From positions 1 through 64,000 of the forward strand of contig CANFQX010000014.1 in NCBI GenBank assembly GCA_947449255.1: a DNA stretch of 64,000 nt, given 5' to 3'. Numbering within the stretch: position 1 is the first letter of the stretch; the number at the start of each line of letters is the position of its first letter. The DNA is from Pseudobdellovibrionaceae bacterium (GTDB taxonomy: Bacteria > Bdellovibrionota > Bdellovibrionia > Bdellovibrionales > Bdellovibrionaceae). The notes beneath the pieces are model-generated. The model ran no database searches and had not been told where the DNA came from. It was given only the letters and a program-made list of their open reading frames with translations. This document shows, piece after piece, positions 1-64,000 of the stretch. The position numbers and the translations under genes were made by a program.

Positions 1-2
1 AT

Positions 3-119
3 GCGAGAAAAAGTATCTTTGAGTACATCGAAGTATTTTACAATCGTCAACGACTACACTCGTCGTTGAATTATAAATCGCCAATTGACTATGAAGAAAA
101 CTTTGCTAAATGTGCGTAA
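3..119 (+). CDS. IS3-family transposase (OrfB), C-terminal fragment cut by the window edge
   Basis: The window opens inside a reading frame of 38 codons ending in TAA at 117-119. Its translation contains [19 protein letters not shown], the C-terminal signature of IS3-family DDE transposases (rve_3 end, typically 'YNxxRxHSxLGYxSPxxFE'). The catalytic part lies upstream of the window. What follows the stop should include the right end of the element; the stretch around 150-168 (ctcaggtaagatcagaccca) is a possible inverted-repeat end but cannot be confirmed without the left end. It sits just beyond the 3' end of the signalling operon on the opposite strand. Confidence 0.85.
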
Positions 120-261
120 CAACGAGTCCGTTTTTCTCAGGTAAGATCAGACCCACCTTATGCAAACCCACAATGATGTGGCGCTGTTTGGATGGATTGA
201 TCTTAGGTCATTGGCTCCAAGATATTTGCGTTGGAAGCAGTCAATGCACGAGTGAAATCCA

Positions 262-300
262 AAAATAGATTCTATAGGGGCTTAAGCCAAAGCCCCTATA
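262..300 (-). terminator. Rho-independent terminator of the CheY-CheX-FIST-CheA operon
   Basis: An 11-bp perfect stem (tataggggctt at 273-283 paired with aagcccctata at 290-300) has a 6-nt loop. Read on the minus strand it is followed by GAATCTATTTTT. It lies about 50 bases after the stop of the CheA-like gene, where the operon should end. Confidence 0.6.
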
Positions 301-350
301 CTCTTAAGGAATATAAGCAACAAAAATACTAAAGCACAAAAAATAAATTC

Positions 351-2111
351 TTATGCTGATTTTATATGGCGATCATCTGAAATGGCTTTTTGAATTATGC
401 CTTGATTCAACTCACGGATATAGGGGACAGTAATTTCAAACTTTGTTCCAAAATTTACCTTCGAAGACAAAGCTAGACGACCACCAATGTTAATTATTTC
501 TGAATATAAAGATGCCATTCCCACGCCTCGACCAGACATTTCCGTGGTGTGCTCTTTGGTTGAAATACCTTGATCAAGAATATGATAGATAACTTCTTCG
601 TCGGATTCCGCAAGATGATTGATTCCTTTACGATCTAGTCGTTCACGAATGCGAACAGGATCAATCCCTCGCCCGTCATCTTCAATGCAGAATACTAAAT
701 TTTTATCGCCATCGATTGCATCTATTGTTACGTTTATTTTTCCTTCAAGACTTTTTTCTCTAACTTGTCGTTCTTCAGGAAACTCAATGCCATGATCAAC
801 AATGTTATTGAACAAATGAATCATCTGTTCAAATAAAGAGGTATAGAATTCGGGTATCACGCGAATTTCTTTTGGATCCTTTATGAGAAATTCCACATTT
901 TTGCCCATTTGAATCGAGATTGAGAAAACATTTGAATCAATGGGCGCAAACATACTCATCACCGGAACTTCTACAATTTCTCTCACATAATGATCGAGCA
1001 AATCTTTAAGTCCTGTTTTCAATAAATGATCCGAAAATTTATAAATACTGTTCGCAGGAACTTCTTTAACAACTGACTTGTTAGTATCAAATTTGAACAC
1101 ACGTTTATGTTTATTCAGAAAAGCACTCATCTCATCAGCTAATTCTTGGCCTTGAGCGCGAATCAAAATAACCATATCTGGCAGACTTGAATTTTGTTTT
1201 TGTGCGGCCAAAATTTGATCTTCAAACTCGTGAACCTTACTTCCAATCTTGTCGATAGAAAGCATATTCAATCCACCCTTTATAGTGTGTAATTGCCGAG
1301 TCAAAAACTCAAGTGTCTGGGTTTCGCTTGCTCCATTGAACTCCCAATTTCGCATTAAATCAGCTGTCTCGCGGGTCATCTGAATCATGCGCTGAAAGTT
1401 ACTTTTTCCATTTAGATACTTAATTACCATTTCTGTAAAACTCTTCTGCCCCTTCAAACTCTTCTCAGCTTCAAATATCTCTGCAACATCCTTGAGTATG
1501 ATAACAACTTCTTGAATTTTACCATCTAACGCCCTTATGGGCTTAAACGAGACCTCAATTATTTGATTTTCATCCCTCGTTTTTAAAAACTTAGGTGCTA
1601 AGGCGATAAGATCCTGAAAGGCAATGACCTCATCAAAAACCATCTCAAGCCATTCTGCAAAAGACTCTCTATTGTCGGCCTCAATCGAGAAAATATCCGC
1701 GATATTTTCTCCTGCGGGATCATGCCCTATGAATTGTTTGGCAGCTAACGAAATAATTTTGCTGCAGGTACCAATTCGATCAATAACCAAAAAGCCTTCG
1801 TCTAAACTGTTTAGCATTGCTGTAATGGCACGATTCAAAAAAACTGCTTTCTCGTTTGCATCATAAAGCTCTCTTGTTGAAACTTCCAAACTGCGATTTG
1901 CAAGATCCAACATGGTCTCATTCTGCGCAAAGGTTTTATCCAAATTCTCAAGAAAAACACCAAACTCTTTCAGTTTTTCAGCAGTGCTCTGCAAACCTGG
2001 ATTTTCTCCATTTTGCGCCCAACTGGCTGCTGCTGCTAGCACCTCAGGAGAAAATTCTTCATCTCCAAAGGCTTTCTTGATTTGTCGAGAAAGCTTTTTG
2101 CTATACATCAT
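351..2111 (-). CDS. CheA-like histidine kinase with PAS-like, HPt and HATPase_c domains
   Basis: A 586-residue protein with no membrane segment. Residues about 90-220 look like a PAS sensor domain. Residues about 225-330 form an HPt domain with the phospho-accepting His275 in LHTIKGGL. Residues about 400-565 are a CheA-type ATPase: N box HLFNNIVDHGIE (432-443), G1 DDGRGI (478-483), G2 GRGVGM (527-532). I see no CheW-like regulatory domain and no receiver domain, so it is not a classical CheA. The gene starts with two ATGs and its first base is also the last base of the FIST gene stop (TAATG), implying translational coupling. Inference: it phosphorylates the CheY-like protein at the operon start in response to the FIST sensor. 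An alternative description is a stand-alone HPt kinase of a FIST two-component system. Confidence 0.85.
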   Translation of the reverse strand: MMYSKKLSRQIKKAFGDEEFSPEVLAAAASWAQNGENPGLQSTAEKLKEFGVFLENLDKTFAQNETMLDLANRSLEVSTRELYDANEKAVFLNRAITAMLNSLDEGFLVIDRIGTCSKIISLAAKQFIGHDPAGENIADIFSIEADNRESFAEWLEMVFDEVIAFQDLIALAPKFLKTRDENQIIEVSFKPIRALDGKIQEVVIILKDVAEIFEAEKSLKGQKSFTEMVIKYLNGKSNFQRMIQMTRETADLMRNWEFNGASETQTLEFLTRQLHTIKGGLNMLSIDKIGSKVHEFEDQILAAQKQNSSLPDMVILIRAQGQELADEMSAFLNKHKRVFKFDTNKSVVKEVPANSIYKFSDHLLKTGLKDLLDHYVREIVEVPVMSMFAPIDSNVFSISIQMGKNVEFLIKDPKEIRVIPEFYTSLFEQMIHLFNNIVDHGIEFPEERQVREKSLEGKINVTIDAIDGDKNLVFCIEDDGRGIDPVRIRERLDRKGINHLAESDEEVIYHILDQGISTKEHTTEMSGRGVGMASLYSEIINIGGRLALSSKVNFGTKFEITVPYIRELNQGIIQKAISDDRHIKSA

Positions 2112-3256
2112 TAACTCTCTGTAAAATAAGTAACAGTCATTGTTTGATTATGCAGTTTACAGTCACCAACAAAACCCACCGGACAAATTTCACCGTATGA
2201 ATAAAAACCAGTTACACAGCCTTTATTTAAAATTCCTTTAACAGCATCAACCTCGTCATCAATTTCGTCTGACATTACAAGCTTACGACCTACACAGCTT
2301 ACTAACACTGAGAAAGCACCCTCGGATTCTGAAAGTACAACACCCTTTGCTGCAAGTTCAGCCGCAGTAGATGCTCCATTTACAAGAGCCGCATTTTTTG
2401 CGCTCATAAGACGAACAAAACTGTTCTCTGGCATATCACCGGCAAAAGTCAAAGTACCTTCTTTGTCATCAACACCAAGAATAGTACGGATCAAACCAGT
2501 TTGGTCTCCGTTGTCTTTAAGAATGGCGAAAGGGAAGAACAATCCAGCACCTGGTAGTTCTTTTGCTTTTTCACCAAGATATTTCTTATAAACATCCAAT
2601 GCTGGTTCACCATCAAGTGTGTACAACACATTTCCACTCGCCTTTGTCACTTGGCGTACTGGTCCAAATGGATCCCAACCCCCTGTGGAACCAAAACCAA
2701 TTTTTACATCAGCTCCGTAAAATCCAACACCAGCTGTGATATCTGAACCCACTTTTTCATTTGAAAGCACATAAGTTTTTACAAAGGCGCCAGCATCACC
2801 AGCCAAACCACCTGTTACAACTGTATCTTCGTTGATGTTAGATTTAATACCAACGATGAGCTCGCTTCCATTCACATTCACACCCTGCCCAAGAACAAAA
2901 ACTCCGCGCAATCCGTCTTTACCGAGTTGACCTGACATTTTTGCTCCAGAATTTCTGGAATCATCAAGGCCCTTAATTTCACACCAACTAGATTTTAAAT
3001 TTGTTTTTTTAAAGTGAACACCCGTAACGATAAGTTTATTATCATCAACACCTTTATCGCTAATTTCACCGGCTGTTGAACAACCGATAATTTCAGCCTT
3101 TGGAAATATTTCTTTCAAACGTGCTCCCAAATTGCCACTTTCAAAAAATGACGGATGACCAAAAACTGTAATCCAGTTCGGTTGTACTTCCCGAAGCTTG
3201 GTAAGATCCGATGCAGAGAAATCTACCTTATTTAGAATAACTTGACTCGTTTTCAT
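2111..3256 (-). CDS. FIST N/C-domain sensory protein
   Basis: The protein carries the FIST_N and FIST_C pair, a predicted small-ligand-binding sensory module of signal transduction proteins. Visible hallmarks are the N-terminal IIGCSTAGEIS motif, GVFVLGQGVNVNGSELIVG, the VVTGGLAGDAG segment, and the C-terminal end GFYSYGEICP. No signal peptide or membrane helix is seen, so it is cytoplasmic. The start at 3256 (MKTSQ) is chosen because AGGAG lies 4 bases upstream; an upstream in-frame ATG at 3286 has no comparable site. It lies between a CheX-like phosphatase and a CheA-like kinase, which supports a role as the input subunit of the module. The ligand cannot be told from sequence. Confidence 0.88.
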   Translation of the reverse strand: MKTSQVILNKVDFSASDLTKLREVQPNWITVFGHPSFFESGNLGARLKEIFPKAEIIGCSTAGEISDKGVDDNKLIVTGVHFKKTNLKSSWCEIKGLDDSRNSGAKMSGQLGKDGLRGVFVLGQGVNVNGSELIVGIKSNINEDTVVTGGLAGDAGAFVKTYVLSNEKVGSDITAGVGFYGADVKIGFGSTGGWDPFGPVRQVTKASGNVLYTLDGEPALDVYKKYLGEKAKELPGAGLFFPFAILKDNGDQTGLIRTILGVDDKEGTLTFAGDMPENSFVRLMSAKNAALVNGASTAAELAAKGVVLSESEGAFSVLVSCVGRKLVMSDEIDDEVDAVKGILNKGCVTGFYSYGEICPVGFVGDCKLHNQTMTVTYFTES

Positions 3257-3313
3257 TTTACTCCTCTTTTTTGTAACCACGTTCATATTGTGATTTTTTT
3301 GTTATTAAAATAA

Positions 3314-3854
3314 TTAACTAGCCTTAGGCAGCCTCGAAGGATTTTTCTTCCCGAGAATTAATTCCAGTACGGCATCATCACCGCTAATACTGTACTCCAT
3401 TACAAGTCTTACGTCGGTCACTTCCATCATCATCGTATGACTACCACCAATGATAACAACTGGAAGGGCCATTTCATAGCAACCGCCACTGAAATTTAGA
3501 TCAACCTTTGCAACGCCATAAATAGCATTAGTCAGCTCCCCAACACCGCCGACGACTCGACTGTTGATTTCTGACATTTCCTCCCCGTAAAAGGGGCCCT
3601 AAAAGCTTAAATAAACTCTCTTTGTGAAGTCTGATAAACAAAGTAGCTTCGATCTGCCCTTGCAAAAATACAATGGCTCCAGAAATGTCATAACTATCTT
3701 TTATATTTTCATCAGTTACTGAATGCCGCTTCAGTTGAGGTGTGACCCCAAGAAACGCACTAAATGTTTCTACCATAGCCTTATCGATGATCTTAAGTGT
3801 CTTATCATCCAACTTCATGTGATCAACTGGCAATGGTTTTACGGAGTCTCCCAT
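3314..3854 (-). pseudogene. cheX: CheX-like CheY-P phosphatase, split by a +1 frameshift
   Basis: Two overlapping frames together make one CheX/CheC-type protein of about 179 residues. The first (from ATG 3854) covers residues 1-87 up to KLLGP; the second contains GEEMSEINSRVVGGVGELTN and runs to TAA at 3314. The phosphatase motif ExxN (GELTN) and the proline 22 residues after the Asn are present; the usual Asp/Ser four residues before the Glu is Gly. The break falls at GGGCCCCTTTTAC (minus strand; plus positions 3589-3600): removing one C restores LLGPFYGEEMSEIN. As written, the first frame ends after 108 residues without the catalytic motif. The second frame has an internal ATG at 3577 with GGAGG only 2-3 bases upstream, a poor spacing for independent initiation. 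It could be a sequencing error, a real mutation or +1 recoding at CCC-C. Confidence 0.75.
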
Positions 3855-3868
3855 ATCTATGCCATTCT

Positions 3869-4273
3869 TTAAGCAGCAGATTTACGTTCAAGAATTCTAT
3901 CAATTTTAGTTGCCAAGGCCTTTGGCGAGAACGGCTTAGTTACATAATCAGAAACTCCAGCCTTTAAAGCAGTTACAACATTTCTTTGATCTTGTTCAGC
4001 CGAAACCATGATAAATCTGATATGCGCAAGCTCAGCGATCGCTTTACATTCATTAACAACTTCGAGTCCATTCAAAATTGGCATGTTCCAATCTATAAAG
4101 ACCAGATCATAATTTTGTCCTTCCGAGTTCGCAGCTTTAATTTTATCGAATGCGTCTTGACCATTCACTGCTTCAGTAAAATTTTCGTAGCCAATCTGAG
4201 TTAGCGACTGTCTTAGGAGTGCACGGACCATTTCGAAATCATCAACTAAAAGTATACGTAACTTTTGGCTCAT
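3869..4273 (-). CDS. CheY-like single-domain response regulator
   Basis: A 134-residue stand-alone receiver domain. The acidic pair D11-D12, the phospho-acceptor D61 in LVFIDWNMP, the switch Ser91 and the conserved K113 in VTKPF are all present. There is no output domain, as in CheY, so it should act by binding a partner. The start at 4273 is preferred over an in-frame TTG at 4276 because GGGGAG lies 6 bases before the ATG. It is the first gene of the operon and is followed by CheX, which in known systems dephosphorylates CheY-P. The target (flagellar motor or other) is not shown. Confidence 0.9.
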   Translation of the reverse strand: MSQKLRILLVDDFEMVRALLRQSLTQIGYENFTEAVNGQDAFDKIKAANSEGQNYDLVFIDWNMPILNGLEVVNECKAIAELAHIRFIMVSAEQDQRNVVTALKAGVSDYVTKPFSPKALATKIDRILERKSAA

Positions 4274-4324
4274 CAAATCTCCCCAAGGTAGAATTCAAAA
4301 AAAAATTATTGCTTTCAAAGCTTC

Positions 4325-4351
4325 TCTTCGGCGAACCTTAAAAAAACTAAA
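4325..4351 (-). promoter_or_regulatory. Candidate sigma-28 (FliA-type) promoter for the chemotaxis-like operon
   Basis: On the minus strand TTTAGTTT (4351-4344) is followed, after exactly 11 bases, by GCCGAAGA (4332-4325). The known FliA consensus is TAAAGTTT-N11-GCCGATAA; each half matches 6 of 8. The inferred transcription start is about 45 bases before the cheY start codon. A sigma-28 promoter fits a chemotaxis-type operon. The match is imperfect and the area is AT-rich, so chance is possible. Confidence 0.35.
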
Positions 4352-4799
4352 GAGTCTAAGTTTAGTTACCAAAAAAATTGTTGCTTGTTTTATTTAAAAA
4401 TAATTTCATAAGGTAATTGAAATGGTTACAAAAACTTAGTGTTTCAGAAAAAACTAGCCAAAAATATGAGAAAGAATGTACTAGACTTTAGTCAGATTGG
4501 TCTCATCTTTATTGCGGCTGAAAAAAAGTCGGAAGGCTAGGAAATACAAAGCTAAAAAAAGCTAAACCCTTCCCCGAGCCCCCCCTGATATCGGCCCGAA
4601 GGGCCTCTTTAGCGAGTGTTGGCGAAAAATGTTGTGTCACGTTCGGAGAAACGTCTCTCGCAACTGGTAAAATAAACAGGGTTTTTCGGTTTTTATTGTC
4701 TCTGGGACATATATCGGCCGCACATGGTTTTTCACCACGTTGGACCTCTTTGATCGAAGTCAAAATCCGGAATTTCCTCTGTTCGTGTTGGCCCCCTTT
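4352..4799. other. Gene-free stretch between the signalling operon and the IS91 remnant
   Basis: No supported gene. A 99-codon open frame on the minus strand (4509-4808) shows no recognisable family, has no good ribosome-binding site and probably lies in the non-coding end of the decayed IS91 element. A short stem, gcccgaagggc, lies at about 4592-4602. The GC content of about 4560-4640 is visibly higher than the surrounding AT-rich sequence, consistent with imported DNA. Confidence 0.4.
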
Positions 4800-5434
4800 C
4801 CACCGCAACCTCTAAGTGTCTAAAAGTAGTAACTTCCCCTATGCTTTCTAGAATTTTCTTAGCTATGGCTTTGTCCATGATGACTGCAATTTGCTCCAAT
4901 CACCCTTGGCACTTTGGGCAAATTGTTACATCGACATCAAAAACTCTTTTAAGCATTTCAGCCCATCGCAGTCTCTCTTGTTTGACTTTCTCAGGGAGGC
5001 CGTTACTGCAAGGATCAGAGGGCTTAGGCTTATCCTTGGGTTTCTTGACAATAAGTTTTCTTCCCCCAAAATTTGGAGCAAAAATTCCTTTGTACCTCAC
5101 CATATTAATTCTTGGAGTTGGAATCAACGCCACAAGCCTTGCAATAAAATCTAGTGGTGAAAGGCTCACATGAGTGGCTCCAGCAACTGCACATGATTCT
5201 GGCTGAAGCGAGAGGCCCCCTGGCCATGAACCTGATCAACTTTTCTAGCTTCTTTTTGTCATCCCCAGCAATCCAAACTCGGGCATTCAAACTAAAACCG
5301 CCCATATTTGCAGATTAGGGATCCTTTCCCTCGGGATCGATCTCGATTCTTTTGGCACCTAATTTTCGAATACTCTTCCCAGCTCGCTCTCCAAAGCCCG
5401 ATTTATTGGCCACAGACAGTGCAGCAATTTGCTC
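4800..5434 (-). pseudogene. Decayed IS91-family (Y2/HUH) transposase, C-terminal half
   Basis: Minus-strand frames line up with the C-terminal half of IS91-type transposases. From 5434 downward: ALSVANKSGFGERAGKSIRK, a TAA stop, GGFSLNARVWIAGDDKKKLE, FMARGPLASARI, then (other frame) THVSLSPLDFIARLVALIP, MVRYKGIFAPN, MLKRVFDVDVTICPKCQG, a TGA stop, and IAVIMDKAIAKKILESIG. Known family members have GFxLHA, RPPLA, LSPLEFIARLAALxP, RYHGVFAPN, LLKRVF and CPxCGG in this order. There are two in-frame stops, one frameshift, and a missing segment of roughly 15 residues between SARI and THV. The N-terminal half with the catalytic tyrosines is not recognisable. It is clearly inactive. Confidence 0.85.
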
Positions 5435-6108
5435 TTAAAAAAAGAGTGGCCAAAAGGTCTGCACAGCCCAGTAAACTAGATTATTTTCCGGATGATGGCG
5501 TTGATATTTTTTGGATTGTAATAGATCGGGAGCTGCCACCATGGAGGTGGTGAGAATGCAAAATGAGGGCTTGTCGTGCGCCTATTTAATATTCAGGCTC
5601 CTAAATTATTGAAATATTTTTTTAAATTTGATCCAAAGATACGAAAGCGCAATTTCTAACAAGCAGAAAAGACCAACAAAGACTACAAAAAAACCACTTC
5701 CAACTGGAATCCCCCTTTGCTCAACTGGCTCTTTAAAAGATTTACCTGTGTTAAAAAAAACAAACACTACAAAATATTTTTTAATCAAATGAGAATATTT
5801 TAAATTGCGCATGGAGGACTAGAGGCTAAAATCAAATAGAATGCTAGAATCAAGAACACAATTTCCCCCACGAGAATCACAAAATTCTCCCCCAGCCAAA
5901 CCATCCCATCGTCTCATCCTGAGACAAACATCAAAATTAAGCGCAAAATTGAGTCCTAACGGCTGACACCCCTCCCTATTAAATCAAAGGAGTGCCTTCT
6001 GTTGAGCGTATCATTTTGAGATCTCATTGTTTTCAATATCTTAGCTGTTAGGCACGCCTCTTGTAGTACCTAAGAGCAGGTATACTGAAAAAAACAGGAG
6101 GATTTTAA
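5435..6108. other. Long weakly coding stretch before the lytic transglycosylase gene
   Basis: Beyond the IS91 remnant I see only one doubtful small frame (5606-5812). The 5435-5580 part may contain further unrecognisable transposase debris: the minus strand gives short pieces such as NAIIRKI but no reliable frame. 5813-6108 should hold the promoter of the lytic transglycosylase gene. It also contains tttcaatatcttagctg at 6031-6047, which recurs at 8410-8426. Confidence 0.4.
5606..5812 (-). CDS. Doubtful small membrane protein
   Basis: A 68-codon frame starting at ATG 5812 with one strongly hydrophobic segment (GFFVVFVGLFCLLEIALSYL) near the C-terminus and several lysines at the ends, compatible with a single-span membrane protein. 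No ribosome-binding site precedes the ATG (CCTCC is found there instead), and no family is recognised. It could be chance in a gene-poor zone beside mobile-element debris. Confidence 0.25.
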   Translation of the reverse strand: MRNLKYSHLIKKYFVVFVFFNTGKSFKEPVEQRGIPVGSGFFVVFVGLFCLLEIALSYLWIKFKKIFQ

Positions 6109-6831
6109 ATGAAAAACATTAAAATAACTTGGCTTGTTTTAGTCATCACATTTTCTCTTTTATTAACTGGAATTCATATAGACCCAGCCTCTGCCTCTTT
6201 TTCAGAATCAGGCGTGATCACCTTAGCATCAATCAGCGAGGGAGCCCGAGTGGCCCATGCCAAAGAACTTTTGGGAGCCGGGTATTTCGGAAGTGAAGTC
6301 GAGAAGACCGCAGGCAAAAGATCTCTCAATGAATTAATTTACAAAAGACTTGAGTCTAAGCTGTCACTTCAATGGAAAGGGAGAGCTCGAAGTATTGCCA
6401 GTGCTGTGATTCTTGAAAGCTCAAGATACAATTTTGATCCTGTGTTTGTTCTTGCCGTTATTCAAACTGAAAGTAAGTTTAATCCACTCACAGTGGGTCA
6501 ACATGGCGAAATTGGCTTGATGCAAATAAAACCTGAAACTGCAAAATGGATCGCCCATAAATTCAATATCTCTTGGAAGGACGAAAAAGATTTAAAAAAT
6601 CCAGAAATGAATATTAAAATTGGATCAGCCTATCTGAGTTATCTGCGAGAAAAATTTGACACCAAACCCAAAAAATATGTCAGTGCTTACAATATGGGAC
6701 CTAAGGCTCTTCGCCGCATACTTTCACAAAACCTGAATCCTACAGAATACAACAGTCTCGTTATGAAACACTATGCCCACTTTTATTCATCGCTGACAGC
6801 ACAGACAGTACCCACAAAGACCCTGCTCTAA
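6109..6831 (+). CDS. Exported lytic transglycosylase (SLT fold)
   Basis: A 240-residue protein with an N-terminal signal peptide or anchor (hydrophobic residues 5-22, ASA near 27-30) and a C-terminal SLT/goose-lysozyme-like domain from about residue 95. The catalytic glutamate is E121 in VIQTESKFNP; GEIGLMQIKPETA and VSAYNMGP are the other family motifs. Such enzymes cleave murein glycan strands to 1,6-anhydro products in the periplasm. AGGAGG lies 7 bases before the ATG. It is monocistronic and convergent with sufE. It could serve growth-related remodelling or entry into another cell; sequence does not decide. Confidence 0.9.
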   Translation: MKNIKITWLVLVITFSLLLTGIHIDPASASFSESGVITLASISEGARVAHAKELLGAGYFGSEVEKTAGKRSLNELIYKRLESKLSLQWKGRARSIASAVILESSRYNFDPVFVLAVIQTESKFNPLTVGQHGEIGLMQIKPETAKWIAHKFNISWKDEKDLKNPEMNIKIGSAYLSYLREKFDTKPKKYVSAYNMGPKALRRILSQNLNPTEYNSLVMKHYAHFYSSLTAQTVPTKTLL

Positions 6832-6915
6832 GGATGTTTTCTCATCTTGAACGGTTTTCTGATATTCCGAAAATCCGGATGAAAACTAGGGCCCCTGACT
6901 CAATCTCAGTTCATT

Positions 6916-7353
6916 TTATTTTCGACTTTTCAAAAGATAATCAAAAGCCAAGGCATAATTTTTAATTTGTTTCAGCATCGCATGAAGCCCATTGGCACGA
7001 CTCGGCGAAAGGTTTCCTTCAAAGCCCAAAGCTTTTAAAAATTCAGGTGGTGTCGCTAAAATCTCCTCAGGAGTTGAGCCAGAATAGACCGCCAACAACA
7101 AGGCCACCAAGCCCTTCACAATCAGCGCATCACTGTCCCCCTGAAGCATGACTTGCCCTTGATCATTCAAAGCGGCGTGCAGCCAAACTTGTGACTGACA
7201 GCCTTTGACGATATTTTGCTCTGTCTTTAAATTTTCAGGCATCTCGGGCAGGGCTTTTCCAATTTCAATAATTTTTTTATAGCGATCCTCCCATTGAGTG
7301 TGAGCAGAAAAGTCAGCGATCACTTTATTTTGACGATCATGGATGGTAGACAT
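6916..7353 (-). CDS. sufE: SufE-family sulfur acceptor / cysteine desulfuration protein
   Basis: A 145-residue SufE protein. The active cysteine C52 sits in IVKGCQSQVWL, and the C-terminal half contains ALIVKGLVALLLAVYSG and the SPSRANGLHAML motif typical of SufE/CsdE. Known members accept persulfide sulfur from a SufS/CsdA cysteine desulfurase and feed Fe-S cluster assembly. AAGGAA precedes the ATG by 3-4 bases. It follows the cysteine-rich gene (7363-8190) with a 9-base gap and is probably cotranscribed with it. No sufS lies nearby; the only desulfurase in the window is the iscS-type gene at 33428. Confidence 0.92.
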   Translation of the reverse strand: MSTIHDRQNKVIADFSAHTQWEDRYKKIIEIGKALPEMPENLKTEQNIVKGCQSQVWLHAALNDQGQVMLQGDSDALIVKGLVALLLAVYSGSTPEEILATPPEFLKALGFEGNLSPSRANGLHAMLKQIKNYALAFDYLLKSRK

Positions 7354-7362
7354 AAGTTCCTT

Positions 7363-8190
7363 CTATTTTATTTTCTCTAGGGCTAATGACATCTCCGGAA
7401 TAATTTCAAACAGTTCTTCTTCAAGGGATTGTCCAGTTTCCCCTAGCAATTCATGAAATTCTTTTTTGCCTAAATTTGCAACCAACTCAAAGCACTTCTT
7501 ATAAAAGCCCTCTTGATCCTCGTGATAGCCATTCCATAGCTCTTTTGATTTAGCCTCAGGCAGGACCATGGTTTTCTTTTCGGCAGCGGTCCCCTCATGC
7601 CGATTGTGGTAGTCCAACAAGGTCATCACCTGACGAGGCGAGAAATCGAGCATCACCAAGGCTTCCTCTAAAAGGGCCAATTCCACATACCAAATGTAAT
7701 TGCTTAATTTTTGCCAAAAATTTTCGCCCGTTTTTCCGTAAGAACTTTTACAGAAAAAAGTTGTGCAAACAACCCCGCGGTGGCGCCAAACATTGCAGTT
7801 TTGTTTTTCTTTATTGTAGTAAGGACAAAGCCAATCTTCACGCTGACCAAATTCGTGCTCTTCGCGATTATTAAATCCGACCTGATATTGGACTGGTGCG
7901 ACCATTCCAATCGGCAAAGCGTACTCTCGGCGAGCCATCTTATCGCGAAAAATTGTCTGCGCCTCTTGTGCTGAGGGTTCGGAAAACAAGGCCCCCACCA
8001 GATAATTTGGCAAAAAGGGATGAAAGGTGCAGCATTTTAAATCTGCTCGATAATGAATTTTGGCTTTATTTTGAGGCCTGGCCATCGCGCAGTTATCGCA
8101 AGTGGCTTTCGTTTCCTCGGGCGAGAATTCTAAAATTTCTCGAGGCAAAAGATTTTCATAAAAGCGCGGCAGTTGATATTTTAAATTCAT
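7363..8190 (-). CDS. Cysteine-rich protein of unknown function, likely metal- or Fe-S-binding
   Basis: A 275-residue soluble protein whose N-terminal two thirds are rich in cysteines: CDNCAMA, CCTFHPFLPNYLVGA, WLCPYYNKEKQNCNVWRHRG and VVCTTFFCKSSYG. The pattern suggests a bound metal centre, and a family resemblance to YkgJ-like CxxC proteins is possible but unproven. The rest is helical and acidic. The start at 8190 (MNLKYQ) is preferred over one at 8259 because AGAGGAA lies 7 bases upstream and the upstream extension adds only irregular residues. Being in the same transcription unit as sufE, it may be a client of Fe-S assembly. No enzymatic function is claimed. Confidence 0.75.
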   Translation of the reverse strand: MNLKYQLPRFYENLLPREILEFSPEETKATCDNCAMARPQNKAKIHYRADLKCCTFHPFLPNYLVGALFSEPSAQEAQTIFRDKMARREYALPIGMVAPVQYQVGFNNREEHEFGQREDWLCPYYNKEKQNCNVWRHRGVVCTTFFCKSSYGKTGENFWQKLSNYIWYVELALLEEALVMLDFSPRQVMTLLDYHNRHEGTAAEKKTMVLPEAKSKELWNGYHEDQEGFYKKCFELVANLGKKEFHELLGETGQSLEEELFEIIPEMSLALEKIK

Positions 8191-8525
8191 GGTTCTTTCC
8201 TCTGCACAGTCTATTAAACAGTTTCTTACGTCATGCCGCCAACACTGGCAAGGCGTCAAAAGCCTGGGTGCAAATAAGTCTTTTGCTAGCCACCGAAAAA
8301 AATGAAATTGCCCATTTTTTTAACAGTGAAGTCCCCTTTTCGGTCTTAAGGAGACCGCCCTCCGCTCTGACCCTACATTGGCTCAGAATGAGAAATTATT
8401 TGCCAATAGTTTCAATATCTTAGCTGATTCTGCTCTCTCTAGGAAATGACCTTTCTGGCCCAAGCCTTGCTCTAGATACTCTGTAGAACCTATTCGTTAT
8501 TTTAAAACCATAAGCGGGAGGCCCC
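8191..8525. other. Intergenic region between divergent genes
   Basis: No gene is seen. It should contain the promoters of the sufE unit (minus) and of the small exported protein (plus). A small perfect hairpin, cggtct-taagg-agaccg, lies at 8341-8357 without a T run. The 17-mer tttcaatatcttagctg lies at 8410-8426 and also occurs 62 bases upstream of the lytic transglycosylase start. Confidence 0.4.
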
Positions 8526-8789
8526 ATGAAACAAATTCTTACAATCTTGATTTTTTCATTCTACTGCAACTCTTTTGCTTGGACTTCTCACAATCAGCCC
8601 GGCAAAGACTATGTCTTTAAATTTAAAATGGCCGACCAAACCTTAGAGCTTAAAGAACAGGCAATCTCCTATGAAGATGCCTATGAAAAAGCGGCAAAAC
8701 AATGCTTTCAATATTTTAAAGGAGCGGCAAAGGTCTCTGAAAATGTCGGTTTAAGCATCATCGATGTCTGTGCCAATCCACGCAGCTAA
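8526..8789 (+). CDS. Small exported protein of unknown function
   Basis: An 87-residue protein with a clear signal peptide (MKQILTILIFSFYCNSFA, cleavage after SFA). The mature part of about 69 residues has two cysteines (in KQCFQYF and DVCANP) that could form a disulfide in the periplasm. GGGAGG lies 4 bases before the ATG, so translation is likely. No family is recognised. Confidence 0.7.
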   Translation: MKQILTILIFSFYCNSFAWTSHNQPGKDYVFKFKMADQTLELKEQAISYEDAYEKAAKQCFQYFKGAAKVSENVGLSIIDVCANPRS

Positions 8790-8907
8790 AAAAGGGCCTG
8801 CTTTTCTAGGATCCTTCATGACTTGAAGCACCGTCTGCCTGAAAAGTCCCTTCCCCCTTGAGGTATTTTGTTTTACATTCAAAAACACCTCCAAGGAGAT
8901 TTTAAAC

Positions 8908-9105
8908 ATGGGCATTCTTAAATCCATCGGTGAATTTTTTATCGGCAAAGATCCAGACATTTTCGACGAAAAAGGAAATGTTGCCCATAAACTTCCAAAA
9001 AGAAAATGGGAAGCTTGGAACAATCGCACAAAAACAGATCCTCAATACAACTGGCGCAATCACACTGGTATTTCCGGATCTAGCAAGAAAAAAATAAATC
9101 AATAG
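8908..9105 (+). CDS. Small basic conserved-type protein of unknown function
   Basis: A 65-residue protein, MGILKSIGEFFIGKDPDIFDE onward, rich in lysine, tryptophan and asparagine, with a possible short amphipathic N-terminal helix and a lysine-rich tail. AAGGAG lies 9 bases before the ATG, which supports it as a real gene. There is no signal peptide. It converges with the lipoprotein gene, leaving 2 bases between stops. No function is proposed. Confidence 0.65.
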   Translation: MGILKSIGEFFIGKDPDIFDEKGNVAHKLPKRKWEAWNNRTKTDPQYNWRNHTGISGSSKKKINQ

Positions 9106-9107
9106 TC

Positions 9108-10424
9108 CTACCACAATGGCGGGTTAATCCCAGGTGGCAAAAAGAACACCCCCGTCTGAAACATCATTTCAATGATGGATTTTGATGTCTTCCGCAAGTC
9201 TCGGCCTTGAGGCGCTCCATTATCAACAATAAAGAGCCCATCATCACTGGCCGAAATATAAGTGTGCCCCGGTGAATTCCCTGATCCATTCATCAATATG
9301 GAACCAGTCAGAGGCTTGTACTTTGCAGTATCCCAAGGAATCCAACCCCCTTTATACAGGGCCATTGAAAAATTAACCACTGCAGCCGAATTCGACCAAA
9401 TCAGTGTATTCCCTTTGGAACTGTTAAAGTCATCACTGACCCGGTAACCAGCCCGCTGATAGGCCTCACGCACAATTTCAGATTGAAACTCTGCACAGGG
9501 CACATTGGAAAATCCGTGACGGACTGAGGTTTGACCGACGGCAATCGACCAAGCTCCATTTTTAGGAACAACAAATGATGACTCATAATCCAGCGAAGCT
9601 TTTTTTGCAGTCACAGCATCCACCATTAAATAAGACTTTGAGGTTGGAACTCTCCGATCAGCTACTTTTTTTAGTTCGGCATAAATGCGCTGTGATTTTT
9701 GCAGATCCGCAGCAGAAAGTTTTCTTGGATCAACACCTTGATTTAATTTTCCCGCAAAACGTTTGATCACTGACTTTGAATAATTAAACTTTGGCTGGCC
9801 GCTGACATTATAGTTTTTGATAAATCCATCACCGGGAGTTCCAGCCGTTAGCGTCGCAAAATCACCATCCACACCTTGCATGACACCAACGATAGAGGCA
9901 AAAATAAAAAGGCCCCCACTGATGCCATTTATTTTATCCAACTTACTTTGGGGGAATTGAGTTTTATTTGCCTCCGGCACTGAAAGCACTCTAATCGGAT
10001 ATATAAACCCAGTGCTCGAGCGCACGATCGCTCCGTTAGAATCACGATAATCCAGATTCTTCGAAGAATAATTGGCAGGCACTTCAACTTGCGCTCCGAC
10101 GGGCAATTCCGCCTGACTTTCCAAAATTCCTGAAATTTCAGACCGTACACTCATTGCCTGATTCAGAATTAAAATATGAGAGCTTGTATCTAAAATCGAA
10201 ATTCCAGTGCTAGAATTTGGATTGCTCCCAAGAGGTGAGGACTCTGGGCTTGGAGCGGCCGTTGCTGTCTCCGTTCCATTTTCATCTATGGCAGAGAGTG
10301 ATTTTTGATTCACTCCGCAACCTACGACTGAAATACCCAATCCTGCGATTGATCCTAAGAAAACTATAACTGCAATCTTCTCGGATATTATTTTTCGACT
10401 TGTTTTTTGAAAGCCATGATTCAT
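9108..10424 (-). CDS. Lipoprotein with a C-terminal NlpC/P60-like cysteine-peptidase signature
   Basis: A 438-residue protein with a type II signal peptide: hydrophobic residues 17-34 and lipobox VVGC with Cys36. A low-complexity Ser/Pro/Thr linker follows (about 45-75). The C-terminal third carries C310 in NVPCAEFQSEIVREAYQRAGY, H387 in SPGHTYISASD and D401-N402 in FIVDNG, in the order and spacing of NlpC/P60-type cysteine peptidases or amidases. That assignment is inference; overall similarity may be low. GGAGG lies 6 bases before the ATG. If correct, it is a membrane-anchored cell-wall hydrolase facing the periplasm or the outside. Confidence 0.65.
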   Translation of the reverse strand: MNHGFQKTSRKIISEKIAVIVFLGSIAGLGISVVGCGVNQKSLSAIDENGTETATAAPSPESSPLGSNPNSSTGISILDTSSHILILNQAMSVRSEISGILESQAELPVGAQVEVPANYSSKNLDYRDSNGAIVRSSTGFIYPIRVLSVPEANKTQFPQSKLDKINGISGGLFIFASIVGVMQGVDGDFATLTAGTPGDGFIKNYNVSGQPKFNYSKSVIKRFAGKLNQGVDPRKLSAADLQKSQRIYAELKKVADRRVPTSKSYLMVDAVTAKKASLDYESSFVVPKNGAWSIAVGQTSVRHGFSNVPCAEFQSEIVREAYQRAGYRVSDDFNSSKGNTLIWSNSAAVVNFSMALYKGGWIPWDTAKYKPLTGSILMNGSGNSPGHTYISASDDGLFIVDNGAPQGRDLRKTSKSIIEMMFQTGVFFLPPGINPPLW

Positions 10425-10619
10425 TGAAAACCTCCATGCCTAAAGGTTTTCGGTCGATCCTGATCAGAAATTGAATGTTTTTTTTACTGCCTATTTTTTT
10501 TCATGAATTTCTGGTAAAACGTCAGATACCTGTGCAAAATATCAGAATGTTTCTTTTATTTTGCAAATAATGTGAGCTTCTGTTCATTCTATTATTTTAT
10601 ATATAACAATGAGGTTTTT

Positions 10620-11663
10620 ATGATTAAGGCCAAAGGATTTGCCGCTATCTCTCCAAAATCTCCTCTGGAGTCTTTTCAATTTGAACGAAGAAATCTGCGC
10701 GACAATGATGTGCATATTGAAATTCAATACTGTGGAGTTTGTCATTCTGATATTCATCAAGTTCGTGATGAATGGGGACCCGGAATCTTCCCCATGGTTC
10801 CTGGACATGAAATTGTTGGCCGAGTGCTTGCTGTCGGAGCTCAAGTGACCAAATTCAAAATCGGCGATCTTGCCGGAGTTGGCTGCATGGTGGACGCTTG
10901 TTTAGATTGCCCCTCTTGCAAAGAAGGCCTCGAGCAATATTGTGAAAATGGTTTTGTAGGAACTTACAATGGCAAAGAAAAAGATGGAACTGGAACCACC
11001 CATGGAGGTTATTCAAATTCAATCGTCACTCGTGAAGAATTTTGTTTAACAATTTCATCGAACTTAAATTTAGCCGCTGTGTCTCCCCTTCTTTGTGCAG
11101 GGATCACAACTTATTCACCGCTGAAGCATTGGAAAGTTTCTAAGGGTCAAAAAGTGGGCGTCATTGGGTTCGGTGGATTAGGACATATGGCTGTCAAGCT
11201 TGCTCACGCCATGGAAGCTCATGTCGTTGTTTTCACGACCTCACCATCAAAAGCCGCCGATGCTCTCCGCCTGGGTGCCCATGAGGTCGTGATCTCCAAG
11301 GACATGACTCAAATGAAAAATCACACCAACAGTTTTGATTTCATCTTGGACACAGTCTCAGCACCTCATGATTATAACATCTACCTCACTTTGCTTCGCC
11401 GAGATGGCAATATGGTTCTCGTTGGTTTGCCCGATAAGCCACCAGAACTTTACCCAGGAGCATTGATCATGGGCCGACGCAAACTTGGTGGCTCTTTGAT
11501 TGGTGGAATCAAAGAAACTCAAGAGATGTTAGACTTCTGCGCCAAACACAATATAGTTTCAGATATTGAACTGATTCCTATTCAAAAAATAAACGAAGCT
11601 TATGAGCGTATGATCAAAGGTGACGTTAAGTATCGCTTTGTCATTGATATGAAGAGTCTATAG
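10620..11663 (+). CDS. Zinc-dependent NAD(P) alcohol dehydrogenase (YahK/CAD type)
   Basis: A 347-residue medium-chain dehydrogenase. Catalytic-zinc residues are C38 in YCGVCHSD, H63-E64 in VPGHEIVG and the later cysteine in SPLLCAGIT; the structural-zinc cysteines C94, C97, C100 and C108 are all present. The Rossmann motif is GVIGFGGLGHMAV, and the following TSPSK suggests NADP preference. Closest in pattern are YahK-like aldehyde reductases and cinnamyl-alcohol dehydrogenases. The start at 10620 is used because GAGG lies 5 bases upstream and the length then matches the family; an upstream frame start at 10572 adds non-conserved residues. Confidence 0.92.
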   Translation: MIKAKGFAAISPKSPLESFQFERRNLRDNDVHIEIQYCGVCHSDIHQVRDEWGPGIFPMVPGHEIVGRVLAVGAQVTKFKIGDLAGVGCMVDACLDCPSCKEGLEQYCENGFVGTYNGKEKDGTGTTHGGYSNSIVTREEFCLTISSNLNLAAVSPLLCAGITTYSPLKHWKVSKGQKVGVIGFGGLGHMAVKLAHAMEAHVVVFTTSPSKAADALRLGAHEVVISKDMTQMKNHTNSFDFILDTVSAPHDYNIYLTLLRRDGNMVLVGLPDKPPELYPGALIMGRRKLGGSLIGGIKETQEMLDFCAKHNIVSDIELIPIQKINEAYERMIKGDVKYRFVIDMKSL

Positions 11664-11889
11664 CTAGGGTCGTGACTGCTCTTTCGCCAATAGCCCAATT
11701 CAAATGTGGCCTTTGAAAAAGTCTGCCGGATTTCTGGCAGCAATCCCTTTATCTTAGGCTTGTTTAGGCTCATGAATTGACGATTTGTGAGTCCGGTTTT
11801 ACAGTATTTCTTATTATTTTAAATAAAAATCATGCAATACTAAAGATCTCTTCACCATTGATTTTTGATTGATTTCTAGAGGACCTATA

Positions 11890-12324
11890 ATGAGTCATGT
11901 TATTGCGAACCAAGAAGCTACAAATCCTGAAGCAGTTGATATTGCATTTTTTAAATTTCCGCAAAAGTGGATTATTCCCAGCGAAATTCGAGCTGCTTTT
12001 TCTGTACAAACAGAAATCAATACCTCTTCACACTTATTGTTGAAGTTGCACATCCATTTCCAAGATGGTAAAAACTGGCTCATTTCGTCTTTTGAAATTG
12101 ATGAGACCGCCGGCAGATACATTGTTTACGGACCCATAGAAGCTGAGTGTATCCATAATGTTGAAGATGAGACTTGCCGGTGGCTAGGTCATATTGGTGA
12201 AGGCCCCGTATTAAGCTTGCGCTCGTCTTCAGAGTTTTTTTTAGATTTTAAAAATGACATTCTGAAAGCTGCGAAGAGCCAAATGTCGAATGCCGAGCAA
12301 ATACGAGCCTACTTTCAAAAATAA
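11890..12324 (+). CDS. Protein of unknown function
   Basis: A 144-residue soluble protein starting MSHVIANQEATNPEA, with AGAGG 7 bases before the ATG. It alternates hydrophobic strands (WLISSFEI, YIVYGPIEAECI) and ends in a helix (KAAKSQMSNAEQIRAYF). Two cysteines lie mid-sequence. No signal peptide and no recognised family. It is monocistronic. Confidence 0.6.
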   Translation: MSHVIANQEATNPEAVDIAFFKFPQKWIIPSEIRAAFSVQTEINTSSHLLLKLHIHFQDGKNWLISSFEIDETAGRYIVYGPIEAECIHNVEDETCRWLGHIGEGPVLSLRSSSEFFLDFKNDILKAAKSQMSNAEQIRAYFQK

Positions 12325-12375
12325 ATGTGATACAAAAACCAAGAAATTTCAGCGCGGCGCTCAATCTGCTCCCGC

Positions 12376-12954
12376 TTACCTTGGATCTTTCACAAATTCA
12401 CACAAAGCCCGACGCTGACTCAAACCACCATTTTGAATGGAGGTCAAAATTGAGCAAGTGTCATAGCCAATGGCTTTTAAATTCTGCTCAATTCTAACGT
12501 AAATATCAGCACCAAGCACCGGCTGACGAGACAATATCCAAGCATATTTCAAGGAAGGGTCACCGACGACAGCATAGGAGTAGTCTGGCGATAAATCCAA
12601 AATCCAATAATCACCACCAAAAGAAAACACCCAGCCAATAATTTTAACAAAGGTCACTTTCAATTTTGAATTTGAGACAATATCCACAACCTTCGCACGC
12701 CCCTCTGCCACTGAACGCTTTCCAGATTCGGTGTCACAGGAGTTCATGACTTTGACCATACCATTGGCTAACAAAGAATAATCGGCCGTTGTATTTCCAA
12801 TGCATTGTTTTTGAAAAAATTGCGGAATGCTTGCAACCTCATACCATTGGCCTAAATATTTATTTAAATCAACATAGGGGACCGTCGTTGGCTCAGCTGC
12901 CCTGCATAAAGACATCGCGGTGAAAGTTAAAAAAGAAAATACAAACTTTTTCAT
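12376..12954 (-). CDS. blc: Exported lipocalin (Blc-like)
   Basis: A 192-residue bacterial lipocalin. A signal peptide (MKKFVFSFLTFTAMSLCRA) precedes the lipocalin hallmark VDLNKYLGQWYEVASIPQFFQ; the GxW motif and the later YAVVGDPSLKYAWILSRQP strand match Blc/apolipoprotein D. The peptide may have no true lipobox, unlike E. coli Blc, so it could be periplasmic rather than membrane-anchored. AAGGAG lies 5 bases before the ATG at 12954, which decides the start over one at 12993. The family binds lysophospholipids or fatty acids in the envelope. Confidence 0.88.
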   Translation of the reverse strand: MKKFVFSFLTFTAMSLCRAAEPTTVPYVDLNKYLGQWYEVASIPQFFQKQCIGNTTADYSLLANGMVKVMNSCDTESGKRSVAEGRAKVVDIVSNSKLKVTFVKIIGWVFSFGGDYWILDLSPDYSYAVVGDPSLKYAWILSRQPVLGADIYVRIEQNLKAIGYDTCSILTSIQNGGLSQRRALCEFVKDPR

Positions 12955-13104
12955 CTTGGCTCCTTTTGAGGTCATCGCCAAAAGTTCTTCCACGGCTCAT
13001 TCCGCGAATCCCTCTTGGCTTGGCAAAACAAACCCCAGTTCATGTAAAATAACAAGCCTTTTTGAGAGCAAGTCCCATGAAATTTTTGCAACCTCTCACT
13101 CACT

Positions 13105-15429
13105 TCACTCATTGATTTGAAAACGATCCTGCAGTGTTCGAAGAAGGTCTTTCAGCTCGCCCTTGGGCTTCACAAAAAATATATCATCCACTTGTCTTCC
13201 CCAAGTGTGAACACGGGCTGAATTGATGCTCACTCCCCCATCACTCAAGGCCCGGGCTGCTGAGGCCAGCAGGCCACCTTGATCTGGTCCTTTAAAGCTG
13301 ATCACCCATTCTTTTTCATCGGCACTGACCACTTGAATGGAATCAAATTTTACCAAAGGAATAGGTCTCTCATTCACTTTCGAGTTTTTTATGATCTGAG
13401 ACAACTGCTGTAAATTTTTTGTAGTCACGACCTGAAACCAATCATAGACGCCAATTTTTGGCAAAGTATGAATAGAAGCATGCCGAACACCCAAACCTAA
13501 AGAGTACAATTGGCTCACGTAATCTGATAAAATACCTTTTCTATCTTTATGGTCATGAAATCGAATCCAAATTTCGCCTTTTTTGGTCTTTAATATTTTT
13601 GGAGGAAGGCTCTCATCTTTCTCTTTAGCCATTTTTTCGGCAGCAATTAAATCTTCAACGAGATCCTTCATATTTAAGCTCTCAATTAAAGCCAATCCTA
13701 GTTCTTCAAAAATCTCTTCAGAAATATTGAGTTTTTTAACTTTACTTAACTTCGCAAAATCAAAATACCCTTGTGCTTTTTTCGACTCCAGATTTTCAAC
13801 TAAATCTTTTAACAGCTTGGCTTTCCAATCATTCCAGGCTTCCGGATTCGTTGCTCGTATATCAATGGCGGTGAATAAGGCCAGGCGGTAAAGCTTTGCG
13901 GATTCAATACCTTTATCTTTAAGCTCCTGCCACACCTTGGGATCCTTAAAATTTTTACGAAAGGCTGCCTGCGAAAGTTCAAGGTGATTTTTAACCATCC
14001 ACTTTACATCTTCGGTAAAAGTTTTAGAAAATTGGAATTGCTTAAAATCACGCTCGACAATTTGCTCTCCCAGTTCGGCATGATGAGAGCTTTCAAGCCC
14101 TTTTGCTAAATCATGATACAGGCAAGCCCAAGAAATAACCTTCCAATCATAATCCGACAGTCTGGTATGTATAAACTTAAGCGGCCCAAGCTGCCTCGGC
14201 TTTTTATAGAGCCTCTTCACTTCACGACAGGCCTGCATAATATGCGAATCAGCGGTAAATCGATGATATTGATCATGCTGAACATATCCCACCAAGCGTC
14301 GTATCTCTGGCACTAATTTGTCAATCAGACGGGATCTAAAAACACTCACTAAAAAATCATCTTCTTCATCAACGTCTAAAAGCTGAACTAAAAGTTTACC
14401 CCTCATTTTGGCATTTTTTGAAATCGTCGCTTCGGAAAAAAAATCGTCGATATGCTCTCTTACTTTTTTCTGAACCAGGACGCTTGAATTATTATGTAAC
14501 ACTTCAAAAAGATCTTCACTTTTTTGAAACTCAATGGAATCTATTTTCTTGACTGTTTTCTCAGAACTTTCAGCTACGGCAACAATCCAATCAGAATAAA
14601 AATGAACCCGAGACAATCCTCTTTGCAGTCCTCGCATAAAATCTTTGTGGGTCTTAAATCCCATCCATTTTCCAAGATCAAATTGCAGAGCACTAGAAAG
14701 TATATCTCCCCCACCAACCAAATGTAACTTTTGGCGGAGAGACAGCAGATAGCTGCGATAATAGGTCAAGACATTGAGTGCATGCCCAGGGTTTTTAAAT
14801 TTTTCTGAAAACAGCTCGTAAATCTGCAAGCCTTGCTCAAGATCGCGCAACCCACCAGGGCCAAATTTGATATTTGGTTCTAAATAATTGGTAATTGAAT
14901 CAAATCGCTTTTCACGATTTTTTCTTTCCTCTTGTAAGGCCTTGAGCAAAATTCGCCTGAAATGATTCTTTTGTGCCCAAATATTTTTTTGTTGCTCGAA
15001 AAGTTTTTGTGCCCCTTCAGGAGTCAATGGCCTGGCTTTCAGTAACGCTAATATATCAAAAGCCTCGACATTCTCGGTCCAATTTTCGGGATTGTGGGGC
15101 ATCCGATAGCGCAGCTTTAGACCCGATTCATGCATCTGATCCACAAAGGCTTTTACCTTTGCCTCTTCGCCGCAAAATAAAATATCAATATCAGACTTTG
15201 GACACAACTCACCCCTAGCCCAAGAACCTAACATGATCGGATGTACGTCGCGCCAAAAGGGAAGACTTTTTAAGTGGTCTTCTAGTTTTACTCCCAGCCA
15301 ATGAGAAAAACCTTGCGACGAAAAACTAAAAGACTGATGAACATCCCCATTGGGAATTGTCAGGGGTGGAGTCAATAATTCGCTAGCAGCTTGTTGTTGT
15401 TCAGCAGTCAAAAATGACTTGTGTGCCAC
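13105..15429 (-). CDS. glnD: GlnD-type bifunctional uridylyltransferase / uridylyl-removing enzyme
   Basis: A 774-residue protein with the GlnD domain order. A nucleotidyltransferase comes first (G68-S69 in MLGSWARGE, D80 and D82 in KSDIDILF), then the GlnD linker domain, an HD phosphohydrolase (CLYHDLAKGLESSHHAELGE, about 440-560), and two ACT domains at the C-terminus. E. coli GlnD has 890 residues, so this is on the short side. It senses glutamine and modifies PII; no glnB lies in the window. The start is GTG at 15429 with GAGG 5 bases upstream. Confidence 0.88.
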   Translation of the reverse strand: MAHKSFLTAEQQQAASELLTPPLTIPNGDVHQSFSFSSQGFSHWLGVKLEDHLKSLPFWRDVHPIMLGSWARGELCPKSDIDILFCGEEAKVKAFVDQMHESGLKLRYRMPHNPENWTENVEAFDILALLKARPLTPEGAQKLFEQQKNIWAQKNHFRRILLKALQEERKNREKRFDSITNYLEPNIKFGPGGLRDLEQGLQIYELFSEKFKNPGHALNVLTYYRSYLLSLRQKLHLVGGGDILSSALQFDLGKWMGFKTHKDFMRGLQRGLSRVHFYSDWIVAVAESSEKTVKKIDSIEFQKSEDLFEVLHNNSSVLVQKKVREHIDDFFSEATISKNAKMRGKLLVQLLDVDEEDDFLVSVFRSRLIDKLVPEIRRLVGYVQHDQYHRFTADSHIMQACREVKRLYKKPRQLGPLKFIHTRLSDYDWKVISWACLYHDLAKGLESSHHAELGEQIVERDFKQFQFSKTFTEDVKWMVKNHLELSQAAFRKNFKDPKVWQELKDKGIESAKLYRLALFTAIDIRATNPEAWNDWKAKLLKDLVENLESKKAQGYFDFAKLSKVKKLNISEEIFEELGLALIESLNMKDLVEDLIAAEKMAKEKDESLPPKILKTKKGEIWIRFHDHKDRKGILSDYVSQLYSLGLGVRHASIHTLPKIGVYDWFQVVTTKNLQQLSQIIKNSKVNERPIPLVKFDSIQVVSADEKEWVISFKGPDQGGLLASAARALSDGGVSINSARVHTWGRQVDDIFFVKPKGELKDLLRTLQDRFQINE

Positions 15430-15485
15430 GAAATCCTCATTTTTTTATTTTAATAAATTCAACTCAATCTATCCCTAAAGAAAAA

Positions 15486-15998
15486 CTAATGAGTCTTCAT
15501 TTTTTTTGCTTCTAATCCGATATGACTGACTTCACTTTCCAGCTCTGCAACTCTTTGTTGAAGTCTAAAAAGTTGAGACTGCAATTCTGAAAATGATTTT
15601 TTAATTGTTCTTAGTTCACTATTGCTTCCACCTTCAGCGGAATCTCTCTGCCCTGATGAGTCCGACTTTTTTCCTGAGACCCCATCGTCGTTGCCAACCA
15701 AACCCGCCCCCATTTTTGCCCGCTGCTGATTGAGTTGTACTAACTGATCAAGATCAGCATCAACACCAGTGTCCTGTTGCGATTCGAGGTTTTGATTTTG
15801 AATAGAATCTGCTGACTTTTTTTCGGTCATGGCTGTGGATGTAATCATCATTTGACGTAAATTTTTAAAACTGGTCAGCATTTTATTGAAATCTGGAGGA
15901 AATCTATTGGTTGCAACAGAAACTGTCACAACCATAATAAAAATCGAAACAAGAAAAGATGTCGCCGCATAAATAGCAATGTTAGAAAGGAATCTCAT
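15486..15998 (-). CDS. Membrane-anchored coiled-coil protein of unknown function
   Basis: A 170-residue protein with one N-terminal membrane helix (about residues 7-29: YAATSFLVSIFIMVVTVSVA), a polar low-complexity middle with Ser/Gly/Asp runs, and a C-terminal coiled coil (SELQSQLFRLQQRVAELESEV). It probably faces the periplasm. The start at 15998 (MRFLSN) is supported by GAGG 6 bases upstream, better than the ATG at 16016. It lies between mutS and glnD in the same orientation. No family recognised. Confidence 0.65.
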   Translation of the reverse strand: MRFLSNIAIYAATSFLVSIFIMVVTVSVATNRFPPDFNKMLTSFKNLRQMMITSTAMTEKKSADSIQNQNLESQQDTGVDADLDQLVQLNQQRAKMGAGLVGNDDGVSGKKSDSSGQRDSAEGGSNSELRTIKKSFSELQSQLFRLQQRVAELESEVSHIGLEAKKMKTH

Positions 15999-16061
15999 TT
16001 CTGGCCTCAAAGACATAAAAACTTAAATTTACTCAAAAAAACTGAATAAATTTATTATACC

Positions 16062-18638
16062 TTATAAAAGGGCCTCTGAGACAACCTCTTTCCACTTTGC
16101 AATTTGATTCATAGCCTCAAGGGGACTTTTCTGCATCAAAGGATAGTTCTGAACTTCATCCCTTAGACTCAATAAAATCTCATCTCTACGAATGACTTCT
16201 GGAGCGACCATGACTTCATCTGAAATTTCTGAAGAATTGGTTTGTGATAACTCATTTGCGTTTGCGTTTTCAACCTCGAACTGGTCAAAATTCAATTGAT
16301 CAAGCAATGACAACTGGCTGCTCGCATGAACTTTTTTGGCCTCAAGATCACGCAAGAGGCCCTTGGCCCTTTTTGTAACACTGGCTGGAAGTCCAGCCAG
16401 TTCAGCCACCTGCACACCATATGATTTCAAGGCAGGACCTTTAGCAAGTGTATGCAGAAATCGAATGGCGCCATTTCGCTCTGTGACAGTCATATGAGCA
16501 TTTGTGATCTGTCCAAAACTTTGATCCAAAGAAGTCAGCTCATGATAGTGAGTTGCAAAAAAGGTCAACGCTTTCACTTCACTCAAAAGATGTTCTAAAA
16601 TGGATTGCGCAAGACACATGCCATCGAAGGTGCTTGTACCCCTTCCCACTTCATCTAAAATAACCAAGGAGTCTTTCGTGGCATTTTTAAGCATTGCCGA
16701 AGTCTCTGTCATCTCAACCATGAATGTTGATAACCCTTCAGACAGCTGATCACTGGCTCCAATGCGAGTAAAAATAGCATCAAACAATGGCAATTGAGCA
16801 TCATCGCAAGGAACAAAACTTCCCATCTGTGCCATGATAGAAATTAAAGCCACTTGTCTCATCAAAGTGGATTTACCGGCCATATTGGGACCCGTCAGCA
16901 AAATGCAAGAGCGAGATCGCATTTCAATATCGTTGGCAATAAATTGCGATTTCACGGTCTGTTCAACAACGGGATGACGACTGGCTTTTAACTTCAGTGA
17001 ACCGTCAGATGTAAATTGCGGCCTGACGTATTTTTCTTCTAGACTGAGCCATGCCAGCCCCGTTGACACATCAAGTTCACTGCAAGTGAGGGCCAGTCCT
17101 AACAATGCCGGACTTTGAATTAAAATTTCTTTTTTCAAAGTCTCAAAAAAATCAAATTCAAGATCAGCTCTTTTGCTGTTAGCACTGAGCACTTTACGCT
17201 CAAGCTCAACCAATTCTTCGGTGCAATATCTTTCTGCATTGGTCAGAGTTTGCTTGCGCTGATAGTGAACTGGGGCTTTATCTTTATGGGTGTTAGTGAT
17301 TTCAATGTAATAACCAAAGACATTATTGTAGCGAATTTTAAGACTAGAAATTCCAGTTTTTTCTTTTTCCTCTGCTTCCATCTTGGATACCAAAGATTGT
17401 GAATGTGTCGAAAGCAGGATCAGTTCATCTAATTCTGGCGAAACACCAGAACGAATGAGGTAGCCTTGCTTAATTGCTAGAGGTGGCTCTTCAACCAAAG
17501 TTCGTTCAATTTTATAGGCCAGTTCGCGTAAGGACTCAAAATTTCCTTCAACTCCAGCAGTTTGTACTTTGATCTCCAAAGCACTGACTCCAGCATGAAT
17601 GCTTCCAGCCAAAGCCAATAAATCCCGACCATTGCATTGAGGTTGAGAAATTTTCCCCAAGCGACGTTCAATGTCCCCCATTTGCCCAAGGATCTGCCGA
17701 ACACGCTTTAATTCGAGGCCATGCAATCGCCAAAATTCAACCGAAGACAGGCGAGCTTCAATAGCTTTCTCGTCTCTCAATGGAAAACTAAGCCACTGCC
17801 GCAGAAGGCGGCTGCCCGCCGAAGTTTGTGTGCGATTGATCGCATGAAATAAACTTCCTAAGCCCTCACCCTTATAGGTTGAAAACACTTCCAAATGTCG
17901 CAGGGTTGTATTGGTGATCTCAAGTCGATGCTCGAGGTCTTTTTCAACAAAAGCCGAAAGGGTCGCTAGAACATGACCTCCGGAAAGGCAACTCGCATAA
18001 CTTAATAATCTTGCCGCTGTTTCAGGTGCATTATTTTTTAATAAAGGGTGATTTTGTTCATGCAATTCCTCATGAAAAGAAATCATTGAACCTTGAATCT
18101 CAGCCACGAGGTCTTCATTGGACTTTGCGACCACTATTTCTGCAACTGGCAGAATCTGTAAAAAGCGCAGCAGGTCTTTGGTTTTTTCGGATCGAAAAAA
18201 GAAAGCTTCGCCCGTGGTGGTGTCCAAAAAACTCATAGAGCGAGCATCCACGCTCACAAGGTAGTGAGCTTTGGTGCCATCCAGCGTATCTGAATCATAC
18301 ACCATTCCTGGCGTCAAAACACGAGTCACGCCCCTTTTGACAATTCCCTTTGCCAGTTTTGGATCCTCCAATTGGTCACAAATGGCAATCTTAAATCCAT
18401 GGGCAAGAAGTTTATTGATTGGCCCAGCAATAGAATGATGAGGCATTCCACACATGGGAGTTTCATCTTGCGACTTTTTATTTCGCTGAGTGAGTGCAAT
18501 ACCCAAAACTGGCGCAGCTTTGACAGCATCATCAAAAAACATTTCAAAAAAATCCCCCATTCTAAAAAGAAGGATTTTATCTTCATGAACAGACTTAATG
18601 TCCCAGTATTGCTTCATTAGTGGCGTAAGATTTGACAT
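16062..18638 (-). CDS. mutS: DNA mismatch repair ATPase MutS
   Basis: An 858-residue MutS of normal length. The mismatch-reading motif is F30-x-E32 (GDFFEMF, canonical FxE). Connector, lever and clamp domains follow, then the ABC ATPase with Walker A GPNMAGKSTLMRQ (about residue 590), Walker B/D-loop DEVGRGTSTFDG (about 662) and FFATHYHEL. It recognises mispaired bases and recruits MutL; no mutL is in this window. No strong Shine-Dalgarno is seen before the ATG. Confidence 0.97.
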   Translation of the reverse strand: MSNLTPLMKQYWDIKSVHEDKILLFRMGDFFEMFFDDAVKAAPVLGIALTQRNKKSQDETPMCGMPHHSIAGPINKLLAHGFKIAICDQLEDPKLAKGIVKRGVTRVLTPGMVYDSDTLDGTKAHYLVSVDARSMSFLDTTTGEAFFFRSEKTKDLLRFLQILPVAEIVVAKSNEDLVAEIQGSMISFHEELHEQNHPLLKNNAPETAARLLSYASCLSGGHVLATLSAFVEKDLEHRLEITNTTLRHLEVFSTYKGEGLGSLFHAINRTQTSAGSRLLRQWLSFPLRDEKAIEARLSSVEFWRLHGLELKRVRQILGQMGDIERRLGKISQPQCNGRDLLALAGSIHAGVSALEIKVQTAGVEGNFESLRELAYKIERTLVEEPPLAIKQGYLIRSGVSPELDELILLSTHSQSLVSKMEAEEKEKTGISSLKIRYNNVFGYYIEITNTHKDKAPVHYQRKQTLTNAERYCTEELVELERKVLSANSKRADLEFDFFETLKKEILIQSPALLGLALTCSELDVSTGLAWLSLEEKYVRPQFTSDGSLKLKASRHPVVEQTVKSQFIANDIEMRSRSCILLTGPNMAGKSTLMRQVALISIMAQMGSFVPCDDAQLPLFDAIFTRIGASDQLSEGLSTFMVEMTETSAMLKNATKDSLVILDEVGRGTSTFDGMCLAQSILEHLLSEVKALTFFATHYHELTSLDQSFGQITNAHMTVTERNGAIRFLHTLAKGPALKSYGVQVAELAGLPASVTKRAKGLLRDLEAKKVHASSQLSLLDQLNFDQFEVENANANELSQTNSSEISDEVMVAPEVIRRDEILLSLRDEVQNYPLMQKSPLEAMNQIAKWKEVVSEALL

Positions 18639-18801
18639 AGGTCGGTGACCCTATCACAGCTCCCTCAAGTAAGGTACGCCGTACCTTTTTGCCACTCGCC
18701 GCGTTGATGTTTTTTTATCGCCATTCTAAAAAAAACACCCAGAAATCATACAAAAAAGTCTAAATAATAGGCAAAAAAAGAGGTCCTTTAAAAACGCAGC
18801 T

Positions 18802-20232
18802 CTAGCAGAGCTTTTCATCAATTCTATCAAAAGCACTTAAGAGTTTTGTATAAATCCCATCAAAGCCACCGTTGCTCATGATTAAAACGACATCGCCTCT
18901 CTTAGCCCGATTTTCAAGGGCTGAAACGATCTGATCTGCTGAATCAAAGGCCCCAGCTTCAACCGAAGCCTTTTTTAAATCCGCGACTAATTCTTCAGTT
19001 GAAAACCTATCCTCTGAGTCAATTTTTGATTGATCAAAGGCTTTTGCAAGCAACACTTCATGGGAACCTTTAAAGGCCTCAACATAATCATTCTGAAAAA
19101 CTTTACGTCGAGAGGTCGCACTGCGTGGCTCAAAAACCGAAAAAACTTTTCGACCAGGGTATCTTTTTTGAATGCCCTTCACTGTTTCACGCACCGCTGT
19201 TGGATGATGAGCAAAATCCTCAATAACAAGGATGCCATGGGGTTCTCCAAGAATTTCTTGACGACGCTTAACACCTTCAAAGGACTCCAAAGCTATTTGA
19301 GTTCTATTTTCTGAAAAACCTAAACACTTGCTCATCGCGACCACAGCCGTGGCATTCAGAATGTTGTAATCACCAGTGATTTCCATTGAGTAGGGCCCAA
19401 GAATTTCATTTTTAAAATGCACTTCAAAACCTAAACCTTTTTCATTCTGAAAGAGGACTTTGGCGCGAAAATCACTTTCTTTTTTAAACCCATAGGTGAA
19501 AGATTTCTGACATTTCGCTAAAGACCTGAGCTCCATCACATTTGCATCTTCAGCACAGGCTAGCAAAGTTCCATTTTCTGGAATTAAAGTCATCAATCGG
19601 GCAAAGGAATCTTTGACCGCTTGCAAGTCTTTGTAGATATCCGCGTGATCAAACTCTACAGATGTTAAAATCACATGCTTTGGTCGGTAGTGAATAAATT
19701 TGGGCACTTTATCAAAGAAGGCCGTATCATATTCATCGCCTTCAATAATAAAATAATTTCCTTCAGGATTTTTAAACGATTGAGAGAAGTTCTTTGGTAT
19801 TCCGCCAATCATAAAACCAGGCTTTACTCCTGCATTTTCAGCAGCCCATGCCATCATCGAAGTCGTTGTTGTTTTCCCATGAGTCCCGGAAATAACAACA
19901 CTCTCACGATTTTCAATAATATATTCACCCATAGCTTTAGGCAGTGAAGTGTAAGGGATTCCTGATATTAATAATTCTTGAGCTTCTTCGTTGTTTGCCG
20001 AAATTACATTCCCAACAATGACAAAGTCTGGACGAGGTTTTAAATTCTCTGCCTTGTATCCTCTTTGAATGGTGATTCCCAAACTTTCCAATTGAGTCGA
20101 CATTGGAGGATAGGGATTCAGATCACTCCCAGTGACTTTGTATCCGCGATCTTTCAACAATCCTGCCATGGAGGCCATTGCAGTTCCACAGATGCCCATC
20201 AAATGAATATGACTTCCAGCTTTCAATTCCAT
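18802..20232 (-). CDS. mpl: UDP-MurNAc:L-Ala-gamma-D-Glu-meso-DAP ligase Mpl
   Basis: A 476-residue Mur ligase. N-terminal IHLMGICGTAMASMAGLLKD and GSDLNPYPPMS are typical of Mpl rather than MurC; the ATP site is GTHGKTTTT (116-123). Mpl attaches the tripeptide recovered from old murein to UDP-MurNAc in the cytoplasm. It is last in the unit purB-ldcA-serine hydrolase-mpl, so tripeptide made by the LD-carboxypeptidase would feed directly into this step. MurC itself is a less likely assignment. Confidence 0.93.
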   Translation of the reverse strand: MELKAGSHIHLMGICGTAMASMAGLLKDRGYKVTGSDLNPYPPMSTQLESLGITIQRGYKAENLKPRPDFVIVGNVISANNEEAQELLISGIPYTSLPKAMGEYIIENRESVVISGTHGKTTTTSMMAWAAENAGVKPGFMIGGIPKNFSQSFKNPEGNYFIIEGDEYDTAFFDKVPKFIHYRPKHVILTSVEFDHADIYKDLQAVKDSFARLMTLIPENGTLLACAEDANVMELRSLAKCQKSFTYGFKKESDFRAKVLFQNEKGLGFEVHFKNEILGPYSMEITGDYNILNATAVVAMSKCLGFSENRTQIALESFEGVKRRQEILGEPHGILVIEDFAHHPTAVRETVKGIQKRYPGRKVFSVFEPRSATSRRKVFQNDYVEAFKGSHEVLLAKAFDQSKIDSEDRFSTEELVADLKKASVEAGAFDSADQIVSALENRAKRGDVVLIMSNGGFDGIYTKLLSAFDRIDEKLC

Positions 20233-20264
20233 GTACGATCTCCCTCAAGGTGATACAAAAAACA

Positions 20265-21329
20265 TCAAAGACCCGATTTACGGTAATTTTCAACGATCCA
20301 ATTATGAATTTCTGGTCTGAGTTTTGAAAAAGCTTTATTTTCTGCTCCATAGAGCACTCGATTTGCAAGGATCACGACACTCATATCCATTTTTGGATCA
20401 TACCATATTGAAGTTCCAGTAAATCCCGTGTGCCCTATCGAATCTAGAGAAAAATATTGACCACAGCTTGCTGAACCAGGCGTGGGCATCATAAATCCCA
20501 TTGCCCAATCCCCTTGTCCCGCGGGCAACGCCCGTTTAGCAAATAGCTGTGCCGTCTTTTGACGAATAGAGTAGCGCGCGATTCCCATGAGTTTTGATCG
20601 CAAATTTAAAGAATACCAACCAACGTCATCAATACTTCCAAACAATCCTGCGTGCGTTGATACACCACCCATGGCCCAACAATTCAAATCATGAACTTCG
20701 CCTTGAACGAGGCGTTGACGCACTTTGCACTCTTCTGTAGGCGCAAAAAGTGACAGCTTCGTGGTGGTTTTATTATCTTGGTGAAACTCTAATGTTGTCC
20801 CTGAATAAAATCTATTTTTGATATCATTCCAAACTTCAAGAAGTGGTTTCTCAAAAATATTTTCAAGAACATATCCTAAAACAATAATTCCTACATCTGA
20901 ATAAATAGCGGTCTCATGCTTCTCAATTTTTAACTTTTCCAGCATCAACCGCAGTTGTTCACGCCTATCATCACTTGAAATATTTTGATTTAATTCTTGA
21001 TAGAAAGGCAACCACCAGCCTAGACCCGAACTGTGGGTCAAAAGCTCAGTCAACTTTATATCCTTGTAGACAAACCAAGGAAGAAAATCCGCCACTTTAG
21101 ATTCGAAAGTCCATTTACCAATATCAAAGGCCAGCATCATTGCTTTTTGCGTAAAAATGATTTTTGTGAGGCTTGCTAAGTCATAATAGGCAAAGGTATT
21201 TCCTACAGCCACGTCACAAATTATTTTTCCGCCCTGATAAGCCCTGACCATCACACCCGGAGTTGTATCTCGGATTCGTTCTTGCAGCTGCTTAATTAAG
21301 TTTTTTTCCAGAACCGAATATTTCATCAA
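20265..21329 (-). CDS. Beta-lactamase-fold serine hydrolase (class C / DD-peptidase-like)
   Basis: A 354-residue serine hydrolase with S53-L-T-K56 (SxxK), Y143-S144-D145 (a YxN variant common in esterase-like members) and HTG in GHTGFTGTSIWYDP. There is no signal peptide, so it appears cytoplasmic, unlike AmpC. Its ATG overlaps the stop of the LD-carboxypeptidase gene (ATGA). Possible substrates are muropeptides or esters; the neighbours favour a step in murein-peptide recycling. True beta-lactam resistance is not implied. Confidence 0.85.
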   Translation of the reverse strand: MMKYSVLEKNLIKQLQERIRDTTPGVMVRAYQGGKIICDVAVGNTFAYYDLASLTKIIFTQKAMMLAFDIGKWTFESKVADFLPWFVYKDIKLTELLTHSSGLGWWLPFYQELNQNISSDDRREQLRLMLEKLKIEKHETAIYSDVGIIVLGYVLENIFEKPLLEVWNDIKNRFYSGTTLEFHQDNKTTTKLSLFAPTEECKVRQRLVQGEVHDLNCWAMGGVSTHAGLFGSIDDVGWYSLNLRSKLMGIARYSIRQKTAQLFAKRALPAGQGDWAMGFMMPTPGSASCGQYFSLDSIGHTGFTGTSIWYDPKMDMSVVILANRVLYGAENKAFSKLRPEIHNWIVENYRKSGL

Positions 21330-22261
21330 GCTTGCCCACCTGTTTCAATTTTAAGACTGACCTTACCATTTTTATCGACCTCTAAAACACAATGAGTATT
21401 TAGAGGCACTGGTCTCTGAACGACAGCATGTCCTGCTTCAAGACCTTTATAGACAGGAATTTTTAAATCCTTCGCCCATCGTTTAAACACCAGATCAAAA
21501 TTATTCTTTCCTGTTGAAGGCTCCTCGCCTCCAATAAAATCTCCCAATAAAATTCCATCGCACTTTTCAAAAATCCCCGCTTGGCGGAATTGCTCAAGCA
21601 TGCGATCAATACGATAACCCCGTTCGCCAAGGTCTTCGATGAATATTAAAGCACCTTTCGCACTGAATTGCCAAGGAGTCCCCAAAGAAGATTGAAGGAC
21701 CGTTAAATTCCCACCCACTATTCTTGATTTTAGAATTTGAACTTTCCTCGCAGCTTCGTTCAGAGGTTTTAATTTTTTAAATTCAATAGACTTCTGTGGG
21801 CCAAAAAGAATTTGATGCAACTCTTTTTCATATTTTGGGGCAACCAGATTGCGACCCAGACGATCTAGTAAAGGCGCGTGTAAAGTGGACCAGCCCCATT
21901 CCTGAATGAAAAAGGTATGCAAGGACGTGATGTCACTGATTCCTATGAGCAATTTTTTAACTTTAGGCTTTTTCATTTTTGCAAGCATCGGTAAAAGTCG
22001 ATTGCTTCCATATCCACCGCGCAAACACCAGATCACCCTAGAATCACTAGATTCTATTGCCGCTTTAAGAAAAGCAAAGCGAGCTTGATCCTCATTGGCA
22101 TGAAGAAAATGGGGTTTAATCAAGCCTTTCGGCATTCGCGGGGTGAGTTTCCATTTTAAAAGAAAGTCGCGCGCACCCTCGACTTCATGAGGCTTGGATG
22201 GATAGCCGGTGGCTACCACATCTATGATGTCCTGGTCTTGCAAAAAACTCCAAGAAGCCAC
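21326..22261 (-). CDS. ldcA: LD-carboxypeptidase (peptidase family S66, LdcA-like)
   Basis: A 311-residue S66 peptidase. The nucleophile is S86 in RGGYGSNRLL; the partner glutamate lies in IFIEDLGERGYRIDRML and the histidine in GLEAGHAVVQRPVPLN. Known LdcA removes the terminal D-Ala from murein tetrapeptide in the cytoplasm, giving the tripeptide used by Mpl, which is encoded two genes downstream. The start is GTG, whose first base is the last base of the purB stop (TAGTG); the 3' end overlaps the next gene by ATGA. LD-dipeptide or microcin-immunity roles of other S66 members are less likely here. Confidence 0.9.
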   Translation of the reverse strand: MASWSFLQDQDIIDVVATGYPSKPHEVEGARDFLLKWKLTPRMPKGLIKPHFLHANEDQARFAFLKAAIESSDSRVIWCLRGGYGSNRLLPMLAKMKKPKVKKLLIGISDITSLHTFFIQEWGWSTLHAPLLDRLGRNLVAPKYEKELHQILFGPQKSIEFKKLKPLNEAARKVQILKSRIVGGNLTVLQSSLGTPWQFSAKGALIFIEDLGERGYRIDRMLEQFRQAGIFEKCDGILLGDFIGGEEPSTGKNNFDLVFKRWAKDLKIPVYKGLEAGHAVVQRPVPLNTHCVLEVDKNGKVSLKIETGGQA

Positions 22262-23547
22262 TATTTCACTCTTTTCAAAATATCTTTAATGGATTTTTTA
22301 TGTTTTTTTCCGGCAAAAATATCCTCAACTTCTCTTGGGGTGAGAAGTCCAGTCACTTCTTCATCATTCAGAAGTTTATCTTTTAATTGCTCGCCATAGC
22401 CCAGCGAATGACAGAGCCTCTGCACCAAAACATAGGCATCCTCTCGGCGCATTCCTTTTTGAACCAGCGCCAACAAGACATGAGAACTAAAGAGTTGCCC
22501 TTGAGAGCTCTCGATATTATCCAGCATGCGTTTTTTATTTACATCCAAGCCATCCAACAAAATGCTCATTCGATGAACCGCATAATCTGCCACAATAAAA
22601 GCATCCGGAAAAATCACTCGCTCAACTGAAGAATGCGAAATATCTCTTTCATGCCAAAGGGCTACATTTTCTAACGCAGCAATAGCATAGCCTCTCAATA
22701 ATCTTGAAAGCCCTGTGATATTTTCAGCACTGATTGGATTTTTCTTATGAGGCATCGCTGAAGAGCCCTTTTGACCCTTGGTAAAACCCTCCGTAATCTC
22801 AGCAACATCACTGCGCTGAAGATGCCTTAACTCCACCGCCAAGCGCTCTAATCCAGTTCCCAACATCGCCAGAGCCGTCATCATTTCTGCATGTCGATCT
22901 CGAGGTATAACTTGAGTCGCTATGACTTCAGATTTCAATTTTAATTTTTTTGCTACTAGAGCTTCAACCTTGGGTGATTGGCTTGAATAAGTCCCTACGG
23001 CACCGCTCAGCTTGCAGATAGCAAGATTATCAAGGGCCACTTTCACTCGCTGCTTATTGCGACGAAGCTCCATCAGAAACCCAGCCATTTTAAAACCAAA
23101 GGTGGTCGGCTCGGCAAACATTCCATGGGTTCGACCGGCACACAAAGTCTCTTGATGTTTAGTGACTAAAGTTTTTAATGTTTTTTCTAAATTATTAATT
23201 CCTTGCATTAAAACCAGTCCAGCTTCCCGAACTTGCAAGCTGAAAGCTGTATCTAAAACATCCGAGGAGGTCATTCCAAAATGGACATATTTTCCGTGAG
23301 GTCCAATATTTTCTGCCATATTACTGACAAAGGCGATGACGTCATGTTTCGTTTCTTTTTCAATTTCTGAAATGCGCTTTACATTAAAGCGCGCTTTTTT
23401 TGTAATTTCTTGAGCTGCAATTTTTGGAATCAAACCCAGTTGAGCCTGTGCTTGCGCCACAGTCACCTCAACCTCCATCATCTTGCCGAATTTATGATCT
23501 AAATCCCAAAGTAGGCCCATTTCAGGGCGCGTGTATCTTTCGATCAT
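22261..23547 (-). CDS. purB: Adenylosuccinate lyase
   Basis: A 428-residue PurB starting MIERYTRPEM. The fumarase/aspartase-superfamily signature SSAMPHKKNPISAENI is intact, as are MTSSDVLDTA and the AGRTHGMFAEPTTFGFK segment with the catalytic His. It catalyses two steps of purine synthesis (SAICAR to AICAR, adenylosuccinate to AMP). The start at 23547 overlaps the upstream gene by 4 bases (ATGA) and has AAAGGAA upstream; an extension to 23604 is not conserved. Confidence 0.96.
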   Translation of the reverse strand: MIERYTRPEMGLLWDLDHKFGKMMEVEVTVAQAQAQLGLIPKIAAQEITKKARFNVKRISEIEKETKHDVIAFVSNMAENIGPHGKYVHFGMTSSDVLDTAFSLQVREAGLVLMQGINNLEKTLKTLVTKHQETLCAGRTHGMFAEPTTFGFKMAGFLMELRRNKQRVKVALDNLAICKLSGAVGTYSSQSPKVEALVAKKLKLKSEVIATQVIPRDRHAEMMTALAMLGTGLERLAVELRHLQRSDVAEITEGFTKGQKGSSAMPHKKNPISAENITGLSRLLRGYAIAALENVALWHERDISHSSVERVIFPDAFIVADYAVHRMSILLDGLDVNKKRMLDNIESSQGQLFSSHVLLALVQKGMRREDAYVLVQRLCHSLGYGEQLKDKLLNDEEVTGLLTPREVEDIFAGKKHKKSIKDILKRVK

Positions 23548-24848
23548 TGGCTTTGTTCCTTTCGTTTTTCCTTTTGTTCTTTGAGAAGCTTGTCTTGCCA
23601 CCACTTCATCAATTGAGATTTTATCTCTTCGCTTCGCTCAAAAATAGCATTCCATGAATACAGAGGCCAGTCCTCAGGACTATTTAACCTGACATTTTTA
23701 AAACGATTTTCGCCCCTTCGTGCCTGATCATGCTCAGAATAAACAGGAAATCTAGGAGCGCCCAACTGAGCATATGTATAATAATACTCCTGCGGAAACA
23801 TCAAAATCTGAGGATCTGAAAGCGGCATTTTTCTTTCGATATGATTTCGCATTCGCTCGCCCCGATGGGTCAAATATTCTTTATTAAATCTCTGCACCGT
23901 TGGTATTCGCATCCACATATCAAATTGATTTTGTAAGGACGTCCTCTGCAAAACTAGCAAATTCTCGTGTGTCCAGGGAGAGTCAATATCATCTAAAATA
24001 ACACTATGGAGTGGCAAACTTTCTCTTTCGAAGCATTCATTCAACCCCACCCGATAACGAATCCAACACCATTCTGATTCAAGAGCACCCTCGGGAAAAA
24101 AACATTTCCCCAGACGCTCACTCAGAAAGTAAGTCTCCTCACTGGTCAATGCCCAAACCAGTTGTTCCAAATGAAAAAGCCCCTGTTTAACTCCAGATAT
24201 TTCAAATCCAGAAACCGTACTCTTATTTCCAAAGGAAACATCCATCAACTGCTGTGGCTGAAGAACCTCCACACCCTTTGACCTTAACCATTCTATAGAT
24301 CTTTCCAATCCAGCACGAGAAGAGGCTCTGCGGACTAGAAAAGGTGACAGAAGGGGCAAACTCTGACCAACCTCCGCAGCCCTTACACTGGGAACATAAG
24401 TTGTCCCAGCAAATTGGTGGGCAAAATGCAAAAGCCATGTTCTCTTAAAGCTGAACTCACTCAGATTTTTATAAAGAAGCTTCAAAGATTTATCCTGAAA
24501 AGCGGCGAAAAATACATCTTTCACAGATTGAATCAGCGACATTTTTTCAATCTTAAACTTAGTTAGAGGCCCTTTGAACTCGATGGGTCCTTCTGGCAGC
24601 CAAAGGGTAAATCCATTGGGAACTTCTTCAAATGGATTTGCGGAATAAAGGGATTCCAATTGAGATTCGGATATTTTTTCATTTCGATAAAACCCAAAGG
24701 GCCCTTCAATATCTTCAATGGGCCAAACACCCAATTGAGGAGAAACATCAATTAAAGTGGTCTTAATACCTTCTTGAGCAAGAGCCGCGGCTAACCAATG
24801 ATCTCGCCCAAATGCTGAAACCAAGATGATGGGACTGCCCAACTTCAT
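23544..24848 (-). CDS. Unknown protein with a Rossmann-like N-terminus
   Basis: A 434-residue protein beginning MKLGSPIILVSAFGRDHWLAAALAQEGIKTTLIDVSPQLG, which looks like a beta-alpha-beta dinucleotide fold, but the glycine-rich loop (GxGxxG) is not conserved. The remainder is rich in Trp, Phe and Arg with segments such as WMRIPTVQRFNKEYLTHRGERMRNHIERKMP. I see no signal peptide and no membrane helices. The start at 24848 is preferred to 24944 because the extra residues look non-coding; AGGG precedes it. It overlaps purB by ATGA, so it is cotranslated with a housekeeping enzyme. An FAD/NAD-dependent oxidoreductase is possible but unproven. Confidence 0.65.
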   Translation of the reverse strand: MKLGSPIILVSAFGRDHWLAAALAQEGIKTTLIDVSPQLGVWPIEDIEGPFGFYRNEKISESQLESLYSANPFEEVPNGFTLWLPEGPIEFKGPLTKFKIEKMSLIQSVKDVFFAAFQDKSLKLLYKNLSEFSFKRTWLLHFAHQFAGTTYVPSVRAAEVGQSLPLLSPFLVRRASSRAGLERSIEWLRSKGVEVLQPQQLMDVSFGNKSTVSGFEISGVKQGLFHLEQLVWALTSEETYFLSERLGKCFFPEGALESEWCWIRYRVGLNECFERESLPLHSVILDDIDSPWTHENLLVLQRTSLQNQFDMWMRIPTVQRFNKEYLTHRGERMRNHIERKMPLSDPQILMFPQEYYYTYAQLGAPRFPVYSEHDQARRGENRFKNVRLNSPEDWPLYSWNAIFERSEEIKSQLMKWWQDKLLKEQKEKRKEQSQ

Positions 24849-24997
24849 TATGAACCCTACTTCTGTTGAAATTATTGAATATTTACGACCACTGCACTCC
24901 TGATGAGTAGAAAATCTGATGACACCAAAGTCAAAGCCGCGCAATGCGGCGTTATTTTTAGACGACTGATTTGAAACTCAATCCCCAATCTGAGCAA

Positions 24998-25537
24998 TTA
25001 ACATTCGCCAAGGCCATTTCTGTAAAGGTGCTTCCATTCCTTCAAGTTGCGAACAAAAATCACTTTATTGGCGTTCTTTGGACGAGCAAAGATCCTCAAC
25101 AACTCTGGCCGCATCTGCCGATGAACGATACTTAGGCTTCTGAAGAGCTTCAAGGTGTGTGACCAGCTGAGTTCAGAACATCCCTCTGGAAGCTCAATCC
25201 GTGGCGAGTACAAGTTTTGAACTTGCCTTTTTGCACACCACCAATAGTGACGCCAAAGAGGAAAATCAATAAAGACAATTCGATCTGCCCTTTCAAATCT
25301 TTTTTCGATAATATCTAGGGGGCCATAGCCATCTATGATCCATGCTGATTGATCTTGAATTTCTATTAAAATCTTAATCGACTCAGGGAAGGGCCGAATT
25401 TTCATCCCAGGCAAAAACTGAATTGAATCCACATGAATCAAGGGCAAATTATGAAAGCTAGCCAACTTCCGGCTCAAGGTGGTTTTACCTCCACCTGCAT
25501 TGCCTACAATCACGATTTTCTCTATCAGTTTACCCAA
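24998..25537 (-). CDS. P-loop kinase of the adenylate-kinase-related FlaR/AAA_17 type
   Basis: A protein of about 179 residues with Walker A GNAGGGKTTL directly after strand KIVIV, then PLIHVDSIQFLPG and AWIIDGYG, and an Arg-rich lid-like region. This pattern matches small nucleotide kinases annotated as 'DNA topology modulation protein FlaR', whose function is not established. The start is uncertain: no ATG exists; TTG at 25537 has GGAGGG a few bases upstream, while TTG at 25570 has none. Confidence 0.75.
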   Translation of the reverse strand: MGKLIEKIVIVGNAGGGKTTLSRKLASFHNLPLIHVDSIQFLPGMKIRPFPESIKILIEIQDQSAWIIDGYGPLDIIEKRFERADRIVFIDFPLWRHYWWCAKRQVQNLYSPRIELPEGCSELSWSHTLKLFRSLSIVHRQMRPELLRIFARPKNANKVIFVRNLKEWKHLYRNGLGEC

Positions 25538-25753
25538 AAACCCTCCAAAAAACCCGCCCAGTTCAGTCAAAATTGAATAACATCATAAAATAAGGTGTTA
25601 GCAAGGCAATTTTTTTGACAACCCAGGTGTTTCTAAAAATTCTCCTTTTGGTACGAAGTGAAATATATTTTCATGGCAACTATTCCCCTCCCAGTAACGC
25701 TCCTAAATAGTTGTTACTATTTAAAATTGCGTCCGCAGACAAAATGATTCAAA

Positions 25754-25805
25754 GGGTGTGAATCTCAATCTGAGATACTCACCCCGACTCAGTCATCATT
25801 TTTTT
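25754..25805 (+). promoter_or_regulatory. Leader hairpin followed by a T7 run, upstream of the outer-membrane protein gene
   Basis: Arms GGGTG...ATCTCA (25754-25766) and TGAGAT...CACCC (25771-25784) form a hairpin with a central internal loop. Fourteen bases later comes ttttttt (25799-25805), about 50 bases before the TTG start at 25853. It could be an attenuator-like leader, or an intrinsic terminator isolating the gene from upstream transcription; the gap between stem and T run is longer than usual for a terminator. The remaining part of 25538-25852 shows no gene. Confidence 0.35.
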
Positions 25806-25852
25806 ATAAAGTATTTTGATTTTTCATTCGATAATGAATCTAGGGGGCAACT

Positions 25853-26701
25853 TTGGCAATTGATGGAATCCAAACTCGAACAAATATTCGTTCAAGCCTT
25901 CTTCTTTTTTTTATTTCATTGGGAATTGGAATAATTCCAAGGCAGGCTTTTGCCCTTTCATTCGATTCAAACCCACCGCGACAGCAGAGTGGGTTTCTTT
26001 TAGGCAATTCAAGTCCTAATGAAAAGCAATATTTGATAGCACAATCTGAACCCGATGAGGCCTATGATCCATTTTCAGATTACAGTGAATTCGATGAGGA
26101 TTCCGAGGAAGAGGCTGACGTCAATTTCTTCAGAAATGGCCGATTTCTAACTGTGGGCATCACCGGAGGATACGGTGGCTTTACCGGCAACTTTTCAGAC
26201 ATCTATACTGGATCACCCATTTTTGGATTGTATTTAACATACTTCTTTGATCTTCGACTTGCGATGAGTTTTGGATTTCTGACCGGTGATCATGCCGTAA
26301 AGTTCGATTCAAAATTGGAAACCTACACAGGAAATGTCTCCATGTCTTCGATCAATTTTGATCTCAAATATTATATGAACACACAAAATGTAACTCGCGG
26401 CCTGGCTGATCTCAACCCCTATTTTCTGGTCGGATTTGGACAGTTCTATCGCACTTACACGCTTGCAAAGCTGGATGGTTATAGCCGCGATTCCACGACT
26501 GGCTTTGATCTAGGCGCTGGGCTAGAAATACCTTTGATGCGCAAGAAAGCCTATCTGGGCCTTCAAGCGACTTACAATTATGTCGATTTCAACGACGAAA
26601 ATAAAGGTTCTATCTCATCCGGCGGACAAAGTGAGGAGCTCATTAAAAAAATATCTGGTGACCTTTTCAATATGCTTATTATTCTAGGAATGAATTTTTA
26701 A
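25853..26701 (+). CDS. Outer-membrane beta-barrel protein
   Basis: A 282-residue exported protein. The N-terminus has a signal peptide (SSLLLFFISLGIGIIPRQAFA). After an acidic linker (DPFSDYSEFDEDSEEEAD), the rest alternates amphipathic strands with aromatic girdles (FLTVGITGGYGGFTGNF, YLTYFFDLRLAMSFGFLTG, YLGLQATYNYVDFN) and ends in MNF, a C-terminal Phe typical of barrel proteins. It fits an 8- to 10-stranded OmpA-like porin or surface barrel; the ligand is unknown. The start is TTG, preceded by AGGGGG. Confidence 0.8.
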   Translation: MAIDGIQTRTNIRSSLLLFFISLGIGIIPRQAFALSFDSNPPRQQSGFLLGNSSPNEKQYLIAQSEPDEAYDPFSDYSEFDEDSEEEADVNFFRNGRFLTVGITGGYGGFTGNFSDIYTGSPIFGLYLTYFFDLRLAMSFGFLTGDHAVKFDSKLETYTGNVSMSSINFDLKYYMNTQNVTRGLADLNPYFLVGFGQFYRTYTLAKLDGYSRDSTTGFDLGAGLEIPLMRKKAYLGLQATYNYVDFNDENKGSISSGGQSEELIKKISGDLFNMLIILGMNF

Positions 26702-26703
26702 AT

Positions 26704-28062
26704 CTAAAACAATGTGATGATCTGCAATAAAAAACCAAGGGCAATGACTGCCGGAGCCACCCATTTCATAATAAATATCCACTGAGGATACATTGAGTAA
26801 CTCACAAGTTGTCCCTTTTCTAAGAAGGCTGACTCTTTTTGTTTTTCTGCAGTTCCCTTGTTAAAGGCCAACAACACCATCAAGGCGACAAGGGGCAAAA
26901 TCCAATTGATCAACAAAGAGTCCAAAAACTCAATCAGGGATTTCCCGTTGACTTTAACACCTTTAAAAACTGAGCCAGAAAGAGCTGGCATCACGGTTAA
27001 GGTCAAGGCCACAACACCAGAAAACCAGGTTGCTTTAACTCGGCCCATACTTTTGTTAATATCAACAAAATTAGAAACCACAACTTCCAACAAACCAATG
27101 CTGGCATTCAATGCCGCCAAATAAAGACAAATAAAAAAGAGCAGTCCAAATAAGGCGCCTCCAGGAATCCCCAGCAGATAGCTAGGTAAAACTTCAAACA
27201 TCAAGGCTGGGTCTGTCAGCGGAACATTAGAGGCTTGAAAGGCCACTGGGAAAATCATCATCACGGCGATAAGTGAAATCACACTGTCAACAAAGGCCAC
27301 GCGAATTCCCGCAGTGGGAACGTGATCCTCTTCACGCATATAGGAGCCATAGGTGACCATTGTACCAAAGCCAACAGACAAAGTAAAAAAGACATGCCCC
27401 AAGGCATGATTCAGAGAAGACATAGTTAGCTTTGAAAAATCTGGATAAAATAAAAACCTAAGAACTTCTGGTGTGGACGGCAATGAAAAAGATTTAACGA
27501 GCAAGATGATCACAAGACTTGCAAAAAGAGGCATCATATAACTGATCCACTTCTCTAGCCCCTCATGAATGCCCTTAGCAACGACCACAATAGTCATCAA
27601 AAGATGCGCGCTCGCCAGCATCAATTGAAGCCAACCGTTGGACATCAATGCAGCCAGATTAGCCTTGCTTGAAACATTTCCCGACTCTAAAAAGAGCGAG
27701 ACCACAAATTGAGTCATAAAATGCAAAACCCAACCGCTGATCACAGAGTAATAAGAAAGCACAACAATACTTAAAATCACAGCAAATCGACCAGACCACT
27801 TCAGCGCAGGTATGGATTTGTTTGCCATTTTCACAGTGGCAACCATCACTGACCTTCGGGTGTTTTTTCCAAGCATTAATTCTGCTATCAACATGGGTGC
27901 CCCGATGGCCAGCGCAATCAACACATACAGAAGTATAAAGGCTCCCCCGCCATTTTCGCCGACGACGTAGGGAAAACGCCAAAGATTACCAAGACCGCAG
28001 GCTGAGCCTATGGCCAAAAGGTAAAAACCAAAGCGAGTTCTCCATGCGCCGCGCTTAATCAT
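26704..28062 (-). CDS. Sodium-dependent NSS-family transporter
   Basis: A 452-residue, 11- to 12-helix neurotransmitter:sodium symporter homologue (LeuT fold). The signature GSACGLGNLWRFPYVVGENGGG at the N-terminus covers the unwound TM1 and Na+ site. Bacterial members import amino acids with Na+. The gene starts directly after the der stop (28063/28062) and is last in the iscS-mnmA-mtaB-rnc-era-der unit. Substrate not predictable. Confidence 0.9.
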   Translation of the reverse strand: MIKRGAWRTRFGFYLLAIGSACGLGNLWRFPYVVGENGGGAFILLYVLIALAIGAPMLIAELMLGKNTRRSVMVATVKMANKSIPALKWSGRFAVILSIVVLSYYSVISGWVLHFMTQFVVSLFLESGNVSSKANLAALMSNGWLQLMLASAHLLMTIVVVAKGIHEGLEKWISYMMPLFASLVIILLVKSFSLPSTPEVLRFLFYPDFSKLTMSSLNHALGHVFFTLSVGFGTMVTYGSYMREEDHVPTAGIRVAFVDSVISLIAVMMIFPVAFQASNVPLTDPALMFEVLPSYLLGIPGGALFGLLFFICLYLAALNASIGLLEVVVSNFVDINKSMGRVKATWFSGVVALTLTVMPALSGSVFKGVKVNGKSLIEFLDSLLINWILPLVALMVLLAFNKGTAEKQKESAFLEKGQLVSYSMYPQWIFIMKWVAPAVIALGFLLQIITLF

Positions 28063-29430
28063 CTATTGCGATCCACCCTTACGAGATTTCATACAGAATA
28101 TTCGAATCGGCAAACCATGAAGGTCCCACTTTTCTTTAATATTCTTGATCAAAAATCGACGATAAGAATTCGTCACTCCATCTGGATGATTGGCAAACGC
28201 AATAAACGCAGGTGGTTTTTGATATGTCTGAGTCACATAATAAAACTTAACATTCGTTGTGCCCCAGACTGGAGCTGGTGCTTTACGAATAGTCTCAAAA
28301 AAGAATTCATTCAGATCCGAAGTTGACACTTTAAAATTGATTTGATCAGAAACTCGCTCAATCGTTGAAAATAAATCTTCAACGCCAGAACCCGTTTTCG
28401 CGCTCGTAAAAACAACATGAACGTCATCAAAAAAATGAAAGGTCTGTTGAACTTGTTCACGAAAAACTTTTCGATATTCAGGAATCTCTTTAGCACCCAA
28501 ATCAGATTTGTTAGCAACGACGATCACCCCTTTGTGATCTTCCAGGATTGATTGCATAATTCGCGCATCCTGATCTGTGGGGCCAATCGTCCCATCAACC
28601 ATAAGCAAAACGATATCAGAACGTCGAATAGCTTCTTGTGATTTAAATGCTGAAATGATCTCTAAATCTTCTTCTCGTTTGGCCGACCGTCTAAGACCTG
28701 CTGTATCCACCAGAGTGTATTTTCGATCATTATAAATGAATGGCGAATCCACTGAATCGATTGTCGTACCTGCGATATCTGAAACCAACATTCTGTTTAC
28801 GCCAAGGAGCAAATTACAAATGGAACTTTTGCCCACATTAGGTTTCCCTACGATGGCAATATTCATTCCCTCTTTAACTGTTCCCTTGTTTTCAGGAATT
28901 TGCTTCGTGATCCATTCCAGAATATCGCCGACTCCTCGACGCTGTTCGAAGGAAGCCGCGATCATATCTACACCGAACTCATAAAAGTCAGCTTTGAATA
29001 ATTCCTCATCCATCACCGTATCCACTTTATTGAGCACCAACAAGAAGGGCTTCCCCGCCTGTTTCGCTACTCTGATAATGTCACGATCTTCGGGAAGCAA
29101 ACCAGCGCGTCCATCCATGATGGCTACAATTAGATCTACTGAATGCAAAAACTCTGTGACCTGTTCACGAATCAGCTTTGAAAAAATATCTCCCGCTTCA
29201 GTGATTCCACCTGTATCGATTAAATCAAACTGCTTACCCCAAATGTCAACGGGCTCAATATTTATATCTCGAGTGACCCCAGCCAGATTCTTAACGACTG
29301 CTTTTCGTGTCTCTGTGATTATATTAAATAAGGTAGATTTTCCAACATTAGGACGCCCAATAAGCGCCACTTTTGGAGGAAAATCAGACTTGAGTTCAAT
29401 CTTAAATTCACTCTTCTGATTCGATGACAT
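28063..29430 (-). CDS. der: Ribosome-assembly GTPase Der (EngA)
   Basis: A 455-residue double-GTPase protein: the first G domain has GRPNVGKSTLFN (about residue 24) and DTGG; the second has GKPNVGKSSICN (about 198) and DTAGL. The C-terminal KH-like domain ends in basic residues (CMKSRKGGSQ). Der is needed for 50S subunit maturation. Its ATG lies 23 bases inside the 3' end of era, so the two are cotranslated. Confidence 0.96.
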   Translation of the reverse strand: MSSNQKSEFKIELKSDFPPKVALIGRPNVGKSTLFNIITETRKAVVKNLAGVTRDINIEPVDIWGKQFDLIDTGGITEAGDIFSKLIREQVTEFLHSVDLIVAIMDGRAGLLPEDRDIIRVAKQAGKPFLLVLNKVDTVMDEELFKADFYEFGVDMIAASFEQRRGVGDILEWITKQIPENKGTVKEGMNIAIVGKPNVGKSSICNLLLGVNRMLVSDIAGTTIDSVDSPFIYNDRKYTLVDTAGLRRSAKREEDLEIISAFKSQEAIRRSDIVLLMVDGTIGPTDQDARIMQSILEDHKGVIVVANKSDLGAKEIPEYRKVFREQVQQTFHFFDDVHVVFTSAKTGSGVEDLFSTIERVSDQINFKVSTSDLNEFFFETIRKAPAPVWGTTNVKFYYVTQTYQKPPAFIAFANHPDGVTNSYRRFLIKNIKEKWDLHGLPIRIFCMKSRKGGSQ

Positions 29431-30316
29431 AACCCAACTCCTTCATAATTCTTTTATTTCCAAACCACTCTGGTTTCGATGCAACGTTCAAATCTAGGAA
29501 AACTTGCTCATCCAATAACTTTTCTAGTTCCTTCCGAGCATCCATTCCGATCTGCTTAATGACACTAGCACCTTTCCCAATGACGATAGCCTTATGACTT
29601 TCTTTCGAGACAATAATTTCGGCATAAATCTTTGGCAGGGGGGCTTGCTCATCAAATTTGATAATTCGAACGGCAATATTGTAGGGAATCTCGTGATGGA
29701 GATTCTCAAAACATTTTTCTCTGATAATCTCGGAAGCCATCTCACGCACATTTTCATTGGTAAAAAGCTCGACATCATAAAGTGGAGCCGGAGACTCTGG
29801 CATCAACTCCAAAAAGTCGATCAACATGGCTTCTCGCTCTTCAACGTCTTTCGCAGAAGCCTTTGCCGAAATCGACATGGACTTTCCACCCTTTTCTTCA
29901 ATCATTTTTTTCAGAATAAGAATGCGATGGGCTTTTTCTTCGATATCGGTTTTGGTAATCACACCAATCCATGGCTTCCCGCTTTTAGAAACCAAATCTA
30001 GAATTTGCGCTGCATCCTCAGACTTTTGTTCATCAACGCTGATTACGGCCAAAAGGGCATCTGAATTTGCTATAACATCATGCGCCTCCCTAGCCAAAAA
30101 TGCATTCAAACCTGAATCAGAATTGATCAACCCTGGAGCATCGACAAAGACAACCTGTCCTCGGTCCGTGCTCCAAATTCCAAGAATTCGACGGCGGGTG
30201 GTTTGGGGCTTAGCCGAAACGATGGACACTTTCTCATCAACGAGAAAGTTCATCAGTGTGCTCTTCCCCGCATTGGGCTGTCCAATCAACCCCAAAAATC
30301 CTGCTTTATAACTCAT
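29408..30316 (-). CDS. era: GTPase Era
   Basis: A 302-residue Era protein. The G1 motif is GQPNAGKSTLMNF, G3 is DAPG and G4 is TKTD; the C-terminal KH domain includes VIGKGASVIKQIG. Era binds the 3' end of 16S rRNA and acts in 30S maturation. It follows rnc with a single-base gap, the common rnc-era arrangement, and overlaps der. Confidence 0.96.
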   Translation of the reverse strand: MSYKAGFLGLIGQPNAGKSTLMNFLVDEKVSIVSAKPQTTRRRILGIWSTDRGQVVFVDAPGLINSDSGLNAFLAREAHDVIANSDALLAVISVDEQKSEDAAQILDLVSKSGKPWIGVITKTDIEEKAHRILILKKMIEEKGGKSMSISAKASAKDVEEREAMLIDFLELMPESPAPLYDVELFTNENVREMASEIIREKCFENLHHEIPYNIAVRIIKFDEQAPLPKIYAEIIVSKESHKAIVIGKGASVIKQIGMDARKELEKLLDEQVFLDLNVASKPEWFGNKRIMKELGYVIESEE

Positions 30317-30317
30317 T

Positions 30318-31025
30318 TTAACTCTCCTTAAATTTTAAATCTAATGCCATTTTTGCTGCCATTTGCTCAGCAATTTTTTTACTTCGTCCCCGACCCTGTG
30401 CCCACTCAATATCTTTGACTTTCAAACATATTAAAAAATCACGATCATGAGGCGGACCCTCTTCGGCTAAAACCTCATACCGGGGTGTCTCCTTCAATAA
30501 TTTGTGAACCAACTCCTGAAGGCGTGTTTTATAATCTTTTTCAAAATCTTCTTCGCCACAAACTTTATCAAATAGAGGTAAAAAAACTTTACCGATGAAA
30601 AGTTTTGCAAAATCAAAACCACCATCTAGATAGATCGCTCCGACAAGTGCTTCCAAGGCAGAGGATAGCAATCTTGGTTTCATGGCTCCGCCAGTTAAGA
30701 TTTCACCCTTTCCTAACTTTAAAAGTTTATTCAATTCAAGATCTCGAGCCAGCTCAAATAATATTTCTTCATTGACTATACTGGCACGTTTTTTGGACAA
30801 CCCACCTTCAGTATCTTGGGGGTAGCGTTCAAATAAAAAATCACCCACAACAAGATCCAAAACTGCATCTCCCAAAAATTCCAGTTTTTCGTTGTCTTCT
30901 TGATCATGATTGATATTTTTATTTTCATTTGCATAACTCTTATGAGTCAGGGCCCTATCCAACAACTTAGGCTCTTTAAACTTGTATCCAAGAATTTCTT
31001 CTAAATGTGAGATTGTATTATTCAT
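30318..31025 (-). CDS. rnc: Ribonuclease III
   Basis: A 235-residue RNase III. The signature NEKLEFLGDAVLDLVV carries the catalytic acidic residues, ALEALVGAIYLDGG is the second acidic motif, and a C-terminal double-stranded RNA-binding domain ends in GRGRSKKIAEQMAAKMAL. The ATG at 31025 overlaps the mtaB stop (ATGA), with GTGAGG about 10 bases upstream. It processes rRNA and structured mRNAs. Confidence 0.96.
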   Translation of the reverse strand: MNNTISHLEEILGYKFKEPKLLDRALTHKSYANENKNINHDQEDNEKLEFLGDAVLDLVVGDFLFERYPQDTEGGLSKKRASIVNEEILFELARDLELNKLLKLGKGEILTGGAMKPRLLSSALEALVGAIYLDGGFDFAKLFIGKVFLPLFDKVCGEEDFEKDYKTRLQELVHKLLKETPRYEVLAEEGPPHDRDFLICLKVKDIEWAQGRGRSKKIAEQMAAKMALDLKFKES

Positions 31026-32368
31026 GGAGCACAAACCTCACCTAAGAGATGACATTCCATCTGAGTTTTATTTGAGTGTTCATAACCTGTAATCTTAACT
31101 TCGATTTCTTGTCCTGCCCAATGCTCTAAAAAATCCTCTGCACCAGCAATTTGAACCGGCCAATAATCATGACTTAGACCCTGTCCACCCTTGGCTGAAT
31201 TCTTAAGAATTAAGACTCTTTTATTTTTACTCAACTGCAATTCAGCTTGTGCGGCAAATCGAAGAGAGCTCAGTTCCCTTATTTTTGCAGCCCGCTCGGC
31301 ACGAACGTGAGGATAAACCGAAACATCCAGGGCTGCAGCTCGAGTCCCTTGCCGTTCACTGTAGGGAAAGACATGAATTTTAGTCCAAGGAAGTTCTTTA
31401 AGCGTGTTTAAAGTATCCTGAAATTGCTCTTCAGTCTCCGTTGGAAAGCCTGTAATGACATCCATACCCACAAAGGATCCAGGAACTTTTTCTGAAATAG
31501 CCAGCAAGGACTTTTTAACATCCTCTTGAGTGTATTTTCGCTTCATATTGAACAAGACTTCCGTATTTGCACTCTGAATACTCATGTGAAAATGCGGACA
31601 CAATCTAGAGTCTTGGTAAAGATCTAGCAGCCGATCTGTAACCTCAACGGGCTCTAAGGATGACAAGCGAAAGCGTGGCATTTTTGTTCGCGCAAGAAGA
31701 TTCTCAATGAGATCTTCCATCACCATTTTTTTCCCGTTGATCTCATCTTCGTAATCACCAATATGAACACCAGTGAGAACAACCTCACGACAGCCCTCCG
31801 TATAGAGCTCATTGATTCGCTCGACTAATAGGGCTATGGATATGCTGCGACTTTTACCCCGCGCAAACGGAATAATACAATAAGTACAAAAACTATTGCA
31901 GCCATCTTGAATCTTTAAAAAAGACCGCGTGTGATTTTTTTCTATCCCACCGCCAGCTTCAAGATCTTCTTTTTTGAAAATATTAGATTTAAAAACCTTT
32001 TCTTGAAGTTCACCTCTAAAGTGTTTACCTAATAGCGTTGGCAAAGACCCCTTGTGCGAATTCGCAATGATCAAATCAGCTCCTGGCAGATCAACAAAAG
32101 ATCCGGTGTCAACTTGAGCCGCACAGCCTGTCACAACCACTGTGCAAAATGGATCTTTGACCTTCAGGCGACGAATATAACGAATAGCTTCCTTCGTCGC
32201 TTGAGCTGTGACCGCGCAGGTATTTAAGACATGAATACGAGCTGACTTATCGCCATGAATAACTGGAGAAAAGCCATGGGCATTTAAATTTTTTTGAATG
32301 AGGCCCGCATCATAGGTATTTACCTTACATCCAAACGTATGAACTTGGTATTTTAGAGTGTGATCCAT
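31022..32368 (-). CDS. mtaB: tRNA t6A37 methylthiotransferase MtaB-like
   Basis: A 448-residue radical-SAM methylthiotransferase. The N-terminal UPF0004 domain has [17 protein letters not shown] and GCAAQ, giving the three cysteines of the auxiliary cluster; the radical-SAM motif is CNSFCTYC in [21 protein letters not shown]. The VHIGDY segment and short C-terminus fit MtaB (t6A to ms2t6A) better than MiaB or RimO. It overlaps mnmA by 16 bases and rnc by 4, in a unit headed by the sulfur donor gene. Confidence 0.92.
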
Positions 32369-33435
32369 CCGCCCCCCACAAGTTCTTTATCGCGATAAAA
32401 AACAGCAGCCTGCCCTGGTGTTACTGCCCGTTGTGGCTCCGCAAAATTCAGCAAGAGGCCCGTCGATGTTTTTTCAATTTTTGCTGGTGATCCCTTGTGT
32501 TGATAACGAATTTTTACGTTCATGATTTCACCATCGGCTATGTCACTTAAAAGTCTTGGATCAACAACTTTGATTTGGTGGGAATAAAGATATTTTTCAT
32601 CTCCAATCCAAACTGAATTGTCTTGAGCATCTATTTTAACTACAAAGAGCTTTTCGTGATAATCCATCCCTAAGCCCTTACTTTGGCCATAGGTAAAATG
32701 ATGAATCCCCTCATGCTTTGCCATGACCTCACCAGAAGGAAAGCGTTTTAATAGACCTTTTTTGGAATCTAGGATGCTTTTTGGAACCTGGCTGCTAATA
32801 AAATTCTGATAGCCCTGATTACCAACAAAGCAAATTCCCTGAGAGTCTTTTTTGCGAGCGGTGCTCAAACCTTTTTTTTCTGAATAATCACGAACATCAG
32901 GTTTTTTCATGTCACCAATTGGAAATAAAAGTTTCGAGACCAGTTGAGGATCAATCGTAAACAAGAAATAAGTCTGATCTTTCCAATCATCAGCAGAAGT
33001 ATGAATTGAGGCCCGCCCTAACTTATCAAAAACAATTTTTGCATAGTGACCCGTTGCCAAATAGTCGCATTCAAGTTCTTGCATCTTTCGAACAAGATGA
33101 TCAAATTTTAAATAGGTGTTGCAGTTCACACATGGAAGTGGAGTCTGTCCCTCTAAATAAGATTTTAAGAAGGGATCGATAACGGAGGCTTTAAACTTTG
33201 CTTCGCAATTTAGAACATAGAATGGAATCCCCAATCGATCAGCTACCGATCGTGCATCATCCACGTCGACACTTGAGCAACAAGTCCCATTTCCCTCTTG
33301 AATATCACAAGAAGAATAATCCCAAACCTGCATGGTTGCGCCAATGACTTCATAACCTTGCTCTACCAAAAGTGCAGCAGCAGCAGAGCTATCCACTCCT
33401 CCACTCATTGCCACAAGAACTCTACCTTTAGACAT
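32353..33435 (-). CDS. mnmA: tRNA-specific 2-thiouridylase MnmA
   Basis: A 360-residue MnmA. The PP-loop SGGVDS is at residues 11-16; the catalytic cysteine pair lies in [11 protein letters not shown] and [17 protein letters not shown] and DQTYFLF are conserved. It thiolates U34 of Lys, Glu and Gln tRNAs using sulfur relayed from a cysteine desulfurase, which is encoded by the gene immediately upstream. The ATG at 33435 overlaps that gene by 8 bases and has GGAGG 8 bases upstream, ruling out the longer frame from 33492. Confidence 0.96.
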
Positions 33436-34672
33436 GATTTGATCCTCCCACGGCACTGCAAATTTGTGCGGTTGCACAATTATCGGCATCACTCAACGTT
33501 CTCAGTCTGGTCACCACAGATTTTAGGGTCTCCACAAAACTTTCAATTTGCTCCAATGTCGTGTCCCAACCAAGACTGACGCGCAGACTGTTCTGAGCTT
33601 CATCACGACTTAATCCCATTGCCAACAATGCGGGACTGGGCTCAGGGTTTCCACTTGAACAGGCGGCCCCAGTGCTCACGGCAAACCCTTTTAGATCTAA
33701 TGACATGAGCATTGTTTCACCATCCACTCCAAGCAACACCAAAGAACTTGTATTGGGTAAGCGCGGAGTCTCACTAGCTGTAACAGTGACATCTGAAATT
33801 TCAGAAAGAATTCTGCTTTCCATGTGATTTCGTATTTTAGAAATTGATTTTGCTTTTTCGGCAATAAATGCAGTCCTTTTTGCAACCACGCCTAGACAGC
33901 CTATACCCATTGTATTTTCTGTCCCACCTCGACGATGTCGCTCTTGAGCGCCACCATGGATCAATGGATTGAGTTGGGTTCCTCGTTTAGCAAACAAGAA
34001 ACCGCTTCCCTTGATAGAATTAAATTTATGTCCAGAGAAGGAAGCAAAATCAACATTTAGAGCACTGAGATTAATTTCTATTTTACCAAAAGCTTGAACG
34101 GCATCGGTATGAAAGAGAGCTCCGCGAGCGTGAGCCATGGTGGCCATTTGTTCAATAGGAAATAAAGTTCCAGTTTCATTATTTGCCATCATAACAGAAA
34201 CCAAGGCTGTCTTTTCAGAAAGATGACTTTGATAAAATTCTAGATCAATTTCCCCACGACGATTCACTGGTATTATATCAACTTCGGCGCCCATTGATTT
34301 TAAATACATCAGAGTTTTAAAAACGGCTGGATGCTCTACTGCTGAACACATATAGTGATTGCGAATTTCTTTTGATGTCCCATTCACTTTTAGCTTTTGA
34401 ATTTGCTCGAGCTGATAAAACTCAAAAATTCCCTTGATCACAAAATTATTAGCTTCACTTCCACCCACCGTAAAAATGATCTCCAAAGGACTCACTTTAA
34501 AGGACTCAGCTATGGCTTTCCTTGAATCTCGAATAATATTTTTTGGCATTCGACCCGCTTGATGTATTGAGCTGGGATTTCCCCATGCAGCCGCAAATCC
34601 TGGCAAAGCTTCCAGAACTTCACCACAGACAGGTGTTGTGGCGTTGTGATCGAGATAAATGAATGATTTCAT
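33428..34672 (-). CDS. iscS: Cysteine desulfurase (NifS/IscS class)
   Basis: A 414-residue PLP enzyme. [12 protein letters not shown] begins the fold, the PLP-lysine lies in [19 protein letters not shown] holds a conserved histidine, and the persulfide cysteine is in [17 protein letters not shown]. It supplies sulfur to MnmA downstream and probably to Fe-S assembly. About 12 extra residues ([17 protein letters not shown]) before the VEHPA strand make it longer than usual. The start is uncertain: ATG at 34672 or 34681, neither with a strong Shine-Dalgarno. Confidence 0.93.
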
Positions 34673-34740
34673 GTGGGTCATAAGTTTGCGCAACCTAGCA
34701 TGTTTCTTAAATATATGAAACCTCTATATTTTTTTGCCAA

Positions 34741-34887
34741 TTGAAGGTGTTCAACGTTTTACCAAATATGCAAAAACTACAGGCATTTTGCCCACCCTAA
34801 GTCTGGGTGGACCTGAAACCGGGCAAAGAAGTGGCTTTTCTGGACCTGAGGCTCAGGTTTTTTATTAAAACTCCGATAGGATAAAAG
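34741..34887 (+). promoter_or_regulatory. Candidate promoter and two-hairpin leader upstream of the gene at 34888
   Basis: TTGAAG (34741-34746) and AAATAT (34764-34769), 17 bases apart, could be a sigma-70 promoter. The leader then contains hairpin 1, CCACCC-taagtct-GGGTGG (34792-34810), and hairpin 2, ACCTGAG-g-CTCAGGT (34844-34858), the latter running straight into tttttt. Hairpin 2 plus T run has the form of an intrinsic terminator 30 bases before the start codon, so attenuation is possible. GGACCTGA occurs twice (34809 and 34842). Confidence 0.4.
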
Positions 34888-36033
34888 ATGGGAAAGCAAA
34901 ACTGGTTTGAACACTTTAAACATAAACTTCAAGGACTTACGCCAGCTTTTGAAATGAGCGATGGCCAACTCAGTCTGCTTTGTTTTGCATTAAAAAATAG
35001 CTATTTAAACGAACAGGACTATTTGGATTGGGCTTCAAATTATTTTGGTCTACCAATATTAAAACCTGACTTTTTTGTATCAAATCCACAACCTTCTGAC
35101 TTTTTTTCAAAGTGGAACTCTATCTTTCCATGGTCTGTGGAATGCTTGCCTGTTGCTGAATGGGATGGCTCCTTAATTGTAGCTAGCCTCCAACCTCCGG
35201 AACAACTTCCTGACAGCCCTAACTTTATTTTTGTTTTAACATCGTTAGAACAGCTTGAAGCCACCTGGCATAATTTACAGGACAGCACCTCTCCGGAGAT
35301 TTCTCTGCCGCCTCTGCCTGACGGTCTGATTTTAGAAAATATGCCCATGAATTCATCACAAAATAGCCCTGAACGCACATTTACATTCGATGATCTCAAA
35401 GAGGACAAAACAAATTACATTGAAAATTTAGATGATAAAGTGGTCTTAAAAGCCCCCCCGCTAGTCATAAAGGACCTTTCCGATGTTGAAAGAACGCAAA
35501 TAGAGCCACATCCCCAAAAAAGCACAAGTCTCAATTTAGATTCGCCGGGCCGAGAAATAGAAGAACAAACTTTCATTTCAAAAAGCCTCGATAATGATAA
35601 TAATGCTGCTCTAGCTAGAAAAATAAAATCAACGTTTGATCAAATGAAAATTCATTTTGAAAAGGCCATGATTTTATCCATAGATAAAAATGAAACGAAA
35701 GCTTTTGTTATTGCTTGGGACTCAGGTTTTGAAGGCAAACATAAGGAAGATTCAATAATTCCACTCAAGACTCCAAGTATGTTCAATATAGTGGCCGCCA
35801 CTTCAAAGCCTTATCATGGCTATGTTTCATTGAATGACATCAATGAAAAGTTTTTTGAGACTTGGAACCATGGCGAGATTCCAGACCATATCACGATAGT
35901 CCCTATTTTATTTCAGGAAAAATTAGTCGGCATGCTCATGGGTTTTGCGGATAAATCCGCTTATAACAAAGCATCACTGCAACTTGCAGAAAAGTTATCC
36001 AACCAATTCTTAGCGGATTTAGAGGCTGCTTAA
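34888..36033 (+). CDS. Unknown protein with MshEN-like N-terminus and GAF-like C-terminus
   Basis: A 381-residue soluble protein. The first 130 residues (YFGLPILKPDFFVSN ... WSVECLPVAEWDGSLIVASLQPP) resemble the MshEN / type II secretion ATPase N-terminal domain that in known cases binds c-di-GMP, but no ATPase follows. A polar linker (about 150-250) leads to a GAF-like domain (KAMILSIDKNETKAFVIAWD ... ITIVPILFQEKLVGMLMGFAD). Both assignments are from pattern only. The architecture suggests a cytoplasmic signalling or gliding/pilus regulatory protein. AGGAT lies about 7 bases before the ATG. Confidence 0.55.
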   Translation: MGKQNWFEHFKHKLQGLTPAFEMSDGQLSLLCFALKNSYLNEQDYLDWASNYFGLPILKPDFFVSNPQPSDFFSKWNSIFPWSVECLPVAEWDGSLIVASLQPPEQLPDSPNFIFVLTSLEQLEATWHNLQDSTSPEISLPPLPDGLILENMPMNSSQNSPERTFTFDDLKEDKTNYIENLDDKVVLKAPPLVIKDLSDVERTQIEPHPQKSTSLNLDSPGREIEEQTFISKSLDNDNNAALARKIKSTFDQMKIHFEKAMILSIDKNETKAFVIAWDSGFEGKHKEDSIIPLKTPSMFNIVAATSKPYHGYVSLNDINEKFFETWNHGEIPDHITIVPILFQEKLVGMLMGFADKSAYNKASLQLAEKLSNQFLADLEAA

Positions 36034-36036
36034 CTT

Positions 36037-36523
36037 CTATAAAATCCTTGATTTTATACGGCGTTGACCTTCAATTTCAGTTGTTTCGATCTTTACCTCA
36101 ATCCGTTGCCAATGAATTGGTAAGTACTCGTAATTCAAGCGTTGCGCCCACTCTATGACAACCAAACCATCTTCCGAATAAAAGAGATCCCAAAAGCCAG
36201 AGCTTTCAAGATCTTCATCATCCTTCAAGCGGTACAGATCAACATGATCCAAAGTCTTGCCTTGAATATTTTTGTAAGCAAGGTGAATTGCAAATGAAGG
36301 AGACTGGGCATTATTCATTCCCATTAACTGAGCAATGATGCGGGTTGAAGTTGTCTTACCCGCCCCCACTTCTCCATTGAGTAAAATTAAGCAGCGATCA
36401 CTTATCACTCCTAAAAATTCCCTCCAATAAGATTCCAATTCATGAATATTTAGAATTTCACGCTCAGAACTAAGAATATTTTCCAGTGAAGTTGCACTTT
36501 CTGTTGAAGTTAAAATTTTTCAT
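36037..36523 (-). pseudogene. tsaE: TsaE, t6A-biosynthesis ATPase, with an apparent one-base frameshift just after the start codon
   Basis: The main frame (TTG 36438 to 36037) contains the TsaE core: Walker A LLNGEVGAGKTTSTR, SPSFAIHLAYKN, HVDLYRL and VVIEWAQR. The same frame stays open upstream, reading ILTSTESATSLENILSSERE, a normal TsaE beginning, but meets TGA before any ATG. An ATG at 36523 reads ATGAAAAATTTTAAC in another frame; removing one A of the A5 run gives MKILTSTESA and joins both parts into about 161 residues, the family length. Either the base is an error, or translation starts at a rare codon such as CTG. TsaE works with TsaB/TsaD on t6A37 of tRNA. Confidence 0.75.
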
Positions 36524-36581
36524 ATAAATAACAACTCAGCCAAAATATTTTTCATTTAAAGAAAATTATTTTACTAAAATG

Positions 36582-37358
36582 CTATTTTAAAATTTTTCTC
36601 ATTTTGTGAACTGCACCCTCAAGGCCGCTCTCAAGAGCATAACAAACTAAGGAGTGTCCAATATTTACTTCCTCAAGATAAGGAAGCTTACAGATCGCTT
36701 TGGCGTGGGCATAATCCAATCCATGCCCAGCATGAACATTCATTCCCAGTCGATGGGCCCATTCGGCTGCATCACAAAGGCGTTTCCACTCCTTCTGCTT
36801 AGCGACCCCGCTCAGTTGCACCCACTTGCCAGTATGCAATTCGATAGCATCAGCACCAAGCTCTGCTGAAGCTTCAACTTGCTCTAGATTAGGCTCAATA
36901 AAAGTTGAAATTTCAATTCCCATCCTTTGAATTTTCTCGACATAAGGGTGAAACTGAGAAAAACCTTTTTTTACATCCAGTCCCCCTTCAGTAGTCAATT
37001 CCTCTCTTTTTTCTGGCACAAGACAAACCCAAGCAGGTCTATACTTTTTGGCTATGGTGACCATCTGGGACGTCACCGCCATTTCTAAATTGAGAGGAAC
37101 GGGACAGGACTTTGATAGCAAGATGACATCCTTAAGCTGAATATGGCGACGATCTTCGCGCAGATGAATTGTAATTTGATTGGCACCACCTTTGACTGCC
37201 CTTTTTGCCATATCAAGCAAATTTGGGTAATCGGTTGTCCCCCCACGCACCTGCCGCAAGGTTGCAATATGATCGATGTTTACGCCCAATCTTATTTTAT
37301 TTTTTAACTTTTTTTTGGGTGTCTGCTTCGCTTTGCTTTCAGAGATTTTATTTTTCAT
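36582..37358 (-). CDS. pdxJ: Pyridoxine 5'-phosphate synthase PdxJ
   Basis: A PdxJ TIM barrel of 258 residues from ATG 37358. Conserved segments are IRLGVNIDHIATLRQVRG, ITIHLREDRRHI, LNLEMA, EPNLEQVEASAELGADAIELHTG and MNVHAGHGLDY. It condenses 3-amino-2-oxopropyl phosphate with deoxyxylulose phosphate to make pyridoxine phosphate. A TTG at 37427 would extend it over the end of glmM but adds non-conserved residues. The unusual Lys-rich N-terminus (SESKAKQTPKKKLKNK) remains in either case. Confidence 0.94.
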   Translation of the reverse strand: MKNKISESKAKQTPKKKLKNKIRLGVNIDHIATLRQVRGGTTDYPNLLDMAKRAVKGGANQITIHLREDRRHIQLKDVILLSKSCPVPLNLEMAVTSQMVTIAKKYRPAWVCLVPEKREELTTEGGLDVKKGFSQFHPYVEKIQRMGIEISTFIEPNLEQVEASAELGADAIELHTGKWVQLSGVAKQKEWKRLCDAAEWAHRLGMNVHAGHGLDYAHAKAICKLPYLEEVNIGHSLVCYALESGLEGAVHKMRKILK

Positions 37359-37407
37359 TCGATTGTCCAATTCCTCTGGATTATAAAAGGGATTTAATAA
37401 AATAATG

Positions 37408-38832
37408 CTAAGAAAGTTCTCTCTCAAGGAATGTAGCTATCTCTCCTGCAAACTGGCTTATTTGTGCTTTATCTAAGCCCTCGACAAGTACACGGATAAC
37501 GGGTTCAGTGCCCGAGAAACGCACAAAAACTCGTCCATTCCCCTTCAGTTCATTTTCTATATTTTTAATCATACTGTTATAGCCTTCAATTTCATGAAGA
37601 TCCATACGACGCTTGACTCTCAAGTTGATAAGAACTTGTGGAACATCATCAAAAACTCGAGCAAGTTCGCTCATTTCTTTTCCAGTTTGTTTCACAACCG
37701 CCAAAACACTCAAGGCGGCAATGATACCATCCCCAGTCGTCGTGTGATCTAAGAAAATAATATGACCAGACTGTTCACCACCCAAGTTATAGCCATTTTT
37801 TCGCATTTCTTCGACGACGTATTTATCGCCAACACCCGTTTTGACTAATTTGATTCCAGACTGATTCATTTTTTTCTCAAGACCAAAATTAGACATTTGA
37901 GTTGCAACAACAGTGTTCTTTTTTAAAATCCCGAGCTCTTTCATTTGCAGAGCACAGATAGCAAGAATTCGATCACCATTTACAATCTCACCTTTTTCAT
38001 CAACCATGATGACTCGGTCGGCATCACCATCAAGACTGATTCCAACATCGGCTCTATACTGAACAACAGCTTCAGAAAGTTTTTGGGGATGCAAGGCTCC
38101 CACTTTATCATTAATATTTATGCCATTGGGTTCATCGCCCAATTGAATGACTTCGGCTCCCAGTTCTTGAAACACAGAAGGGGCTACTTTATAGGAAGCT
38201 CCGTGAGCCGTATCAAGCACAATTCGCATTCCATCAAGGGTGTACTCAAGTGGAAAAGTGCTTTTGGCATAAACGATATAGCGCCCTTGGGAATCTTCTA
38301 TTCGTTTTGTTCTGCCTATTTCTTTGCTTGCAGGTAGTAACTCGGTCAAATCCTGACTCAAGACCAGTCGCTCTATTTCGCATTCTATTTCCTCAGATAT
38401 TTTAAACCCATCAGGACCAAATATTTTTATCCCATTATCGTAAAATGGATTATGAGAAGCTGAAATAACAATTCCAGCTGCCGCGCGCATGGTTCTGGTT
38501 AAATAACCAATTCCAGGAGTTGGCAATGGACCAACAAGCTGCACATGAATACCCATGGAGTTCAATCCACTAGCAAGAGCTTGCTCAATCATATAACCAG
38601 AAAGCCTGGTGTCTTTCCCAATAACCACTTTCCGAGAGATATGAGTCAGAGGTGCATTTTTTTGATTATCCTGAGATTTGAGATCCTGCTTCAGAAGAAG
38701 ATACCCAATAGCCTGCCCAATTTTGACAACCATATCCGGTGTCATCGGATATTGATTCGCGGTGCCGCGAATACCGTCAGTCCCAAAAAGCTTCGTTGTT
38801 TTTTCTTTTTTAACGACCTTTTTGCCTGTCAT
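37408..38832 (-). CDS. glmM: Phosphoglucosamine mutase GlmM
   Basis: A 474-residue phosphohexomutase. KLFGTDGIRGTAN opens the protein, the phosphoserine loop is VISASHNPFYDNGIK, the metal loop DGDADR lies in ISLDGDADRVIMV, GEQSGHI is the sugar-binding loop and RFSGTEPVIRV the phosphate-binding loop. It converts glucosamine-6-P to glucosamine-1-P for UDP-GlcNAc. It follows cdaA-cdaR with overlap, the conserved arrangement in which CdaA and CdaR interact with GlmM. Confidence 0.96.
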   Translation of the reverse strand: MTGKKVVKKEKTTKLFGTDGIRGTANQYPMTPDMVVKIGQAIGYLLLKQDLKSQDNQKNAPLTHISRKVVIGKDTRLSGYMIEQALASGLNSMGIHVQLVGPLPTPGIGYLTRTMRAAAGIVISASHNPFYDNGIKIFGPDGFKISEEIECEIERLVLSQDLTELLPASKEIGRTKRIEDSQGRYIVYAKSTFPLEYTLDGMRIVLDTAHGASYKVAPSVFQELGAEVIQLGDEPNGININDKVGALHPQKLSEAVVQYRADVGISLDGDADRVIMVDEKGEIVNGDRILAICALQMKELGILKKNTVVATQMSNFGLEKKMNQSGIKLVKTGVGDKYVVEEMRKNGYNLGGEQSGHIIFLDHTTTGDGIIAALSVLAVVKQTGKEMSELARVFDDVPQVLINLRVKRRMDLHEIEGYNSMIKNIENELKGNGRVFVRFSGTEPVIRVLVEGLDKAQISQFAGEIATFLERELS

Positions 38833-39232
38833 TTTCTTTTTCCTTTATACGTGCCACTTCCACCTGAATTTGATTGGGACGAATACCTAAGATCTTCACA
38901 CCCAGAGGGACTTCAATTTTATTAGCTGGAATATCCACCGGAATCACACCTTCTCCCCTTTGCGATATATCTAAACTGATATTTTGCGAAAAGGAACTGT
39001 CCATAAATTTTTTAAGAGCCGATCGAGGGCCAGAAACTTTTAATTTAATATGATCCGTGGTTTGAGCGACCACTTGAGTGCCCACGGCCGGTATCAACTC
39101 TATATCTATGTTTTTGCTTAAGACAAAATCTCGTCGCCCTAATATTGTTAACCACAAAATCAATGAGATAAAGAGGGCAACAATTTTATAACTGAGGTTT
39201 TCCGTCAATGCACCTGACCATCGTCGCTTCAT
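38810..39232 (-). CDS. cdaR: YbbR-domain protein, CdaR-like regulator of c-di-AMP synthesis
   Basis: A 140-residue protein with one membrane helix (about residues 13-28, KIVALFISLILWLTIL) followed by a single YbbR domain (VKILGIRPNQIQVEV at the end is typical). Firmicute CdaR has several YbbR repeats; a single repeat is the short form. It overlaps cdaA (ATGA) and glmM (23 bases). CdaR binds and modulates the diadenylate cyclase in known systems. Confidence 0.85.
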   Translation of the reverse strand: MKRRWSGALTENLSYKIVALFISLILWLTILGRRDFVLSKNIDIELIPAVGTQVVAQTTDHIKLKVSGPRSALKKFMDSSFSQNISLDISQRGEGVIPVDIPANKIEVPLGVKILGIRPNQIQVEVARIKEKENDRQKGR

Positions 39233-40044
39233 GACAGATCTCCTTGAGGAGCGAAAGCCTTGTATTTAAGACCAAAAGTTTCGTAAAGTGCCTGCCGAAT
39301 ATCTCCGAGCTCTGCATTTGGACTTAAATGTCCACCTTGCACAATGCCTATGGATTTATTTTCCTCAGAAACAACAAAAACCAAGGCATCTGTTTCTTCC
39401 GTTAAGCCAATCGCTGCCCGGTGACGAGTTCCTAAGTTTTTATCCAACACAGGATTTTTACTCAAAGGCAAAAAACATCCAGCGGAATGAATTTTTCCAT
39501 GACGAACAAGCACTGCACCATCATGCATCGGACTTTCTGGATGAAATATGGATCTCAAGAGTTCGGCAGAAATTTTAGAATCCATTTCGGTTCCAAATTC
39601 GATATGATAATCAATGACGATTTCTCTTTCGATAACGATCAGAGCACCAAAACCTTTTTGTGCTGTGGAAATAATTCCCTTGGCAATTTCTTCAATAATT
39701 TGAGTGTCCTCAAGAGCCGAAGCGTCGGTAAAAAATGGATTGCTTCCAATATGAGCCAGTGCTCGGCGAATCTCGGCCTGGAATAGGACAACCACAATCA
39801 CAAATAAATTAGAAAAGAACTTCTCTAGAATCCAGTTAAAGGTAAAGAGTTCAAGCCATATACTTAAGATATATCCAATAGCTAAGACACCAAGGCCCGA
39901 CAACATTTGTATCGTGCCCGTCCGTTTAATGAGCACCAAAATTCGATAGACCACAATCCATACAAGGATCATATCCACAATATCTTGAAAGCGCAGGTGC
40001 TGCACAATAAAGATCAGGTTGTCTATGAATTGCTGTAACATCAA
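39229..40044 (-). CDS. cdaA: Diadenylate cyclase CdaA
   Basis: A 271-residue membrane protein with three N-terminal helices (about residues 25-90) and a DAC (DisA_N) catalytic domain. The signature D175-G176-A177 in MHDGAVLV and R207-H208-R209 in GTRHRAAIGL are intact. It makes cyclic di-AMP from two ATP. c-di-AMP is uncommon outside Firmicutes, Actinobacteria and some deltaproteobacteria-like groups, which supports the suggested lineage. No c-di-AMP phosphodiesterase is seen in the window. Confidence 0.95.
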   Translation of the reverse strand: MMLQQFIDNLIFIVQHLRFQDIVDMILVWIVVYRILVLIKRTGTIQMLSGLGVLAIGYILSIWLELFTFNWILEKFFSNLFVIVVVLFQAEIRRALAHIGSNPFFTDASALEDTQIIEEIAKGIISTAQKGFGALIVIEREIVIDYHIEFGTEMDSKISAELLRSIFHPESPMHDGAVLVRHGKIHSAGCFLPLSKNPVLDKNLGTRHRAAIGLTEETDALVFVVSEENKSIGIVQGGHLSPNAELGDIRQALYETFGLKYKAFAPQGDLS

Positions 40045-40075
40045 AAAGACCTTTACCCTTAAAAAATGTTTTTAC

Positions 40076-42019
40076 CTAGACTACAACGGGATCAGTATTT
40101 CCCACGGGATCATTTTCTGTACTCTTTTTTTCTTTTGCTGCAGCGATGGCTTGGAAACTTTCTTTTCTATTACTGCGATACTTTTCAATCTCAACAACAG
40201 CGGTTCCGTTGATCAGCATCTCAACCTCTGTACCATCGATAGTTTCATACTCAAGCAAGGCCTGCGCCAGTGACTCAAGAACTGTTTTATTCTCAGTCAA
40301 TATTTTAACTGCCATAGCATAGCTATCATTGATTATTCTTGAAACTTCATTATCAATTTCTTGAGCCTTCGATTCAGAATAATCTTTATGGGGAGCATGT
40401 CCATACTGCATCCCTAGAAACACAGGATCACTGCGTTTTTCAAAAGCCAACGGCCCCAATTTACTCATGCCCCACTCACACACCATGCGACGAGCGATAT
40501 CAGTGGCTCGTTCAATGTCATTCCCAGCGCCTGTGGTTATGTCCTTAAAAATCAATTCTTCAGCAGCCCTTCCACCAAAGAGAAAGACAATCATACTTTC
40601 AGCCGTTGATTTTGAAAGTGAAACGCTTTCTTTTTCAGGAAGAGTCTGAGTCACTCCCAGAGCCATTCCTCGAGGGATAATGGTCACCTTGTGAATGGGA
40701 TCCAGGCCCGCAAGTTTTTTATTTACAAGCGTGTGACCGGCCTCATGGTAAGCCGTTATTTTTTTGTCTTCATCAGAAATAACCAATGATTTTCTTTCTG
40801 AGCCCATAATAACTTTGTCTTTGGCTTTTTCAAAATCTTCCATCTCAAGATATTTCTTATCGGTGCGAGCCGCAACTAAAGCGGCTTCATTCACGAGATT
40901 CTCAATATCTGCGCCTGAAAAACCTGGAGTGCCACGAGCAATTTTGCCAAGCTCAACATCAGGTCCCAACGGAGTTTTTCGAGTATGAACTGCAATAATT
41001 TGTTCGCGACCTTTCAAGTCTGGCTTATTCACAACCACACGACGGTCAAAACGTCCGGGACGAAGCAATGCAGGATCTAAGACATCAGGACGATTGGTTG
41101 CTGCAATCAGGATCACACCCTCTGAGGATTCAAATCCATCCATCTCCACAAGCAATTGATTCAAAGTTTGCTCACGCTCATCGTGACCGCCCCCCATACC
41201 TGCTCCACGATGACGTCCTACAGCATCGATTTCATCGATAAATATTAAACATGGCGCACTTTTCTTACCCTGTTCGAACAAATCTCGAACGCGACTTGCG
41301 CCCACGCCGACAAACATTTCGACAAAATCTGAACCTGAAATAGTAAAAAATGGCACACCCGCTTCACCCGCGACCGCACGTGCAAGCAATGTTTTCCCTG
41401 TTCCTGGAGATCCCACGAGCAAAACCCCTTTAGGGATGCGCCCGCCTAATTTTGTGTATTTCTTTGGGTCTTTTAAAAAGCTGACAATTTCTTGCAAGTC
41501 TTCTTTTGCTTCATCAACCCCAGCAACTTCTTTGAAAGAAATGCGATTTTTGTGTTCTGTAAGCAGTCGTGCTCGCGATTTCCCAAAAGACATCGCCTTG
41601 CCGCCACCAGCTTGAATTTGGCGCATAATAAACATAAACATTGCCACAATCAAAATCAGTGGCAACCAGTTCACCAGCATAGACTGAAAAAAGCCACCAT
41701 TTTCAGATCGTTCATAATTGGGAGTCACACCGTGCTGCTCAAGGAATTTAAAGCCCTCGTCTTGCACATTCCCTACGATTGAGAAATGACTCCCGCTGTA
41801 TTTTTTTTCAAACTCAGGTTTGATCTCACCAATGATTTCACTCGAGTCTTGCCTGAAGGTTACAGAAGCTATTTCATTAGCCTTTACAGCCTCAGTGAAT
41901 TTTGAGTAATTAAAGTCACCAATCATTTTTTGGTGCTTACTTTCATAGGCCTGAAACAAAAATACCGCCATAATAACTAGGAAGAACCATAGTGCTAGCG
42001 TTTTTTGACTAGAGCGCAT
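40076..42019 (-). CDS. ftsH: ATP-dependent zinc metalloprotease FtsH
   Basis: A 647-residue membrane AAA+ protease: two N-terminal helices around a periplasmic domain, Walker A GSPGTGKT (about residue 205), Walker B IFIDEID, the SRH segment [18 protein letters not shown], and zinc motif HEAGH (about 425). It degrades misassembled membrane proteins and short-lived regulators. The start at 42019 has AAAGGA 6 bases upstream; a longer frame from 42088 is not supported. It lies between tilS and cdaA; tilS-ftsH adjacency is widespread in bacteria. Confidence 0.97.
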
Positions 42020-42318
42020 CGCAAATCCTTTCAAAACATTCAATGTTTTCACATTGTATACTTTCATTTTGTCGCAATATTGAGACAAAACGAATTAAAA
42101 ATCTTGGAAATCAACATTAAAATCATTAACTAAAAAAACAAATACTTAAACAACCTTGAAGCCACCAATACCAGACATAATCAAATCGATAGAAACGCAG
42201 TGGTCGCAACACAAAAAAAGGGTACCACAAAAAAACCTCTGAATGAAAGCAAGAACCTTGCAAAGATCCATCTTCAAGATAGCCTCTCAAGCTAAATGAG
42301 GCTCCCTTCATTTTAAAA
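42020..42318. other. Spacer between tilS and ftsH
   Basis: No supported gene. A minus-strand 80-codon frame (42126-42368) begins inside tilS and gives an aromatic, cysteine-rich peptide (VWYWWLQGCLSICFFS) with no recognisable family and no ribosome-binding site; it is probably chance. The ftsH promoter may lie here. Confidence 0.35.
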
Positions 42319-43341
42319 TCAAGACTGGACTTTAATTTGCTCTGCGTTAATCGTCCAATTGCATCCACACATTACAAATGTGATCACTTTTTGAGATTTG
42401 TCTAGGCGCTTTTGCACTTCTTCTAAATGACTTTGAGAGAAATTTCGAACCCCTAGGACATAGAGATACTGCGCAAGAAGTCTTTTTTGTTCAGTCGTAG
42501 TTAAAGTGAGGTAAAAAGATCTTAAAATACCTGGATCTAAATCCGAACTGATCTCTTTTTTATAAATTTGATTTTGCTCCCAAAGATCACCCCAGGGCTG
42601 AACTTCCAATTCGGTTGCGATTGTTTCTAGCGACCGTGCTAAAATATGGACTGAGCCATTTTGCCTTTTCTCTAGAATTTGAAGCCACTCCTCCCGAATC
42701 CAGTTGCGAAAAGGATCCAAGGAAAGGTTACTTGGGTCTTCTATTCGCTTCACGTCCGCTAGAGCTAAATAATTCTTGAGTTCCTGCTTTCCAATCTCCA
42801 AAAATGGCCGAAAAACCCCAGCCTTATAGCCTGACATGGCCTGAAACCCCTGAGCCCCTGTCCCACGAATCAAGCGCAAAAGTCTAGTTTCTAAAAGATC
42901 ATCTCGATGATGCCCGGTGGCCAAAACTTCAAAACCCTGTTCGTTCATCAATTGGTTGAGCGCTTTATAGCGTTGCTGACGGTTTTCAGCCTCAGACAAC
43001 ATCCCTATTTTAATTTCATCATTTTGAGGTTCTGTGACTTTCCCCACCTCTATATCGGTGAGGTTGGCCGATTGCACCAAAACATGGAATGAAACACCCC
43101 AATCCAAACAAAGGTCTCTGCAAAAGTCCTGGGCCTCAGCGCGATATTTTTGATTAGAATCTTCCCCATGGTGAAAATAGGCCGCTCCCAGCAAATTTGA
43201 CGCATGAACTTTCATCGTGGCTCTCAGCAATGCAACAGAGTCAACCCCTCCAGAAAGAGCCACCAATATTTTTTTCTTTTGCAACCCATGCTGTTTTATT
43301 TTTTTCCATACATGGTGATCAAGGTCCTGCCTCTGGCTCAT
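42319..43341 (-). CDS. tilS: tRNA(Ile)-lysidine synthase TilS
   Basis: A 340-residue N-type PP-loop ATPase with S30-GGVDS35 in LVALSGGVDSVAL, YFHHG, LATGHHRDDLLETRLLRLIRGTG and FRPFLEI. It is of the short TilS type, lacking most of the C-terminal domains of the E. coli enzyme. It lysidinylates C34 of the CAU-anticodon isoleucine tRNA. An insertion (VQSANLTDIEVGKVTEPQND) precedes the helix leading to ATGHH. Its ATG overlaps the stop of the aldehyde dehydrogenase gene (ATGA). Confidence 0.93.
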   Translation of the reverse strand: MSQRQDLDHHVWKKIKQHGLQKKKILVALSGGVDSVALLRATMKVHASNLLGAAYFHHGEDSNQKYRAEAQDFCRDLCLDWGVSFHVLVQSANLTDIEVGKVTEPQNDEIKIGMLSEAENRQQRYKALNQLMNEQGFEVLATGHHRDDLLETRLLRLIRGTGAQGFQAMSGYKAGVFRPFLEIGKQELKNYLALADVKRIEDPSNLSLDPFRNWIREEWLQILEKRQNGSVHILARSLETIATELEVQPWGDLWEQNQIYKKEISSDLDPGILRSFYLTLTTTEQKRLLAQYLYVLGVRNFSQSHLEEVQKRLDKSQKVITFVMCGCNWTINAEQIKVQS

Positions 43342-44681
43342 GAATTAACACCCACGATCTTAATGTTTACAAACTCCAAAATTCCAAAAAGCCCCAATTC
43401 TCGACCATAACCGCTGTCTTTAAGTCCTCCAAAGGGCAAACGCACATCTGACCGCACAAAATCATTCACCACAGCAAAACCTACCTCAAGCTCCTCTGCA
43501 GCAATGACTGCTCCCTTAGCAGAGTCACCAGTGAAAACACCGCCACCCAAACCAAGATGAGAGGAATTTGCGACCTCTATAGCCTCTTTGGTGTCTTTAA
43601 CCACAATCACCAAAGCGACTGGGCCAAATATTTCTTGAAAGTGAATTTCACTGCAATTTTTCATAAATAAAATAACAGTGGGTGGATAAAACGCTCCCGA
43701 CCCCTCGGGAGTTACTCCACCCAAAAGAATCTCCCCACCTAAGGCTATCATGCTTTCAACCTGTGCAATAATTTGAACTTGAAATCGTTTCGCGGCCAAA
43801 GGAGCCAATTTGATTGATGCCATTTCTTTAATAAAAGCCGATAAAAATTCCTGAGCAACACTTTCTACGACAATAAATCTTTTTCCTGCAACACAACTTT
43901 GTCCACAATTTTGCAGCCTAGTTTCTGCACATTTTTTTGCTGCAGCTTGTAGATCCGCATCTTCTAAAATCAAATAAGCATCACTTCCACCAAGCTCCAG
44001 TACAGTTTTTTTCAAATTATACCCTGCTGTTTTTGCGACCTCGCGACCTCCAGCCGTGCTACCAGTAAAACTCACGCCTCGAATCAAAGGATGACTTATA
44101 ATTAATTCTGCAACTGCATGATCTACATGGCAATTTTGCAGAAGTTTCAAATTTATTTTGAGGAAAGAAAAAATATCACCTAGCAACTCAGCAGTCCCAG
44201 CGGTCAGGTCAGCATGTTTTAAAATGACAACATTTCCGGCCATGAGTGCTGGAGCTGCAAATCGAATAACCTGCCATAAAGGAAAGTTCCAGGGCATGAT
44301 CGAAAAAATAACACCCATGGGCTGAAATACTATTTCAGTTTGTTGGTAGCTTGACTGCAGTAACTTTGGAGCCAATAGAGTTGAAGCTTCTCGAGCAAAA
44401 TAATCACAAGCTGCCGCACATTTTTCTACCTCTAAGAGTCCTTCTCCAATTTTCTTGCCCATCTCCAGATTCATCTGCTGAGCAAGCTCATCTTTTCGAA
44501 GACGCAAACAGCAAGCAAGTTCAAATAAGACTTGGGCTCTCTCTTGAAATGTTTTTTTTCGCCAAACCAAAAAATCCTGGTGAGCGGCAGTAACCACTGC
44601 TTGAGCAGACTCCCAGCTCATATATTTAAATTTCTGTAATTCTGTATTATTTGTAGGATTGACTGTCGAGAAGTAGTCCAT
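43338..44681 (-). CDS. Aldehyde dehydrogenase (succinate-semialdehyde dehydrogenase-like)
   Basis: A 447-residue NAD(P)-dependent aldehyde dehydrogenase. MPWNFPLWQV and GNVVILKHAD form the cofactor site, FTGSTAGGREVAK the nucleotide loop, LELGGSDAYLI holds the general-base Glu and GQSCVAGKRF the catalytic Cys. Length and the C-terminal LPFGGLKDSGYGRELG fit the short GabD/Sad subfamily. GGAGG lies 5 bases before the ATG at 44681. The substrate is not certain. Confidence 0.92.
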   Translation of the reverse strand: MDYFSTVNPTNNTELQKFKYMSWESAQAVVTAAHQDFLVWRKKTFQERAQVLFELACCLRLRKDELAQQMNLEMGKKIGEGLLEVEKCAAACDYFAREASTLLAPKLLQSSYQQTEIVFQPMGVIFSIMPWNFPLWQVIRFAAPALMAGNVVILKHADLTAGTAELLGDIFSFLKINLKLLQNCHVDHAVAELIISHPLIRGVSFTGSTAGGREVAKTAGYNLKKTVLELGGSDAYLILEDADLQAAAKKCAETRLQNCGQSCVAGKRFIVVESVAQEFLSAFIKEMASIKLAPLAAKRFQVQIIAQVESMIALGGEILLGGVTPEGSGAFYPPTVILFMKNCSEIHFQEIFGPVALVIVVKDTKEAIEVANSSHLGLGGGVFTGDSAKGAVIAAEELEVGFAVVNDFVRSDVRLPFGGLKDSGYGRELGLFGILEFVNIKIVGVNS

Positions 44682-44717
44682 CAAAACCTCCGCGAGACAG
44701 TCAAACACATTTTTTTT

Positions 44718-44948
44718 TTAAAGAACACTAAAGACTTGATAAAACGAAAGGGCCACTGCAACTAAAAAAAAGACAGTCATTCCGCCCCAGGAAATGACCT
44801 TATACACTTTACCCACTCGCATTGCTCGCAAAGCGTAAGGGCGCTCAGTGACGAGCAAGGGAATTGGCAACAAAGCCGATTTAATAAATTGCCGGCAACA
44901 AATACAAAAGAGAACAACTGAAAGGGTACTTAATATTTCCTGTGCCAT
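44718..44948 (-). CDS. Small membrane protein of unknown function
   Basis: A 76-residue protein with two hydrophobic segments (STLSVVLFCICC near the start; GGMTVFFLVAVALSFYQVF at the end) separated by a basic, Arg-rich loop (TERPYALRAMRVGKVYKV), consistent with a two-span inner-membrane protein. No good ribosome-binding site is seen. It lies just upstream of the aldehyde dehydrogenase gene in the same orientation. Confidence 0.5.
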   Translation of the reverse strand: MAQEILSTLSVVLFCICCRQFIKSALLPIPLLVTERPYALRAMRVGKVYKVISWGGMTVFFLVAVALSFYQVFSVL

Positions 44949-45021
44949 AACAGTCTTATCGGATAAAATTGTTTCAACTTGAGATCGACTTTAGTGTTGA
45001 AAACAAGTCCTTCAATCAAAT

Positions 45022-45057
45022 CTTGATCTTGATCTTGATCTTGATCCTGATTTTGAT
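45022..45057. repeat. Hexanucleotide tandem repeat (CTTGAT)n
   Basis: Four perfect CTTGAT units (45022-45045) are followed by two degenerate ones (CCTGAT, TTTGAT). The tract lies a few bases after the stop codon of the minus-strand gene at 45065-45451, so it is outside the reading frame. A 6-bp unit would not change frame if it varied in number. Confidence 0.85.
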
Positions 45058-45064
45058 TTTAAAC

Positions 45065-45451
45065 TTAAGACTTATCCTTCTCTTCATTTCGCGACGACCG
45101 CGGCTCTTTTTTAACGATATCAATTTCCGCCGTAATTTTAAATTTATGTGACTCTGCAAACTTTGAGAACTCTTTCACAAAATCAATTTTATCAAGAATT
45201 GTTAGGATTTCACGTCCAACCCGTTGAGTGATTTCATCTTTAGATTTGCTAGCACTTTGAATAATCAAATTATAGACTTCTTTGGGAAGTTTCATTTCCG
45301 CAAGGTAAGCACGCAGACTTTCTTCCGTTATAAAGGCAGCACTCACCCCAGCGGTAAAAACTTTTTTTACCGTTTCACCAAACAAATGTTTGATGTCCGA
45401 GGCCTCCTTGGGCTCTTTTTCTTCCTTTTTTGAGTTTGAATCAGACGCCAT
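45065..45451 (-). CDS. Charged helical protein of unknown function
   Basis: A 128-residue protein with very charged ends (DSNSKKEEKEPKEASD; KKEPRSSRNEEKDKS) and a helical core (VKKVFTAGVSAAFITEESLRAYLAEM), a layout seen in phasin-like or small coiled-coil proteins; no family is claimed. It overlaps the SRPBCC gene upstream by 11 bases, so the two are probably cotranslated. The core's FITEESLRAYLAEMKLPKEV could be a protein-binding helix pair. Confidence 0.65.
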   Translation of the reverse strand: MASDSNSKKEEKEPKEASDIKHLFGETVKKVFTAGVSAAFITEESLRAYLAEMKLPKEVYNLIIQSASKSKDEITQRVGREILTILDKIDFVKEFSKFAESHKFKITAEIDIVKKEPRSSRNEEKDKS

Positions 45452-45872
45452 ATATTTGTTTTACTCGCTTCTGATAAGAACTCATCATATTGGGAAGATT
45501 CACACTGACCAAAGCATTGGCAATAGGTCCAGGCACAAATAAATTAAAAGTGGCCTCGACGGAATAAGTAGCCCGCGTCTTGCCCGCATCATTTTCAAGC
45601 TTCCAAGAGCCGATTGAAGTTTTAAACATGTCTCCACTTGCAAATTCCCAGGAGATACTGTGGGGGCTGTTTTCTGTCATCCAAAGTGAATATTTAAAAT
45701 TTTTAATCACAGACACACTGAATTCGACGAGCTTTTTATTGCCTTCAACTTTCAGAACGCGACAATCTTTGACCTCTGAAAGGAACTCTTTGTATTTAGT
45801 GTAATCAGCAATAATTGCATAAAACTGCTCTGGAGTGCATTTAAAAACTTCTGTTGTCGTAGCCTTTGCCAT
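45441..45872 (-). CDS. SRPBCC-fold (START/Coq10-like) protein
   Basis: A 143-residue START-like domain. The pattern EQFYAIIADYTKYKEFLSEVKDCRVL, then WMTENSPHSISWEF and a long C-terminal helix (PNMMSSYQKRVKQIYGV), matches the polyketide-cyclase/Coq10/RatA group, which binds hydrophobic ligands such as ubiquinone. Ligand unknown. It precedes and overlaps the charged helical protein. Confidence 0.85.
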   Translation of the reverse strand: MAKATTTEVFKCTPEQFYAIIADYTKYKEFLSEVKDCRVLKVEGNKKLVEFSVSVIKNFKYSLWMTENSPHSISWEFASGDMFKTSIGSWKLENDAGKTRATYSVEATFNLFVPGPIANALVSVNLPNMMSSYQKRVKQIYGV

Positions 45873-46021
45873 ATATCCTCACTCGGTCACTTATAATTTT
45901 TAAAATTTAACAAAACTGGTTTTGCGGCTCCTAATTTGTCTATATTTCTTTAGCCAGCTTTAAGTCTGATCAAATCGTTAATAATAGTCAAACCTGCTGT
46001 GGCCTGATTTTTTTCATCCTT

Positions 46022-46318
46022 TTAGGTCGACTTTTTAAACAAGGCTTCGGCTGCTGCCCTGAGTGCCGCAGCCTTGTCTATTTGTTCAGTGCTCCCTTTA
46101 CGGGGTGAAAAGAAGTCGCAAAAATTAGCGTGGTCCTTTTCTCGAGCCACGTCAGCTGAAGTTTCACGACATTCATTGTAAACTTTAGGGTCATAAAATT
46201 CACAATTTTTACAGACATGAACATCCGCTCCACACTGCAGACATTCATCGCGACGGCCAATAATGCCTGAAACTACAATTTCCTTTTGGCAACTAAAGCA
46301 CTTTAGTTTTACTTCCAT
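46022..46318 (-). CDS. Small zinc-ribbon protein
   Basis: A 98-residue protein with four CxxC-like pairs: CFSCQKE, CLQCGAD and VCKNC, then YNECRETSAD and NFCDFF. The first two pairs form a rubredoxin-like knuckle. The C-terminal 25 residues are an alanine-rich helix. It follows glpX by 10 bases and is probably cotranscribed with it. Function unknown. Confidence 0.75.
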   Translation of the reverse strand: MEVKLKCFSCQKEIVVSGIIGRRDECLQCGADVHVCKNCEFYDPKVYNECRETSADVAREKDHANFCDFFSPRKGSTEQIDKAAALRAAAEALFKKST

Positions 46319-46328
46319 TTATAAAATC

Positions 46329-47297
46329 CTAGTTTTTGTGATCTGGCTTACGATTCAAATCATGAAAGGCTTCAATTGCACGAATGGTGCCTGTTGCCGA
46401 TCTCATGACTAAGGAATGCGTTTTTGCTTTTCCATCGCCATGAAATCGAACACCTTTCAATAGCGCCCCATCCGTTATGCCTGTTGCTATAAACATCACC
46501 GGACCGTGGGCCAACTCATTCACCGTGTACTTCTTATCTGGGTCTAAGACTCCCATTTTTCGAGCTCTCATCTTCTCTTCTTCATTTCTAAACTTCAAGC
46601 GACCTTGAAAATCACCACCGAGACACTGCATGGCCGCGGCTGAAATAACACCCTCTGGCGCCCCACCAATCCCCATAAGTAAATCAATGCCTGAATCCGG
46701 CCAAGCCGCGGCAACGGAAGCTGAGACATCGCCGTCATCTATGAGCTGAATACGGGCTCCCGTTCGGCGAGTCTCTGCAATAAGATCCGCATGACGGGGG
46801 CGATTTAAAATCACAACCGTCAACTCATTTAAAGGCTTTCGTAAAGCTGCGGCCACAGCATGGATATTTTCTGTGGCTGACTTATCTATGTCAATTTTTC
46901 CACGAGCTTCAGGACCGCAGGCAATTTTATCCATATATGTGTCAGGTGCGTGCAAGAATTTTCCATGCTCAGCAACGGCAATCACAGAAAGTGCACCAGC
47001 TCCGCCAGTTGCGCAAATGGTTGTTCCCTCCAATGGATCTAACGCAATATCAAGAAATGGGGCATCTTCAGAAACTTGCCCTACTTTTTCTCCAATATAG
47101 AGCATCGGAGCTTCATCACGCTCACCTTCACCAATGACAACGGTTCCGTTCATACGAACCACATCAAAGGCCTTCCTCATAGCGTCTACGGCCGCGGCAT
47201 CAGCTGATTTTTCATCGCCACGCCCCATCCAACGAGCCGAGGCCAAAGCTGCTGCCTCAGTCACACGTACAAATTCTAAAGCCAGGTTTCTATCCAT
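46329..47297 (-). CDS. glpX: Class II fructose-1,6-bisphosphatase GlpX
   Basis: A 322-residue GlpX. The N-terminal RNLALEFVRVTEAAALASARWMGRGDE and GTVVIGEGERDEAPMLYIGE motif with metal-binding acids, DIALDPLEGT, and IGGAPEGVISAAAM are all conserved. It dephosphorylates fructose-1,6-bisphosphate in gluconeogenesis. It overlaps the thioesterase gene by 22 bases. Confidence 0.95.
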   Translation of the reverse strand: MDRNLALEFVRVTEAAALASARWMGRGDEKSADAAAVDAMRKAFDVVRMNGTVVIGEGERDEAPMLYIGEKVGQVSEDAPFLDIALDPLEGTTICATGGAGALSVIAVAEHGKFLHAPDTYMDKIACGPEARGKIDIDKSATENIHAVAAALRKPLNELTVVILNRPRHADLIAETRRTGARIQLIDDGDVSASVAAAWPDSGIDLLMGIGGAPEGVISAAAMQCLGGDFQGRLKFRNEEEKMRARKMGVLDPDKKYTVNELAHGPVMFIATGITDGALLKGVRFHGDGKAKTHSLVMRSATGTIRAIEAFHDLNRKPDHKN

Positions 47298-47686
47298 AGT
47301 TCCCCCTCTGTAGCGGCTTTTATTTCAGCCGGTAGTCTTTGTAATTTTAAATCTATTCCCAACGGGACATGAATGGTTTGAGCGACTGAGCAAACTTCAT
47401 TGCCCCGACCTCGCATTCGATATTCAAACACCAATCGATTGCCAACGGATTTAGCTCGAACTTCAATTTGAAGATCATCACCAAAAAAGGTTGGCTTACG
47501 ATGCTTCACTTGGGTTTCATAAACAGCAAAATGATTGGCAGAGCTTGGAGTCTGATAACTAATCAAGCCTTTACTGTGCGCCCAAGCGACCCGAGCCTCT
47601 TCATAAAAACGCAAGTAGTTGCTGTGATGGACAATGCCCATCAAATCGGTTTCATAGAACTGAACTTTGTGGTGATGAATAAACAT
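47276..47686 (-). CDS. Acyl-CoA thioesterase, YbgC/4HBT hotdog type
   Basis: A 136-residue hotdog thioesterase. The active-site segment is FYETDLMGIVHHSNYLRFYEEAR with the catalytic Asp of 4HBT/YbgC enzymes. YbgC in other bacteria lies next to tol-pal genes; here it is instead upstream of glpX. The substrate is an acyl-CoA or acyl-ACP thioester. Confidence 0.9.
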   Translation of the reverse strand: MFIHHHKVQFYETDLMGIVHHSNYLRFYEEARVAWAHSKGLISYQTPSSANHFAVYETQVKHRKPTFFGDDLQIEVRAKSVGNRLVFEYRMRGRGNEVCSVAQTIHVPLGIDLKLQRLPAEIKAATEGELWIETWL

Positions 47687-47769
47687 TGATTATTTCTATT
47701 CTAAATTGTTAGGCTTAGTCGAGCGCTTTGGAAACCAGACTGCAGCACAGCGTAACTCGGAAAGAATGA

Positions 47770-48414
47770 GTGTCAATCATGGAAAACAATCAGAAATCGA
47801 CCAAGGACGTCTCAGACGCTGGAATCAAAAAAAACCTCGCGGAGATCACAGAGTGGCAAAAAAACCTTCCCACACGGATCACAATGTCCAGGGTAGTCGC
47901 CGTACCATTAATAATCCTGACCATGTGGCCAAACACCTTGGGCTGGAATATTGTAGCTGCTATTTTGTTTATGCTGGCCTCCGTCACTGATTATTTCGAT
48001 GGTTATTTTGCCAGAAAATATAACGCTGTAAGCAATTTTGGCAAATTCATGGATCCCATCGCCGATAAGATCCTAGTCACTAGCGTTTTAACCATGCTGC
48101 TTGCAATGGGCAAAGTGGACGCCTGGATGGTCATCATCATCTTAGCAAGGGACAATTTCATTGGGGGCATAAGATCTGTTGCCGCCGCTGACCAGATCAT
48201 CATTGACGCAAAGCCCGCTGGCAAATGGAAGACCGCCATGCAAATGGTAGCGATCCCCGCTGTTATTATAAGCCATGGAACCCCAGCCTTATCCTGGCTC
48301 GACAAACTGGGCTACACCACACTTTGGATCAGTGTTTTCTTAAGCATCACCAGTGGAATTGAGTATTATTTTAGTTATATTAAAAATAACAAGGCACGTA
48401 AGAAAAAGGCGTGA
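47770..48414 (+). CDS. pgsA: CDP-diacylglycerol-glycerol-3-phosphate phosphatidyltransferase PgsA
   Basis: A 214-residue CDP-alcohol phosphatidyltransferase. The motif DxxDGxxAR(x8)GxxxDxxxD reads from DYFDGYFARK to GKFMDPIADKI. Several membrane helices follow. It makes phosphatidylglycerol-phosphate. The start is GTG 47770, with GGAAAG upstream; an ATG at 47779 is an alternative. An N-terminal polar extension of about 30 residues precedes the usual beginning (LPTRITMSRV). Confidence 0.93.
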   Translation: MSIMENNQKSTKDVSDAGIKKNLAEITEWQKNLPTRITMSRVVAVPLIILTMWPNTLGWNIVAAILFMLASVTDYFDGYFARKYNAVSNFGKFMDPIADKILVTSVLTMLLAMGKVDAWMVIIILARDNFIGGIRSVAAADQIIIDAKPAGKWKTAMQMVAIPAVIISHGTPALSWLDKLGYTTLWISVFLSITSGIEYYFSYIKNNKARKKKA

Positions 48415-48428
48415 GGTAATTCTTACCC

Positions 48429-48480
48429 TCAAAATAGACCCTCATTTCGGCTACATACATGATGCGGGGCTCTATTTTGA
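48429..48480 (+). repeat. Inverted repeat downstream of pgsA
   Basis: TCAAAATAGA (48429-48438) pairs perfectly with TCTATTTTGA (48471-48480), extended by CCC/GGG across a one-base bulge; the loop is about 25 bases. There is no T run afterwards on the plus strand. It may stabilise or end the pgsA transcript. Confidence 0.4.
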
Positions 48481-48635
48481 CGAATTTCATCAAATAATTC
48501 TTGAATATAATTTTTTTTCTTCCCTCCGCGGTGCTTTTTAAGCTACAACAATGTTTCCAAATATCAGTCTCTCTTGAGTTATGAGCATTGTGCTCATTTT
48601 TTCTTTAGCGGCTCCCTGTGCCTTAGGAGGTTAAA

Positions 48636-49001
48636 ATGGGTAAAAAGATTTACGTTGGAAATTTATCTTACAATGTTGGTGATCAAGAACTTGGTGAAGT
48701 TTTTGCTCAGTACGGTAACGTTGAATCAGCTCGCATCGTAATCGATCGCGAATCTGGACGTAGCAAAGGTTTCGCTTTCGTTGAAATGTCTACTGACGAA
48801 GAAGCTAAAGAAGCTATCGAAAAATTGAACGGCACTGAACTTGGTGGCCGCAATATGAACGTTTCTGAAGCTAAACCAATGGCTCCACGTGAAAATCGCG
48901 GCGGCTTCGGCGGCGGCGGCGGCGGCGGCGGACGTAGCAACTCTCGTGGCGGCTTCGGCGGCGGCGGAAGCGGCGGCGGCGGTGGACGTCCTCGTTACTA
49001 G
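48636..49001 (+). CDS. RRM RNA-binding protein with glycine-rich RGG-like tail
   Basis: A 121-residue protein: one RRM domain (residues 3-80) with RNP2 IYVGNL and RNP1 RSKGFAFVEM, then a tail of glycine runs with scattered Arg and Phe (RGGFGGGG repeated). This matches the bacterial glycine-rich RNA-binding proteins known from cyanobacteria and delta-like groups, often cold-induced. AGGAGG lies 6 bases before the ATG and the gene ends in a strong terminator, consistent with high expression. The tail is encoded by (GGC)n tracts around 48909-48930. Confidence 0.93.
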   Translation: MGKKIYVGNLSYNVGDQELGEVFAQYGNVESARIVIDRESGRSKGFAFVEMSTDEEAKEAIEKLNGTELGGRNMNVSEAKPMAPRENRGGFGGGGGGGGRSNSRGGFGGGGSGGGGGRPRY

Positions 49002-49040
49002 TATTTGAAATTTAATTTTCAATATTATTATAAAAAATAA

Positions 49041-49074
49041 AAAAAGGACTTGAGAAATCAGGTCCTTTTTTTTT
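49041..49074 (+). terminator. Rho-independent terminator of the RRM protein gene
   Basis: aaaaaggacttga (49041-49053) and tcaggtcctttt (49058-49069) form a stem with one G-T pair and a short loop, followed by a run of T to 49074. It lies 40 bases after the stop codon. Confidence 0.85.
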
Positions 49075-49133
49075 AGCCTTTATTATTAAAAAGTAACTTT
49101 ATCTCGTCTTTATTTAATCGAAGGGACTTATCG

Positions 49134-50021
49134 ATGGCTTTTCATTGGATTGGTAAATCAGAGGATGGCAAATCCGTTACACTCAAACACCTTGAAGAGT
49201 GCAACCTTCCCCAACTGCCTTACATCAACCCCGAATGGATGACTAAAAACACGGACCTTATCCGAATAGGATTGGCTTTAGATGTTGAAACTACAGGCCT
49301 CAGTCATCAAGATGATGTTGTCATTGAAGTTGCAGCACGTCAGTTTCTGTTTAATAAAGACACAGGTGACATCATCTCTCTTGGCAAATCCTACACGGCT
49401 TTCCAAGATCCCGGACGCCCCCTAAGCAAAGAAATTAGCGACTTAACTGGCATTACTGATGAGATGCTCGCTGGAAAAAAAATAGATTGGGATCTTTTTG
49501 ACACTTTACTTAGCGAAAGCGCCATCATCATTGCGCACAACGCTCGCTTTGATCGACCTTTTATTGATAAAAAATCAAAACATTCCAAAGATAAAATTTG
49601 GGCCTGCACAATAAAACAAATAAACTGGCCAAAAAAAGGCTTCTTCAGCTCTAAATTAGAACTTTTAAATATTTATCACGGCTTTTTTACTGATTCTCAT
49701 CGCGCCTTGAATGATGTCAGTGCACTTCTAAATCTTCTCACTTTTAAAGACACCGGAACAAACAGACCCTACTTATTTGAACTCACATCGAACGCCAAAA
49801 GGCCCATGAATCAAGTTGTTGCCACCAGTGCTCCTTTTGAAACGAAAGACCTTCTGAAAAATCGAGGATACAATTGGGACAATGGCAATCGGGTTTGGGC
49901 AAAAACTATTTATAGAGATGAAGTTCCAACGGAAATAATATGGCTTGAAGAAAACGTCTATTTTGGTCCGTTCAGAGGACTTACAAGAGAGTTTGCCCTC
50001 AGTGACAATTTTAAAAACTAA
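49134..50021 (+). CDS. DnaQ-like 3'-5' exonuclease
   Basis: A 295-residue protein with a DEDDh exonuclease domain. The catalytic residues are D50 and E52 (LALDVETTG), D140 (NARFDRPF), H189 and D194 (SHRALNDVSAL). A C-terminal extension (about 220-295) contains YNWDNGNRVWAKTI and may be an extra nucleic-acid-binding part. It is a stand-alone exonuclease of the polymerase III epsilon family, perhaps in repair rather than replication. Confidence 0.9.
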   Translation: MAFHWIGKSEDGKSVTLKHLEECNLPQLPYINPEWMTKNTDLIRIGLALDVETTGLSHQDDVVIEVAARQFLFNKDTGDIISLGKSYTAFQDPGRPLSKEISDLTGITDEMLAGKKIDWDLFDTLLSESAIIIAHNARFDRPFIDKKSKHSKDKIWACTIKQINWPKKGFFSSKLELLNIYHGFFTDSHRALNDVSALLNLLTFKDTGTNRPYLFELTSNAKRPMNQVVATSAPFETKDLLKNRGYNWDNGNRVWAKTIYRDEVPTEIIWLEENVYFGPFRGLTREFALSDNFKN

Positions 50022-50070
50022 ACATATCAGTATGAATTTATAATTTAAAGAAGGCAGGGCCAAAGATTAA

Positions 50071-50114
50071 TTTGAAGATTTAAAAGTTCTCCTTCAACTT
50101 TTTAAATCTTCAAA
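50071..50114. repeat. Long AT-rich hairpin between the exonuclease and permease genes
   Basis: TTTGAAGATTTAAAAGTT (50071-50088) pairs with its complement at 50096-50114 with a single bulged base, giving an 18-bp stem and a 7-base loop. On the plus strand it is followed by A7 rather than T, so it is not a classical terminator for the gene before it. Confidence 0.55.
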
Positions 50115-50194
50115 AAAAGACAGCTCACCAAAGGCGGGTTTTACGCTCTGAATTACACTTGCCTACCTCGGAAAAGCATGAGTTCATATCATTT

Positions 50195-51250
50195 ATGATT
50201 CTAGCACTCCGAAAAAAAACTAAGATTGTGTCGGCCATTCTATTTATTCTTCTGCTGGGCTTTTTACTTTATATCAATATTCCATTTTTGATGCCTTTTT
50301 TGATCGCCGGGATATTTTCATTGGGATTTGATGATTTTATTACGCGCGCAACCACTGGCTGGAAAATTCCCCGCTGGCTGATCATCATTTTCATTTTATT
50401 TTCTGGCTTTGCACTTTTCTGGGCGCCATTAACTTTGGCAACTTATCGCATGGTTAATATTTTTCACATGCCAGACAGCCTCAATACAAGCCATATCAGC
50501 GAACAACTCGGTACACTGAAAGTATACACGATGGAGCTCGTACAAAAGATATCAAAGCTTACAGGCCTTGATATTACAAGTCCGATACAAGACGGTTTAG
50601 AATCTTTTGTGAAAAAAGTTGGCGAAATCATACTTTCCTTATCCAGCAATTTAATCCGCTCAACCCCTTCGATCGCCTTTAATGGATTAGTTTTTAGCAT
50701 ATTTTTATTCTCGCTTTCAATTCGCCCGAGGGAAATTAGATCATTTGTTTTAAAATATAGCCCCTTGAATGAATTGCTCACTCAAAAAGTCATAAAAAAT
50801 CTCAAAGAAAGTTGTTCCCTCACACTTTATTCAACTTTTATAATTGGACTCATTCAAGCGGGAATCGTTATCCTGGGCAGCTTAATATTTGGCGAAGGCG
50901 ACTTTTGGATTGTGATGCCCGTGACCTGCGTCCTCGCCTTCATTCCTGTCATTGGCGCGGGACCCATGGGATTTTTACTTTCAGTTTTAGCTTTCATTGG
51001 AAACCGTATTATTGCCGGAATTGGGATGTTGGTCTTCTCAACTGTGGCTAGCACAATAGATAATATTCTAAAACCAATGTTGATTGGCGGAAAAGATTTG
51101 AAAATTTCTCCGGTTTTAACCTTCACCTGTGTCGTTGGTGCCATGATCACCTTTGGAATCCCTGGAGTCTTAATTGGACCAATTATCATGAATATCTTTA
51201 TCCGACTTGGACCACTACTTATTGGTGAATTTAGCTCGATGGACAAGTGA
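50195..51250 (+). CDS. AI-2E family (YdiK/PerM-type) membrane permease
   Basis: A protein of about 351 residues with seven to eight membrane helices, including paired N-terminal helices (FILLLGFLLYINIPFLMPFLIAG) and the family block PVIGAGPMGFLLSVLAF and GIPGVLIGPIIMNI. The family is named for autoinducer-2 export, but members have varied roles including Na+/H+ transport. The start is uncertain: ATG 50195, or TTG 50159 upstream; neither has a clear Shine-Dalgarno. Confidence 0.85.
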   Translation: MILALRKKTKIVSAILFILLLGFLLYINIPFLMPFLIAGIFSLGFDDFITRATTGWKIPRWLIIIFILFSGFALFWAPLTLATYRMVNIFHMPDSLNTSHISEQLGTLKVYTMELVQKISKLTGLDITSPIQDGLESFVKKVGEIILSLSSNLIRSTPSIAFNGLVFSIFLFSLSIRPREIRSFVLKYSPLNELLTQKVIKNLKESCSLTLYSTFIIGLIQAGIVILGSLIFGEGDFWIVMPVTCVLAFIPVIGAGPMGFLLSVLAFIGNRIIAGIGMLVFSTVASTIDNILKPMLIGGKDLKISPVLTFTCVVGAMITFGIPGVLIGPIIMNIFIRLGPLLIGEFSSMDK

Positions 51251-51412
51251 GCTGACAACTCGTCGAAAATCTTAATTAAAAATATTTAGACTATAAGGTT
51301 CATTTTTTTTCTAATATCGTCAATAATGTAATGGCTGCATTCAACGGGCTTAACTTAATAAAATCAAAACACTGGATTTTTTGCTGTGAACTTTTCCCTG
51401 TGCATTTCTCAA

Positions 51413-52330
51413 ATGAAAAAGATGTCCAATTTATTAGTCGTAACAATATTAATTTTATTTTCCGTAGGTGCTCAAGCGGAAAATCAAGAAGACAAAATTG
51501 AATTTAAAAGTATCTTTACAGAGATCCCCTCGACCGCCCTATTAGGCCTAAAGCTCGGGTTTTCTAAAGAATCACTTCCATGGTGGGGGGCAATCATTGG
51601 CTCCTCACTGATCTTTATCAATAATGATGAATATCTTCTGCAAGAATTTCAAAGAACAGGTCGAAATTTGAACCTGGGAAACGAAGATAAAACGAAAGCA
51701 GCACTCACTTCAGGACAAATCGATATCATCAGACTTCCGACCGACATTGGATCCCTTATGTATTTTTTGGGTGATGGCTGGATGCATTTTGGAATTGCGG
51801 GTGGATTTGTTTATAATGGTTTGATAAATGAAAATAATCGCGCCTACAACACCGGCCTACGCCTTATGCATGGAATGACTGTCTCAACAATTTTTAATCA
51901 AATTTTAAAACGGACTTTTGGACGTGAAAGCCCTTACGTCAGAAGTGAACCCGGTGGGCGATGGCGTCCCTACCCAAGCATTCCAGAGTACCAGGAGCGA
52001 ACATCAAGATACGATGCTATGCCCAGCGGACACATCATGACTGCAACAATGACTTTTACAATTATCAATGATGCTTATCCGGAATATTCTCATTTCATAT
52101 TGCCGCTAGAATGGACCTGGCTGACGCTTCTGGGCTTTCAAATGGTCAATAACGGTGTTCATTGGCTTGGCGATTATCCTTTGGGAATTGGAATGGGTTA
52201 TGTTTTCGCTAAGGCCGCCAATAATTTTGGGAAAGCACCCAAAGCCGATGACCCTCAAAAAGTTTCATGGATGATTTTGCCCTATCAAGATTCGGAGAGC
52301 TCAGGAATATCCATGACAGTCAGATTTTAA
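51413..52330 (+). CDS. Exported PAP2-family phosphatase
   Basis: A 305-residue protein with a signal peptide (MKKMSNLLVVTILILFSVGAQA) and a PAP2 / acid-phosphatase domain: motif 1 KRTFGRESPY, motif 2 PSGH in DAMPSGHIM, motif 3 GVHWLGDYPLG with the catalytic His and Asp. Members dephosphorylate lipid phosphates in the periplasm or membrane. GTG at 51386 is a possible earlier start; the ATG gives the better signal peptide. Confidence 0.88.
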   Translation: MKKMSNLLVVTILILFSVGAQAENQEDKIEFKSIFTEIPSTALLGLKLGFSKESLPWWGAIIGSSLIFINNDEYLLQEFQRTGRNLNLGNEDKTKAALTSGQIDIIRLPTDIGSLMYFLGDGWMHFGIAGGFVYNGLINENNRAYNTGLRLMHGMTVSTIFNQILKRTFGRESPYVRSEPGGRWRPYPSIPEYQERTSRYDAMPSGHIMTATMTFTIINDAYPEYSHFILPLEWTWLTLLGFQMVNNGVHWLGDYPLGIGMGYVFAKAANNFGKAPKADDPQKVSWMILPYQDSESSGISMTVRF

Positions 52331-52377
52331 ATCTTATAATCTGCATTCGTTACTATAGAGATTTAGGCATCACAGCT

Positions 52378-53994
52378 CTAAAGCTTGCGAATAACTGATT
52401 TGAAAAAATCATTTCCTTTGTCATCAATAATAACAAACGCTGGAAAGTTTTTGACTTCTATTTTCCATACAGACTCCATTCCAAGCTCTGGAAAGTCTAA
52501 AACTTCAACCTTGGTAATGCACTCTTTTCCCAATCGAGCTGCCGGACCGCCAATGGATCCTAAATAAAATCCGCCGTGCTTTTTACAGGCATCCGTCACC
52601 TGTTGAGATCTATTTCCTTTACCCAACATGATCATTGAGCCCGCCAAACTTTGAAAACTATCTACATAGGGATCCATTCGCTCACTAGTGGTTGGACCAA
52701 AAGCACCGGAAGCATAACCCTTTGGAGTTTTAGCCGGCCCAGCATAGTAGACTGCATATTTTTTAAAATACTCGGGGACACCTTCTCCCCGATCCACTTT
52801 TTCTTTTAGTTTTGAATGCGCGATATCTCTGGCTACGATCATAGGTCCATTGAGCATCACTCGAGTTGCAACTTTAAGTTGTGACAATATTTTTAAATTT
52901 TCCTCAATCGGTTTGTTTAAGTCCAAAGCCACAACCTCGGCATTCGCCTCGTTCAGGTGGTTTGGCAAATACTGTTCCGGATGAAGCTCGAGCTGCTCAA
53001 GGAAAAGACCATCTCGATTTATTTTAGCTTTAATATTTCGATCTGCAGAGCAGCTCACTCCAACGCCAATAGGACAACTTGCCCCGTGTCGAGGCAGTCG
53101 AATCACGCGCACGTCATGGACAAAGTATTTTCCTCCGAATTGCGCGCCAATACGTGTTTCTTGAGCCCATTTTTCAATTTTCAATTCCATTTCAAGATCA
53201 CGATAGGCTCGCCCACCTTCACTTCCAGATGTTGGAAGGCCATCTAAATATCCAGTCGTGGCATATTTAACAACTTTTAAGTTTTCCTCAGCGGATGTTC
53301 CACCAACACAAAATGCAAGATGATAGGGGGGACAGGCGGCGGTACCTAAAGAGTTTAAAGTTTCTCGCACAAATTGTTCAAAACTTTCAGGATTTAGGAC
53401 GGCTTTAGTCTTTTGATAGAGATAGGATTTATTTGCACTCCCTCCACCTTTTGCCATAAATAAAAAATTATACTCTTCGCCCTGTTCTGCGTAAATATCA
53501 ATTTGTGCTGGCAAATTTGTCCCCGTATTTTTCTCTTCAAAAAATGAAAGGGGCGCCATTTGTGAAAATCTTAAATTTTTCTGAGAGTAGGTATTAAATA
53601 CCCCTTTTGAAAGGAACTCCTTATCGTCGGCACCAGTCATCACCCGCTCGCCTTTTTTTCCTATGATGATAGCAGTCCCTGTATCCTGACAGGATGGAAA
53701 CTCCATCTGAGCCGCGATGATTGCATTTTTGATTAAATCGACTGCTACAAATCGATCATTCGGCGAGGCCTCTGGGTCTTTTAGTATTTTTTCTAATTTG
53801 CCAAGATGAGACGACCTGAGCAAATGAGAAACATCACTCAGAGCTTCTTGCGCCAACAACTCTAAACCTTGGGGATCTACAATCAGGACATCACCTTGCC
53901 CAAACTTTTCCACACGAACAAAGTCAGAGGAAATTTTTCTGTATTGGGTGGTATCTTTTTGTTTTTCATAGAGGGGAAAGTATTTAAATGGCAT
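52378..53994 (-). CDS. fumA: Class I fumarate hydratase ([4Fe-4S] type)
   Basis: A 538-residue class I fumarase. Conserved parts are [18 protein letters not shown] with a cluster cysteine, [36 protein letters not shown], and the C-terminal beta domain [30 protein letters not shown]. It interconverts fumarate and malate in the TCA cycle and needs an oxygen-sensitive cluster. It is monocistronic. Confidence 0.95.
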
Positions 53995-54356
53995 TCAAAA
54001 ACTTTAAAATAACTCTATATCGCGCGCAAGCCTCGGTGCGGCTTTTGGGTGGGACATTGGGGTGGGAAGTGGGAAGCCGTGAACACGGCATTTTTATGAC
54101 AAACCGACGATCGTCGAGAACCTACCGAGGTCCGAAGCAGTATGCTTCTTGTACCTCTATACATAACCTCCTAGACCTATAAGGACAAACATATAATATT
54201 TTGGTTATCCATAAGAATATCTTATGGATTAATAAAACAAGATTTTTCTTTAGAAAAGTTAAAATCTCCCTAATAGAAATCAATCACTTACCAGATTGCA
54301 AAATGATTACTTATGCTTTACGTTAGGCCGAAATTAAAAGATGGAGGCGATGCCTT
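53995..54356. other. Intergenic region between fumarase and the OPA transporter genes
   Basis: No gene is supported. A small hairpin, GCCGT-GAAC-ACGGC at 54076-54089, is followed by attttt on the plus strand and has the look of a weak terminator; on the minus strand it lies about 80-95 bases upstream of the fumarase start, in the expected leader. A second small stem, gaagc-agtat-gcttc, occurs near 54133. The two divergent promoters should be here. Confidence 0.4.
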
Positions 54357-55877
54357 ATGGCTCTGTTACTTTTGACACTTTGCCTGTCAGCTGTGATTTT
54401 CTTATATTTCGCAAACAATCCTCTCAATCATTCTCGAAAGTTTATGATCCGACGCTTCATAAATTGGTTCCCTCTGGGGATGAGCTACGCCTTCCTCTAC
54501 ATGGGAAGATACAATCTCAATGTTGCAAAAAATGCCTTAGGCGAAATGATGACCAAAGAACAATTTGGATTGATTTTTGCGGCGGGAACTATCACCTATG
54601 GCTTCTCATTCCTTATTAATGGCCCTATCGTCGATAAAATAGGTGGTAAAAAAGGGATTCTTATTGCGACCCTTGGAGCCTCTGTCATGAACCTTTGCAT
54701 GGGCGGAGCCACTTACCTCTACATGATGGGACGCTTAAAAACAAACATGGTTGTGTTGTTTTCAGTTCTGTATGCTTTGAATATGTTTTTTCAAAGTTAT
54801 GGCGCAGTTTCCATCATAAAAGTTAAAGCCTATTGGTTCCATGTTCGCGAAAGAGGTGTCTTTGGCGCTATCTTTGGAACATTAATATCTTTTGGCGTTT
54901 ACTTCGCTTTTGACTGGGGACAGGCCATTGTTGAAGCTTCTCAACTGCATTCAACAAGCAACACTTGGTTTACAAGGACAATACAACACCTTTTCGCCAT
55001 TGACACACTAACGACAAATGCAACGTGGTTGGTCTTTGTTATACCGGCATTTATTTTAATTCTTTGGGCTCTGGTTGATGTAGTGCTTTTGAAGGACTCA
55101 CCAAAAGAGGCTAACTTTGACGATTTCGACACAGCTGACGCTTCGTCAGCTGATGACGAAAACGTCAAAATCACCATGAAATTAGTCTTAAAAAAAGTCT
55201 TCTCGACTCGAATTATGTATACGATTGCTCTTGTAGATTTTACATCGGGTGTCCTACGCAATGGAATAATGCAGTGGTATTTAGTCTTTGCACACGAAAT
55301 GAAAACTCAGAATCCAAGCTACTATCTTGGAACTGAATTTTTCACAAAAAACTGGGGTTTGCTCCTCTGTTTGACAGGAATTTTTGGTGGATTTATTTCT
55401 GGCATTGTTTCCGATCGAGTTTACAACTCTCGGCGTGGGCCTCCTGCTGCAATAAATAATATGATAATGATTATTTTATTGATTGTGATGGCTTTTTTCC
55501 TAATGAAAGATCCCACGATTGTTGGCATTGCTGCTGTCATGATGACCTTGGCTGTCATTGGAGTGCATTCACTCATGTCTGGAACTGCAGCAGCTGATTT
55601 TGGTGGAAAGAAAATGACTGCAACGGCCTCTGGTATTGTGGATGGCTGCGTTTATCTTGGCAGCGGCATTCAATCATTAGCTATTGGATATCTCTCAGCC
55701 AAAAGCTGGCAATACTGGCCGCTCTTTCTGATCCCTTTTGCCATTCTGGGATTGTACCTTTCAATTAGCATGTGGCACGAACTGCCGGAAGCAACAAAAA
55801 AATATATTCTTAAAATGGAATTGGAAGAAAACAATAAATCCCTTGCAAAACAGGCTGTCACTGAATCCCCACTTTGA
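54357..55877 (+). CDS. MFS transporter of the organophosphate:phosphate antiporter (GlpT/UhpT) type
   Basis: A 506-residue 12-helix MFS protein. GMSYAFLYMGRYNLNVAKNAL is the OPA signature helix with its conserved Arg, and GLIFAAGTITYGFSFLINGPIVDKIGGKKG is the MFS loop. The middle loop (about 255-275) is acidic. Known OPA members exchange glycerol-3-phosphate or hexose-phosphates for phosphate. GGAGG lies upstream of the ATG. A tandem Usp gene follows 120 bases downstream in the same orientation. Confidence 0.88.
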   Translation: MALLLLTLCLSAVIFLYFANNPLNHSRKFMIRRFINWFPLGMSYAFLYMGRYNLNVAKNALGEMMTKEQFGLIFAAGTITYGFSFLINGPIVDKIGGKKGILIATLGASVMNLCMGGATYLYMMGRLKTNMVVLFSVLYALNMFFQSYGAVSIIKVKAYWFHVRERGVFGAIFGTLISFGVYFAFDWGQAIVEASQLHSTSNTWFTRTIQHLFAIDTLTTNATWLVFVIPAFILILWALVDVVLLKDSPKEANFDDFDTADASSADDENVKITMKLVLKKVFSTRIMYTIALVDFTSGVLRNGIMQWYLVFAHEMKTQNPSYYLGTEFFTKNWGLLLCLTGIFGGFISGIVSDRVYNSRRGPPAAINNMIMIILLIVMAFFLMKDPTIVGIAAVMMTLAVIGVHSLMSGTAAADFGGKKMTATASGIVDGCVYLGSGIQSLAIGYLSAKSWQYWPLFLIPFAILGLYLSISMWHELPEATKKYILKMELEENNKSLAKQAVTESPL

Positions 55878-55931
55878 TTGATTTAGCTCATAAATAGCCC
55901 TCTCAATTTGTTTCTTCGCATAGTTTTGAAC

Positions 55932-55962
55932 GCCCTGTTGCTCCTCTCATAGGCTACAGGGC
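55932..55962 (+). promoter_or_regulatory. Inverted repeat upstream of the universal stress protein gene
   Basis: GCCCTGT (55932-55938) and ACAGGGC (55956-55962) are separated by 17 bases and lie 35 bases before the start codon. It could be a regulator-binding site or leader hairpin; a LuxR-type regulator gene lies 1 kb downstream. Confidence 0.3.
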
Positions 55963-55997
55963 CAAATATAAACTAGCATCTAAAGAGAGGACACATT

Positions 55998-56972
55998 ATG
56001 AGAATCATCTGGGCCATGGATGCCTTCGAAGACAATAAAGAACTCAATAAAAAACTTGCTGAGACCTTAGCAACTGTGCACGAAAAGACAAACGCACAGA
56101 TCGAGCCCGTCTATCTCCTCCAGGAAAACGAGGTCATCCTTCCGACTTATGAAGCTCCAACATGGGTGACTGATCATTCAAAAACAGCTGAAACATTGTT
56201 TAATGAAATTCTTGAAGACTATAAAATGCCTTTCCTCCAAAAACCTCATGTCATCCCCCATGCATCTCAGTCTCATGCCGGTTCTGCGAGCGTCCTCTCT
56301 GATTATGCAGAACGAACCAAAACTGATCTGATTCTAGTGGGTAGCCATGGACGCAAAGGCTTTCAAAGATTTATTTTAGGCAGTTTTGCAGAAAGCCTTC
56401 TCGTCCAATCAAAAATTCCAATTTTTCTAATTAGTTCTTATTGCACCCAACCAAGCAAAATACAAAACATCCTCTTTCCAACAGAATTTGGCGAGCATTC
56501 AAAAGAAAGCTTTCGCCATGTTGTGAAGTTGGCTCAGTTGTTTCAAGCCTCAATAACACTCCTTCATGCTATTCCTCGACCTATTGAAGGAGTCTTTGAA
56601 ATGCACTCTGTACCAAGAACCTTTAGCTACAAGGGGCAAATGTCCACGCTAGAGCAAATCAGCGAAGATCAAATTGCCGTTGGGAACGCACAAGGTGAAA
56701 GGTGGAAAAACTGGGCAAAGAAGGACGGAGTTTTTTTGAATTATGTTATTGATCCAAGTTTTCAACCACTTGATAAACTGATTCACGACTGCATCGTTTC
56801 AGAAAATATTGGTTTAGTTGTGATGGAAGCCCAAAGCGGCTCCATCAGTGCCACTTTACTGGGGAGTACTTTACGAAACGTCATTCGAACTGCAACTTGC
56901 CCAGTGTATGTCTTACCAAAACACTATTATGACCTTTTTGAAACTCAACCGCCCAAGGAAGCTCATTTTTAA
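55998..56972 (+). CDS. Universal stress protein with two tandem Usp domains
   Basis: A 324-residue tandem Usp protein. The first domain ends with the ATP-binding loop GSHGRKGFQRFILGSFAESLL (G-x2-G-x9-G-S); the second (from about residue 155, KIQNILFPTEFGEHS) ends with MEAQSGSISATLLGSTLRNVI, where the loop is degenerate (no GxHGxxG), so only the first may bind ATP. Such proteins help survival under energy or redox stress. It is convergent with the LuxR gene 20 bases away. Confidence 0.9.
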   Translation: MRIIWAMDAFEDNKELNKKLAETLATVHEKTNAQIEPVYLLQENEVILPTYEAPTWVTDHSKTAETLFNEILEDYKMPFLQKPHVIPHASQSHAGSASVLSDYAERTKTDLILVGSHGRKGFQRFILGSFAESLLVQSKIPIFLISSYCTQPSKIQNILFPTEFGEHSKESFRHVVKLAQLFQASITLLHAIPRPIEGVFEMHSVPRTFSYKGQMSTLEQISEDQIAVGNAQGERWKNWAKKDGVFLNYVIDPSFQPLDKLIHDCIVSENIGLVVMEAQSGSISATLLGSTLRNVIRTATCPVYVLPKHYYDLFETQPPKEAHF

Positions 56973-56992
56973 ATTGAATGCCTCAGAGACAA

Positions 56993-57511
56993 CTAGCTAC
57001 CACGCAGCTGAGAGGGCCGCATTGAAGAGGGCAGTTTTTTATAAGCATTGTTAAGATGGGTTTTTAGAGTTGCCTTTGATATAAATAATTTTTCAGCAAT
57101 TTGATTGTTGGTGAAGCCATTTAAAACCAATTGCATAATTTGTGTTTCACTTTTGGTTAAGCCGCGCTCTAAAAGAAACTTTTCTTGCTTTTCGATTTTA
57201 CCTTGGTTTTCATCCAAAGGATAAATGAAAGTTGAGATTTGAGTCCCATCGTTAAGGATCATTGCATCCACTTTGGAACCATCGATATCTGTATTTTTAA
57301 AAACTTTCATACCTTGAGATATGGCTGAGCACTCTTCAACCTGATGATAAAGATTCATACAGCCTTTATCGCAAACACGCCCCTGTAAATTACCACATAA
57401 GTTTAATGAGATTTGATTTTGAAAAACCACATTTTTTTCTAGGTCTTTAAGGCAAACCCCAATCGATTTATCAATTGAATCTAAATGTTGTTTTTTTTGA
57501 TCTGAGCCCAT
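56993..57511 (-). CDS. LuxR-type regulator with a cysteine-rich PAS-like N-terminus
   Basis: A 172-residue regulator. The C-terminal HTH (118-165: LTKSETQIMQLVLNGFTNNQIAEKLFISKATLKTHL) is of the LuxR/FixJ class. The N-terminal 110 residues are PAS-like and carry five cysteines: C20, C39, C47, C51 and C61, with C47-x3-C51 in GRVCDKGCMNLY. This could hold a metal or Fe-S centre or respond to redox. The start at 57511 has GAGG 5 bases upstream; the longer frame to 57604 is not supported. It is convergent with the Usp gene and divergent from the TetR gene. Confidence 0.8.
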   Translation of the reverse strand: MGSDQKKQHLDSIDKSIGVCLKDLEKNVVFQNQISLNLCGNLQGRVCDKGCMNLYHQVEECSAISQGMKVFKNTDIDGSKVDAMILNDGTQISTFIYPLDENQGKIEKQEKFLLERGLTKSETQIMQLVLNGFTNNQIAEKLFISKATLKTHLNNAYKKLPSSMRPSQLRGS

Positions 57512-57620
57512 GTAAACCTCAAAAAATCTTTTGAAACACTTCTTTTTAAATTGAAGCCACGAATAAAATAAAAGAAATACCCTAACTGTTATGCCACAAA
57601 TCAATCCGAATTAACATCTA

Positions 57621-57640
57621 AAAGAGCTCAAAAGCTCTTT
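57621..57640. promoter_or_regulatory. Perfect inverted repeat between the divergent LuxR and TetR genes
   Basis: AAAGAGCT-caaa-AGCTCTTT is an 8-bp perfect palindrome arm pair, 110 bases from the LuxR start and 123 from the TetR start. There is no T run, so an operator for one of the two regulators is more likely than a terminator. Confidence 0.35.
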
Positions 57641-57762
57641 CAAAAAAACCTTGAGTACTCTCTCCCGATACTTTTGAACGGACCATTGAATCCAGCAGCG
57701 GAGAGCTCGAATATGAATAAGAACGGAATTAACTTATTTTAAACCTCTAAAAGGAGGATCAA

Positions 57763-58404
57763 ATGGGCTCAGCATCCCTATCTCACCCACAACCCCCAAC
57801 ACAAACAGGCCCTGAAAAAAAATATATGCTAAAGACCCCTGTCCAGAAGAGGTCTCGAGAAACTGTGGCCAGTATTGTTGAATCCTGCTCTAGATTATTA
57901 GTTCAGGATCCTTATCACTCTATTACCACTGATAAAATTGCTGAGCTTGCCGGAGTCAGCATCGGGTCCCTCTATCAGTTTTTTGCCAACAAAGAAGCTA
58001 TTGTGGCTGCAGTTATTGATGACCTCCTACAAAAAGATTTGATTTATATTGAACAGAACTTATCGCAACTTCAAGGCGCGGAACTAGATTCAAAAATCAA
58101 GACCTTTGTAGAGATCGGATTCACCCGCTACCATGATAATCGCCCACTGCGTACAGCACTTCAAGGGGTTCAAGGAATGCTTGATTATTGGGAAACACGA
58201 AAAGGATTTTTCGAGCATTATCAACAGGCCGTTCTAAATTACTTGCCGAGTATGGCGGAAAGAGATCGCGAACTCGTTGCTCTCATCCTAGTCAGCTCTT
58301 TTAACAGCATCCTTCAATTGACTCTTTTAGGACCCCAATCTGCTGAAAGGGAGAATGCCGTGAAGAAAGAAGTCTACCTTTTATTCAGTCGCTACCTGCA
58401 ATAG
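57763..58404 (+). CDS. TetR-family transcriptional regulator
   Basis: A 213-residue TetR regulator. The HTH (about residues 28-75) reads TVASIVESCSRLLVQDPYHSITTDKIAELAGVSIGSLYQFFANKEAI, the family signature. The C-terminal ligand domain is helical. AGGAGG lies 5 bases before the ATG. The nitronate-monooxygenase gene follows 95 bases downstream in the same direction and is the obvious target. Confidence 0.92.
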   Translation: MGSASLSHPQPPTQTGPEKKYMLKTPVQKRSRETVASIVESCSRLLVQDPYHSITTDKIAELAGVSIGSLYQFFANKEAIVAAVIDDLLQKDLIYIEQNLSQLQGAELDSKIKTFVEIGFTRYHDNRPLRTALQGVQGMLDYWETRKGFFEHYQQAVLNYLPSMAERDRELVALILVSSFNSILQLTLLGPQSAERENAVKKEVYLLFSRYLQ

Positions 58405-58426
58405 TAAATACTGCTTGCATCCTTGA

Positions 58427-58486
58427 TTCCTCCTCGTATTCTTAGATTGAAATTGGAAAAAATTGGTCTAAGAATTCGAGAAGGAG
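58427..58486 (+). promoter_or_regulatory. Inverted repeat covering the ribosome-binding site of the nitronate-monooxygenase gene
   Basis: 58427-58446 and 58467-58486 pair over 20 positions with 18 matches (one a G-T wobble); the arms contain ATTCTTAGA (58438-58446) and TCTAAGAAT (58467-58475). The outer pairs place AAGGA of the Shine-Dalgarno (58481-58485) opposite TCCT (58428-58431). As RNA it would hide the ribosome-binding site; as DNA it is a wide operator-like palindrome near a TetR gene. The two readings are not exclusive. Confidence 0.5.
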
Positions 58487-58499
58487 CTTCCAAAAAATT

Positions 58500-59498
58500 A
58501 TGCTTAAAAAAATCAACACCTCATTCACAAAAATGATGAATATTGACTTCCCCATAATCGCTGCCCCCATGTTTTTGGTGAGCAACACTGACTTGGTCAC
58601 TCAAGCGAGCGAATGCGGGGGCATTGGCACTTTCCCGGCATTAAACTATCGACCTATTGAAAAATATGCTGAAGCTTTGAAAACCATAAAAAGCCAGACA
58701 AAGAAACCCATTGGCGTGAACATCATCGTCAACAAAAGCAACACTCGCCAAAATCAAGATTTAAAAATTGGCCTTGATGAAGGCGTAGAACTGTTTATCA
58801 CTTCTTTGGGTAGCCCAAAAACAGTTATTGCGGAAGCACATAAAAATGGTGCCAAAGTATTTTGCGATGTGACCAACTTAGAACACGCTAAGAAAGTTCA
58901 AGACATGGGTGCCGATGGAGTCATTGCCGTTGGCTCTGGAGCCGGTGGACATGCTGGACCAATTTCTCCCTTAGTTTTAATTCCGTGGCTCAAAGCAAGT
59001 ATGGATATTCCAATCATTGCCGCTGGAGGAATAGCCCATGGCTCAATGATAGCAGCTTGCTTAGCCTTGGGCGCATCAGGTGTAAGCATCGGAACACGCT
59101 TTATCGCCAGCAAAGAGGCGCAAGTTGATGAAGCCTATAAAAATGCCATTTTGACTTCAACACCAGAAGACATCGTCATGACTACTCGTGTATCTGGCAC
59201 TCCAGCCTCTGTCATAAATACACCCTACGTTCAAAAATTAGGCACTGATTTGCCTTGGGCCTTTAAAATATTGAAAGAGCATAAACTTACAAAAAAATAC
59301 ATGGTTCCATTGATTCATTTAATGGGAATGAACGCCCTAGAGGAAGCAGCAACAAAACCAACTTGGAAAACAGTATGGACTGCTGGCCAATCCGTCGGTT
59401 TGATTGACGATATTTTGAGCGTTAATGAAATTTATAATAAATTATTAACTGAGTATGATGAGGCTGTTAAGAATCTATCTCAGCTTGGTGTAGAATAA
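58500..59498 (+). CDS. Nitronate monooxygenase / FabK-like flavoprotein
   Basis: A 332-residue FMN-dependent TIM barrel. IIAAPMFLVSNTDLVTQASECGGIGTFPALNYR opens it; FCDVTNLEHAKKVQDMGADGVIAVGSGAGGHAG has the family's catalytic-loop His, and IIAAGGIAHGSMIAACLALGASGVSIGTRF binds the FMN phosphate. It could oxidise propionate-3-nitronate or other nitronates, or be an enoyl-ACP reductase of the FabK type; the acyl carrier genes usually near fabK are absent, favouring the former. Shine-Dalgarno AAGGAG is 13 bases from the ATG, a long spacing. Confidence 0.9.
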   Translation: MLKKINTSFTKMMNIDFPIIAAPMFLVSNTDLVTQASECGGIGTFPALNYRPIEKYAEALKTIKSQTKKPIGVNIIVNKSNTRQNQDLKIGLDEGVELFITSLGSPKTVIAEAHKNGAKVFCDVTNLEHAKKVQDMGADGVIAVGSGAGGHAGPISPLVLIPWLKASMDIPIIAAGGIAHGSMIAACLALGASGVSIGTRFIASKEAQVDEAYKNAILTSTPEDIVMTTRVSGTPASVINTPYVQKLGTDLPWAFKILKEHKLTKKYMVPLIHLMGMNALEEAATKPTWKTVWTAGQSVGLIDDILSVNEIYNKLLTEYDEAVKNLSQLGVE

Positions 59499-59506
59499 AA
59501 CGATAA

Positions 59507-59667
59507 CAAACTGGCCCCTTAAATTGTTGATGGCATATCTTTAAACCAGCTGCCCTCGGGTATGACCTAGTCTGGCCATCCTGTGCAGCCTTTCTCAAGC
59601 GCATCGTGCGATTGAGAACTAAGTGCAAAATTAGGTAGTTACATCAACAATTTAAGGGGCCAGTTTG
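59507..59667. repeat. 161-bp structured element bounded by a perfect 26-bp inverted repeat
   Basis: 59507-59532 is the exact reverse complement of 59642-59667. The 109-base interior contains further stems: GCTGC/GCAGC (59549-59553 with 59585-59589) and TTCTCAA-g-CGCA with TGCG-a-TTGAGAA (59592-59618, loop TCG). As RNA it would fold into one long stem with at least two branches. It begins 8 bases after the nitronate-monooxygenase stop. It could be a MITE-like insertion, a stable 3' end, or a small structured RNA. No T run follows, and no clear target-site duplication flanks it. Confidence 0.85.
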
Positions 59668-59694
59668 CATTATTTAAAATAAGCAGCTCAGTGC

Positions 59695-60177
59695 TCAAGA
59701 TTTTATTCTATTTTTCACTGACAAGGTCAACTCATAGGTCATCACTGGATCAATATCACTTTTTGATGGAACAACAGCGTAACCTTTAATTTTCTTTTCT
59801 ATTCGCTCAGTATTGTTTTTTGCTTCTTCGATCAATGAAATAACCTCTGAAACTTCTTCGCAAACAAAATGAACATCGCCATCAGCACGTTTCAAAAAGT
59901 TTGCCTTAAAATCTTTAAAAACAAAGTCAATTTTAAGTTTCCCCTCGTTGATTGCGACAACCGCCGGTGCGGCAACAGAAATCTCAGCACCAACAGCCAA
60001 AGCAGCAAAATACATTGAGTTCAGATGATTTTTTGTTCGATAGCTGAGAGGAATTTTGACGATAAACTTTTCATCTGTCATTTCCACAACCCGTGGCGTA
60101 CAGAATAAAATTAGGGGAACCTTCGCAAGGCCAAACATGTTTAAAAAAGCAGTAACTTTAAAAGTTTTTTTATTCAT
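59695..60177 (-). CDS. DUF4442-type hotdog protein (putative thioesterase)
   Basis: A 160-residue hotdog-fold protein. KIPLSYRTKNHLNSMYFAALAVGAEISVAAPA matches the DUF4442/YiiD-like thioesterase family (N-H-x-x-S/x-Y/M segment). The substrate is unknown. It converges with the nitronate-monooxygenase gene and its 3' element. Confidence 0.8.
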   Translation of the reverse strand: MNKKTFKVTAFLNMFGLAKVPLILFCTPRVVEMTDEKFIVKIPLSYRTKNHLNSMYFAALAVGAEISVAAPAVVAINEGKLKIDFVFKDFKANFLKRADGDVHFVCEEVSEVISLIEEAKNNTERIEKKIKGYAVVPSKSDIDPVMTYELTLSVKNRIKS

Positions 60178-60248
60178 CAGGAAATTCTAAAACTGAAGTT
60201 TCCGAGGAGCTAGGATTTTATTTTCCGTCGGGGTCTAGTTTTATCCAA

Positions 60249-60632
60249 TTAGGCATTTAATCCCAAGCTAAAGCTAAAGATCAGCGCTAAGAGCACAAAA
60301 AAGGCCATCACTGTCATTTTATAATCTCTGCTAACTCCAAACAACACCACAGTAATAAAAACCCGTAGAAGGGGCAAAAGAACCAGCAAAGCTAAACCAA
60401 GAGTAGCAAAAATCATGGCTCTGTCATTCAAAATGATAGCCCATTCAAGCCTCTCTGTCAGAGACGATGCCTCATAATTTTGCAGCGCCCTCACTTCATG
60501 ATCACCATCGATAAGCATCCAAGCCCAGCCAGTAACTAAAAAAAAGCCCGCAGTAATAACACCTATTTTTAAAAAAACTCCAATATAATTCGCAATCTTC
60601 AGCTCTGCTTGTCTTGGACTTACTTTATTCAT
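60249..60632 (-). CDS. DUF1634 membrane protein
   Basis: A 127-residue protein with three hydrophobic segments (IGVITAGFFLVTGWAWML; FATLGLALLVLLPLL; MAFFVLLALIFSFSLGL), matching DUF1634. This family is habitually encoded beside TauE/SafE permeases, as here: its ATG overlaps the stop of the permease gene (ATGA). It is probably an accessory subunit of the permease. Confidence 0.85.
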   Translation of the reverse strand: MNKVSPRQAELKIANYIGVFLKIGVITAGFFLVTGWAWMLIDGDHEVRALQNYEASSLTERLEWAIILNDRAMIFATLGLALLVLLPLLRVFITVVLFGVSRDYKMTVMAFFVLLALIFSFSLGLNA

Positions 60633-61447
60633 TCACTAAAACCCTTACTCATCATCTCAAAAGAAACTATAACAAGTACGATGACAAAAAACTTTCGAAT
60701 GCGACTTGCTGGAATCTTCACCATCACTAGAGATCCAATAAATGCTCCAACAAGTACACCAATGGCGACAGGCGCTGCGATTTCAGGCCTCACGTCACCT
60801 CTCAAAAAAAAGGCACCCACACTGCCTGCGGCTGTCACTCCGATCATAAAAGTTGAGGTTGCCGACGACACCTTTATTGGCAGTTTCATCACTGTATCCA
60901 TAGCCAGTACTTTAAATATTCCACTGCCAATTCCCAATAAGGCCGACAAAATCCCTGCCCCAAACATCAAAAACAATCCTAGTGGTAACTGGGCCACATT
61001 GTAAGGTTTTAGATTTTCATCAACACCTAAATAGACACCAGACAACTGCAGGCTCTCAGACAAAGGATGATTAATTTCAACCTCTTGTGTTTCTCTTTGA
61101 CTGAGCATCATAATGGCAGAAAGCATCAGCAACGCTCCAAAAATTAAATATAGAAAAGAGGACTTTATCGATGCAGAAATTAAAAAACCAATAATAGCAC
61201 CTAATACAGTTCCCGTTTCAAGGACGACTGCCAAACGCAAATTTGTCAGGCCCTCTTTTAAATAACCGATAGCAGCTCCTGATGAGGTCGCCACAACTGA
61301 AATCAAACTGGCCGCGATGGCATAGCGAATATGAACATGAAAAAAGAGTGTCAATGCTGGAACTATAATGAGGCCACCGCCCAACCCCAGCAACGCTCCT
61401 AAAAATCCTGCAAACACAGATATGAAAAGTAAAATCAATTCATCCAT
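60629..61447 (-). CDS. TauE/SafE-family sulfite exporter-like permease
   Basis: A 272-residue permease with about eight membrane helices. The family repeat is visible twice: GFLGALLGLGGGLIIVPALTLFF near the N-terminus and GILSALLGIGSGIFKVLAMDTVM in the second half. Members export sulfite or sulfoacetate or move other organic anions. It is first in a two-gene unit with DUF1634. Confidence 0.92.
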   Translation of the reverse strand: MDELILLFISVFAGFLGALLGLGGGLIIVPALTLFFHVHIRYAIAASLISVVATSSGAAIGYLKEGLTNLRLAVVLETGTVLGAIIGFLISASIKSSFLYLIFGALLMLSAIMMLSQRETQEVEINHPLSESLQLSGVYLGVDENLKPYNVAQLPLGLFLMFGAGILSALLGIGSGIFKVLAMDTVMKLPIKVSSATSTFMIGVTAAGSVGAFFLRGDVRPEIAAPVAIGVLVGAFIGSLVMVKIPASRIRKFFVIVLVIVSFEMMSKGFSE

Positions 61448-61466
61448 TAAGAACTCGCTTCAATTT

Positions 61467-61868
61467 CTATGGTGCAACTTTTTTGCGCAATAATTTATTT
61501 TCTGAAAGATGCTTTTTTGAATCCAAGCGCCTACGGACGGCACTTCGTTTGGGCTTGGTGGCCACTCGTCTTTTGGGAACAAAGAGGGCTTTTTTTAAAA
61601 TAATTTGCAACTTATTGATGCAGGATGATCTATTTTGGTCTTGATCTCTGTGCTCGTCACTTCGAATAAGAATATCCCCATCGTCAGTCAGTTGCCCCGC
61701 AAGGTTTGCTGCCAGCCGTAATTTAACAGCTTCTGAAAATGCCTGAGAGCGTTGAAGATTCCAACGCAGTATCGCTGCTGAGTTGGTGCGATTCACATTT
61801 TGACCACCGGGCCCTCTGGAGCGAGCATAAGTGAATTCTAATTCATGAAATGGTATAATAATATCCAT
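61467..61868 (-). CDS. arfB: Peptidyl-tRNA hydrolase ArfB (YaeJ)
   Basis: A 133-residue release-factor-like protein. The GGQ motif is residues 21-23 in RSRGPGGQNVNRTNSAA; the C-terminus is a basic tail (KKALFVPKRRVATKPKRSAVRRRLDSKK) that in ArfB enters the mRNA channel. It rescues ribosomes stalled on truncated mRNA. It lies just upstream of the TauE gene. Confidence 0.95.
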   Translation of the reverse strand: MDIIIPFHELEFTYARSRGPGGQNVNRTNSAAILRWNLQRSQAFSEAVKLRLAANLAGQLTDDGDILIRSDEHRDQDQNRSSCINKLQIILKKALFVPKRRVATKPKRSAVRRRLDSKKHLSENKLLRKKVAP

Positions 61869-62112
61869 CAGCTTTTCAGTTCTTTCGAAAATTTACATTG
61901 GCCTTCCTCGAACATCCATATTTTCATTGATTAACCTTTTCGAAAAACGAGTTATTCTCTCATACAGTTTGAATCTTATCCCAGAATAAATCTAAGGTAA
62001 AAAAAATATGAGTAACGCCAGCAGCAAAACATCATAATTTTGGCCCAAAATTTCTGTTAAATTTGCGTTAAAGCTGCGATCCAGGTAGAGTAATCCAAAT
62101 GAGGAGTATTAT

Positions 62113-63700
62113 ATGATGTTTGCAATGATCACCACAGCCTTAATTGGAGTCGTCGCTGGTGGCGCTTTTGGCTGGGCCTTGCACAGGTTTCAAAATGCTC
62201 GCACCCTGCGCTTGGCTCAAGAAGATGCCCAAGAAGTTATTGATGAAACAAAACAAGCCATAGAATTTAAGCTGCTTGAAGAAAAAGAGCGCATTCAGGA
62301 AATTGAAGCCGAAATGTGGACCAAGGTTGAACCTGACTTGCTAAAAACAGAAGAATCTATTGAAGATCTTCAAGAAGTTGCCAACGAAAAAAAATTAAAA
62401 GCGGATCAAATTATTCTTGAGGAAAAGAAAAAGCTTCAAGAGCGCGAAGTTGATGTTAAAAATCAGGAACTTTCCCTGAAGTCGCAGGAATCTGTGATCA
62501 CCTCGCTGAAGGAGACGCAAAAATCTCTCAACGCAGAATTCGTCGAGAAACTGACCACAAAACTGAATACTTCAACAGAAAGTGTTAAAGATCAGTTGAA
62601 ATTAGTTTTAGAAGAAGAGGCTCAAAAACGCGCACATCGACTCGCCCAGGAGCACGAGGAAGACACCAAAGAGCACGCCGAGTATCGAGCAAAAAAAAAT
62701 ACTAGCTCTCATCATAGATCGATTTTCTAGACCCTATTGTGCCGAGCGAGGCATTGGTGCTGTTAATTTTCCGGATGTCCAATCTCGAAAGTTCTTTTGT
62801 GATCCTGATGGCAACAACATCAAGGCTGTGCAAGAATTTTGCGGCTGTGACATCATAATTGAAGAGGGCTCTGAAATGGTTGGAGTTGCTGGTTTTGACC
62901 CGGTAAGAAGGGAACTCACTCGCAGAACATTAGAGCGAATCTTCAAGGAAAAAAGAAGCATCACACCTGATTTAATAAAAAGAATCGCTGAGAATCAAAA
63001 GAAAGAACTATTTAAAAGTATCAAGGTCGATGGCGATGCCCTAGCAAAAGAACTTAAACTTGAAAACCTCAATCCTGAAATAAGACAAATGATGGGTTCG
63101 CTCAGATATCGCTATTCTTTCACTCAAAATCAATACTTTCACTGCGGTGAAGTGGGTTGGATAGCGGGATTGCTAGCCGGAGAGTTGGGAATCGATATTA
63201 AAAAGGCTCGTCGCGTTGGAATGCTTCATGACATTGGAAAATCAATGGACCACGTCAAAGAAGGTGGGCACGCCGTTATCGGCGCTGAGTTTATTGCCGA
63301 ACGTGATGAAACTCCAGATGTTGTTCATGCGGTGCGAGCACATCATTTCGACGAACAACCCTCTACAGATCATGCCTTTTTAGTGATTGCTGCCGATGCT
63401 ATCTCGGGGGCTCGCCCAGGCGCTCGGCGCTCTACAATCGAAACCTACAATCAGAAAGTTTCTGAACTGCAAGATATTGCACGAAGCTTCTCTGGAGTAA
63501 CCGATTGTTTTGTCCTCAGCGGTGGAAGAGAATGCCGAGTCATGGTCAATAGCAAAAAAGTCGATGATCTCCACGCCCTGGAATTGGCTAAAAAGATTGC
63601 AGCTCGTATCGAAGAAGAGTGCAATTACCCTGGCCAAATCAAAGTGGTTGTGGTCCGTGAAACTGTCATTGTCGAGCAAACCAGGAAGGAGCTTGCCTAA
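62113..63700 (+). pseudogene. rny: Ribonuclease Y interrupted by a one-base frameshift in an A9 run
   Basis: The first frame (62113-62730) gives the N-terminal membrane helix (TTALIGVVAGGAFGWAL) and about 170 residues of coiled coil up to YRAKK. After A9 at 62691-62699 it runs into non-homologous residues and a stop at 62730. The other frame, read with one A fewer, continues KKILALIIDRFSRPYCAERG, then the KH domain (NNIKAVQEFCGCDIII, GFDPVRRELTRRTLERI) and the HD domain (MLHDIGKSMDH), ending ARIEEECNYPGQIKVVVVRET. Joined, the protein has 528 residues, the normal RNase Y length. GAGGAG precedes the ATG by 6 bases. It starts mRNA decay at the membrane. A downstream GTG at 62828 could start only a fragment. 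Confidence 0.85.
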
Positions 63701-63785
63701 ATTGGAAGCTCTTACTTTGTCACCTTGCATGAGTTGAATTAAATTCAGTTCATAATGAGACTATTTAAAGATTCTTGGATCAACA

Positions 63786-63841
63786 TCATATCAAATAAAA
63801 ACAAGACAGAACATCACACTCTCTGTCTTGAAAATGATATG
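63786..63841. promoter_or_regulatory. Nested inverted repeat upstream of a response regulator gene
   Basis: CAAGACAGA (63802-63810) pairs perfectly with TCTGTCTTG (63822-63830), loop 11 bases; outside it CATATCA (63786-63792) pairs with TGATATG (63835-63841). On the minus strand the inner stem is followed by TTTTTATTT. It lies 17 bases before the next start codon, so it may fold in the leader or act as an operator. Confidence 0.45.
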
Positions 63842-63857
63842 ACCGAAGGAGTTCCAA

Positions 63858-64000
63858 ATGATGCTTGAAACCACTTCTCAACCTTCACTTGAGAGACAAA
63901 AAACACCACGAGTGCTCGTCATTGATGACAGTCTCGACTCAGTTAAGCTAATGTCACACATCCTTGATCATTATAAATGTGACGTCACGATGGCCTTTGA
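63858..64000 (+). CDS. Response regulator, N-terminal part (cut by the window edge)
   Basis: The first 47 residues of a receiver-domain protein: after a polar leader, VLVIDDSLDSVKLMSHILDHY has the acidic pair of the receiver and the first helix. The phospho-acceptor and any output domain are outside the window. AAGGAG lies 6 bases before the first of two ATGs. Confidence 0.85.
   Translation, partial: MMLETTSQPSLERQKTPRVLVIDDSLDSVKLMSHILDHYKCDVTMAF

Follow-up and report, generated by a model that had tools for sequence, protein, structure and literature searches.

A recent or apparent frame break in what is probably the only HD-competent RNase Y gene of a Bdellovibrio genome, and reciprocal KH and HD motif loss between two RNase Y paralogues of Bdellovibrionales

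In many bacteria mRNA decay is initiated by RNase Y, a dimeric enzyme with a KH and an HD domain. Within the HD family the metal ligands are needed for cleavage. RNase J1 and J2 of the Firmicutes are a paralogue pair found in a complex, one of them catalytically weak or inactive. RNase Y of Bacillus subtilis dimerises via its N-terminal coiled coil and probably also via its C-terminal region (PMC9775385). Slippage of RNA polymerase on A runs, for its part, mostly adds one A (PMC5574713, PMC6260861); rescue by slippage has been proposed for frameshifted endosymbiont genes of Blochmannia (PMC3017870) and was shown for Citrobacter tssM, where an A11 run yields mRNAs with 10–15 A (PMC4256274).

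The window, by which we mean the whole 64,000-nucleotide stretch analysed, lies on contig 14 of a Bdellovibrio genome (3.21 Mb in 34 contigs, estimated completeness 99.97%). Near its end a run of nine A, with the letters AAAAAAAAA, divides an RNase Y gene into two frames. This split gene is here called rnyB, and the other paralogue is referred to as rnyA or A-type. The parts of rnyB are as follows:

62113..62730, plus strand: rnyB 5' ORF, encoding the N-terminal membrane helix and the coiled coil as far as about 62690; the last 12 residues before the stop are out of frame
62691..62699, plus strand: A9 run, the site of the frame break; A8 or A11 restores the frame, while A10 leads to KKKY and a stop
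62693..63700, plus strand: rnyB 3' part in the next frame, with KH, HD and C-terminal region

The frame opened by the ATG at 62113 yields 205 aa, the last residues being AKKNTSSHHRSIF before the stop at 62730, and the 3' frame holds 335 stop-free codons after the run and is open to 63700. That these are consecutive parts of a single RNase Y, as the first-pass annotation had proposed, is borne out by the family model TIGR03319, which the 5' part matches at profile positions 3–186 (31.4 bits; 29.1 in the genome search) and the 3' part at 185–512 (351.5 bits; 353 in the genome search); the curated cut-off of 454.35 bits is for the full length, and the two pieces score separately against it. The orthologous proteins from two relatives (G004, G019) each align as two pieces with a 4-base overlap at the A9 run. 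With Pfam models the 5' ORF scored 28.6 bits against RNase_Y_N (PF12072), slightly below the cut-off of 32, and the 3' part 55.9 bits against HD (PF01966), and KH_1 gave no match in the 3' part. When the run length was varied in silico, A8 gave 528 aa, in agreement with the earlier statement that one A fewer joins the frames into 528 residues, while A9 gave 205, A10 197 and A11 529. Separate expression of the 3' half was considered and rejected: the first possible start codon in its frame is GTG 62828, which falls inside the KH domain. The 64 kb contain 33 eight-base poly-A or poly-T windows where 43 would be expected, so that the A9 run is unusual solely in its effect on the frame. Divergent from rnyB, on the minus strand at 61467–61868, is an ORF that resembles the ribosome-rescue factor ArfB in having an RF-1 domain (GGQ) followed by a basic tail.

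Alignment to other RNase Y genes placed the following motifs in the 3' part:

62801..62812, plus strand: KH loop position, with DPDG replacing the canonical GREG
63140..63142, plus strand: HD ligand His (YFHC)
63227..63232, plus strand: HD ligand pair His-Asp (MLHDIGK)
63341..63346, plus strand: HD ligand pair His-His (RAHHFDE)
63395..63397, plus strand: HD ligand Asp (AADA), absent from every A-type paralogue read

All six HD ligand positions of rnyB thus keep HHDHHD; the histidine at 63140–63142 is presumably a ligand, as in HD domains generally. The KH loop reads DPDGNNI where canonical genes have GREGRNI and does not conform to GxxG. In a structure prediction of a rnyB orthologue the KH region was modelled fairly confidently, the degenerate loop being predicted between two helices, and the HD region had pLDDT below 50 and was unusable. 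At the sequence level the KH-HD part has no match among solved chains.

A family profile search of the genome returned a second, uninterrupted RNase Y on contig 16 (C16:29973–31523, 526 aa, TIGR03319 595.8 bits, above cut-off), in a region read on the minus strand (L111 4970–6550; G000:C16:29970–31550). In its KH loop GREGRNI is perfectly kept, but the six HD ligand positions read QHNHDF in place of HHDHHD. Compared with canonical genes of the order it has LLHNIGK for LLHDIGK, AHDEDEKP for AHHEDEKP, HAAFIL for QAADAL and LNQS for YTHS. The first-pass annotation had held that a second intact rny elsewhere in the genome would count against its reading of the split gene. An uninterrupted copy does exist, but its HD motif is degenerate, and redundancy by way of it was rejected on that ground; the contig 16 copy cannot be assumed to replace rnyB. 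That rnyB is an old, redundant pseudogene replaced by this second copy is accordingly very improbable, the presence of an uninterrupted RNase Y being set against its missing HD ligands and against the state of rnyB itself, as described below. An uninterrupted second copy from a family search is therefore no proof of redundancy. Annotation by family model would call the contig 16 copy an active ribonuclease Y despite the lost HD ligands, and A-type copies across Bdellovibrionales likewise pass the family cut-off without the full set. Judged by its conserved residues, and if the ligands are needed for cleavage, no RNase Y of this genome other than rnyB would have an HD site able to cut. Because the contig 16 HD site is degenerate, a cell deprived of rnyB would have no HD-competent RNase Y left, and if the frameshift is real the strain makes little of it.

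In 23 other genomes of the genus that were examined rnyB is one open frame of 529–646 codons, and no frame break was seen in any other rnyB gene found. In the comparison of run length in close relatives that had been suggested earlier, A9 is absent from every orthologue read, the same site being encoded with shorter runs or with an in-frame A8 (G007, loci L027/L037; also L046 and L060), and the run is not conserved. The lineage has 25 changes in rnyB at otherwise invariant sites, mostly conservative (K25R, V248I, D391E, S443T) and none at ligands, as against 10 unique changes in the contig 16 paralogue. The end branch of rnyB is rather long at 0.15, in a quick tree only. Accelerated decay was considered on account of this branch and rejected, since gene by gene the relative rate of the rnyB 3' part is 1.66, within the 0.93–2.23 of 13 neighbouring genes (paralogue 1.35). 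Given the long branch and the 25 against 10 unique changes, selection on rnyB could be mildly relaxed. Neither a further lesion nor the loss of a key residue was found in rnyB; with no second lesion, ligands kept and a rate in the range of its neighbours, an old pseudogene is unlikely, and because the 3' frame is stop-free and every ligand is kept, decay seems not to have begun. We infer that the break is recent and that rnyB is functional in the species.

A gene maintained throughout the genus, sound in every other part and differing by a single base in a homopolymer is also what would be seen if the true run were A8, the gene intact and the ninth A a base-call or assembly error. We give this reading serious weight, a little short of an even chance, and lean slightly towards the ninth A being a real base. 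What speaks for a real base is a survey of homopolymers covering 336 kb (260 kb from contig 1 together with stretches of contigs 2, 14 and 16, with A9 and A10 runs included and a partial homology check of ORFs): among about 111 A or T runs of at least eight bases within ORFs of 100 aa or longer, breaks coincide with two, rnyB and a transposase remnant. Homopolymers are thus generally well called, and the survey does not support the idea that the assembly is poor in this respect; comparison with relatives gave no frameshift besides rnyB. The transposase is IS66-like and lies at the start of contig 1 (L097 42–739), with an A9 run near its frame change. It was considered as a second A9 frameshift (G000:C1:380) and rejected, as its PF03050 pieces (4–69 and 222–283) mark an internally deleted remnant and not a clean slip. 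Two further places in this assembly carry A9 runs in or near reading frames. The next gene downstream of rnyB, a response-regulator-like ORF of 145 aa at C14:64120 with intact orthologues of similar length, has an in-frame A9 on its sense strand (L110 120–128; G000:C14:64120–64128), and on contig 1 an uninterrupted 287-aa ORF has three A9 runs in a span of 50 bases close to its start (L100 1266–1313; G000:C1:61266–61313).

If the ninth A is real, RNA polymerase might slip on it, so that a fraction of transcripts with A8 or A11 would give full-length RnyB beside the membrane stub. The first-pass annotation had considered the run long enough for this, and as to length it was right, A9 being within the slippery range as in Thermus dnaX (PMC1088944); the favoured slip, however, gives a stop. 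In common with dnaX, the A11 of Citrobacter tssM and the Blochmannia genes (PMC3017870), the frame junction of rnyB lies in an A run in the 9–11 range, between halves that are otherwise intact. The differences are that dnaX is in frame at its templated A9 whereas rnyB is out of frame at A9, and that tssM is rescued by an added A whereas rnyB needs −1 or +2. Rescue is disfavoured because the commonest slip, one inserted A, meets TAG at once after KKKY, and in E. coli runs seldom lose bases in this way (PMC5574713). Programmed slippage would lead one to expect a run conserved among relatives and a favoured slip that restores the frame; the run is not shared with orthologues, and the favoured slip does not restore the frame. 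RNA structure downstream of the run was considered as a stimulator of slippage and no stable one was found (z 1.04). Programmed slippage is poorly supported, leaky rescue at most is possible, and we regard rescue as a whole as unlikely.

That rnyB has recently suffered a genuine loss of function, whether tolerated or selected (for instance in prey-independent culture), is less unlikely than rescue by slippage yet still improbable. Mutations in the RNA-degradosome genes rhlB and pcnB are known to help prey-independent culture and strengthen such growth in bd0108 backgrounds (PMC11323537). A gene for RNase E/G is present in the genome and would be available as another decay enzyme, while RNase J gave no match above cut-off there, and the cell may therefore survive without RNase Y; given RNase E/G, the cell might dispense with RNase Y, and its loss could be an established one. 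A transposon screen of B. bacteriovorus gives 201 genes as essential for axenic growth (PMC6561027). Against a loss of this kind, nothing indicates that the genome derives from prey-independent culture, and the other rnyB genes found are unbroken. The bd0108 locus was considered as a sign of such culture and proved uninformative: the tail could not be detected in this species and was found only in another genome of the genus (G005), where it is identical to the Bd0108 tail published for B. bacteriovorus (PMC3818213).

The three readings, error, real loss and rescue, overlap within one best explanation, which we consider probable: the gene for the sole HD-competent RNase Y has been maintained, and its break is either recent or no more than apparent. 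Under this explanation rnyB, which forms with rnyA the RNase Y pair of Bdellovibrionales, would have been kept by selection until the recent past. The ninth A would have been added very recently to a Lys-Lys run (AAA AAA), lengthening it by one base, or would be an error of base calling or assembly over a true A8, and in neither case a conserved recoding signal. If it is real, most of the product should be a 205-aa membrane and coiled-coil stub with neither KH nor HD, and full-length enzyme would come from rare A8 or A11 transcripts only. The three options listed in the first-pass annotation (pseudogene, error, slippage-rescued gene) were the right set, with two of them weakened, the old pseudogene by the lack of any other lesion and slippage by the −1 or +2 shift needed.

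As a frameshift the split is unremarkable. What is new is a pair of RNase Y paralogues with reciprocal losses, one of the KH and the other of the HD motif; this order-wide complementary pair is the more interesting result. It was seen in each of the 47 two-copy Bdellovibrionales genomes with both paralogues read. Copy A keeps the GxxG loop and has lost at least the last HD ligand (Asp to N, F, Y, C or H) in 47/47, and copy B keeps all six HD ligands and has a degenerate KH loop, likewise in 47/47. Three B copies carry GADA or TADA variants, and by a column-based count their HD ligands are intact. In single-copy canonical genomes both sites are intact (18/18 read). Ten further genomes had two matches in the class search; for these one side was read and agrees with the pattern. 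In about a dozen two-copy genomes from outside Bdellovibrio, Asp-to-Asn is the one difference between the A copy and the canonical ligand set. Judging from the residues lost, the A copies are presumably inactive, least securely so where this is the sole ligand change.

Among the genomes read, none was found with B but without A, or with B beside a canonical copy. Copy A occurs by itself in G063 (99% complete) and in four less complete genomes (G034, G036, G081 and G096, 81–94%), and in G075 the end of the second gene is at a contig edge. G063, whose A-type gene has the last HD ligand changed from Asp to Asn and in which rnyB was not detected, is a probable real exception to the pairing. Two observations concern other sequences met in this search: a canonical-looking RNase Y of G040 is also in two frames, with an indel outside a homopolymer (L156; G040:C42:9277–10252), and a contig from a metagenome bin labelled Streptomyces griseus carries a Bdellovibrionales-type rnyB piece (L066) and is probably wrongly binned.

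The gene for tyrosyl-tRNA synthetase (tyrS) shares its stretch with copy A in 61/61 cases, with canonical rny in 13/18 (some stretches being short) and with copy B in 0/48. Linkage of tyrS to A and not to B places A at the ancestral locus and makes B the moved copy. In a quick protein tree the A-type sequences group together (support 99) inside the canonical set, and a single branch (100) sets off the B-type sequences on one side; long branches leave the root uncertain. Tentatively, and from conserved motifs, RNase Y in Bdellovibrionales may be an obligate two-gene partnership in which rnyA would bind RNA through KH and rnyB would cleave through HD, as a mixed dimer or oligomer; we put this somewhat below an even chance. 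That, in addition, slippage on A9 limits the amount of active subunit in this strain seems distinctly improbable. With the KH and HD motifs surviving in different proteins, the pair would be a natural separation-of-function experiment for the question of how the two domains work together in the dimer, and the prediction is that neither protein cuts well alone. No earlier report of complementary RNase Y paralogues was found in the open-licence literature, which is not proof of novelty.

Compared with RNase Y of the Bacillus subtilis type (rny, TIGR03319), rnyB (about 527 aa in orthologues) has the same membrane helix, coiled coil, KH position, fully liganded HD and C-terminal region. It differs in having no KH GxxG, in having a partner devoid of the full HD ligands and, in the present genome, in being split between frames. 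With the RNase J1/J2 pair the likeness is that of two paralogues of one RNase, one of them weak or inactive, or predicted to be so in the case of RNase Y. The folds are unrelated, however, and the RNase Y partners, whose complex would be a predicted one, have each lost a different motif.
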